NCBI GenBank assembly: GCA_003560165.1
Contig: PWJC01000118.1
Span: 1 to 36,584, forward strand
Length of the DNA: 36,584 nucleotides
Direction of reading: 5' to 3'
Source of the DNA: Bacteroidales bacterium
GTDB lineage: Bacteria; Bacteroidota; Bacteroidia; Bacteroidales; UBA7960
Part shown: positions 1-36,584 of the stretch, piece after piece
How the letters are laid out: every line of letters begins with the position of its first letter
Numbering within the stretch: the stretch's first letter is position 1
The notes under the pieces: generated by a model
The model's input: only the letters and a program-made list of their open reading frames with translations
Database searches by the model: none
Told to the model about the DNA's origin: nothing
Translations under genes and position numbers: made by a program

Positions 1-112
1 ACTCTTCAACTCTTCAACTCTTCAACTCTTCAACTCTTCAACTCTTCAACTCTTCAACTCTTCAACTCTTCAACTCTTCAACTCTTCAACTCTTCAACTC
101 TTCAACTCTTCA
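1..112. repeat. Perfect 8-bp tandem repeat, 14 copies
   Basis: The unit ACTCTTCA (AGTTGAAG read on the minus strand, allowing for phase) is repeated 14 times without error and runs off the left edge of the window, so the true array may be longer. It lies about 60 bp beyond the stop codon of the decayed FAH gene, which points leftwards, so a read-through transcript would carry a purine-rich AGTTGAAG array. The period of 8 is not a multiple of 3 and no open frame is credible here. A diverged copy of the same octamer lies at 18964-18995. The repeats have no spacers, so this is not a CRISPR array. Confidence 0.97.
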
Positions 113-133
113 ACTTTCTTCCCTTCGTCCTCT

Positions 134-160
134 GTCTTCCGTCTTCCGTCTTCCGTCTTC
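134..160. repeat. 7-bp tandem repeat next to the octamer array
   Basis: GTCTTCC (GGAAGAC on the minus strand) occurs 3.9 times in tandem between the octamer array and the stop codon of the FAH gene. The flanks at 116-133 and 161-170 are also pyrimidine-rich on the plus strand. The order, reading away from the gene, is 7-mers and then 8-mers. The same order is found downstream of coaD. Confidence 0.93.
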
Positions 161-171
161 TTCCTTCGTTC

Positions 172-780
172 TCACCTCACTGCCACTTTCAGCACTTTTT
201 CCTCCTGAAGGCTGACTTCGAGAATGTCGCCTGCTTCCACAGGCACGTATCCGGGTGTGCCGGTAAACAGGTAATCGCCGATCTTGAGGGTCACGTACCC
301 TGATACCAGGGCGATCAGCTCATCGAAATCCTGCATCATCCGTTTGGATGAGGCTTCGTATTCATGGCGGCTGTTTTTTTTGAGTGAAAAGCAGACCCCC
401 TTCGTTTCATCCAGGCTGCCGGCAGGCACCAGGCGGCTTACGGCGGCCGAACCGTCGAAGGCCACCCCCATTTCCCACGGAAGGCCCTGGCTGATGTGGC
501 GCAGGAGCAGGTCGTGGGCCGTAAAGGTCAGGCCGGCACCGATCTCCTGGTAGTAGGAAGGGGCAAAGCGGCTCTGTATCTGTTTGCCCGGTTTGCAGAT
601 CCTGGCCACCAATGATACGCCGCAGCTGACACTGATGGAAAAGTCTGGGATAAAAAAGGCTTGTCCGGCCTTGATGAGGGCGGTTTCGGGGTTTATAAAA
701 AAACTGGGCTAACTGCTGAAGGCGCCACCTTTACCGGCTTGGGGGCCGGGTACGTTCTCGCCGGTACAGAAGATCTTCAT
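172..780 (-). pseudogene. Decayed fumarylacetoacetate hydrolase (FAH) family gene with internal stop
   Basis: Translating from ATG at 780 gives MKIFCTGEN..., which matches the usual start of Bacteroidota FAH-family (2-hydroxyhepta-2,4-diene-1,7-dioate isomerase-like) proteins. At codon 24 (709-711) there is a TAG, in a place where relatives often have Glu (GAG), after which the frame continues unbroken to 172 (PSFFINPETALI..., FTAHDLL, GLPWE, FTGTPGY). Intact proteins of this type have about 203 residues, as here (202 codons plus the final stop). The family's metal-binding ExE is replaced by G-V-S in SCGVSLVAR, the Asp of the DFTARD-type motif is Thr, and the N-terminal GRNYxxH-type motif reads GENVPGP. 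The gene lies 6 bp after the exonuclease stop, so it was probably its operon partner. I infer a pseudogene or a catalytically dead paralog. A sequencing error could explain the TAG but not the lost ligands. Confidence 0.8.
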
Positions 781-786
781 GGCGGG

Positions 787-1617
787 TTACTGATCTTTGA
801 AGATGATATTGCCCTTGTCGAAACCGCGGAGGATGATGGACTGGATCAGGTTTTTGGTCGAAAGCGGAAAATCTGCCTTCATCATCCAGTCAAAATACTG
901 GGGTTCCTTCTTGAATACCTCCTCCACGACCTTACCTTTGTATTTTCCGAATTTAAAAACCTCCCTGCCTTGTTTGTCGTAGCCTATATGACCAACCAGG
1001 TCGGCATTGCGGTGGTTGTAGGAAAAATCGTGCAGGGCCTGGACGTCGTTTTTTATGGGGCCTTCAAGCCGGCCTTCCCGGTCTTCGTAATCCACTCCCT
1101 GGTAGCGTTCTATCTGTGAGAGCAAAATCTCGTAGGTGGCCCTGGTGTCGGCCTCGGCTTCATGAGCCCCCACCAGGTCCTTCCCGCAGTAAAACTTGTA
1201 TGCGGCTCTCAGGGTGCGGGGCTCCATCTTGTGAAAGATGTTCTGCACGTCGATCAGCCGGCGTTTTCTGATGTCGAACTGGATGCCGCACCTGAGGAAT
1301 TCCTCGATCAGCATCGGGATGTCGAACTTGTTGGAATTGTAGCCTGCCAGGTCGCAATGCTGAAGAAACTGTTCGAGGGAGGGGGCCAGCTGGGCAAAGG
1401 TCGGTGCATCGGCCACGTCAAGGTTGGAGATGCCGTGGATGGCGGTGACTTCCGCCGGAATGGGGATGGTAGGGTTCACCCTTTTTGTCAGAGATTCGTT
1501 GGTGCCGTCGGGTATTACCTTGTAGATGCTGATCTCTACGATGCGGTCTCTTACCACATTTACTCCCGTGGTTTCCAGGTCGAAAAAGGCCAGGGGGCGA
1601 ACAAGTTTCAATTGCAT
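787..1617 (-). CDS. DnaQ-family 3'-5' exonuclease (DEDDh)
   Basis: This 276-residue protein has the RNase T/DnaQ exonuclease fold. Exo I is FFDLETTG (D13, E15), Exo II is the GYNSNKFD region (D99) and Exo III is HEAEAD (H152, D157), so all acidic and histidine residues of a DEDDh enzyme are present. Residues from about 215 (FKFGKYKGKVVEEV...FDWM) form a small C-terminal domain resembling that seen in ExoX-like proteins. It is expected to remove nucleotides from DNA 3' ends in the cytoplasm; whether it proofreads with polymerase III or works in repair cannot be told from sequence. Start ATG at 1617. The stop is 6 bp before the decayed FAH gene. Confidence 0.9.
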   Translation of the reverse strand: MQLKLVRPLAFFDLETTGVNVVRDRIVEISIYKVIPDGTNESLTKRVNPTIPIPAEVTAIHGISNLDVADAPTFAQLAPSLEQFLQHCDLAGYNSNKFDIPMLIEEFLRCGIQFDIRKRRLIDVQNIFHKMEPRTLRAAYKFYCGKDLVGAHEAEADTRATYEILLSQIERYQGVDYEDREGRLEGPIKNDVQALHDFSYNHRNADLVGHIGYDKQGREVFKFGKYKGKVVEEVFKKEPQYFDWMMKADFPLSTKNLIQSIILRGFDKGNIIFKDQ

Positions 1618-1659
1618 GGCGCTTTGGTTTGGTTTGTTTGCGAAGTTACAACAAATCTG

Positions 1660-1693
1660 CTTATCCGGGCGGGCAGTTGCCTGCCCGGATAAG
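1660..1693. repeat. Long inverted repeat between E2 and exonuclease genes
   Basis: Arms CTTATCCGGGCGGGCA and TGCCTGCCCGGATAAG pair at 15 of 16 positions, the exception being a G-T wobble, and are separated by only 2 bases, so the real loop would be about 4 nt. It lies about 40 bp past the stop of the E2 gene (minus strand) and could stop its transcription, but no clear U-tract follows on the minus strand. A second perfect 14-bp palindrome, CGGCAGGCCTGCCG, lies at 1705-1718, between this hairpin and the E2 stop. Confidence 0.6.
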
Positions 1694-1729
1694 TACCATC
1701 AGCCCGGCAGGCCTGCCGTTGGGAATTAT

Positions 1730-3079
1730 TCAGCGCTGTTCTCCCTGTCTGGATTCGAAGTTCTCCAGGTATTCGGCCACGCGCTGCAGGAAAAGCCCCC
1801 CAAGCGCTCCGTCCACGATCCTGTGATCGCAGCCCAGTGAAAGCATCATCTGGTGGCGGATGCCAATGCTGTCGCCCTGGAGGGTTTCGATCACCACGGG
1901 CTTCTTCTGGATAAGCCCTGCGCCCAGTATGCCGACCTGTGGCTGATGGATGATGGGGGTGCCCGTTAGGGCACCGAAGGTGCCAAAATTGGTGAGGGTG
2001 AAACTGCCGCCCTGGATCTCATCGGGCTTCAACTGGTTTTGACGGGCGCGTTGTGCCAGATCGTTCACCTCCCTGGCAAGGCCAGTCAGGCTCTTGTGGT
2101 CGGCGTTTCTGATCACGGGCACAATGAGATTGCCATCGGGCAGGGCCGCTGCCATCCCTATATTGATCTCGCTGCGCCTGATGATGCGGTGGCCGTCGAG
2201 CGAAACGTTCATCATGGGGTAGTCGCGCAGCGCCTTTGCAATGGCTTCAATAAAGATGGGAGTAAAGGTGAGCTTTTGTCCTTCCCTTTTCTGCAGTTCG
2301 TCCTTATGCCTGTTTCTCCAGGCGACAACTCCCGTCATATCCACCTCCCTGAACAGGGTAATGTGTACGGAGGTGTCCCTCGACATCACCATGTGGTCGG
2401 CAATGAGCCTGCGCATGCGGTCCATCTCGATCACCTCATCCTTTGCTCCGGCAACCGCTGCCGGTTGTGTGGCCTGTTTAGCCGCTGCGGCAGGGTGGGG
2501 CGGGGTATCACGGGTTGCTGCCTCGTCTTTTTTGCGTTTTTCAAGGTAGTTCAGCAGGTCGTCCCTGGTCAGTCGGCCGTCTTTGCCGCTGCCGGGTATG
2601 CCGGCAAGTTCGTCAGCTGGAATTTTCTCTTTCCTGGCAATGCTTCTGACAAGGGGTGAGTAAAAGCGTTCATCTGCTGCCCGGTTGGTTGCCGGGGCAG
2701 CCTGTTCTTCGGGGGGGGGGGCGGCCGGAGCCCCTGTTTCTTTCTCCGATGGCGGGGGTGCCGGGATTTGGGTGCCAGCTTCCTGCCGGGTGGGGACTGA
2801 GGCCTTCTCTTCTTCCGGGGTCTCCTCATGGCCCTCTTCTCCGGTTTCAATGACGGCGATCACGGTGTCTACCTCTACGGTGTCGCCCTCCTGAAAAAAC
2901 TGTTCTTTCAATATGCCCTCGACCGGGCTCGGGATTTCGGAGTCCACCTTGTCGGTGGCGAGTTCCAGTATGGGGTCGTCGAGTTCGATGGGGTCGCCAA
3001 CCTGCTTCAACCATTTGGTGATGGTTGCCTCTGTGATGCTTTCACCCAGCTTGGGCATTTTCAATTCAAAGCTTGCCAT
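1730..3079 (-). CDS. 2-oxo acid dehydrogenase E2 (lipoamide acyltransferase)
   Basis: This 449-residue E2 subunit transfers an acyl group from lipoyl-lysine to CoA. Domains in order: one lipoyl domain (1-80, lipoylated K44 in ATDKVDSE), an E/P/A-rich flexible linker (about 82-136), a peripheral-subunit-binding domain that docks E1 or E3 (139-180) and the catalytic domain from about 215 to the end, with the HxxxDG motif (H419, D423). The layout with one lipoyl domain resembles branched-chain 2-oxoacid dehydrogenase E2, but pyruvate or 2-oxoglutarate cannot be excluded. No E1 or E3 gene is adjacent, so its partners must be encoded elsewhere. The linker contains an 11-C run on the coding strand (2711-2721, residues 120-123), a possible slippage site. 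Start ATG at 3079. Confidence 0.93.
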   Translation of the reverse strand: MASFELKMPKLGESITEATITKWLKQVGDPIELDDPILELATDKVDSEIPSPVEGILKEQFFQEGDTVEVDTVIAVIETGEEGHEETPEEEKASVPTRQEAGTQIPAPPPSEKETGAPAAPPPEEQAAPATNRAADERFYSPLVRSIARKEKIPADELAGIPGSGKDGRLTRDDLLNYLEKRKKDEAATRDTPPHPAAAAKQATQPAAVAGAKDEVIEMDRMRRLIADHMVMSRDTSVHITLFREVDMTGVVAWRNRHKDELQKREGQKLTFTPIFIEAIAKALRDYPMMNVSLDGHRIIRRSEINIGMAAALPDGNLIVPVIRNADHKSLTGLAREVNDLAQRARQNQLKPDEIQGGSFTLTNFGTFGALTGTPIIHQPQVGILGAGLIQKKPVVIETLQGDSIGIRHQMMLSLGCDHRIVDGALGGLFLQRVAEYLENFESRQGEQR

Positions 3080-3169
3080 TCCTGTTGTTTTTGATATGAT
3101 GTGGAAAGTCCTAATTCTGGAACAAAGATTTACCGAAAAGGTTTGATCCCTGTGCAGGGCCCTCCCGGC

Positions 3170-5146
3170 TCAAAGCGGGGCAGCGGGGCTTTGCCTGCCA
3201 AGCTGGCGGTAGCCTTTCAGGCAGAGCATGAAGTCGTTCTCTACCTTGTAGTCTTTTGCATACAGGCTGTTGAGGTTGGCCAGGGTGGCGGCCTCCAGCT
3301 TTTTGTCCCTGAAGGCATCTGCGGGATGCAATACGCTTTTTTTCAGCGGGGGCAGCTTCTCCATGTTTTTGCCCGGATGGTAGCCCACCCAGGTTTTTTT
3401 TCCCCCGAGTACCTTCAGGAGGTTTTTCACAAAACCACGGCCGTTATTGACAAACAGCAACTGCAACGGCAGAGTGATCAGAAAAAACAAGGCGGCGACC
3501 AGATCGAAGAGTCTCTTTTTTCGCCTGTTGCCGGTACGGTTGACCGCATTCACGCTGATGGTGAACAGGTCGCCGAAGGTGTCGATGCTGTTGCTGCCGA
3601 TAATATACAGGCTTTCGGGGGGGGCGATCTTGAAGCGCACCGGCGTGTCCTGCAAGCTGTGCATGCTGTCGATAATGGCCTGGGAACTCATGTTCCCGGC
3701 GCAGAATATGACCTCGCTGATGCGGTAGATATCGATGATCTCCCTGATTTGCCCGAAACTGCCCAGGTAGCCTTCTTCCCCTGGTTTTTCTCCCCCCGGC
3801 GATACCAGGCCGATAAAGGCGGTGTTCCCCGACTGCCTCAGCAGCTTCAGTATCCGGTCGGCCTCCTTCCCCTTGCCGGCAATCAGTACGCGTTTGCTCG
3901 CTTCCCTCCCGAAATGGATGTTGCCCTGCCTGATCAGGGCATAGGCGGTTCTCAACAGGTTCATGGAAAAAAGGGCCCATATGCTGCCCAGCAGTATCAG
4001 CGCCCTGGAAAATCGCAGATGCAGTGGCAGCAGGGCGTATATCACCAGGATGGCAATGGTTCCCAGCCCAATGCCCCTGACCAGCTTAAACAGGCTCACC
4101 GGACGGTCGTATCCTCCGCTAATGGTAACGGCCGATAACCAGAACACAATATAGGCCGGTACCGCATAGCGCATAAATTCAGGAGGGTAATGGGCCGACT
4201 GCAGGGCAAACACCTGGTGTTCCCAATAGTTTTTCAAGTAATAGAAGCCCGCATAGATCAGACCGGCATCGGCCAGCGGCCAGAATGAGCGTTTCACAAA
4301 ACGGGTCAGGATGGCCAGGCCTGCCCTGAAGTAAATGGCCAGCCTGATCAATAGCGAAAAGGTCCAGGCATTTTTGGGAGAGAAGTGTTTTTGCGCAAAC
4401 ACGATCATGGCCCGGTAAAACACCATGACGTAATTGACGCTGCTTTTTTTTGTGCTTTCTCCCTTGTAATGGATGATGCGGGTTCCTGGGTAGTAATAGT
4501 TGGAGTATCCGGCCTTGCTGATCCGGTAAGACAAGTCGATGTCTTCTCCATACATAAAAAAGTCCTCGTCGAGGGTCCCGGTTTTTTTAAGGGCTTCCCT
4601 GCGAAGCAGCATGAAGGCCCCCGAGAGGACATCTACCTTGTGGGTCTTGTTCTTGTCGAGGTAGCCCAGGTGGTATTTTCCGAACAGCCTTGATTTGGGA
4701 AAGAGGGCCGAAAGCCCGAATACCTTGCAAAAGGCCACCCCCGGGGTGGGAAGGCTTCGTTTCGATTCCGGAAGGAACCTGCCCTGCCCGTCGAGCATTT
4801 TTACCCCCAATGCCCCGGCATCGGGATGGCTTTCCATAAATCCGACCACCCGGGGCAGGGTGTCGTCCTCGACCACGGTGTCGGGGTTGAGCAGGAGTAT
4901 ATACCGGCCACGGGAAATTTTGATGGCCTGGTTGTTGGCCTTGCTGAAACCCACGTTCTCCTGGTTGACAATGAGTTTTACTTCAGGGAATTTCTCCCTC
5001 ACCATATCCACCGAAGCGTCGATGGAATGATTGTCTACCACGATTACCTCCATGGGGAGACTCCTCCCGGATTTGATTACGGAATTCAGGCACTGTTCGA
5101 GAAAGTACTGTACGTTGTAGTTGACAATGACGACCGACAGCAGCAT
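3170..5146 (-). CDS. GT2 glycosyltransferase fused to a degenerate phosphoglycosyltransferase-like half
   Basis: Residues 1 to about 250 are a family 2 glycosyltransferase of the rhamnosyltransferase type: SVVIVNYN start, VVDNHS, NPDT (D89) and FMYGEDIDLSYR (E201, D202). Then come about five hydrophobic segments between 265 and 400, a Rossmann-like region (SKRVLIAGKGKEADRIL, 418-434, to about 520) and KKRLFDLVAALFFLITLP (543-560), which resembles the CoA-binding-3 and membrane-entry helix of WbaP/WcaJ-type polyprenyl glycosylphosphotransferases. The downstream catalytic part of that family (KFRTM-like and DE motifs) is not visible; only a short tail of about 90 residues follows. I infer a membrane-bound sugar transferase for surface polysaccharide whose second half is a scaffold. 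It starts 5 bp after the recR stop, so the two are probably cotranscribed. Confidence 0.85.
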   Translation of the reverse strand: MLLSVVIVNYNVQYFLEQCLNSVIKSGRSLPMEVIVVDNHSIDASVDMVREKFPEVKLIVNQENVGFSKANNQAIKISRGRYILLLNPDTVVEDDTLPRVVGFMESHPDAGALGVKMLDGQGRFLPESKRSLPTPGVAFCKVFGLSALFPKSRLFGKYHLGYLDKNKTHKVDVLSGAFMLLRREALKKTGTLDEDFFMYGEDIDLSYRISKAGYSNYYYPGTRIIHYKGESTKKSSVNYVMVFYRAMIVFAQKHFSPKNAWTFSLLIRLAIYFRAGLAILTRFVKRSFWPLADAGLIYAGFYYLKNYWEHQVFALQSAHYPPEFMRYAVPAYIVFWLSAVTISGGYDRPVSLFKLVRGIGLGTIAILVIYALLPLHLRFSRALILLGSIWALFSMNLLRTAYALIRQGNIHFGREASKRVLIAGKGKEADRILKLLRQSGNTAFIGLVSPGGEKPGEEGYLGSFGQIREIIDIYRISEVIFCAGNMSSQAIIDSMHSLQDTPVRFKIAPPESLYIIGSNSIDTFGDLFTISVNAVNRTGNRRKKRLFDLVAALFFLITLPLQLLFVNNGRGFVKNLLKVLGGKKTWVGYHPGKNMEKLPPLKKSVLHPADAFRDKKLEAATLANLNSLYAKDYKVENDFMLCLKGYRQLGRQSPAAPL

Positions 5147-5151
5147 GGGGC

Positions 5152-5775
5152 TTATTTGACAGTGTTTACATCATAGGCCGTGCGGTTGACAATAGACCGG
5201 CCAAGGGTGACTTCGTCGGCGTATTCGAGTTCGTCGCCAATGGCAATGCCCCTGGCGATCACCGAAATCTTCAGGTCAAAAGCCTGCAGCATGCGGTAGA
5301 TATAGAAACCGGTGGTGTCTCCCTCCATGGTGGTGCTCAGTGCCAGGATCACTTCCCGGATGCCGGGATCTGCCTGAAGGCGTCCGGAGAGCGAATCAAT
5401 GGTCAGGTCGGAGGGCCCGATCCCCTCCATCGGCGATATGATGCCTCCCAGTACATGGTACAGCCCGTGATACTGCCCGGTGTTCTCGATGGCCATCACA
5501 TCGCGGATGTCTTCGACAACGCAGACCAAGGCCCGGTTGCGCCGGGGCGACTCGCAAATGCTGCATACGGATTTGTCGGTGATGTTGTGGCAGTGGGTGC
5601 AATAAACTACATTGCGGTGAAGTTCGCGCAAGGCTTCGGAGAAGCTGTCGGCCGTTCCTGCATCCTGCTTCAGCAGATGAAGCACCAGCCGCAAGGCTGT
5701 TTTCCTGCCAATTCCCGGCAGTTGTGCAAAGGCCTCAACTGCGGCCTGCAATGCCCTTGAAGAATAAGTATCCAC
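5152..5775 (-). CDS. recR: Recombination protein RecR
   Basis: RecR acts with RecO to load RecA at gapped DNA. The 207-residue product has a helix-hairpin-helix ([17 protein letters not shown]), a four-Cys zinc finger (CTHC...CSIC) and a Toprim domain starting [14 protein letters not shown]. The frame can be extended to a TTG at 5799, but I chose GTG at 5775 (product begins [13 protein letters not shown]) for two reasons: family members begin at this point, and a minus-strand -7 box at 5804-5811 puts the likely transcript start near 5799, leaving the TTG almost no leader. The downstream glycosyltransferase begins after only 5 bp. Confidence 0.93.
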
Positions 5776-5803
5776 AACGCTTTCCCTGGGTTTTATCAAA
5801 GCC

Positions 5804-5811
5804 CAAAGTTA
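5804..5811 (-). promoter_or_regulatory. Bacteroidota -7 box for recR
   Basis: TAACTTTG on the minus strand matches the Bacteroidota -7 consensus TAnnTTTG. It predicts a transcript start near 5799 and supports the GTG start at 5775. A TTTG at the proper -33 distance is not clear; candidates lie 15 and 23 nt upstream of the box. Confidence 0.6.
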
Positions 5812-5822
5812 ATAATAAATGC

Positions 5823-5859
5823 CCGGCAAAAAGACAAAATCTTTGGCTATTTTTGCCGG
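5823..5859. promoter_or_regulatory. Inverted repeat between the divergent recR and symporter promoters
   Basis: Arms CCGGCAAAAA (5823-5832) and TTTTTGCCGG (5850-5859) are a perfect 10-bp inverted repeat with a 17-bp spacer. The right arm overlaps the symporter -7 box. Such symmetry could be a binding site for a dimeric regulator, or a chance product of the AT-rich promoter sequence. Confidence 0.5.
5848..5855 (+). promoter_or_regulatory. Bacteroidota -7 box for the symporter
   Basis: TATTTTTG matches TAnnTTTG. The predicted transcript start is near 5860, about 20 nt before the chosen ATG at 5883. This argues against longer versions of the reading frame that would begin at or before 5724. Confidence 0.65.
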
Positions 5860-5882
5860 TAGACCGAATCAAGCACCCGCGC

Positions 5883-7358
5883 ATGTCTCCATACCTGATC
5901 CTGCTCTCCTTCATCCTGTACACCTCACTGATCTTTCTTATATCGAGGCTGACCATCCGCCGCAAGGTCAACAACGAGGCTTATTTTCTGGGCAACAGGA
6001 ATTCTCCGTGGTATGTGGTAGCCTACGGCATGATCGGGGCTTCCCTTTCGGGGGTGACCTTTATGTCGGTGCCGGGGCTTGTGCAGGATGAGCAGTTCTC
6101 CTATATGGTACTGGTATTTGGCTACCTTGCCGGTTACGCGGTGATCGCCTGGGTGCTGCTGCCCCTGTATTACAGGCTGAACCTCACTTCGATCTATACC
6201 TACCTCGAGCATCGCTTCGGGATTGCTTCCTATAAAGCAGGGGCGTTCTACTTCATTGTTTCGCGGCTGATCGGAACCTCGTTCAGGATGTTCCTGGTGG
6301 TGATAGTGTTGCAGCGGTTTGTGTTCGATGGCTGGGGCATCCCCCTGGGGGTTACCGTGTCGCTGTTCATGCTGCTGATACTACTCTATACCTTCCAGGG
6401 AGGGATCAAGACCATTGTCTGGACCGATACCCTGCAAACCACCTTTATGATTGCCGCCGTGGTGGTCAGCATACTGCTGATCGCCGGACGCCTTGAAATG
6501 GGCCTGGGCGAACTGGCCTCGGCGGCGGGCGGGCAGGGGTATATCCGGATGTTCGTTATGGATGTTGCCGACCCCCGGTTTTTCCTGAAGCAGTTTTTCG
6601 CCGGCATGTTCATTACCATTGTCATGACCGGGCTGGATCAGGACATGATGCAAAAGAACCTGAGTTGCCGCAACCTGCGCGATGCACAAAAGAATGTGCT
6701 GACTTTCGGGGCCATCCTGATCCCGGTAAACCTGCTTTTTTTGTTCCTGGGCGCGGTTTTGTGGATCTATGCCGGCGAAGTGGGGCTGCTGCTTTCGCCC
6801 GGGCAAACTTCCGACGAACTATTTCCCATGGTGGCCTTGCAGCAGCTGGGCATGGTGGCCGGGCTGACTTTTTTCTTCGGCCTGATATCGGCGGCCTATT
6901 CGAGTGCCGACGGTACCCTGACGGCCCTGACCACGGTTTTCTGCATCGACTTTCTAGGCCTGCGCCGCCGCAAAGGCATGACAGAAAAAAAGATACAAAG
7001 GATCCGTTACCGGGTGCACCTGGGCTTTTCCGTCCTGGTGTTGCTGATCATCCTCGGATACGGTGCCATTAATGACGAAGCCCTGATCAGCACCCTGTTC
7101 ACCATTGCCGGATATACCTATGGCCCTTTGCTTGGGCTATATTTTGCCGGGATATTCACCCGCTGGGAACTCCACGACCGCTACGTGCCCCTGGTGGCCC
7201 TGTCCTCCCCCTTGATGAGTTACCTGCTCAGCGCCCACTCCGAAAGCCTTCTTTGGGGATACCGGTTCGGATTCGAGATCCTGATCGTAAACGGCCTATT
7301 CACCATAGCGGGTCTTTACCTGATCCGCAAAAAAAAGGGCCAACCGAATGACCGGTAA
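5883..7358 (+). CDS. Sodium:solute symporter (SSS family)
   Basis: This integral inner-membrane protein of 491 residues has about 13 hydrophobic segments and motifs of the sodium/glucose-type SSS family, e.g. FLGNRNSPWYVVAYGMIGAS near residue 40, GVTFMSVPG, and SAAYSSADGTLTAL near 335-350. It imports a solute with sodium; the substrate cannot be read from sequence. The frame is open further upstream, to 5724, but that part overlaps recR and lies before the -7 box at 5848-5855, so ATG 5883 is the start. The stop overlaps a terminator-like hairpin shared with ilvE, which converges from the right. Confidence 0.9.
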   Translation: MSPYLILLSFILYTSLIFLISRLTIRRKVNNEAYFLGNRNSPWYVVAYGMIGASLSGVTFMSVPGLVQDEQFSYMVLVFGYLAGYAVIAWVLLPLYYRLNLTSIYTYLEHRFGIASYKAGAFYFIVSRLIGTSFRMFLVVIVLQRFVFDGWGIPLGVTVSLFMLLILLYTFQGGIKTIVWTDTLQTTFMIAAVVVSILLIAGRLEMGLGELASAAGGQGYIRMFVMDVADPRFFLKQFFAGMFITIVMTGLDQDMMQKNLSCRNLRDAQKNVLTFGAILIPVNLLFLFLGAVLWIYAGEVGLLLSPGQTSDELFPMVALQQLGMVAGLTFFFGLISAAYSSADGTLTALTTVFCIDFLGLRRRKGMTEKKIQRIRYRVHLGFSVLVLLIILGYGAINDEALISTLFTIAGYTYGPLLGLYFAGIFTRWELHDRYVPLVALSSPLMSYLLSAHSESLLWGYRFGFEILIVNGLFTIAGLYLIRKKKGQPNDR

Positions 7359-7366
7359 GCCCTTTT
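7333..7366. terminator. Hairpin between symporter and ilvE (possibly two-way)
   Basis: AAAAGGGC (7333-7340) pairs with GCCCTTTT (7359-7366) over an 18-nt loop. The stem contains its own A- and T-tracts, so it could stop transcripts coming from either side. It spans the end of the symporter gene. Confidence 0.5.
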
Positions 7367-7387
7367 GAGGTTTCAAAAACGATGAAT

Positions 7388-8407
7388 TTATTCTACAAAA
7401 CTGACCCAGCCGTGTGGATCGGGTTCATCTCCGTATTGGATGGCCTGTAGCTTTTTAAACAGCCTGGTGGATACAGGACCTGCAGCCGAAGGATCACCAA
7501 AGGTGTAGGTTTTGCCACTGTCCCTGTCCACAATGGTTCCGATGGGCGAAATGATGGCTGCGGTGCCGCAGGCACCGGCTTCTTCAAAACCTTCCAGTTC
7601 CTCAACGGCCAGTGGCCGCCTTTCGACCGTCATGCCCATGTCGGCGGCGATCTGCATCAGGCTCATGTTGGTGATCGAGGGCAGGATGGAGGGCGACTTA
7701 GGGGTAACATAGGTCTTGCCCTTAATGGCAAAGAAGTTTGCCGGCCCGGCTTCGTCGATAAATTTTTTCTCTTTGGCCTCCAGGAAAATGACCGAGGCGT
7801 AGCCTTCTGCCTTGGCCCGTTCGGAGGCAAAAAGGCTTCCAGCGTAATTGCCCCCCACCTTGATATGACCCGTACCCAGTGGAGCCGCCCTGTCAACATC
7901 CCTGACAATCTGCATCTTTACCGGGTTGAAGCCTTCTTTGAAGTAAGGACCGACAGGCCCGACAAAGACCATGAACAGATATTCTTTGGCCGGGTTAACG
8001 CCCACCTGTATCCCGGTACCGATGAGCAGCGGCCTGATGTACAGGGCTGCTCCGTGTCCGTGTGGAGGAACAAAATGCTCATTGAGCTTTACAGCTTTGG
8101 ACACCATGGTATGGAACAACTCTTCAGGCACCCTGGCCATGAGGATGCCGTCGGCTGAACGCTGCATTCTTTTGGCGTTCTCCTCCCAGCGGAAGATCCT
8201 GATCTTTCCATCTTTTCCAAGGTAGGCCTTCATGCCTTCAAAGGCCTCCTGCCCGTAGTGAAGACATGTGGCTGCCATGTGGATGTTGATGTGGGGCGAT
8301 GAGGATACTTCGATCTCTCCCCATTTGCCGTTGCGATAATAGCACCGTACATTATAGTCTGTCTGAAAATATCCGAAGGGGAGCTTGCTCCAGTCTATGT
8401 TTTGCAT
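7388..8407 (-). CDS. ilvE: Branched-chain amino acid aminotransferase
   Basis: This 339-residue fold-type IV PLP aminotransferase interconverts Val, Leu and Ile with their 2-oxo acids, using glutamate/2-oxoglutarate. The PLP lysine is K183 in GHIKVGGNYAGS, preceded by ALYIRPLLIGTG and followed by FIDEAGPANFF. The length and motifs match the long BCAT2-type subfamily common in Bacteroidota. Start ATG at 8407. The 98-bp gap to the dacB stop and the absence of a partner suggest its own transcript, although I see no perfect -7 box. Confidence 0.94.
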   Translation of the reverse strand: MQNIDWSKLPFGYFQTDYNVRCYYRNGKWGEIEVSSSPHINIHMAATCLHYGQEAFEGMKAYLGKDGKIRIFRWEENAKRMQRSADGILMARVPEELFHTMVSKAVKLNEHFVPPHGHGAALYIRPLLIGTGIQVGVNPAKEYLFMVFVGPVGPYFKEGFNPVKMQIVRDVDRAAPLGTGHIKVGGNYAGSLFASERAKAEGYASVIFLEAKEKKFIDEAGPANFFAIKGKTYVTPKSPSILPSITNMSLMQIAADMGMTVERRPLAVEELEGFEEAGACGTAAIISPIGTIVDRDSGKTYTFGDPSAAGPVSTRLFKKLQAIQYGDEPDPHGWVSFVE

Positions 8408-8505
8408 AATGCCTGGTTTTGGTTAGTTGTTTTGATGAACTGTTGAGCCGCTAAATTAACACAATATTTGTAATACGGATGAAGCCCGGCTAGATATTTC
8501 AGGCT

Positions 8506-10005
8506 TCAGCGGCCTGTTGCCGGAAAGGATTCGCTCAGGCTCCCCATCAGCCCGAACATCTTGTCGCGCATGGCCGCGGGGCTGCCCTGGTAATCGTTGA
8601 CGATGAGGACAAATGCGGCCAGGCGGCCGTTCTGCATGGGGGCGTAGCCTGCAAACGACCGCACGTTGTTCAGGGTGCCGCTTTTGGCCCTGAGCTGTCC
8701 TTCGGAGGCTGTGTTTTTAAAGTGGTTGCCTAAACTTCCCGAGCGGCCGGCCAGGGGCAGGCTGTTGTAAAATGCTCCAAAGGAGGGCTCTGCGGCCATC
8801 ATGACAAGGATCTGCATGATTTGCGTTGCGGTTAGACGGTTAGAGGGGGAGAGGCCGCTGCCGTCGAACATCGACAGCCCCCCGGTGTCGATGCCCCTTT
8901 GCTCCCAGATCTCCCGGATGGCCGCCAGGCCCCCGTTGAGGCTGCCTTCGCCTTTTTCATGATGCCCGATGGCTTTCAGCAGGTTTTCGGCATAGCTGTT
9001 GACGCTGTACATATTGGTGCGGTATACGATATGGGCAAGCGAAGGCGACAACCACGAGGCGATCACATGCCTTTGGCCGGGGATGGCCGTCCTGTGTGGA
9101 GGCAGATGAGGAAGGACCATAGGGTTCCCATCGATGCCGAACCCGTTTTTTTTGAGGAAGGCGTAAAAGGTGTCGGCCACAAAACCCGGTGGGTTCGCCA
9201 TCGATCCCCTTACCGGGAAACGCCTGGCTCCATGGGGTACGCTTCCCGTCAACCTGCGTTCGGCCTGGTAGGGAGCCCCGTATATGTACACCTGGTCGCC
9301 CGAACCCGCCGGGCCGGTGATCACCTCGTTCACAAAGCTCATACCGGGTATTTCCGGGTCGGTGCCCACCACCGTGGCAGGGGCTCCGGGGGCATCCCCC
9401 GCCCTGAAATAGACGGTGTATTCGTTCTCGTTTGCACTGAGGCCACTGGCTCCGGCGCCAAAATAATTCCCGATATGCCCCCACAGCCACCTGGGAGGCA
9501 CCATTTCGCGGTCAAAAACCCTGTCGTCGGCGATCACATGGCCGGTGATGCGAACAATGCCAGCACTCTCGAGGGCCTGTTTCCACCTGCCGTATACCTT
9601 TTCAAGGGCCAGGCTGTCGTTCATTTTCGACGCCCCCAGGCTGGGATCGCCGCTGCCCCTGATGTAAAGATTTCCCTGCAGCACCCCTTCCGCATCGATG
9701 CTGCCGTCGTACTCGAGCAGGGTTGCGAAGCGATAGCCCTGCCCCAGTGCCAGCAGGGCCGAAGCTGTGGTCACCAGCTTCTGGACCGAGGCCGGGGTAA
9801 GCGCAAGCCGCGGGTTGTGTTCGATCAATGATTGCCCGGAGTTCAACTCCCTGGCAACAAAAGCCCAGCTGGCATTGTCGAGGGCCGGATCTTCGCGGAA
9901 AGCTGCAAAAGCTCGCTCAAAGGGCCTTGGGCCTTCCCCGTTGTTGCCCAGGCAAAGAACCGGGACCACAAAAAGCAAAAACAGAAGGGTGAATCGCCGT
10001 TGCAT
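8506..10005 (-). CDS. dacB: D-alanyl-D-alanine carboxypeptidase/endopeptidase, PBP4 (DacB) family
   Basis: This periplasmic S13 penicillin-binding protein of 499 residues trims or cuts peptidoglycan peptides. A signal peptide (RRFTLLFLLFVVPVLCL) precedes the domain. Catalytic motifs are SxxK (SVQK, S73-K76), SxN (MYSVNSYAEN) and KTG in the form AKSGTLNN. The large insert between SxxK and SxN is typical of the DacB class. ATG at 10005 is preceded directly by an in-frame GTG at 10008; I chose the ATG. It follows the MCE gene by 36 bp, within a run of envelope genes (amidase, MCE, DacB). Confidence 0.93.
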   Translation of the reverse strand: MQRRFTLLFLLFVVPVLCLGNNGEGPRPFERAFAAFREDPALDNASWAFVARELNSGQSLIEHNPRLALTPASVQKLVTTASALLALGQGYRFATLLEYDGSIDAEGVLQGNLYIRGSGDPSLGASKMNDSLALEKVYGRWKQALESAGIVRITGHVIADDRVFDREMVPPRWLWGHIGNYFGAGASGLSANENEYTVYFRAGDAPGAPATVVGTDPEIPGMSFVNEVITGPAGSGDQVYIYGAPYQAERRLTGSVPHGARRFPVRGSMANPPGFVADTFYAFLKKNGFGIDGNPMVLPHLPPHRTAIPGQRHVIASWLSPSLAHIVYRTNMYSVNSYAENLLKAIGHHEKGEGSLNGGLAAIREIWEQRGIDTGGLSMFDGSGLSPSNRLTATQIMQILVMMAAEPSFGAFYNSLPLAGRSGSLGNHFKNTASEGQLRAKSGTLNNVRSFAGYAPMQNGRLAAFVLIVNDYQGSPAAMRDKMFGLMGSLSESFPATGR

Positions 10006-10041
10006 CACTGCGGGTATGTCTTTGGTGACTTTTTGTGGAAA

Positions 10042-10995
10042 CTACCTGCCAAAAACGGAAATACGGAAATACCGGCCGGGGTTTTCGCGTATGTCCTGAA
10101 GCAGGAGTTCCAATTGCCTGGATGAGGCCTCCAGTTTGCGGTAGAGTTCTTCGTCTTCCATCAGCAGGCCTGCAGAGCCTTCACCCCGGCCGATCTTTTC
10201 AGTAATGGTGGCCATTTGCTCCATGGCTGAGGCGGTGTTTGCAATGATGTTTTCCAGTTCCCTGGCGGCGATGGCATCGCTGATGTCCGAAAAATTGCCA
10301 ATGATGTGGTCGAAGGTTTCGTTGTGTGCCTCAATGTTGTTGGCGATGGAGAGCGCGCTGGCCAGCAGTTCCGAAAGGTTTTCGGATTCCCTTTCGGCCG
10401 TTTCGCCAGCAATGCGGGCAACGTGGCTGATGCTTTCGGAAGCATCGCGGATGTTTGTCAGGCTATTGCGCAGGTTTTCACGCGCGTGTTCATCAAACAG
10501 CACGGCCACCGAGGCAAATACGGTATCCATCTGCGCAAGCAGGCTTTCGGCCTGAATGGTGATGGGGCGCAGATAGCGGTCGAGTTCGGCAGTTAGCCCG
10601 GGCATGACAATGCCTGCCAGGGTGTCGCCATCCTGTATGCGTTGGTCCGCATCTCCCAGTTCGATCTGTATTTCCTTTTCGCCGATGATGTCGGGGGAGG
10701 TCAGGCGGGCCACCGAGTTAACCGGTATGCCTATCTCCCTGCTGGCGACGGCCCTGACGAGCACCCGGCCCGAGCCGTCGGGATAAAAGGAGATCCGGCT
10801 TACCTGCCCTACCTTTACCCCGCTGATGGTTACCGGGTTGGTTTCAAGCAGGCCGTCTACCTCTTCGTACACTACGTAGAAGCTGATCTGCCTGCTGAAA
10901 ATATCCCTGCCTTTCAGGTAGTTGATCCCCCAAATAAAAAGCAGGAGGGTGGCAATAAACAAGATGCCCAGTTTGATCTCTCTTTTAACTTTCAA
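10042..10995 (-). CDS. MCE/MlaD-family lipid transport protein
   Basis: This 317-residue protein has one N-terminal membrane helix (about 8-26, LGILFIATLLLFIWGINYL), then an MCE domain (about 38-115, VDGLLETNPVTISGVKVGQV...), then a long helical C-terminal region rich in A, E, S and N. It is the anchored, substrate-binding part of a phospholipid transport system between inner and outer membrane. The permease (MlaE) and ATPase (MlaF) are not adjacent. The start is TTG at 10995: an in-frame stop lies just upstream and MKVKREIKLG matches the usual family start. It begins 20 bp after the amidase stop. Confidence 0.9.
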   Translation of the reverse strand: MKVKREIKLGILFIATLLLFIWGINYLKGRDIFSRQISFYVVYEEVDGLLETNPVTISGVKVGQVSRISFYPDGSGRVLVRAVASREIGIPVNSVARLTSPDIIGEKEIQIELGDADQRIQDGDTLAGIVMPGLTAELDRYLRPITIQAESLLAQMDTVFASVAVLFDEHARENLRNSLTNIRDASESISHVARIAGETAERESENLSELLASALSIANNIEAHNETFDHIIGNFSDISDAIAARELENIIANTASAMEQMATITEKIGRGEGSAGLLMEDEELYRKLEASSRQLELLLQDIRENPGRYFRISVFGR

Positions 10996-11015
10996 TTTCT
11001 GGTTTATTTATAGGA

Positions 11016-12224
11016 TTATTCAGCACTCTGACTGTTCAGTAGCCGGATGGCTTCGGAGGCACTGATCCTTTCGTTGTTGTGAAAGGCCACGACAAAGGCG
11101 TCCCTGAAACCCGCCAGCTGTACCTTCTGCTGGAGTTCGGCGGCAGCCTCCAGGCTGGCTTCGTTTCCTACCGTATATTTATACAGCCCTTCATGGAAAT
11201 AGTAAGCCACGTTTTCAAGGCCCCTGAATGCAGGGTCGTTGGCCGGGCGTTTTTCGCTGGTTGAGGCAAACTGTACCCTGAAGGAAACCTCAGTGGCCGA
11301 AACCCGCTCAGCTGCTGCATTGCCCCCGGCACCGCCTGAAGAGTTGTCGGTGCCGGGGTCAATGTCCGAAACCCCTGCTTCAGGGGTCTGCAACAGTCTG
11401 TTTCCGGCCTGGGGGGCTGAGCGGGCATAGTGGCTCCTGGCTGCCGCCATGGCGTCCTGTTCCTGCTTGTACTGCCTGAACGCCCTGAATATGGCCGAGG
11501 CAATATGGGCCTGGCCGCTTTCGGACATCAGGTATTCTTCCTCTCTCGGATTGCTGATAAAGCCTGTTTCTATTAAAATGCCTGGCATGGTTACATGGTA
11601 AAGCACCAGGAAGCCGGCCTGCTTGACTCCCCTGTCGATCCGCCTGGCCCTTTCCCTGAACTGCGACTGAACCAGGGAAGCCATGGTCAGGCTCTGGTCG
11701 AGGTAGGCGTTCTGGTAAAGGGCGAAGATGATGCTGGCCTCCGGTGAGCTGGGATCAAATCCGTCGTAGGTTTCCAGGTAATCGTCTTCGTAGAGGATCG
11801 ATTTGTTTTCGCGCCGGGCCACTTCGAGATTGGCCGCGCTGCGGTGCAGGCCCATGACGAAGGTTTCAGTGCCCCTGGCACTGCGGTTGGTCGAGCTGTT
11901 GCAATGTATCGAAATGAAGAGGTCGGCCTGGTTCTCGTTGGCGATCCTGGCCCTTTCGTGCAGGGGCACAAACACGTCGGTTTCGCGGGTATAGATGACC
12001 CGGACGCCGGGGAGGTTCTCCCGGATGTATTCGCCCAGTTTCAGGGATATGACCAGGGCAATGTCTTTTTCCTCCGACCTGCTGCCCACGGCACCGGGCT
12101 CTCTTCCGCCGTGGCCGGGATCGATCACCACGGTGTCCACAAATCCGCGGCGGTCGGCCAGCAGCGCGACGGGCAAAAGTGCCAGCAGCAGTGCCATACC
12201 AAAAAGCAGGAGAATACGTTCCAC
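11016..12224 (-). CDS. N-acetylmuramoyl-L-alanine amidase (Amidase_3) with SPOR-like C-terminus
   Basis: This 402-residue exported zinc amidase cuts the bond between MurNAc and L-Ala in peptidoglycan. A signal peptide (1-23) is followed by the Amidase_3 domain with zinc ligands H38 (DPGHGG), E52 and H107 (SIHCNSS), and catalytic E219 (GILIETGFISNP). A Ser/Gly/Asn-rich linker (270-310) leads to a C-terminal domain (about 312-395) that looks SPOR-like and would bind denuded glycan. The start is GTG at 12224. It heads the amidase-MCE-dacB group and is divergent from lptD. Confidence 0.92.
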   Translation of the reverse strand: MERILLLFGMALLLALLPVALLADRRGFVDTVVIDPGHGGREPGAVGSRSEEKDIALVISLKLGEYIRENLPGVRVIYTRETDVFVPLHERARIANENQADLFISIHCNSSTNRSARGTETFVMGLHRSAANLEVARRENKSILYEDDYLETYDGFDPSSPEASIIFALYQNAYLDQSLTMASLVQSQFRERARRIDRGVKQAGFLVLYHVTMPGILIETGFISNPREEEYLMSESGQAHIASAIFRAFRQYKQEQDAMAAARSHYARSAPQAGNRLLQTPEAGVSDIDPGTDNSSGGAGGNAAAERVSATEVSFRVQFASTSEKRPANDPAFRGLENVAYYFHEGLYKYTVGNEASLEAAAELQQKVQLAGFRDAFVVAFHNNERISASEAIRLLNSQSAE

Positions 12225-12235
12225 TATAGTTAAGC

Positions 12236-12253
12236 TATTTTTGATTATTTTTG
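12236..12253 (+). promoter_or_regulatory. Two tandem -7 boxes upstream of lptD
   Basis: TATTTTTG occurs at 12236-12243 and again at 12246-12253; both match TAnnTTTG. Transcripts would start near 12248-12258, leaving a leader of more than 100 nt before lptD. The rest of the gap (12254-12360) holds a direct repeat, CTGAAACTGTT at 12266-12276 and 12281-12291, and no gene. The AT-richness means chance matches are possible. Confidence 0.4.
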
Positions 12254-12339
12254 CAGAAAATTTGCCTGAAACTGTTCTGACTGAAACTGTTTATATAACT
12301 GGTAATGTATACGTAGATACCAACCACGATGTTGTATCA

Positions 12340-12347
12340 CAAAAATA
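12340..12347 (-). promoter_or_regulatory. Candidate -7 box for the amidase-MCE-dacB group
   Basis: TATTTTTG on the minus strand matches the consensus. A start near 12335 would give a leader of about 110 nt that overlaps the leader predicted for lptD in the opposite direction. Confidence 0.4.
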
Positions 12348-12360
12348 ACATTTAATCACA

Positions 12361-15021
12361 TTGCGCACAAACCCCATTGTGAAGTTTTTAATTCTCCTTT
12401 TTGTCTTTTCCCTGAGTCTTTCCGGTTTACGGGCCCAGCTTCCGGACGATCCTACAGAGGCTCCCATGCCCGGCATGGAAGAGACCGCAGCGGCAGCAGA
12501 CACCCTTGGGGAGAACGAACAAAGGCTCAGGGGGACGGGTGTTATCCTGGAAACCACTGTGGAGTACCAGGCCCAGGATACTATTTTCCACGACATACGG
12601 AACCAGCGGGTTTATATTTACGGCAATGCCGACCTGACCTATGACGACCTGCACCTGAAGGCGGCCTATATTGAGATCGATTTCCAGACCAATGAACTCT
12701 TTGCCAAAGGGCTTCCCGACACTGCAGGCGTGATACAGGGGCTCCCGGTATTTACCGAGGGGATGCAGAGCTTTCAGTCGCAGGAACTGCGGTACAATTT
12801 CGAGACCCGCCGGGGCCGCACCACAGGGGTGGTCACCGAAGAAGCCGAAGGTTTTGTGCATGGCGATGTGGTCAAGATACAGCCCAACAGGGAGGTCCAT
12901 GTGGCCGACGGCAAATACACCACCTGCGATCATCCGGAACCTCATTTTCACATCGAGTTCCGAAGGGCCAAGATCATTCCCGACGACAAGATCATCTCGA
13001 GTACGGCATTTCTGGTTATACGGGGGGTACCCACTCCGCTGTTCGTTCCTTTTGGTTTTTTCCCGAACAAAAGGGGGCAGGCCTCCGGGGTGCTTATCCC
13101 CTCTTACGGAGAAAGCCGGGAGCGTGGATTTTATCTTGAAAATGGCGGCTTCTACTGGGGTATCAGCGACCACATGGATCTTTCGATAAGGGGCGACATC
13201 TACTCGAGGGGTAGTTGGGCCCTGCGCGCGGGTTCCAATTACAATGTGCGCTACCGTTTCAACGGGGCGGTAAACCTGACCTATGCCGTCAATTTGTTTG
13301 GGGAGCGGAATATGCCCGATTACGAGCGCAGCAGGGACTTCCGCGTGGTATGGTCGCACAGCCAGGCAGCCCAGGCCCACCCCACCCGTTCTTTCCGGGC
13401 CAGCGTAAATGCAGGCAGCCGTCAGTCGAGCCGTTTCAACCCGGTGTCGGACGAAGATTACCTCTCGAACACCTTTTCGTCCAATGTCAGCTATTCCAAC
13501 AGATGGGCCGGCAGGTACAATTTTTCGGCTAACCTCAGGCACAGCCAGAACACCAACAACCGCCGCGTCGACCTGAGCATTCCGGAAATAACTTTCGGTG
13601 TTACCCGTTTTTACCCCTTTCGCGGCTCCGGGGTCAGCGGCACACCCAGGTGGTACGAAGACATCAACCTGACCTATAACATGAATGCCCGCAACGAGCT
13701 GAGCATTGCCGATTCGCTCCTGTTCACCCAAAATGCCCTGTCGCAGTTCCGGAGCGGTGTTCGCCATACCATTCCGGTATCCTGGGCCACCCGGGTGGCC
13801 AACCATTTCAACCTGAGTGCCGGCATGAACTATTCTGAGCGCTGGTACTTCAGCACCATACGCAAGGAGTGGGACCCCCATGCCGGGGCAGGTGGCGACG
13901 GGGCTCTGGTAACCGACACCGTTTCCGGGTTCAGACCAGCCCGTGAGTTTAACCTGGCATCGGGCCTCAACACCACCCTGTATGGGATGATGCAGTTTCG
14001 TTCCGGTCCGGTTTCGGCCTTTCGGCATGTACTTTCTCCCAGCCTGGGCTTCAGCTTCAGGCCCGATTTTGCCGATCCATTCTGGGGCTATTACGAAACC
14101 TATTACGACCCCATTCGCGACGAAGACGTTCAGTACAGTATTTTCGAACAGGGCATCTATGGAGGGCCTCCCCGCGGACGCTCGGGCAACATCAGCCTGA
14201 GCCTGAACAACAACCTGGAGATGAAGGTAAGAAACAGGCGGGACCCCGATGCCGAAGACCGGAAGATCGTATTGATCGATAACCTGTCGGTTACCGGGGG
14301 CTATGACCTGGCCAGGGATTCCCTGAATTTTTCAGATGTCAGGGTGAGCGGGCGGACCAGGCTGCTGGGTAATTTCGACATCACCTATTCGAGTACCTGG
14401 ACGCCCTATGCCCGCGACGATCAGGGCCAGCCCATCGACCAGTTCCTGTGGGCCAGCGACCGCAAGCTCTTTCAGCTGAGCAATACCTCCTGGGCGCTGA
14501 ACCTGAACTACCACCTGAGCTCCAGTGCCGAACCCAGGCAGGCGGCCGGCGCTGCCGGATTTGAACGGGGTGTGGACGGGCGGAGGACTCCTGGTTTCGG
14601 GGAGGGAGGCAACGGCCTTTTTGAAGAGGAGTTAGCCGAACTGCCGCCCCCGGGGGTTGCAGACTATTCGGTGCCATGGAATCTGTCTTTTACCTACTCC
14701 TTCAACTATGGTTCAAGGTACGGCTTCATAAACCAGCGTTTTGAGCGGCAAACCGTGCAAAACCTGGGTGTCCGGGGAGATATTTACCTGACACCGAAAT
14801 GGAGGGTGGGCTTTCGTACCGGCTATGATTTCGACAACCACCAGCTCACCTTTACTTCCATCGACGTCTATCGCGACCTGCATTGCTGGGAGATGAGCTT
14901 TAACTGGATCCCCATGGGTTTCAGGCAGAGCTATAATTTCACCATCCGCGTCAAATCGAGTGTGTTGCAAGACCTGAAGCTGACCCGCCGCACACATCAT
15001 ATGGACCGGGCTTTCCGTTAA
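12361..15021 (+). CDS. lptD: LPS-assembly outer-membrane protein LptD (Bacteroidota type)
   Basis: This 886-residue outer-membrane protein inserts lipopolysaccharide into the outer leaflet. A signal peptide (VKFLILLFVFSLSLSGLRAQ) is followed by an OstA-like beta-jellyroll region (about 60-200, with IYGNADLTYDDLHLKAAYIE) and a long beta-barrel region to the end, with many alternating aromatic strands. VPFGFFPNKRGQASGVLIPS near 228-247 is typical of the Bacteroidota family. The frame begins at TTG 12361 after an in-frame stop at 12346; GTG at 12379 would also give a good signal peptide. No ATG is available near the N-terminus. It is divergent from the peptidoglycan amidase and stops 24 bp before the convergent dehydrogenase gene. 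Confidence 0.9.
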   Translation: MRTNPIVKFLILLFVFSLSLSGLRAQLPDDPTEAPMPGMEETAAAADTLGENEQRLRGTGVILETTVEYQAQDTIFHDIRNQRVYIYGNADLTYDDLHLKAAYIEIDFQTNELFAKGLPDTAGVIQGLPVFTEGMQSFQSQELRYNFETRRGRTTGVVTEEAEGFVHGDVVKIQPNREVHVADGKYTTCDHPEPHFHIEFRRAKIIPDDKIISSTAFLVIRGVPTPLFVPFGFFPNKRGQASGVLIPSYGESRERGFYLENGGFYWGISDHMDLSIRGDIYSRGSWALRAGSNYNVRYRFNGAVNLTYAVNLFGERNMPDYERSRDFRVVWSHSQAAQAHPTRSFRASVNAGSRQSSRFNPVSDEDYLSNTFSSNVSYSNRWAGRYNFSANLRHSQNTNNRRVDLSIPEITFGVTRFYPFRGSGVSGTPRWYEDINLTYNMNARNELSIADSLLFTQNALSQFRSGVRHTIPVSWATRVANHFNLSAGMNYSERWYFSTIRKEWDPHAGAGGDGALVTDTVSGFRPAREFNLASGLNTTLYGMMQFRSGPVSAFRHVLSPSLGFSFRPDFADPFWGYYETYYDPIRDEDVQYSIFEQGIYGGPPRGRSGNISLSLNNNLEMKVRNRRDPDAEDRKIVLIDNLSVTGGYDLARDSLNFSDVRVSGRTRLLGNFDITYSSTWTPYARDDQGQPIDQFLWASDRKLFQLSNTSWALNLNYHLSSSAEPRQAAGAAGFERGVDGRRTPGFGEGGNGLFEEELAELPPPGVADYSVPWNLSFTYSFNYGSRYGFINQRFERQTVQNLGVRGDIYLTPKWRVGFRTGYDFDNHQLTFTSIDVYRDLHCWEMSFNWIPMGFRQSYNFTIRVKSSVLQDLKLTRRTHHMDRAFR

Positions 15022-15045
15022 GTACAGGGCGTTGGTCAGATTGTC

Positions 15046-16119
15046 CTACCAGGGGCAACTGACGCCGGTTTCCTCGCACAGCCGGGCAATCTCCTGTTTG
15101 ACATTTTCCATCAGGACAATGCCGCCTTTGCTGTTCCTGGCCTCTGCCTGGCGCTCGGGGTCACCCGGTATCAGCACCTTTTCTTCGCCCCTGGCGGGCT
15201 TGGCCTGCCTGAGGGTGGAGATCCACTGGTCCATCATGTCCCTGAAAGCAGAAGCCGGCCGGAAGGCATCGATGCGCATGGCACCAAAAAAATGCCCGGT
15301 CCCCTTTCCGGGAAGATCCTCCTTAAGGGGGAGATAGGCTACCGAGGGAGGGACGAAGGGCCCGAAGTTGGCCCCCGACAACACGGCCGACAACAGATCG
15401 ACAATGGCCCCGAGACAATATCCTTTGTGGCTGCCGAATTCCCTGCTGCTTCCCAGGGGGCGTATGGCCCCTCCACGTTTGAGTACACCGGGGTCGGTAC
15501 TTGTCATTCCGCTGCTCTCCTGGACAAAACCTTCGCGGATGGGAAGGCCTTGCCTGTGCAGGAGATCGACCTTGCCCCTGGCAATGGAGGCGGTGGCAAA
15601 ATCGGCCACCACCGGGGCTTGCTTCCCTGCCGGGACGGCCACTGCGATCGGGTTGGTCCCCAGCAAGCCCGCTGCCGAAAAAGTGGGTGCGACCAGGGGG
15701 TTTGCGTTGGTCATACAAATGCCGATCATGTCATGGCCGAGGGCCTGCATGGCGTAATAGGCGGCAATGCCGAAGTGATTGCTGTTGTTCACGGCCACCC
15801 AGCCCGTACCTGCCCGGACGGCTTTTTCGATGGCCAGTTCCATGGCTTTGACCGAGACCACAGCGCCCAGGCCGTTGTCGCCATCGAGCAGTGCAGTAGA
15901 GGGAGTCTGATGCATCACCCGGGGTCTGGCGGCCGGATTGATGCGCCCCTGCTGAAGCATGCGAACGTAATCGGGCAGCCGGAGCATGCCGTGAGAGGGA
16001 ATGTCGCGCAGCTCGGCCGAAACGATCACCGAGGCGGCGGTCACTGCATCCTGTTGTGGTACCCTGCACGCCAAAAACAGCCTGGTTGCAAGTTCCCTGA
16101 TTGTTGCTATACTGGACAT
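15046..16119 (-). CDS. Ldh family oxidoreductase (malate/L-lactate/ureidoglycolate dehydrogenase type)
   Basis: This 357-residue NAD(P)-dependent dehydrogenase belongs to the Ldh_2 family, unrelated to classic Rossmann malate dehydrogenases. Family motifs: DIPSHGMLRLPDY (39-51), NNSNHFGIAAYYA (111-123), TNANPLVAP, LLGTNPIA and REFGSHKGYCLG. Substrates in this family include malate, lactate, sulfolactate and ureidoglycolate; nothing here picks one. Start ATG at 16119. It has no partner gene on its strand. Confidence 0.9.
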   Translation of the reverse strand: MSSIATIRELATRLFLACRVPQQDAVTAASVIVSAELRDIPSHGMLRLPDYVRMLQQGRINPAARPRVMHQTPSTALLDGDNGLGAVVSVKAMELAIEKAVRAGTGWVAVNNSNHFGIAAYYAMQALGHDMIGICMTNANPLVAPTFSAAGLLGTNPIAVAVPAGKQAPVVADFATASIARGKVDLLHRQGLPIREGFVQESSGMTSTDPGVLKRGGAIRPLGSSREFGSHKGYCLGAIVDLLSAVLSGANFGPFVPPSVAYLPLKEDLPGKGTGHFFGAMRIDAFRPASAFRDMMDQWISTLRQAKPARGEEKVLIPGDPERQAEARNSKGGIVLMENVKQEIARLCEETGVSCPW

Positions 16120-16409
16120 GGTTTACTGTCTGAAATTTGAGAAAAATTCATGGCAAAGCAGCCGGGCCGCCGGGGGCAAACACAATGGAATGATATTTGT
16201 GTTGAAGCCAGAGGAGTTGGATTGTCCGGGCACAAATGTTTTTTGGTAATTATAAAAAAAAATTTGAATATTTGCACTCGTGAGAATTTTCCAACTGTTC
16301 CTTGCAATGCAGCCTCCGGGTTCAGGGCCAGGCCCCCTGATTGTTCCGCAATGTAATTGATATTTAATAATACCTTTGCATATTCACCAAATTCCTTTAA
16401 TAAAACAGT
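16120..16409. other. Intergenic region, 290 bp
   Basis: This gap separates the divergent dehydrogenase and pilin-like genes. Apart from the -7 box at 16371-16378 it holds an AT-rich patch around 16245-16275 with a run of nine A. Short open frames here are not convincing. I recognise no RNA gene. Confidence 0.6.
16371..16378 (+). promoter_or_regulatory. Bacteroidota -7 box for the DUF3822-rsmD-coaD operon
   Basis: TACCTTTG matches TAnnTTTG. The transcript would start near 16384, about 26 nt before the first ATG at 16410. No clear -33 TTG is at standard spacing. Confidence 0.65.
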
Positions 16410-16997
16410 ATGAAAACAGCCATTCAGGTCGCACTGACCGTTTTAATTATCGTTTTGATTTACCTGGTCTACGACCGCATCATGGAACCGGTACGTTTCA
16501 ACCAGGAAGTACAAAGACGGGAAGCAAGTATTATCCAGAACCTGAGAGATATCAGGGAGGTACAAAGAGCCCACAGATCTCGCTATCAGCGGTTTGCCAC
16601 CGACCTGGATACCCTGGTCCTGTTTTTTAAGAACGACTCCCTGCCCGTGATACGCGCTATTGGCTCGGTACCGGACACCCTAACCGAATCGGAGGCCGTC
16701 CGCCTGGGTATCGTTGAGCGCGATACCATGTGGATAGCCACACGCGACAGCCTGCTCAGGAGGTCCCGTTATCACATCGACTCCCTGCCCTATGTACCCT
16801 TTGGCGGTGGTGCCCGGTTTACAATGGACGCCGGATTCATTGAGCGCGGCCTGGTCCGTTTGCCCGTATTTGAGGCCATGGTCCTGCCCATTGTTTACCT
16901 GAACGATTTACCCAACTGGCGTGTCTACTATACACGCGACGAAGGCCTGAAGGTTGGTTCCCTTGCCGAGGCCATCACCGACGGGAACTGGGAATAA
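16410..16997 (+). CDS. Membrane-anchored hypothetical protein, pilin-like architecture
   Basis: This 195-residue protein has a short N-tail, one membrane helix (about 5-22), then an amphipathic helical stretch (FNQEVQRREASIIQNLRDIREVQRAHRSRYQRFATDL: 30-66) and a mixed globular part. That order, with a long N-terminal helix leading into an 'xxxYxRFATDLDTLxxF' segment, resembles pseudopilins and PilN-like anchors, but there is no prepilin peptidase G-F-T-L-x-E motif, so it is not a classical pilin. I know of similar conserved Bacteroidota proteins without assigned function. It is the first gene of the operon and is followed after 16 bp by DUF3822. Function unknown; the envelope is the likely location. 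Confidence 0.8.
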   Translation: MKTAIQVALTVLIIVLIYLVYDRIMEPVRFNQEVQRREASIIQNLRDIREVQRAHRSRYQRFATDLDTLVLFFKNDSLPVIRAIGSVPDTLTESEAVRLGIVERDTMWIATRDSLLRRSRYHIDSLPYVPFGGGARFTMDAGFIERGLVRLPVFEAMVLPIVYLNDLPNWRVYYTRDEGLKVGSLAEAITDGNWE

Positions 16998-17013
16998 AAC
17001 CACAGAAATCCCT

Positions 17014-17883
17014 ATGACCGTACCTTTCAGGAATACCATAAGGCTTGTTGACGACGCATACTTTTCCGGGTCTGAAAGCAAGGAATACTTATCCATCGAG
17101 CTTTTGCCCGATGGATTTGTTTTTTCGGTACTGGATGCGGGCAGGTTCCGGTATACGGCCCTGGAAGGCTATAGCTGGCACACAAGCCCCGACGAGGGGC
17201 AATGGGATGAATGCATGATGCATTTTGTTCAGCAGCATCCTTTGCTGAGGCGGCCCTTTAGCCGGGTAAACGTGACACATTATTCGCCCCGCCTGGTGCT
17301 GGTGCCTTTGGAAGTTTACCGGGAGGAAGAAAAAGAACACATCTTTGGCCTCTGCGCAAAGATCCCGTCAGGCCATCAGCTCCGTGCCGACCGATTGAAC
17401 AATCTGGGGGCCTATGGACTCTATACCATGCCGAATCACCGTCTAAGTTTCTGCGACCAGTTTCCGGGGCAGCGCAACATCTTTCATCACGGTTCGGCCC
17501 TGATCGAGAGCGTACTTGCCTCGCGCGAGCTGGAAAAATGGGATGCGGAGATCGTCCTGCATGTCAGGCAGGCTCATTTCGACCTTCTGCTGTTCAACGG
17601 AGCTGCCCTGAGTTTTTACCAGACGTTCAGGTACCATGCCATTGAAGACTTGTTGTATTATCTGTTTTATGCCCTGGAGCAACACGGGCTCAGGCCCGGG
17701 GAAATGTCCCTGGTCCTTCTGGGTGAGATGGGCCTGGATTCGGCCGGTTATGTTTCCCTGTCGAGGTATTTTAAAAAGCTGACCCTGCCCGGGCGCAATG
17801 ACATGTATCACTACAGCCCGGTTTTCGCAGGGATTGCCAACCATTTTTATTACAATCTGTTAAACCTGAATGCATGCGGATAA
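17014..17883 (+). CDS. DUF3822 family protein, possibly ASKHA-fold (PilM/GspL-like)
   Basis: This 289-residue protein is recognisable as the Bacteroidota family DUF3822. The frame opens upstream at 16954, but that part overlaps the preceding gene, so ATG 17014 is chosen. Late in the protein the pattern HVRQAHFDLLLFNGAALSFY, followed by YHAIEDLLYYLFYALEQ and LVLLGEMG, looks like the second half of actin-like ATPase folds such as PilM/GspL (strand-hairpin reading a substrate, helix, then a hydrophobic beta strand ending in Gly). That fold assignment is inference. No signal peptide or membrane helix is seen. Its stop overlaps the rsmD start by 10 bp, so translation may be coupled. Confidence 0.85.
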   Translation: MTVPFRNTIRLVDDAYFSGSESKEYLSIELLPDGFVFSVLDAGRFRYTALEGYSWHTSPDEGQWDECMMHFVQQHPLLRRPFSRVNVTHYSPRLVLVPLEVYREEEKEHIFGLCAKIPSGHQLRADRLNNLGAYGLYTMPNHRLSFCDQFPGQRNIFHHGSALIESVLASRELEKWDAEIVLHVRQAHFDLLLFNGAALSFYQTFRYHAIEDLLYYLFYALEQHGLRPGEMSLVLLGEMGLDSAGYVSLSRYFKKLTLPGRNDMYHYSPVFAGIANHFYYNLLNLNACG

Positions 17884-18407
17884 TTGGCGGAAAATTTGCC
17901 AGACGCTTGTTGCATCCACCGCCCGGCTTGCCCGTGCGACCAACCACCGACAAAGCCAAGGAGGGATTGTTCAATGTGTTGAACAATCATTTCGATTTTG
18001 AGTCGGTCCGGGTACTGGATCTGTTTGCGGGTACCGGGAATCTCTCGTTTGAATTTGCATCCAGGGGGGCCGTTGAGGTACTGGCCATTGAACAGCAAGC
18101 CCGCTGCGTGGAGTTTATCCGTCATACGGCCAGGCGTTTCGGCATGGATAACCTCCGGGTGGTCAGGGCCGATGCGTTTCGTTTCTTGGGTCAGTGTTCA
18201 ACGGATTTCGAACTTATTTTTGCCGACCCCCCCTACGATAGTCCCGGCATCGACCGCATACCCTCACTGGTTTACGCAAACGGATTGCTGGCCAAAGGCG
18301 GGTGGTTGATTGTTGAGCACACCGCCGGGGAGCAGTTCGCAAACCATCCGGCCTTCATTCAATTAAGAAAATACGGAAGGGTACATTTCAGTATCTTTGA
18401 GGCATAA
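17874..18407 (+). CDS. rsmD: 16S rRNA (guanine(966)-N(2))-methyltransferase RsmD
   Basis: This 177-residue SAM-dependent enzyme methylates a guanine of 16S rRNA during 30S assembly. It has the N-terminal IIGGKFARRLL and RPTTDKAKEGLFN (22-34) signature, the SAM-binding DLFAGTGNLSFE (49-60) and the catalytic DPPY (117-120). Start ATG at 17874 lies inside the end of the DUF3822 gene. coaD follows after 19 bp. The rsmD-coaD pairing is common in bacteria. Confidence 0.95.
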   Translation: MRIIGGKFARRLLHPPPGLPVRPTTDKAKEGLFNVLNNHFDFESVRVLDLFAGTGNLSFEFASRGAVEVLAIEQQARCVEFIRHTARRFGMDNLRVVRADAFRFLGQCSTDFELIFADPPYDSPGIDRIPSLVYANGLLAKGGWLIVEHTAGEQFANHPAFIQLRKYGRVHFSIFEA

Positions 18408-18426
18408 AGGTTTGAAAAAAACGCTT

Positions 18427-18903
18427 ATGGAAAAGATCGCATTGTTCCCCGGTTCGTTTGATCCCATTACCCGGGGTCATGAATCAATTGTCAAGAGGGC
18501 ACTGCCCTTGTTTGACAAGATCATCGTGGCAATTGGGGTCAACGACCAGAAAAAAAGCTTTTTCCCCCTGCAGCAGCGCCTGGGGTGGATCAACAAGGTG
18601 TTTCGGGACTTTCCGGAAGTGGAGGTCATTACCTATGAGGGCCTCACGGTCGACTTGTGCAAAAAGCTCAATGCCATGTATATTCTGCGTGGACTGCGGA
18701 CGTCGGCCGATTTCGAATTCGAGCGGAGCATCGGTCAAATGAACAAAAAGATGCTGCCGGGGGTCGAAACGGTGTTTTTTCTGACCACGCCCGAATACAC
18801 GGCCCTGAATTCCTATATCGTACGCGATATCATCCGGAACGGGGGCGATGCTTCCCCCTTTATTCCCGAAGGCATTGATCTGTCTGCTTTTAATGGACAA
18901 TAA
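18427..18903 (+). CDS. coaD: Phosphopantetheine adenylyltransferase
   Basis: This 158-residue enzyme makes dephospho-CoA from 4'-phosphopantetheine and ATP, the fourth step of coenzyme A synthesis. The nucleotidyltransferase motif ALFPGSFDPITRGHESI (residues 5-21, with GxxDPIxxGH) and the C-terminal SYIVRDIIRNGG match the family. The frame extends 10 codons upstream to 18397, overlapping rsmD; ATG 18427 fits family length. It is the last gene of the operon, and a composite repeat begins about 40 bp past its stop. Confidence 0.95.
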   Translation: MEKIALFPGSFDPITRGHESIVKRALPLFDKIIVAIGVNDQKKSFFPLQQRLGWINKVFRDFPEVEVITYEGLTVDLCKKLNAMYILRGLRTSADFEFERSIGQMNKKMLPGVETVFFLTTPEYTALNSYIVRDIIRNGGDASPFIPEGIDLSAFNGQ

Positions 18904-18945
18904 CATCCTGGCCGACCGGGCGTGATGAATTGGTTGACAGGTAAT

Positions 18946-19043
18946 GGAAGGTGGAAGGAAGAGAGTTAAAGAGTTGAAAAGTTAAAAAGTTGAAAATCCT
19001 GATATTTAAACTTTTAAACCCTTAAACCCTTAAACCCTTAAAC
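18946..19043. repeat. Composite 7-mer/8-mer repeat downstream of coaD
   Basis: Three parts in order: two purine 7-mers GGAAGGT-GGAAGGA (18946-18959); four octamers of consensus AGTTRAAR (18964-18995); and, after a 10-bp spacer, octamers TTAAACTT then TTAAACCC three times plus TTAAAC (19006-19043). The third block read on the minus strand is GGGTTTAA, so the two octamer blocks form an imperfect inverted repeat that could fold into a long AT-rich hairpin. The 7-mer-then-AGTTRAAR order is the same as at 1-160, with the same orientation relative to the preceding gene. No coding frame is plausible. Confidence 0.88.
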
Positions 19044-19055
19044 GCTCCGCTCATT

Positions 19056-20456
19056 ATGCGCAAACTGATCTTCATCTTGTTATTGTTTCTTTTTTCCGGC
19101 TATTGTGCCGCCGGGAGTGAGGTGGTCATTCGCGGGGTTTTCCCCGGGGGTGAAGGCCGGGAGGTCCGTTTGATGACCTACGAAGACCTGGTGAGTAACC
19201 GGGCTTCCGAACTGGATGCCTCCCGGATTGGCGAGGATGCTTTCTTTGAATTCCGTTTTGAACCGGATGCGCCCCGGCTGTTGTTTCTTCGTGTCATGCG
19301 CAGCAACCATTATTTTTTTGTGGAACCGGGCGGCCGGTATGCAGCCAATTTTGTCGATCTGCCTTCCCTGCCTGCGATCGGACCCGCTGCCCGGCAATTC
19401 GAACTGAAACTGAGCAGCCAGGTGACGGGACCCTACGAATTGAATGAGCTGATATTCCGCCTGGAACAGATGGTGGCCGGCTACCTGGAATCGAATGTGG
19501 CAGGCCGGGTCAGGACTAGCCACCAGAGGTCGCTGGAAGCATTCCGCCTGGAGGCAGAGGAGGCATTCCGCGAAGTTGAGCACCCCTTCTTTCGCGACCA
19601 CCTCGATTATTATTTTGCCTCGCTCCAACGCAGTCTGAACACGGCACGCTTTCATACACTCTTTGAAAAATATATAGAGCCCCGGCCAATCGCCTATCAG
19701 CATCCAATGGCGATGGATTTTATGGGCAGCATGTTCGGCAAATATTTGCTGGGAGGGGCTTCACCCACCGGCCTGGATGAGCTGAGGCGTGCCATAAACC
19801 GCTATGGCAGCCATCGCGTCGTGATGGATCTGCTTGCAGCAGACAGCCTGCTCGCCAACGAAAGGCTGCGTGAGCTGGTCATGCTGATGGGTGTCAAAGG
19901 CATGTTGTCCGAACGCGAGTTCGATAAAATGCAGTTGCTCGGCCTGCTCGAAGAAACGGCTGTGGTGAGCCCCGTGGCCGAACACCGGCTTATTGCCCGG
20001 AATCTGGTGTCGGGGTACAGACAGATGCGACCGGGGTTTCCCCCGCCTGCGCTGACACTTCCCGATCAGCAGGGCCGGATGCTTGACCTGGAAGATTTTA
20101 GCGGAAGCTATGTTTACCTGTTTTTCTGGGACGGAGACTGCCCGGTATCCCAGGCCGACATAGCGCCCATGCAAGCCCTTGCGGCGATGGCAACCGACAG
20201 CCTTCAGCTGCTCGGAGTTCTTACAGGAGACCGGCCCCCGTCTTCGGGACCCCTTTCCGACCCGTCCGGTCTGGGCTTTCCCTTGCTGTATGCAGGAGAC
20301 GATCACCGGCTGCTCGACAGTTTCCGGCTGCGGTCCACCCCCCAGTACATCCTCATTGGCCCCGATGGCAATGTTCTTTTCTATCCTTTTGCCTCTCCCT
20401 CCGGGGGAGCTGCCCTCCAACTTCCTGGATTGACCGGGCGTGGCGACGACCGATAA
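19056..20456 (+). CDS. Secreted thioredoxin-fold (TlpA-like) protein with CxxS
   Basis: This 466-residue protein has a signal peptide (1 to about 20, RKLIFILLLFLFSGYCAAG). The Cys in it has Tyr at -1, so a lipobox is not convincing. The middle (25-320) resembles the DUF4369-type and helical regions that precede TlpA domains in Bacteroidota. A redoxin/thioredoxin fold starts near 330 (PGFPPPALTLPDQQGRMLDL) with the active-site region FFWDGDCPVSQ. Here C362 is present but the second Cys of CxxC is Ser (S365), so it should not act as an ordinary dithiol reductase. RSTPQYILIGPDG supplies the cis-Pro loop. Substrate unknown. It converges with the NUDIX gene, stops 12 bp apart. Confidence 0.85.
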   Translation: MRKLIFILLLFLFSGYCAAGSEVVIRGVFPGGEGREVRLMTYEDLVSNRASELDASRIGEDAFFEFRFEPDAPRLLFLRVMRSNHYFFVEPGGRYAANFVDLPSLPAIGPAARQFELKLSSQVTGPYELNELIFRLEQMVAGYLESNVAGRVRTSHQRSLEAFRLEAEEAFREVEHPFFRDHLDYYFASLQRSLNTARFHTLFEKYIEPRPIAYQHPMAMDFMGSMFGKYLLGGASPTGLDELRRAINRYGSHRVVMDLLAADSLLANERLRELVMLMGVKGMLSEREFDKMQLLGLLEETAVVSPVAEHRLIARNLVSGYRQMRPGFPPPALTLPDQQGRMLDLEDFSGSYVYLFFWDGDCPVSQADIAPMQALAAMATDSLQLLGVLTGDRPPSSGPLSDPSGLGFPLLYAGDDHRLLDSFRLRSTPQYILIGPDGNVLFYPFASPSGGAALQLPGLTGRGDDR

Positions 20457-20473
20457 GGCCCACTGCCTTTATC
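20452..20473. terminator. Short hairpin overlapping two convergent stop codons
   Basis: GATAAGGC (20452-20459) can pair with GCCTTTATC (20465-20473), with one bulged base and a 5-nt loop. It includes the stop codons of both converging genes. There is no U-tract beyond the stem, so terminator function is uncertain. Confidence 0.3.
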
Positions 20474-21098
20474 CGGGAGCACTGTTCAGGAAATCTTCCA
20501 GCAGACCTCGTACCGAGGCCCAGGTATTGTTCAATCCCTCTTCCAGCCTGTCGGCCGCTTTCCATTCGGCCCTGCTGATGCCCTCCTCGCTTTGGGGACA
20601 GGGTTTCGCTGTGCCGGCCGAATGCATAAGGTACCAATGGGTTTTTTTCAGCACCCACCCCTGCCCGCTTTCCTGGTAAACATGAAAGGTGGGGCGCAGG
20701 GGTTCGATAATGCGCAGCTCACCGATGCCTGTTTCCTCTTCCACTTCCCGGAGGGCAGCCCCGGCGGGACTCTCTTTTTTTTCCATCACCCCTTTGGGCA
20801 GATCCCAGTGATTCTTCCGGTGAATAAACAGCAGCTGCCCGGCGGGGTTCATCACCAGCCCGCCGGCTGCTTCCAGGGGTTTAAAGCAGGAGGCAAAGTT
20901 TCTGAACAACAGGCCGGGGTCGGGGCCGTGGTAGCAAAGTGAGGGGGAGGCAGAGTCGACAAAAGAGAGGAACCGCCTCCAAATCACTTCTTTTTCTGCC
21001 GGGGGGGGCTGCCCCGGATCATGCCCCGGACATCCTTCATGGCTGGTAACGGCAGGAAGGAAGTGGATTTTTCGTTGCTCCAGGTAAACGGTGACCAT
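20469..21098 (-). CDS. NUDIX hydrolase with extra N-terminal domain
   Basis: The Nudix box is complete (GVMEKKESPAGAALREVEEETGI, pattern Gx5Ex7REUxEExGU), so this 209-residue protein should cleave a nucleoside diphosphate linked to another group. About 85 residues precede the Nudix domain, beginning MVTVYLEQRKIHFLP, as in a Bacteroidota subgroup often found next to pyrE. The substrate is unknown. I chose ATG 21098; the frame is open to a TTG at 21182, but that would run almost into the pyrE start on the other strand. Confidence 0.9.
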   Translation of the reverse strand: MVTVYLEQRKIHFLPAVTSHEGCPGHDPGQPPPAEKEVIWRRFLSFVDSASPSLCYHGPDPGLLFRNFASCFKPLEAAGGLVMNPAGQLLFIHRKNHWDLPKGVMEKKESPAGAALREVEEETGIGELRIIEPLRPTFHVYQESGQGWVLKKTHWYLMHSAGTAKPCPQSEEGISRAEWKAADRLEEGLNNTWASVRGLLEDFLNSAPG

Positions 21099-21142
21099 CT
21101 GTCTGCTACGGCTGGATGTGGTTTTGGCCGGGATCAGCGGAT

Positions 21143-21158
21143 TATTTTTGTAGCTTTG
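21143..21158 (+). promoter_or_regulatory. Adjacent -7 boxes for pyrE
   Basis: TATTTTTG (21143-21150) directly abuts TAGCTTTG (21151-21158); both fit TAnnTTTG. The second would start transcription near 21164, about 29 nt before the pyrE ATG. A TTTTG at 21122-21126 lies 16 or 24 nt upstream of the two boxes and might serve as the -33 element. Confidence 0.6.
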
Positions 21159-21192
21159 TGCCGGTTGCCGGAAATCCTGCAAATTTTACCCC

Positions 21193-21843
21193 ATGCCTAC
21201 CGACCAGCGCACCGCTGCCGAGATCGCAGCCTCTTTATTGCAAATTAACGCAATTAAATTGAATGTGGAACGCCCCTTTACCTGGGCATCCGGACTGCGT
21301 TCGCCCATTTATTGCGACAACCGGCTCAGCCTTTCCTATCCCTGGCTGCGTGAATCGATCGCCTCCGGGCTGTCTTCGCTTACCGGCTTGCATTATCCGG
21401 GAGTCGAAGTGATCGCCGGCGTGGCCACAGGCGCTATCGCACATGGTCTGCTTGTTGCCCATCAGCTCGGCTTGCCCTTTGTGTATGTACGCAGCAAGCC
21501 GAAGTCGCATGGGATGGGCAGCCAGATAGAAGGACTGATAATGGAAGGAAGGAAGGTGGTGGTAGTCGAAGACCTGGTGTCGACGGCCAAAAGCAGCATT
21601 GCAGCCTGCCGGGCCCTGGAGGCTGCTGGCTTTGAATTGCTGGGGATGGCGGCAATTTTTTCCTATGAACTGGAAGTGGCCCGTAAAAAGCTCGAAGAGG
21701 CCGGCTATCCCTTTGTTTCTTTGAGCAATGTCCATGTGCTTCTGGAAGTGGCCCTCAGCCAGGGCATTATTTCCGGCAGGGAACTGGCCATTCTCCGGGA
21801 ATGGCACCAAGACCCTTCTGCCTGGTCAGAAGCAGTCGACTAA
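21193..21843 (+). CDS. pyrE: Orotate phosphoribosyltransferase
   Basis: This 216-residue enzyme joins orotate and PRPP to give OMP in pyrimidine synthesis. The N-terminal FTWASGLRSPIYCDNR (29-44) is typical of OPRTases, and the PRPP-binding motif is VVVVEDLVSTAKSS (122-135). YVRSKPKSHGMGSQIEG carries the flexible catalytic loop residues. Start ATG at 21193, 35 bp past the promoter box. It is followed after 24 bp by an SRPBCC gene in what looks like a two-gene operon. Confidence 0.95.
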   Translation: MPTDQRTAAEIAASLLQINAIKLNVERPFTWASGLRSPIYCDNRLSLSYPWLRESIASGLSSLTGLHYPGVEVIAGVATGAIAHGLLVAHQLGLPFVYVRSKPKSHGMGSQIEGLIMEGRKVVVVEDLVSTAKSSIAACRALEAAGFELLGMAAIFSYELEVARKKLEEAGYPFVSLSNVHVLLEVALSQGIISGRELAILREWHQDPSAWSEAVD

Positions 21844-21867
21844 TCACTCAACCCCCCGAAGCTACCC

Positions 21868-22269
21868 ATGACCAAATTTGAAAACAACAACATCTTGCTG
21901 CATGCCGCTTGCGAAGAAGTCTTCGACTTTCTCGCTGACTTCAGGAACTTTAAATCCCTGTTGCCCGATCAGGTGACCAACTGGCAGGCCGGGGAAACCC
22001 ACTGCAGCTTTACGGTCAGGGGTATGTCCGATTTGTCCATGCGCAGTGAGAGCAAGCGGCGCCCCGAACACCTGAGCATTGTTTCGGAGGGCAAAAACCC
22101 TGCTGATTTTCGTCTTGATTTCCATATCTCCCGGAATGGAGAGGATGGTTGCCGGGTATCGATTGTGTTTGACGTGGATTTGAGCCCATTCGCCAAGATG
22201 CTGGCATCCAAACCTTTGAATCATTTAGTAGATACCATGGGCAAAAAACTCAGGCAGCGATTCGGCTGA
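21868..22269 (+). CDS. SRPBCC (polyketide cyclase/START-like) family protein
   Basis: This 133-residue single-domain protein is predicted to have the helix-grip fold. The N-terminal HAACEEVFDFLADFRNFKSLLP (12-33) is the usual strand-helix start of the family, and a long C-terminal helix (LASKPLNHLVDTMGKKLRQRF) closes the pocket. Such proteins bind lipids or other hydrophobic ligands. No catalytic residues can be assigned. It sits downstream of pyrE, an association I have seen in Bacteroidota but cannot explain. It converges with birA, stops 4 bp apart. Confidence 0.85.
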   Translation: MTKFENNNILLHAACEEVFDFLADFRNFKSLLPDQVTNWQAGETHCSFTVRGMSDLSMRSESKRRPEHLSIVSEGKNPADFRLDFHISRNGEDGCRVSIVFDVDLSPFAKMLASKPLNHLVDTMGKKLRQRFG

Positions 22270-22273
22270 TCTC

Positions 22274-23026
22274 TCAGGCTAGCATCTCGATCTCCTTCAT
22301 CCCGTATTCACGGATACAGCCATCCTCTTCTCTGAGCAGGAGCTTCCCGTGGTCACTGACCCCACAAATGCTGGCTTTAAAAACCCGGCCCTGAGCAGAA
22401 TATGCCATCGGGCGGCCCAAACCCATCAGATGGAGCCGGTAGTCCCGGTCGGTATCCCCTTCCTTCCCCTTGGCCAGGCGGGCGTAGGTCCGGCTGATCT
22501 CCGAAAGGATGCTGTCCAGGCAGTCTTTCAGCCCGTATTGCCTGCCGGTGAGCATTGAAAGGGAAACCGCATGGGGCAGGTGGGCAGGAAATCCCTGCTG
22601 GTTTATATTGACCCCGAGCCCTGCCACACAGAACTCCCAGGTATTGCCCATAAGGCGGTTCTCAATAAGGGTGCCGGCAAGCTTTCCCCCGTCTGCATAG
22701 ATATCGTTGGGCCATTTGATGGCAACCGTTCCCATGTTGGCCATCCGCGCCAGGGCGTGGCGAAGACCGGTAGTAATGGCCTTGTTGAGCAGGAACTGCC
22801 TGGAAGGGGAAAGGAAGTGCGGGCGCAGCAGGATTGAAAAACACAGGTTTTCTCCGGCTTCGCCTTCCCATGACGTGTTGCCCTGGCCACGGCCCCGGGT
22901 CTGATGGCCAGCCCAGACTACGCTGCCTTCGGAGAGAGAGGGGTCCGTTTCAGCAAGCCGCCAGAGCTCGCTGTTTGTCGAATCGGTTTGGGGAAGCCAG
23001 TGTATGCTGTGTTTGAGGGCCGGCAT
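22274..23026 (-). CDS. birA: Biotin-[acetyl-CoA-carboxylase] ligase, short form without HTH
   Basis: This 250-residue enzyme activates biotin with ATP and attaches it to carrier proteins. The biotin-adenylate motif TRGRGQGNTSW (43-53), KWPNDIY (104-110) and GLGVNINQ (137-144) are all present. There is no N-terminal DNA-binding domain, so it should not act as the biotin operon repressor. Residues 205-248 form the small SH3-like C-terminal domain. Start ATG at 23026; a -7 box at 23037-23044 predicts a very short leader. Confidence 0.94.
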   Translation of the reverse strand: MPALKHSIHWLPQTDSTNSELWRLAETDPSLSEGSVVWAGHQTRGRGQGNTSWEGEAGENLCFSILLRPHFLSPSRQFLLNKAITTGLRHALARMANMGTVAIKWPNDIYADGGKLAGTLIENRLMGNTWEFCVAGLGVNINQQGFPAHLPHAVSLSMLTGRQYGLKDCLDSILSEISRTYARLAKGKEGDTDRDYRLHLMGLGRPMAYSAQGRVFKASICGVSDHGKLLLREEDGCIREYGMKEIEMLA

Positions 23027-23036
23027 TTTTTGTTTA

Positions 23037-23044
23037 CAAAGTTA
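23037..23044 (-). promoter_or_regulatory. Bacteroidota -7 box for birA
   Basis: TAACTTTG on the minus strand matches the consensus and ends 10 bp before the ATG, so the messenger would have a leader of only about 5 nt. Confidence 0.55.
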
Positions 23045-23165
23045 AAGGAAATTTGCCTCCCGGCTTTCGCGCGGCTTTCGGAGCAGGATGGCCCTTGAAA
23101 TAAATAACAAGGGGCCAGCGAGTTAAGTGGCATGCATTTTGCTCCTGTCTATTGATGCAAAACCG

Positions 23166-23219
23166 TATCTTTGCGGCTTGTGGGGCAAGCCCGATTGTGG
23201 GTAAAAATCCTTATTTTTG
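23166..23219 (+). promoter_or_regulatory. Two -7 boxes for the rsfS-ftsH-cdsA-psd run
   Basis: TATCTTTG (23166-23173) and TATTTTTG (23212-23219) both fit TAnnTTTG. The second gives a start near 23225 and an 18-nt leader before the rsfS ATG at 23243; the first would give a leader of about 65 nt. Together they exclude the longer rsfS frame that begins at 23171. Confidence 0.65.
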
Positions 23220-23242
23220 CAACAAAAGATAAAGTCTGGCGA

Positions 23243-23620
23243 ATGAGTGATCAAACAAAGCAGAAAGATAGCACAGCAATACTTGTCGATGCCATTGTAA
23301 AAGGAATATACGAAAAAAAAGGGGAGGAGATCATCGTCCTGAACCTTCAAAAGATCAATTCTGCCGTTTGTGATTATTTTATTGTCTGCCATGGTACTTC
23401 ACGGACCCATGCCATGGCCGTTGCCGAATCGGTTGAGGAGGAAGTCAGCAAACTGACCGGTTTCAAGCCGGCCCACCGTGAGGGCTTTGCCAATGGCGAA
23501 TGGTTGTTGCTCGATTACCTGGATGTGGTGGTGCATGTTTTTCAGGAGCCGGTGCGCCGGCATTTTCAGATTGAAGAATTATGGGCCGATGTCCCAATGA
23601 AGCGACTCCAGGAATCATGA
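23243..23620 (+). CDS. rsfS: Ribosome silencing factor RsfS
   Basis: This 125-residue protein binds ribosomal protein uL14 and blocks subunit joining when nutrients are low. Family features: AIVKGIYEKKGEEIIVLNL near the N-terminus, CDYFIVCHGTSRTHAMAVAESVEEE in the centre and EWLLLDYLDVVVHVFQEPVRRHFQIEELWADVP at the end. ATG 23243 is chosen over an upstream start because it follows the -7 box and fits family length. ftsH starts 56 bp downstream on the same strand. Confidence 0.95.
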   Translation: MSDQTKQKDSTAILVDAIVKGIYEKKGEEIIVLNLQKINSAVCDYFIVCHGTSRTHAMAVAESVEEEVSKLTGFKPAHREGFANGEWLLLDYLDVVVHVFQEPVRRHFQIEELWADVPMKRLQES

Positions 23621-23676
23621 CAGCAGGGGGCAACATCCCGGCAGGCATTTACTTACATTGAACTTCAGAAAAAAAA

Positions 23677-25785
23677 ATGACAGATAAAAAAAATACAGAT
23701 CAGACCCGGCCGGACAACGGGGAACAGGAAATCCGCCCGGACCGCAAAAAGGCCGGGAAAACTCCGGCAGGCGGCCCCCCGGGCAAAAAAGGGGGAAAAA
23801 AGCCGGGTTTCAGTTTTTACTGGATTTACGCCATTCTGGCTGCGGTATTTATCGGGCTGCAGTTCTTTAACTGGGGCGGCACTGCGGTGGAGATATCGCA
23901 GATGCGCTTTGAGAACGAAATGCTGGTATGGGACCAGGAGAAGGGAAGCGATATAGAAAAATTAAAGATCATCAATCAGGAAAAGGTCGAGGTATTCATT
24001 CGCGAAGACAGGCTGGACAGGGAAAAGTACGAGGATGCCCGCACAGCCCGGGGCATCGGCGAAGCCACCGGCCCCCATTACAGTTTTCAGATCGCCTCGG
24101 TCGAGAATTTTGAAAACATCGTCCGCGAAGCCCAGAGAGAATGGCCCCCCGCTGACCGTTTTCCGGTGTATCCGGAAACAAGGAGAAGCTGGGGTACCGA
24201 TATGTTGAGCTGGTTGCTGCCCATTGGTTTGCTCATTGCTTTCTGGATATTTATCATGCGCCGCATGGCAGGCGGGGGCGCGGGTGGCAGCCAGGTGTTC
24301 AATATCGGCAAATCCAAGGCCACCCTTTTCGACAAAGACACCCACGTGAACATTGATTTCAAGGACGTGGCCGGGCTGGAAGAAGCCAAGGTCGAACTCA
24401 TGGAAATTGTCGACTTTTTAAAGAATCCCCGCAAATATACCGAACTCGGGGGCAAGATCCCCAAGGGTGCCCTGCTGGTGGGCCCGCCTGGGACAGGGAA
24501 AACCCTGCTTGCAAAAGCCGTTGCCGGACAGGCCCAGGTGCCTTTTTTCTCGCTGAGTGGCTCCGATTTTGTGGAGATGTTCGTGGGCGTGGGGGCATCC
24601 AGGGTTCGCGACCTGTTCAAACAGGCCAAGGAGAAGGCCCCCTGCATCATTTTTATCGACGAGATCGATGCCATTGGCCGTTCGCGTGGAAAAAACCAGA
24701 TGACCGGTGCCAACGATGAGCGGGAAAACACCCTCAACCAGCTGCTCACCGAAATGGATGGGTTTGGGACCAATGTGGGCGTGATCATTCTTGCCGCCAC
24801 CAACCGGGCAGACGTTCTCGACCGTGCGCTGATGCGGGCCGGACGCTTTGACCGCCAGATACAGGTCGAAATGCCCGACCTTACCGAGCGCAAGGCCATC
24901 TTCAAGGTACATATGAAACCCCTGAAGCTTGAAATAGGGCTGGATGGCGATTTTCTGGCCAAGCAAACACCGGGTTTTTCGGGTGCCGACATTGCCAATG
25001 TATGCAACGAGGCCGCCCTGATCGCTGCCCGCCGCAATAAGAGCACCGTCGAAAAGGTGGATTTTATGGACGCCATTGATCGAATCATCGGGGGGCTGGA
25101 AAAACGCAACAAGATCATTTCTTCTTCCGAGAAAAAGGTCATCGCCTACCATGAATCCGGGCATGCCGCCGTTAGCTGGCTGCTGGAACATGCCCATCCG
25201 TTGGTCAAGGTAACCATTGTGCCCAGGGGAAAGGCCCTCGGCGCTGCCTGGTATTTGCCCGAAGAACGGCAGATCACCACCTTCGAGCAAATGTTTGACG
25301 AGATCACCAGCGTGCTGGGAGGACGTGCCGCTGAGGAAATCATTTTCGATACCATATCCACAGGGGCATTGAACGACCTGGAGAAGGTAACAAAACAAGC
25401 GTATGCCATGGTCGCCTATTTTGGTCTGAACAAGAAAATAGGCAACATCAGCTATTACGACTCCAGCGGACAGAGTGAATACCATTTTACCAAACCCTAT
25501 TCGGAGCATACGGCTAAGACCATCGACGAAGAAGTGAGCGCACTGATCGAAAAGGCATACCGAAGGGCAAAGGATATTCTTTCAGAACAAAGGGAGAAAC
25601 TGATCCAGCTTGGTGAACTCCTGCTCGAAAAAGAGGTTATTTTCCGGGATGACCTGGAGAGGGTTTTTGGCGAACGCCCTTATCCCGATCCGGAGAACGT
25701 GAGGGAACAGGAAGTGGGGGTGGGCCGCGCCTCAGCTGCAGCCGGGCAGGATACCCCGCCCGGTGGCCGGCAATCATGCATATGA
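23677..25785 (+). CDS. ftsH: ATP-dependent zinc metalloprotease FtsH
   Basis: This 702-residue membrane AAA+ protease degrades damaged or regulatory membrane and cytoplasmic proteins. A basic, Gly/Pro/Lys-rich cytoplasmic N-tail (1-44) precedes the first membrane helix (about 47-64). A periplasmic domain follows (65-172), then the second helix (about 175-193), Walker A GPPGTGKT (269-276), Walker B IIFIDEID (324-331), the SRH region with [17 protein letters not shown], and the zinc site HESGH (492-496). The tail after about 670 is low-complexity. The long charged N-tail is common in Bacteroidota FtsH. Start ATG at 23677. The LUD gene follows after 19 bp. Confidence 0.97.
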
Positions 25786-25804
25786 GTTTCAGTAAGTACG
25801 CCGT

Positions 25805-26464
25805 ATGAAGGAAAGCACAACAAAGGAAAAGGTGCTGAAAAAGATCCGGGATGCCCTGGTCAATCCCATGTCTGCCCCTTTTGAGAAGGTAGACATGGAG
25901 CACCCCGTTTTTATGGCTTCCCGTGAAATTTTCAGGGAAGAGCAGTTTGCAGAGGCCTTTACCGGAGCCGGCGGCCAATTCATTTTCTGCCCCGATGTAG
26001 ATGAGTTCGCCGCCGATCTGCAGGCCCTGATCACACAAAAGGGCATTTCCTCCCTGTTTTGTGGCGAAGAGTTCATAACCGGACTGTTGAAGGAGCTGAA
26101 AATACCTTATGAAAACGATCCCGTTAAAATGATCGACTGCCAGGCAACCATCACTGGTTGTGAGGCCCTGGTGGCCAGCCATGGTTCGGTTGTTTTTAGC
26201 AGCCGGCAGGGCGGGGGGCGAAAAAGTTTTGCCTGTCCTCCCCTCCAGATTGTGGTGGCTACCAACCGCCAACTGGTAGCCGACCTTTCGTCGGCTTTCC
26301 GCTTTTTGAATGCCAAATACAATAAAATCCTTCCCTCCCAGATCACCTTTGCCACCGGCCCAAGCCGGACGGCCGATATCGAAAAAACGCTCGTACATGG
26401 CGCACATGGGCCAAAAGAGTTATATTTGCTCATGCTTGATATTGGCCGGGAGCAGGCCGATTGA
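25805..26464 (+). CDS. LUD-domain protein (LutC/YkgG-like)
   Basis: This 219-residue cytoplasmic protein has the LUD fold; its late signature is TGCEALVASHGSVVFSS followed by PLQIVVATNRQLVADLSSAF and ITFATGPSRTADIEKTLVHGAHGPKEL. In other bacteria LutC is part of the lactate-oxidation complex LutABC, but lutA and lutB are absent here. The placement between ftsH and cdsA recurs in Bacteroidota, which suggests a different, unknown role. Start ATG at 25805. The next gene starts 12 bp downstream. Confidence 0.88.
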   Translation: MKESTTKEKVLKKIRDALVNPMSAPFEKVDMEHPVFMASREIFREEQFAEAFTGAGGQFIFCPDVDEFAADLQALITQKGISSLFCGEEFITGLLKELKIPYENDPVKMIDCQATITGCEALVASHGSVVFSSRQGGGRKSFACPPLQIVVATNRQLVADLSSAFRFLNAKYNKILPSQITFATGPSRTADIEKTLVHGAHGPKELYLLMLDIGREQAD

Positions 26465-26476
26465 ATCGACACAACC

Positions 26477-26680
26477 ATGGATGACAACTGGCAAAAGGTC
26501 TATAGTTCCTCCTTTGAGCACAAGGTAGGCATTGTGAAGGCTGTTTTGCACGACAAGGGGGTCGACAGCGTGGTGATGAACAAAAAGGATTCTGTCTATC
26601 TTATTGGCGAAGTGGAACTTTATGTGAAGGCTGACGATGTATTGAAGGCCAAACAAATCATAAACAAGGAATCGTTGTGA
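26477..26680 (+). CDS. DUF2007 family small protein
   Basis: This 67-residue protein begins MDDNWQKVYSSSFEHKVGIVKAVLHDKG, followed by SVYLIGEVELYVKADDVLKAKQII, the usual layout of DUF2007: a small alpha/beta domain, often called a putative signal-transducing protein, with structural similarity to PII-like folds. Actual function unknown. Its TGA overlaps the GTG start of cdsA in a GTGA arrangement (26677-26680), so translation is probably coupled. Confidence 0.85.
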   Translation: MDDNWQKVYSSSFEHKVGIVKAVLHDKGVDSVVMNKKDSVYLIGEVELYVKADDVLKAKQIINKESL

Positions 26681-27495
26681 GCAATCTGGCCAGGAGAACC
26701 CTTACCGGCATTGTATTGGTCGTATTGGTGGTTGCCTCCATTGTGATTGACCAGCGCCTGTTCTCCCTGCTTTTTTTAGGGTTTACCATCATCGGCCTTT
26801 GGGAATTCTACTCCCTGGTGGAAAGGGCCAGGGTATTTCCCAACAAGGTGGCCGGCATGCTGGCCGGTGCAGTGCTCTTTTCGACCAACGCCCTTATCGC
26901 CATGAATTTGCTTGAAAGCAAGTGGCTGCTCCTTAACTTTGTCTTTGTTTTCATGATCTTTCTGTTCGAGCTTTACCGCAACAACCCAAACCCCTTTACC
27001 AACATTGCCTTTACCTTTTTCGGGCTGCTGTACGTGGCCGTTCCTTTTTCCTTGCTCAATTATTTCCCCAATCCGGCTTTGGAAAGCGGAGTATACCACT
27101 CCGGACTGTTGCTGGGTTTTTTCTTCCTCGTCTGGATCAATGAAACCGGTGCATACGTGATCGGGACAGCCCTTGGCAGGCACCGGCTATTTGAACGCAT
27201 TTCGCCCAAGAAAACCTGGGAAGGGGTCATTGGCGGGGGAGGGCTTGCCTTTGTTTCAGCCCTGGTCATTGGGTGGTATTTTGGTCAGCTAAGCCTGCCC
27301 GAATGGTTGGTCATCACATCAATGGTGGTTGTTTTCGGCTCTTACGGCGATCTGTTCGAGTCGATGTTCAAACGGAGTATAAATGCCAAGGACAGCGGGA
27401 CGATATTGCCCGGGCATGGGGGGGTGTTGGATCGTTTTGACGGGGTATTCATGGCGGCCCCCTTTGTTTTTGTCTATCTATTGCTGAACAGTTGA
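26677..27495 (+). CDS. cdsA: Phosphatidate cytidylyltransferase
   Basis: This 272-residue inner-membrane enzyme makes CDP-diacylglycerol from phosphatidate and CTP, the entry to phospholipids. It has about eight hydrophobic segments. Motifs: NETGAYVIGTALGRHRLFERISPKKTWEG (central; the usual Asp before TGAY-type residues is Glu/Asn here) and the family signature GDLFESMFKRSINAKDSG...LPGHGGVLDRFD near the C-terminus. The start is GTG at 26677, overlapping the DUF2007 stop. Psd follows after 47 bp, so two steps of phosphatidylethanolamine synthesis are clustered. Confidence 0.94.
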   Translation: MSNLARRTLTGIVLVVLVVASIVIDQRLFSLLFLGFTIIGLWEFYSLVERARVFPNKVAGMLAGAVLFSTNALIAMNLLESKWLLLNFVFVFMIFLFELYRNNPNPFTNIAFTFFGLLYVAVPFSLLNYFPNPALESGVYHSGLLLGFFFLVWINETGAYVIGTALGRHRLFERISPKKTWEGVIGGGGLAFVSALVIGWYFGQLSLPEWLVITSMVVVFGSYGDLFESMFKRSINAKDSGTILPGHGGVLDRFDGVFMAAPFVFVYLLLNS

Positions 27496-27542
27496 CATCA
27501 TAGGTTTTTCTGCCGGATCTGCCGGCTTTCATTATCGACCGA

Positions 27543-28247
27543 ATGAAATTACATAAGGAAGGCTTCAGAGCGGTTGCTGTTACCGGGTTCCTGGTTTTGT
27601 TGATGGCTTTTGGGGGTTACCTCCTGTTTCCCGGCCCCCATGGATGGGCCTGGGTGTTTTATCTGTTTTTACTCATGGTTTTTGCCGGGGTGGTGTATTT
27701 TTTCCGCTCGCCCAACAGGCAGCTGCTGAGCGACAGCACAAGGCTGGTCAGTCCGGCCGACGGAACCGTGGTGGTGGTGGAGCAAACCATGGAAGAAGAA
27801 TATTTCGGGCAGCCGGTTCAGCAGGTGTCGGTTTTCATGTCTCCCCTCAATGTGCACCTGAACCGGTACCCTGCCGATGCCAGGGTGGTGTTGTGCCGCT
27901 ACCATCCCGGTAGCTTCCTGGTTGCCTGGCACCCCAAATCGAGCCTGTTAAACGAAAGGATGACCGTTGTGTTTGAAACCCCCGGCGGCTGGCGTTTCAT
28001 GCTCAGGCAGATTGCCGGTGCGGTGGCCAGACGCATTGTCTGCTATTGCCGGGAGGGCCTTGATGTAAAACAGGGCGATGAGCTCGGTTTCATCAAGTTC
28101 GGTTCGCGCGTCGATCTCTTGCTGCCCCCGGGAGCCACTGTCTGCGTCAAACCAGGCGACAAAGTCAGGGCAGGGGTGACCGTGATCGCGTCGCTACAGG
28201 CAGTTCACAAAAAGGCTTTCAGCTCCTCCAGCCTGCCAATCCGGTAA
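27543..28247 (+). CDS. psd: Phosphatidylserine decarboxylase (short form)
   Basis: This 234-residue proenzyme converts phosphatidylserine to phosphatidylethanolamine. It has two membrane segments (about 12-29 and 35-54), the core SPADGTVVVVE (70-80), and the self-cleavage site in GFIKFGSRVD (S188 would become the pyruvoyl group). It has the compact size of the archaeal/Bacteroidota type. The usual end would fall near VTVIASL; here some 15 extra residues (AVHKKAFSSSSLPIR) run into the 3' end of the convergent HAD gene, so the two coding sequences overlap tail to tail by 43 bp. Confidence 0.93.
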   Translation: MKLHKEGFRAVAVTGFLVLLMAFGGYLLFPGPHGWAWVFYLFLLMVFAGVVYFFRSPNRQLLSDSTRLVSPADGTVVVVEQTMEEEYFGQPVQQVSVFMSPLNVHLNRYPADARVVLCRYHPGSFLVAWHPKSSLLNERMTVVFETPGGWRFMLRQIAGAVARRIVCYCREGLDVKQGDELGFIKFGSRVDLLLPPGATVCVKPGDKVRAGVTVIASLQAVHKKAFSSSSLPIR

Positions 28248-28897
28248 GTGGGCTGGATGGGGGAGTTTTCTCCCGGCTGTGCCAGCCATACCTGGTCGAT
28301 CCCTTCTTGCCTGGCACCCAGTATATCCGTTTCGGGGTCGTCGCCGATCATCAATACTTCATCCGGGCTTGCCCCCGCAACAGACAAGGCATACCTGAAT
28401 ATGGCCGGGTCGGGTTTCCGTGCCCCGGCCTGCTCGGAGGTGATCACCGTGGTGAAATAGGTCCTGAGCCGGCATGTGTCCAGTTTGCGGTACTGAACTT
28501 CTTCAAAGCCATTGGTCAGGATGTGCAAACGGTAGCGTTTGCCAAGGTAATCCAGCACCTCGTGCGTGCCCGGCAGCAGCCGGGTTTTTAACGGGCTCAG
28601 CTCAAGGTATTTTGCGGCAAAGCCTGCCGGGTGGGGGTGGGTGATGCCCAGGGTCCCGAACGTTTTTTCGAAACGCCACAGATTCAGCTCTTCCTTGCTG
28701 ATGAGGTTTTTTTTGTAATCGGCCCACAAGCTGAGGTTAACCCCGGTGTACACCTCCATAAAACTATCGAAGGCTGTGCCGGTGTTTTCCTCTAGTTTGT
28801 ACAGTGCATAAAGTTCCCGCAGCGCGTCCCTGTTGTTGGTGTCGAAGTCGTACAGGGTGCGGTCGAGATCGAAAAACAGATGTTTGTAGGCTCGCAT
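28205..28897 (-). CDS. HAD hydrolase, YjjG-type noncanonical pyrimidine nucleotidase
   Basis: This 230-residue HAD phosphatase has motif I FFDLDRTLYDF, motif II ILTNG, motif III Lys in ARKPDPAIF and motif IV MIGDDPETDILGA. It matches the YjjG family, which dephosphorylates damaged or noncanonical pyrimidine nucleotides. An ATG at 28912 in frame is rejected because a -7 box (28902-28909) lies between it and ATG 28897. Its last 43 bp overlap the end of psd. Confidence 0.9.
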   Translation of the reverse strand: MRAYKHLFFDLDRTLYDFDTNNRDALRELYALYKLEENTGTAFDSFMEVYTGVNLSLWADYKKNLISKEELNLWRFEKTFGTLGITHPHPAGFAAKYLELSPLKTRLLPGTHEVLDYLGKRYRLHILTNGFEEVQYRKLDTCRLRTYFTTVITSEQAGARKPDPAIFRYALSVAGASPDEVLMIGDDPETDILGARQEGIDQVWLAQPGENSPIQPTYRIGRLEELKAFL

Positions 28898-28901
28898 GGG
28901 G

Positions 28902-28909
28902 CAAAGATA
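28902..28909 (-). promoter_or_regulatory. -7 box immediately before the HAD gene
   Basis: TATCTTTG on the minus strand matches TAnnTTTG. Only CCCC separates it from ATG 28897, so the transcript would start at or next to the start codon, i.e. nearly leaderless. It lies just past the recQ stop. Confidence 0.55.
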
Positions 28910-28915
28910 CATCCT

Positions 28916-30829
28916 TTAACCGGAAGGCCGCCACTGCAGCAGTCCTTCGCTATCTTCACTGATGCGGTTGTTGTCTTTCAGGTAGCGGATTACACCCAGT
29001 ATCTTTTCTTCGGAGATCCCCATATCGGCCTCTGCGATGAGTTCTGCCGGGCTCAGTGCGGCTTTTTCCAGCAGTGGCCTGATCATGTCGATGATCTGTT
29101 CGAATTCGTAAGAGGATACCCCGGCCTTGTTCAACTCAAGGCAGATGTCGCAATGCCCGCAGCGCCCGGTTCCGGTTTCGCCGAAATACCCCAGCAGGTA
29201 GCTGCTGCGGCAAATGGTTTCCGAAGTGGCATAGGCTTTCATGGCGCGCAGCCTTTGTTTTGCAAAGGCCTTCCGGTCGTGGTACACCTCCCTGGAAATC
29301 ACCATGTCTGATTCCGACAGCCTGGGCTGTAAAAAGGTGATCTGGGCTTGCTCATTTTGTGGTTTGTAATGCAGGATCTGCATAGCATGCAGTTCCTGCA
29401 GCCGTTTTTTCACCTCCGGGGTGGCGGTCCCGGCCCGTTTCCCGATCTCGTCCTCACGTATTCTGGCAAACTCTGAGAACAATCCGCTATAAGAGCGGAG
29501 AAGCAGACGGATGAAACCGTCGTACCCGGGATTGGCCACCTGGAAGCGATACAATTCTTCGTTGTCTACCAGGAACATGATGCGTGAGGGGTTGGCCATG
29601 GCTTCAGAAAGGGCCAGATAGCCCTCCCTCTCGAGAAAATTCAGCGCATTATATACCAGGAAGGGCTGCATGCCGTATTTTTTTGCAAAATCCGGCAGAT
29701 CAAATGGCATGCTCTGGTCTTTTCCGCTGCCCACGGCCAGCTGGAAGTAATTGCCCAGGCAGTTGTACACTTTTTTGATTTCTCCGACCTCGGGGAAGGA
29801 CCTCTCGTGAAAACGCTCCAGGTCACTGAGATCGGCAGGGTTGTATAATAAAACGGCAAAGGCCTTGTGCCCGTCGCGTCCGGCCCGGCCCGCCTCCTGG
29901 AAATAGGCTTCCGGGCTGTCGGGCAGGTCCATGTGGACCACAAAGCGCACATTGGGCTTGTCGATACCCATGCCAAAAGCATTGGTGGAAACGATTACCT
30001 GGGTACGCTCCTTCATCCACGAATTTTGTTTCAGGTCTCTTTCGGGGGTGGTCAGTCCGGCATGGTAAAAGTCGGCATGAATGCCTTCCCGGAGAAGTTG
30101 TTCGGCGATTTCCCGGCTGCGTTTGCGGTTTCTTACATACACAATGCCGGTGCCCCCCAGTTTCCTGCAGATCTTCAGCAGCCGCCCCATTTTGTTTTCC
30201 TCCCTGAATACCATATAGGCCAGGTTTTTCCGCTCAAAGCTTTTGCGAAACTCCCTGGGGGCCCTGAACGCCAGCTTTTCCTGTATGTCTTTGACAACCT
30301 GGGTTGTGGCAGTGGCCGTCAGGGCCAGGACGGGGGTGGTGGGGATCCACTGCCTGATCTCGGCAATACGCAGGTATGGGGGCCTGAAATCATAGCCCCA
30401 CTGCGAAATGCAATGGGCCTCATCGACTGCCAGCAGGTTTACCCTCATTTTTTCCAGCCGGCTCCGCAGGGTGGCGGTTGTTAAGCGTTCCGGGCTCAGA
30501 TAAAGGAACTTTATGTCGCCGTACACGCAGTTGTTCAGCGCGGTTTCTATTTCCAGGGAGCTCAGTCCGTGATAGATGCATACGGCTTTGATCCCCTTGT
30601 TCCGGAGCGACTGCACCTGGTCTTTCATTAGTGCGATCAGGGGGGTCACCACCATGCAGATCCCCTCGCTTGCCATGGCGGGCACCTGGTAGCACAGTGA
30701 TTTGCCACCTCCGGTGGGCAGCAGGGCGAGGGTGTCCTTCCCCTCAAGTACCGAACGGATGATGTCTTCCTGAAGCGGGCGGAAGTATGAAAACCCCCAA
30801 TACTTGAGCAAGATGGTCTGCAGGTTCAA
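28916..30829 (-). CDS. recQ: ATP-dependent DNA helicase RecQ family
   Basis: This 637-residue 3'-5' helicase acts in recombination repair. It has motif I LPTGGGKSLCYQVP (37-50), DEAH (136-139) within DEAHCISQWGYDFRPPY, motif VI QEAGRAGRDG, and a zinc-binding RQC part (C...CGHCDIC). The C-terminal about 70 residues look like a winged-helix domain, and I see no HRDC domain, so this is a shorter RecQ form. The start is TTG at 30829: an in-frame stop lies upstream with no ATG between, and the product aligns with the family start (LQTILLKYWGF). It probably has its own promoter at 30861-30868. Confidence 0.93.
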   Translation of the reverse strand: MNLQTILLKYWGFSYFRPLQEDIIRSVLEGKDTLALLPTGGGKSLCYQVPAMASEGICMVVTPLIALMKDQVQSLRNKGIKAVCIYHGLSSLEIETALNNCVYGDIKFLYLSPERLTTATLRSRLEKMRVNLLAVDEAHCISQWGYDFRPPYLRIAEIRQWIPTTPVLALTATATTQVVKDIQEKLAFRAPREFRKSFERKNLAYMVFREENKMGRLLKICRKLGGTGIVYVRNRKRSREIAEQLLREGIHADFYHAGLTTPERDLKQNSWMKERTQVIVSTNAFGMGIDKPNVRFVVHMDLPDSPEAYFQEAGRAGRDGHKAFAVLLYNPADLSDLERFHERSFPEVGEIKKVYNCLGNYFQLAVGSGKDQSMPFDLPDFAKKYGMQPFLVYNALNFLEREGYLALSEAMANPSRIMFLVDNEELYRFQVANPGYDGFIRLLLRSYSGLFSEFARIREDEIGKRAGTATPEVKKRLQELHAMQILHYKPQNEQAQITFLQPRLSESDMVISREVYHDRKAFAKQRLRAMKAYATSETICRSSYLLGYFGETGTGRCGHCDICLELNKAGVSSYEFEQIIDMIRPLLEKAALSPAELIAEADMGISEEKILGVIRYLKDNNRISEDSEGLLQWRPSG

Positions 30830-30860
30830 GGCTTTGGCTTGTTGACAGGGAATACCTCAT

Positions 30861-30868
30861 CAAATATA
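30861..30868 (-). promoter_or_regulatory. Bacteroidota -7 box for recQ
   Basis: TATATTTG on the minus strand fits TAnnTTTG and gives a start near 30856 and a leader of about 26 nt before the TTG at 30829. It begins only 2 bp after the T-tract of the feo terminator. Confidence 0.6.
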
Positions 30869-30870
30869 AT

Positions 30871-30900
30871 GAAAAAAAAAGGGAAAGGGCTCTGCAGCCC
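30871..30900 (-). terminator. Intrinsic terminator of the feo operon
   Basis: On the minus strand a GGGCT-GCAG-AGCCC hairpin (30900-30887) is followed by TTTCCC and a run of nine T (30879-30872 region). It lies 28 bp beyond the stop of the small Cys-rich gene. This is the clearest classical terminator in the window. Confidence 0.78.
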
Positions 30901-30927
30901 AGCCTTTGGCATGGCCCGGGAGACCAT

Positions 30928-31113
30928 TCAGCAAGGAGTTTGCCCGGAAGTGTTGTTTTGACCGTGTAAGGGGCAGTGGTGGCAGTCGCCGTCAAATTGC
31001 CGGCAGCTTCCGGCCGGTTTTTTGGGTTTACTGAAGAATTTCCGTATGCGCACCATGGCGTAAATCATGGCGGCCAGAACGACGATTGCGGTGAATATCC
31101 ACTGGGTCAGCAT
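30928..31113 (-). CDS. FeoB-associated Cys-rich membrane protein
   Basis: This 61-residue protein has one membrane helix (about 4-23, QWIFTAIVVLAAMIYAMV), a basic RIRKFFSKPKK stretch, and a Cys/His-rich tail with four cysteines (SC...DCHHC...C-end). It belongs to the small partners encoded after feoB in many Bacteroidota and may help iron transfer or FeoB assembly, which is inferred from context. ATG 31113 is chosen, 7 bp after the feoB stop; the longer frame to 31170 would overlap feoB. Confidence 0.85.
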   Translation of the reverse strand: MLTQWIFTAIVVLAAMIYAMVRIRKFFSKPKKPAGSCRQFDGDCHHCPLHGQNNTSGQTPC

Positions 31114-31120
31114 GGCATGA

Positions 31121-33640
31121 TTAGAATAAACTGCCTGCCTGGTATACCAGCAGGGCAACCAGGTAGGCAATCATGGTGGTATACACCACGGTGAACAGCC
31201 CCCACTTCCAGTGACCGGCCTCCCTTGTGATGGCAGCGATCACCCCGATGCAGGGAAAGTAAAGCAACACGAAAAGCATAAACGAAAGTGCCACCATGGG
31301 GTTGAAAACAGGCTCCCCCTCTGCCGGCCCGGCGGTATGAACCTGCCCCCTGATCTTTTCGATCAGGCCCTGGTCGTGTGCCTGCAAGGTTTCGTCGGCC
31401 TGGTAGAGCACAGCCAGGGTGCTGACCACGATCTCCTTGGCGGCCACGCCCGAAAGAATGCTGATGGTCATTTTCCAATCGAAGCCCAGCGGCTGCATCA
31501 GGGGCTGAATGCCTTTCCCCAGGCTGCCTATATAGCTGTTTTCCTGCCTTTCGACCCTCATGGTGGTTTCCAGGTTTGAAACGGCGATCTCCTTTTCGCG
31601 GATCAGACGCAGCCTGCCCAAAGAGTCTTCCCGGGCGAGCCTGTTTATTTGCTGATGGTACTCCTGTTCAAGGCGTCCGGTTTCTTCTTCTATTTTTTGG
31701 GCGTAGCCGCTGCCATTGGGAAAATACCCCAGGGCCCATATGATGATGGAAGCCACCAGGATGATTCCGCTGATCTTTTTCAGGTACTCCACCGCCTTGC
31801 TCCACATATGGATGGTGGTCGACCTCAGGGTTGGGATGCGGTAGGGTGGAAGCTCCATCACAAAGGGGGCTTCCTGTGTGCGGAAGAATAAGCGTTTGAA
31901 CAACAGGGCAGTTGCGATGGCCACCGCCACTCCGGTCCCGTAGATCAGAAACAGCATGGTCCCCTGGTATTGGGCAAAAAAGGCCGAGATAAACAGCACA
32001 TAGATCGGCAAGCGGGCGCTGCACGACATAAAGGGGTTGATGAGCATGGTCAGCAGCCGGTCGTTGCGGCTGGCAAGGGTACGGGTTGCCATGATGGCCG
32101 GCACATTGCATCCGAAACCCATCAGCAGCGGGATAAAGGATTTGCCATGCAGCCCGATCTTGTGCATCAGCTTGTCCATGATGAATACCGTTCTCGACAT
32201 ATAGCCGGTATCTTCCATCAGGCTGATGAAGAAAAACAACAGCATGATGTTGGGCAAAAACACCACGACACCGCCCACCCCGCTGATCACCCCGTTGATG
32301 AGAAGATCCTTGAATGGACCCGGTTGCATTTGCCCGTCGAGAAAGCCGCCGAGGTTCTCCACACCGCTCTCTATCCATTCCATTGGGTAGGCCCCCAGGT
32401 AAAAGGTGGCCGAGAACATCCCCCACATGAGGAAGAGAAAAATGGGAAAGCCCAGCCACTTATGGGTCAGAAAGGCATCCAGGCCTTCTGTCACCTTCCG
32501 TTTGTCAGGCCGGCCGGTTTTCAGGGTTTCCTTCAGAGCCCCCGAAATAAAGCCATATTTCAGATCGGTGATCACCGATTCGGGTTGCTCCCCGAATTCC
32601 CGTTCCAGTTTTTTGATCTGCTCCCGGGCTGTATCCAGGATCTCCCGGGAGTTTTGGCATTGATTGCCAGTGGTTTTGACGGCCACCGTGTCACTTTCCA
32701 ACAGCTTGATGGACAGAAACCGTGAGGATACCAGGTCGGTCAGGTGCTGGTTCCCCTCGGCATTGATGGGTTCCTGAAGCCGGTGCAGGGAGTCCTCGAC
32801 CATGGGGCCGTAGTTGATGTGGATGTGCCTGACGATCTCGTCCCGGTCTTCGTGGACCTTGATCACTTTTTCGAATACTTCACGGATCCCCTTTCCCTTG
32901 TGGCTTACAGCAGGGACTATGGGAATGCCGATCATCCGGCCAAGGGTTTCGTAATCGAGGATGTCTCCGCCTGCCTGCATCTCGTCGTGCATATTCAGGA
33001 CCATCACCACCCTTATGTCCATGTCAATAAGCTGGGTGGTAAGGTATAGATTGCGCTCGAGGTTGGATCCGTCTACAATATTAATGACTACATCAGGGAT
33101 CTGTCCAGTAATGAAGTCGCGTACAAAGATCTCCTCCGGAGTGAATGCCGATATGGAGTAGGTGCCGGGCAGGTCGGTGATGTTGAAGCGGTATCCGTCC
33201 TGAAAGTATTTGGCTTCCTTTGCATCGACGGTCACGCCGCTGTAATTGCCCACCCTTTCCCTCGAACGTGAGGCATGGTTGAAAAAGGTGGTTTTCCCGC
33301 TGTTGGGGTTGCCCACCAGGGCCACGTTGATGGTACTTCCGGGTTTGCGGAAACTCGAAGCCCTTTCCGTATAGAAAACTCCTCCAAATGCGTCGTCTTC
33401 CTTGGGGAGGAAGTCTTTTTCAGGAATTACCTCAATAAGCCGTGCCTCGCTGCGGCGCAGAGAGACATTATAGCCCATGATGCTGTATTCGACCGGATCG
33501 CGCAGAGGAGCTTTCTTGATCACTTCCACCGTTTTGCCCACCACAAAACCCATTTCGATGATCCTTCTGCGAAATGCGCCCCGGCCCCTGACCTTGGTAA
33601 TAATCCCTTTCTCACTATTCTGAAGGTCAAATAAGGTCAT
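31121..33640 (-). CDS. feoB: Ferrous iron transporter FeoA-FeoB fusion
   Basis: This 839-residue inner-membrane transporter imports Fe(II). Residues 1-75 form a FeoA SH3-like domain fused in frame. The FeoB GTPase domain has G1 GNPNSGKT (110-117), T137 in GVTVDA, G3 DLPG (156-159) and G4 NMHD (216-219). Two Gate motifs follow, including MGFGCNVPA and the later SGVAAKEIVVST. Residues about 645-705 are a charged, Glu/Arg-rich helical insert between membrane segments. ATG 33640 is chosen because the -7 box at 33686-33693 lies between it and the open frame start at 33763. No Fur-like site was recognised. Confidence 0.95.
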   Translation of the reverse strand: MTLFDLQNSEKGIITKVRGRGAFRRRIIEMGFVVGKTVEVIKKAPLRDPVEYSIMGYNVSLRRSEARLIEVIPEKDFLPKEDDAFGGVFYTERASSFRKPGSTINVALVGNPNSGKTTFFNHASRSRERVGNYSGVTVDAKEAKYFQDGYRFNITDLPGTYSISAFTPEEIFVRDFITGQIPDVVINIVDGSNLERNLYLTTQLIDMDIRVVMVLNMHDEMQAGGDILDYETLGRMIGIPIVPAVSHKGKGIREVFEKVIKVHEDRDEIVRHIHINYGPMVEDSLHRLQEPINAEGNQHLTDLVSSRFLSIKLLESDTVAVKTTGNQCQNSREILDTAREQIKKLEREFGEQPESVITDLKYGFISGALKETLKTGRPDKRKVTEGLDAFLTHKWLGFPIFLFLMWGMFSATFYLGAYPMEWIESGVENLGGFLDGQMQPGPFKDLLINGVISGVGGVVVFLPNIMLLFFFISLMEDTGYMSRTVFIMDKLMHKIGLHGKSFIPLLMGFGCNVPAIMATRTLASRNDRLLTMLINPFMSCSARLPIYVLFISAFFAQYQGTMLFLIYGTGVAVAIATALLFKRLFFRTQEAPFVMELPPYRIPTLRSTTIHMWSKAVEYLKKISGIILVASIIIWALGYFPNGSGYAQKIEEETGRLEQEYHQQINRLAREDSLGRLRLIREKEIAVSNLETTMRVERQENSYIGSLGKGIQPLMQPLGFDWKMTISILSGVAAKEIVVSTLAVLYQADETLQAHDQGLIEKIRGQVHTAGPAEGEPVFNPMVALSFMLFVLLYFPCIGVIAAITREAGHWKWGLFTVVYTTMIAYLVALLVYQAGSLF

Positions 33641-33685
33641 GAGAAGAAGAATAGCAGTTTTTATTAAGATTGAATTAACGTAGCG

Positions 33686-33717
33686 CAAAGATATAAAAAA
33701 ATTCTGCCTCCGCTCAA
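33686..33717 (-). promoter_or_regulatory. Promoter of the feo operon
   Basis: TATCTTTG (33693-33686 on the minus strand) fits the -7 consensus, and a TTG lies 21 nt upstream (33717-33715), close to the expected -33 position. The predicted start is near 33681, with a leader of about 40 nt before the feoB ATG. Confidence 0.68.
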
Positions 33718-33784
33718 CTGTCCGGATGTGGGAAAAAAACTTCCGCTCCCTGCTGTGGCACATTACCGGTCCCCAAAAAAGTAG

Positions 33785-33792
33785 TAACTTTA
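33785..33792 (+). promoter_or_regulatory. Near-consensus -7 box for glgB
   Basis: TAACTTTA differs from TAnnTTTG only in the last base. It lies 25 bp before ATG 33817, a good distance for a short leader. Confidence 0.4.
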
Positions 33793-33816
33793 AGGGTTCT
33801 CAAACTCCCTGTGCCC

Positions 33817-35817
33817 ATGTTTGTTCCGGATTATGTCAGGAAAGACCCCTATCTGATGCCCCATGCCAAAACCATCAGCGGCAGGCTCAAAAAGGCTTGG
33901 AATAAAGAAAAAGAGTTGATCTCCGCCTCGGGCTCCCTTCCCGGGTTTGCCATGGGGCACCACTATTTCGGGCTGTTCCGTACAGATAGGGGGTGGGTAT
34001 TGCGTGAGTGGGCTCCCAATGCCACCCATATTCACATATGTGGCGACTTTTCCGGCTGGGAACCCCTGGATCGCTTCGCCCTCAAGCCCCTGGACAACGG
34101 ATGCTGGGAAATCGTACTGCCGCCCGATGCACTGAAACACGGGGAACTCTACAAATTGCAGTTGAGCTGGGAAGGGGGCAGCGGCGAGCGTGTCCCGGCC
34201 TGGGCCCGCAGGGTGGTGCAGGATCCGGAAACACTCATATTCAACGCCCAGGTTTGGGACCCCCCCCACCCTTACCAGTGGAAGCATCCCCTGCCCCTGA
34301 ACCCGGCGGATACACTGCTGATCTATGAGGCCCATGCTGGAATGGCCACTGAGGAGTACAAGGTTGGCAGCTGGGACGAATTCCGCCTACATGTGCTGCC
34401 GCGCATCCACAGGGCGGGTTACAATACCATCCAGCTGATGGCCATACAGGAGCATCCTTATTATGGTTCTTTTGGCTACCATGTGAGCAATCTCTTTGCC
34501 CCCTCCAGCCGTTTTGGCACCCCCGAAGACCTCAAAGCCCTGATCGATGAGGCCCACGGGCTGGGCATGCAGGTGATCATGGACATTGTGCATTCGCATG
34601 CCACGAAAAACGAGGTAGAAGGCATTAGCCGCTACGACGGCACCCTTCACCAGTTTTTCCACGACGGACCACGTGGCGATCATCCGGCCTGGGACAGCCG
34701 CTGCTACGATTACGGCAAGCACGGGGTATTGCACTTTTTGCTTTCCAATTGCAGGTACTGGCTGGAGGAGTTCTGCTTTGACGGCTTCCGCTTCGACGGA
34801 GTTACCAGCATGCTTTACCTCGACCATGGCCTGGGCAGCCACTTCAGCAGTTATGAACAGTATTTCAACCTGAACCAGGATGAGGATGCCATGGTCTACC
34901 TATACCTGGCCAACAAGCTGATACACGAATTCAGGCCGGCCGCCCTGACGGTGGCCGAGGAGATGAGCGGTATGCCGGGTCTTGCCGCCACATTGAGTTT
35001 GGGTGGGTTTGGTTTCGATTACCGTTTGGCCATGGGCGTTCCTGATTTCTGGATCCGCCTGCTCAAGGAGAAACAAATTGAATTCTGGAATGTGGAAGAG
35101 ATGTTTTATCAGCTGAGCGGTAAACGGGAAGAAGAACAGACCATTCACTATGCCGAATCGCATGATCAGGCCCTGGTGGGCGACAAAACCATCATGTTCA
35201 GGCTGTGCGACAGCCAGATCTATGGCAATATGCTGAAGGATACCCGAAATCTGGTGGTCGACAATGCCATGGCCCTTCACAAGATGATCCGCCTGGCAAC
35301 CATTTCCACAGCCGGTAACGGGTATCTGAATTTCATGGGGAATGAGTTTGGCCATCCCGAATGGATCGATTTTCCGGGCGCCCACAACAACTGGTCGTAC
35401 CATTATGCGCGGCGGCAATGGAGCCTGGCCGATCATCCCGGACTGAAGTATGCTTGGCTGGCCGAATTCGACCGCGAAATGATCACCTTATTCTCGGCCA
35501 GCAGGCTGCCCGGGCATCTGCGTCCCAAACCGGTCCACATCCATGTATCCGACCAGGTGCTGGTGTTCGTAAGGGCCGGGCTTGTGTTCGTATTCAATTT
35601 CAACCCCCATCATTCGTATACGGATTACCGCCTGTCGTTGCCCCCCGGAAAGTTCCGGGTAGAACTCAATACCGACAACCCTGCCTATGGGGGGGGGGGA
35701 AGGCTGGATGAGCACCGAACCTATTGTACCGGCGATATCCAGGGAGCCGCCTGTGAGGGAAATATCCTGCTGTATTTGCCGGCCCTGTCTGCTTATGTGT
35801 TACGAAAAACCAACTGA
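33817..35817 (+). CDS. glgB: 1,4-alpha-glucan branching enzyme, eukaryotic-type
   Basis: This 666-residue GH13 enzyme introduces alpha-1,6 branches into glycogen. An N-terminal CBM48 domain (about 45-150, REWAPNATHIHICGDFSGWE) is followed by the barrel domain, with nucleophile Asp in FDGFRFDGVTSM (about 326), acid Glu in TVAEEMSG (about 380) and ESHDQ (about 450). YEAHAGM, IQEHPYYGSFGYHVSNLFAPSSRFGTPEDLK and MDIVHSHA closely resemble the eukaryotic/cyanobacterial-like branching enzymes rather than E. coli GlgB. An in-frame GTG lies 6 bp upstream of ATG 33817. A run of 11 G (35689-35699) lies near the 3' end. No other glycogen gene is in the window. Confidence 0.93.
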   Translation: MFVPDYVRKDPYLMPHAKTISGRLKKAWNKEKELISASGSLPGFAMGHHYFGLFRTDRGWVLREWAPNATHIHICGDFSGWEPLDRFALKPLDNGCWEIVLPPDALKHGELYKLQLSWEGGSGERVPAWARRVVQDPETLIFNAQVWDPPHPYQWKHPLPLNPADTLLIYEAHAGMATEEYKVGSWDEFRLHVLPRIHRAGYNTIQLMAIQEHPYYGSFGYHVSNLFAPSSRFGTPEDLKALIDEAHGLGMQVIMDIVHSHATKNEVEGISRYDGTLHQFFHDGPRGDHPAWDSRCYDYGKHGVLHFLLSNCRYWLEEFCFDGFRFDGVTSMLYLDHGLGSHFSSYEQYFNLNQDEDAMVYLYLANKLIHEFRPAALTVAEEMSGMPGLAATLSLGGFGFDYRLAMGVPDFWIRLLKEKQIEFWNVEEMFYQLSGKREEEQTIHYAESHDQALVGDKTIMFRLCDSQIYGNMLKDTRNLVVDNAMALHKMIRLATISTAGNGYLNFMGNEFGHPEWIDFPGAHNNWSYHYARRQWSLADHPGLKYAWLAEFDREMITLFSASRLPGHLRPKPVHIHVSDQVLVFVRAGLVFVFNFNPHHSYTDYRLSLPPGKFRVELNTDNPAYGGGGRLDEHRTYCTGDIQGAACEGNILLYLPALSAYVLRKTN

Positions 35818-35819
35818 AG

Positions 35820-36203
35820 ATGCCCGGAAAAAGCCTTACGATCAGAACAAAAATCAAGGCCACCCCCGAAGAGGTGTACCGCGCCCTGACCCATCCGTTC
35901 GCCATTGAACTTTGGACGGGTGCCCCGGCCGAAATGAGCGAAGAGCCCGGTTCTGATTTCTCCCTGCTTGATGGGAATATTGTGGGTCGCAATCTGGCCT
36001 TCGAGCCTGGAAGCTCCATACGCCAGCAATGGTTTTTTGGCGAAGACGAACCTTCGGAGGTCCTGCTGGAAATCTTCCCCGATAAAGGCCATTCCCAGCT
36101 CAAGGTGGTGCATACCGAAATACCTGAGGAGGCTTATGAGAACATGAAGGAAGGCTGGAAGGAGTCCTACCTGGGTCCACTGAAGGATTTTTTCGAGAAA
36201 TAG
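35820..36203 (+). CDS. START-like/AHSA1 (SRPBCC) family protein
   Basis: This 127-residue single-domain protein starts TIRTKIKATPEEVYRALTHPFAIELWTG, typical of the AHSA1/SRPBCC fold, and ends in a long helix (EEAYENMKEGWKESYLGPLKDFFEK). Bacteroidota versions are usually annotated as START-like domain proteins. The ligand is unknown. It starts 2 bp after the glgB stop, so the two are cotranscribed; the functional link is not evident. Confidence 0.87.
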   Translation: MPGKSLTIRTKIKATPEEVYRALTHPFAIELWTGAPAEMSEEPGSDFSLLDGNIVGRNLAFEPGSSIRQQWFFGEDEPSEVLLEIFPDKGHSQLKVVHTEIPEEAYENMKEGWKESYLGPLKDFFEK

Positions 36204-36209
36204 ATCGCT

Positions 36210-36237
36210 TGCCCGGGGCTGGTGGCCAGCTCCGGCA
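36210..36237. terminator. Hairpin between START-like gene and ychF
   Basis: TGCCCGGGGCTGG (36210-36222) pairs with CCAGCTCCGGCA (36226-36237), with one bulged C, one G-T pair and a 3-nt loop. It lies in the 41-bp gap between converging genes and may serve both. No U-tract follows on either strand. Confidence 0.45.
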
Positions 36238-36244
36238 GGGAGGG

Positions 36245-36584
36245 TCACACATTGAAGCGAACGTGGAATATGTCCCCGTCCCGGACTATGTAGTTTTTCC
36301 CTTCGATATGGAACTTCCCGGCCTGCTTGCAGGCCTGTTCCGATCCCAGCCGGATAAAGTCGGAAGATTTTTTTACCTCGGCACGTATAAAGCCCCTTTC
36401 CATGTCGGAATGGATCACTCCGGCAGCCTTTGGGGCGGTAGTGCCCGCCCTTATAGTCCATGCCCTGACCTCTTTGGGCCCTTCGGTGAAAAAAGTCTGT
36501 AGTTTCAGTGCACGGTATGCAGCCCGGATCAATTTGTTTACGGCGGGTTCTTCGAGCCCCAGGTCGTTCAAAAAGGCCTTGCGG
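36245..36584 (-). CDS. ychF: Redox-regulated ATPase YchF, C-terminal part
   Basis: The gene runs off the right edge; the last about 112 codons are present. The residues RKAFLNDLGLEEPAVNKLI, LQTFFTEGPKEVRAWTIRAGTTAPKAAGVIHSDMERGFIRAEV and YIVRDGDIFHVRFNV are the TGS domain and end of YchF/OLA1, an Obg-related ATPase that binds ribosomes. An apparent start at 36571 is an internal TTG codon for Leu within the family-conserved FL pair, so the frame continues beyond the window. Confidence 0.94.
   Translation of the reverse strand, partial: RKAFLNDLGLEEPAVNKLIRAAYRALKLQTFFTEGPKEVRAWTIRAGTTAPKAAGVIHSDMERGFIRAEVKKSSDFIRLGSEQACKQAGKFHIEGKNYIVRDGDIFHVRFNV

Follow-up and report, generated by a model that had tools for sequence, protein, structure and literature searches.

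Ordered composites of 7- and 8-nucleotide tandem repeats between the genes of a Bacteroidales draft genome

Two repeat elements behind two genes

Two genes on one Bacteroidales contig, encoding a FAA hydrolase and CoaD, are each followed by purine-rich 7-mers and then by octamers. Are these two places copies of one dispersed element, how is that element set relative to genes, and what put it there? The window analysed here is the whole of contig C32 (36,584 bp), part of a 2,708,710-bp draft in 184 contigs. A sequence-only reading of the window had described both loci and proposed that they belong to one family, and its description of the repeats was accurate (Table 1). On the minus strand, 7-mers and then 14 perfect octamers follow the FAA-hydrolase stop, whilst on the plus strand two 7-mers and four octamers follow that of coaD. 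The octamers start 56 and 60 bp past the respective stop codons, in agreement with the roughly 57–60 bp first given.

Two features of the window had been missed. Position 1 is a contig end lying inside the octamer array, which is truncated there, so that its 14.4 copies are the visible part only. In addition, a third array, of GTTTAARR octamers facing the other way, occupies most of the remaining gap between coaD and the next gene. Most of the sequence between the coaD stop and the next start is therefore repeat. No copy of the core sequence described below was seen beside this third array. Allowing up to three mismatches, AGTTRAARAGTTRAAR matched the window 20 times, whereas 100 shuffles averaged 2.09 matches and never exceeded 7. 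The 7-mer pattern matched 45 times at the same tolerance (shuffle mean 32.3, largest 44), and the two-unit 7-mer at 18946 is, taken alone, weak evidence.

The N-terminus of the FAA-hydrolase gene (172–790, minus strand) looks decayed or divergent. An in-frame stop interrupts the part resembling congener G013, and the open frame has 178 aa compared with 200–236 aa in congeners.

Table 1 Features of the two repeat elements and their neighbouring genes in the window; module letters are those used in the text.
Feature	Position	Strand	Remarks
B module, AGTTGAAG octamers, 14.4 perfect copies (100% match)	1–115	−	Open at contig edge
Junction AAGGGAAGAA between 7-mers and octamers	116–125	−	Related junction strings counted genome-wide
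A module, GGAAGAC-type 7-mers, 5.0 copies, 89% match	126–160	−	
Purine-rich GAACGAAGGAA, directly past the stop codon	161–171	−	Resembles one E-module unit, GAACGAAN
FAA hydrolase C-terminal domain gene, upstream	172–612	−	PF01557, 5.3e-14; stop 172–174 precedes the element
coaD, pantetheine-phosphate adenylyltransferase, upstream	18427–18903	+	TIGR01510, above cut-off; stop ends at 18903
A module, two 7-mers GGAAGGT GGAAGGA (GGAAGGTGGAAGGA)	18946–18959	+	
B module, four octamers AGTTRAAR	18964–18995	+	
D module, about 4.8 octamers GTTTAARR	19005–19043	−	Opposite direction (TTAAACCC on the plus strand)
AhpC/TSA family gene, downstream, co-directional	19056–20456	+	Called start 12 bp past the D array

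Load, anatomy and orientation in the source genome

The two loci belong to one dispersed family. Across the genome the degenerate 16-mer RGTTRAARRGTTRAAR matched 495 times in the forward and 361 times in the reverse direction, each overlapping frame of an array counting as a match. The reversed pattern gave 171 and 139, but it is an imperfect control owing to the mirror symmetry of AAGTTGAA. The same symmetry affects the reversed-sequence control, in which 5,749 array bases were counted compared with 14,991 in the real sequence. GTTTAARRGTTTAARR matched 51 and 72 times (control, 0), and the strict bipartite pattern gave 15 matches at 10 places, against none in its reversed control. Tandem repeats were tabulated with TRF in 1,067,388 bases (39%) of the 2.71 Mb draft, a sample partly picked for its matches, and genes were called with a home-made codon-usage caller. 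The 500 TRF rows, which may overlap, included 139 of period 7 and 154 of period 8. Just two of these 293 rows fell inside called genes, so almost all are intergenic.

The element is larger than the two repeats first noticed, with further 7-mers, a reversed octamer array and a core. Read in gene direction, the 35 gaps with arrays displayed a preferred order that runs from the stop codon through modules A and B, with a junction between them, to either C or D plus core; the placing of 7-mers ahead of octamers is supported by these gaps. Module A, after the stop codon, is composed of the 7-mers GGAAGRY, GGTAGTA or GGTAGAA, and is joined by a conserved GGAAGAAGAA-type junction (e.g. GGTAGGAAGAAGAA) to module B, the octamers AGTTGAAR. 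Module C consists of AGCCAAN 7-mers. Its alternative, D, consists of TTAAACYT octamers (GTTTAARR reversed) and leads into a 70-bp core with the consensus AAACCTGTTTGGGGTTTTCCnnGGTTTTAACTGTCGCACTGCCTGCAGGCAGTnGATAAA. Elements can also contain the words E (GAACGAAN), F (AGTCGAAN) and H (GAGTGAT). The scoring used seven word groups, of which four are 8-mers, and several of the groups occur per element. The order is not universal, as a few elements are wholly reversed or mixed (e.g. loci L163 and L180).

The strings joining the modules recur. Eleven strings, chosen after inspecting the elements, were counted in the 1.07 Mb sample, and nine of them occurred 5–27 times whilst two occurred once each. 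The junction GGTAGGAAGAAGAA had 27 copies versus 0.008 expected at equal base frequencies, and GAACGAAAAAGTTGAA, AGAAAGAAGTAAGTT and AGTTTAGAAGACGGAAGAC had 10, 8 and 5, respectively. None of these four occurred in 232 kb of sequence from congener G013, where ten of the eleven were missing overall and TTAAACCTGTT was found once. Slippage alone would not be expected to account for the recurring junctions. A query with one copy of the core gave 40 scored matches in the genome (58 candidates), equating to at least 40 copies, and no match in 20 congeners; being multi-copy and lineage-restricted, the core has the combination looked for in a miniature transposable element (MITE). D-type octamers preceded 38 of 44 core copies in the loci sampled, where overlapping contig ends may count twice. 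The core pointed towards a downstream same-strand gene in 31 cases and the opposite way in 8 (P = 0.0003), with no gene seen in 5, and the downstream start lay within 121 bp of the core in 25 of the 31. Within it is an imperfect CACTGCC-loop-GGCAGTG repeat that varies among copies.

Orientation relative to genes shows a bias with exceptions. Between co-directional genes, the A 7-mers lay on the sense strand 19:3 (P = 0.0009) and the B octamers 14:2 (P = 0.004), counts that are not fully independent because several arrays can share one gap. No significant bias was found for C (6:3, P = 0.51), and the reversed octamers of D were antisense in 10 cases and sense in 3 (P = 0.09). Adding contig-edge cases gave 51 same-strand, 18 opposite and 2 divergent for B, and 54, 17 and 3 for A. 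Among the 44 A arrays with an upstream same-strand gene, 32 start no more than 27 bp past its stop codon. B starts 10 to 195 bp past such a stop (32 cases), so the 57–60 bp spacing seen twice in the window does not hold as a fixed distance. Twelve arrays begin from 30 bp before to 3 bp after the stop codon, and in several genes the array itself encodes the final residues (...KVEGGR or ...RRKEGR) together with the stop.

Closeness to the stop codon is one aspect of arrays that tend to fill the whole gap. Of 31 co-directional gaps, 19 have arrays that approach the stop to 30 bp or less, and 13 have arrays that approach the start as closely. In a test of the insertion point, relative position along the gap showed no significant departure from uniform and was not significantly nearer the stop than the start (P = 0.10). 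For gaps of at least 60 nt, period-7/8 arrays occurred in 30 of 212 co-directional versus 7 of 105 divergent gaps (P = 0.06), a rarity in divergent gaps that is only suggestive, and in 0 of 19 convergent gaps, each of which has two gene 3′ ends. The orientation preference and the closeness to gene 3′ ends between co-directional genes stood, but a purely 3′-end feature was not supported. Neither of the outcomes that the sequence-only reading had named as contrary, namely copies with no preferred orientation or distance and a family of only two loci, was encountered.

Occurrence in relatives and other phyla

Amongst the relatives, AGTTGAARAGTTGAAR was absent from 20 congeners, 4 family genomes and 16 order genomes, and three looser GTTNAARN units in tandem were found in 5 of 21 genus genomes (this one included), with different words. 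At the coaD 3′ flank, 19 congeners had no such octamers in the ~230 nt inspected, the stop being uncertain in loci L285 and L296. Past the FAA-hydrolase gene, none of these arrays was present in the stretch inspected at 19 loci from 18 congener genomes; two of the FAA-hydrolase loci hold other repeats and four carry 7/8-mer arrays elsewhere. The gap between a GNAT-domain and a SpoIID-domain gene holds an A-B-C element in the source genome, and in two of the three congeners having the gene it holds TAGTAAT/TAAGTAG 7-mers that run from the stop codon. Adjacent orthologous pairs common to the samples of the source genome and G013 numbered 31. Arrays occurred in one pair in the source genome only, in one pair in G013 only (a divergent gap) and in no pair in both. 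In 138 kb of congener loci there were 15 period-7/8 rows, with words like GTCGAAAG, AAAAGCC and AAAGTTTA. These comparisons of loci and gene pairs indicate that words are common to the genus whilst loci and copy numbers turn over.

Several other repeats were seen in the congeners. Telomere-like ACTCTAA/ACCCTAA 7-mers lie directly at the coaD stop in G009 (L290) and G001 (L300), where, judged by eye, the array sequence is consistent with the last residues ahead of the stop (NPKP or NSKL), such that the array seems to encode the end of CoaD. Past the FAA-hydrolase gene there are GGCGCGCAGCGCCGACC-like hairpins and CTTCCAGCTTGCGAAGCAA repeats in L319 and L302 (G014 and G010). A 6-bp repeat, CCTCAA, reaches ~45 copies at a contig edge of G013 (L141, 13704–13975).

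Beyond the order, the octamer array recurs patchily in many phyla. Three tandem AGTTGAAR units were found in at least 98 stretches of a species-level genome collection, several of them from one genome, and in 0 of 394 other genomes of a phylum sample. The matches listed came mostly from metagenome bins and included Bacteroidetes, Verrucomicrobia, Aminicenantes, Kiritimatiellae, KSB1, WOR-3, Planctomycetales, Geobacter and a Lokiarchaeon. Periods 7 and 8 dominated again at these listed loci, where other period-7/8 rows numbered 51 in the 60 kb within 300 bp of the octamers versus 115 in 652 kb elsewhere, arrays overlapping the octamers being excluded. A crude length-based ORF caller put 28 of 105 of these arrays inside ORFs, and these were left out of the distance lists. 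Among the remaining listed matches, octamers started −22 to +26 bp from an upstream same-strand stop in 32 of 44 cases, a closeness that is in part built in because the array holds TGA in every frame, and ended in the same range from the 3′ end of an opposing gene in 2 of 34. The stop lay inside the array in 10 of the 32 stop-proximal cases. Co-directional orientation amongst the listed matches was 25:13, a weak signal, with a further 16 arrays in convergent gaps, 8 in divergent gaps and 15 at locus edges.

AGTTGAAR arrays faced their own reverse complement within tens of bases in L232, L258, L262 and L265, and perfect 14-copy arrays occurred in L245 (AGTTGAAA, uncultured Geobacter) and L274 (AGTTGAAG). 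Virus-borne spread was considered and rejected, as an exact-pattern scan of viral contigs gave one stretch only.

Origin of the composites and comparison with known repeats

We give about an even chance to an explanation in which the repeats form a non-coding, non-autonomous, ordered composite element shaped by copying, slippage and orientation-dependent survival. Composites would spread by copying between loci, through recombination, gene conversion or a transposition-like step, after which slippage would add units to their modules and remove them again. Repeat units of 7–8 nt exceed what ordinary mismatch repair can handle. Copies would survive between co-directional genes in the orientation that leaves read-through RNA rich in purines and antisense RNA rich in pyrimidines, because the targets of Rho are C/T-rich transcripts and purine-rich ones escape it. 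The element would in effect be a permissive one-way spacer, whether by tolerance or by selection. This survival step draws on a 2026 study in B. subtilis, where Rho was shown to terminate C/T-rich RNA and to leave purine-rich RNA alone (PMC13323073), and on gap composition, which fits the proposal. In co-directional gaps of at least 100 nt, the antisense strand was the more pyrimidine-rich in 25 of 29 gaps with arrays versus 34 of 102 without (P = 3e-8), a difference that does not in itself demonstrate the Rho step since the repeat words alone dictate this composition and coding strands are only 51.4% purine in this genome. Counted against the explanation are that neither a transposase nor a target duplication nor an exact empty site was shown, that two of the eleven strings are single-copy and that arrays were not significantly nearer the stop than the start. 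A more general proposal, that a 7-/8-nt vocabulary is repeatedly written sense-wise behind stop codons across phyla by a transcription-linked process and kept as one-way Rho gates, appears improbable; such gates, if real, would be silent to read-through and hostile to antisense transcription. A mutator state through loss of MutS was rejected, as MutS_I matches were found in the source genome and in 20 of 20 congeners.

In-place slippage could in principle act with no copying between loci, chance seeds at gene ends growing into similar words by mutational bias. The exact octamer array in unrelated phyla, the different 7-mers (ACCCTAA, ACTCTAA) straight after coaD in two congeners and the perfection of the left array over all its visible copies each point this way, but module-joining strings and a 70-bp core at dozens of loci are not expected from it, and we think it rather unlikely. 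Another candidate is a MITE-like element mobilised by a transposase acting in trans, its arrays being internal minisatellites (compare BrickBuilt of Porphyromonas gingivalis). The multi-copy core with its short inverted repeat has no match in the congeners, mostly keeps its orientation and usually follows D-type octamers, all as such an element would have it. However, inspection by eye of 16 core copies and their flanks picked out neither terminal inverted repeats nor target duplications, and many composites, those of the A-B-C type, have no core. The Y1 transposase family of REP/RAYT systems (PF01797, TnpA-REP) also gave 0 matches in the source genome (95% complete), compared with 5 positives among 14 control genomes, so REP/RAYT membership was rejected and the MITE-like origin is a doubtful candidate. 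The contig ends raise the further question of an assembly artefact, since 34 of 109 ends in the sequential contigs C1–C57 lie within arrays versus 19 of 2967 interior 150-bp tiles. An artefact is scarcely credible given that the 35 array gaps lie inside contigs, between two called genes, and that the same kind of array occurs in congeners and other genomes. Rather, arrays seem to break the assembly than to result from it, and such elements are therefore probably under-reported in metagenome assemblies.

Two functional accounts were also weighed. Were the elements selected terminators or insulators, hairpins built from the B and reversed-D arms would stop transcription arriving from either side, and predicted RNA folds give moderate support for this in some B-D elements. 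Three of nine folded strands clearly beat their shuffles (L099, z = −3.1; L159, z = −2.8; window 18940–19056 minus, z = −2.7), and several other genomes have AGTTGAAG-type arrays with their own complement behind them. The other six strands ranged from z = −1.6 to 0.8 (L175, 0.83; L078, 0.11 and −0.36; window 1–150 minus, −0.14; coaD plus, −1.2; L070, −1.6), and L175, the one A-B-C element folded, had no stable RNA fold. A terminator scan of 17900–20000, covering the coaD element as the single element scanned, gave six terminator-like sites, none of them in the element. Moreover, the coaD pair of one congener looks operonic by eye because its gap is ~6 bp. Terminators or insulators are thus an unlikely general role. 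Rfam models scored above gathering only for two tRNAs, both in L078, across eight element-bearing sources (138,936 bases). The arrays might instead act as a translational fail-safe, as GGTAGTA and AGTTGAAR hold sense-strand stops (TAG or TGA), a unit length that is not a multiple of three would put these in every frame past the gene, and in several genes the array does supply the stop. Yet the units GGAAGAC, AGCCAAN and GAACGAA contain no stop and the arrays run far beyond need, which makes this role very improbable.

Heptamer arrays between bacterial genes have been known for a long time. The short tandemly repeated repetitive sequences (STRR) of cyanobacteria are dispersed intergenic tandem 7-mers of unknown function, with one predominant 7-nt word per family. 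The source genome resembles them in its many dispersed intergenic arrays of a ~7-nt unit (293 of 500 TRF rows), and differs in having 8-mers too, several ordered words per element and a non-tandem core. With no single predominant word, its arrays are a variant of the STRR type and not a member of it. In the literature cited here, intergenic heptamer arrays have no accepted role. As described in the cited passages, the GGGNATC heptamers of Xanthomonas and Nostoc are likewise stop-proximal and on the coding strand, and form G-quadruplexes with a preference for four units (PMC4692102), whereas here several words without GGG make up ordered composites with a core, and G-tracts of three or more are absent from the main units GGAAGAC, GGTAGTA, AGTTGAAR and AGCCAAN. 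TAACTGA heptamers, reported from Beggiatoaceae, Cyanobacteria and five Bacteroidetes, share the patchy occurrence across phyla, the mixtures of heptamers, the contigs that end in repeats and the short, repeat-free gaps of some relatives; the Beggiatoa repeats lie mostly just upstream of start codons, and the passages cited describe neither 8-mers nor a core (PMC4679880).

Other repeats offer further parallels in the passages cited. BrickBuilt of P. gingivalis is multi-copy and intergenic, its tandem repeats being flanked by a leader and a tail, but has a 23-nt unit and inverted-repeat ends where the elements here have 7–8-nt units and no recognised ends (PMC4596501). The multi-copy elements of Geobacter metallireducens also combine tandem 7- and 8-mers with facing octamer pairs, although in fixed small repeat numbers, with the words GTTGCTYN and TWGTTGAY and as proposed regulator sites (PMC2700814). 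The tandem repeats of Borgs are A-enriched on the coding strand, recent and fast-evolving, but those are archaeal extrachromosomal elements whose repeats lie within reading frames too (PMC9879509). Bacteroidota are named amongst the phyla of high repeat density in a passage that makes no mention of hepta- or octanucleotides (PMC12699852). Since the matches listed from the open-licence literature on bacterial heptamer and octamer repeats held no description of an ordered 7/8-mer composite, we regard it as a new form of a known kind of repeat. Finally, the source genome combines a high array load, a readable order and a marked strand bias with congeners that are free of arrays at the same gene pairs, and the origin of such repeats, their preference for 7–8 nt and a Rho-linked explanation of their orientation are therefore directly testable.
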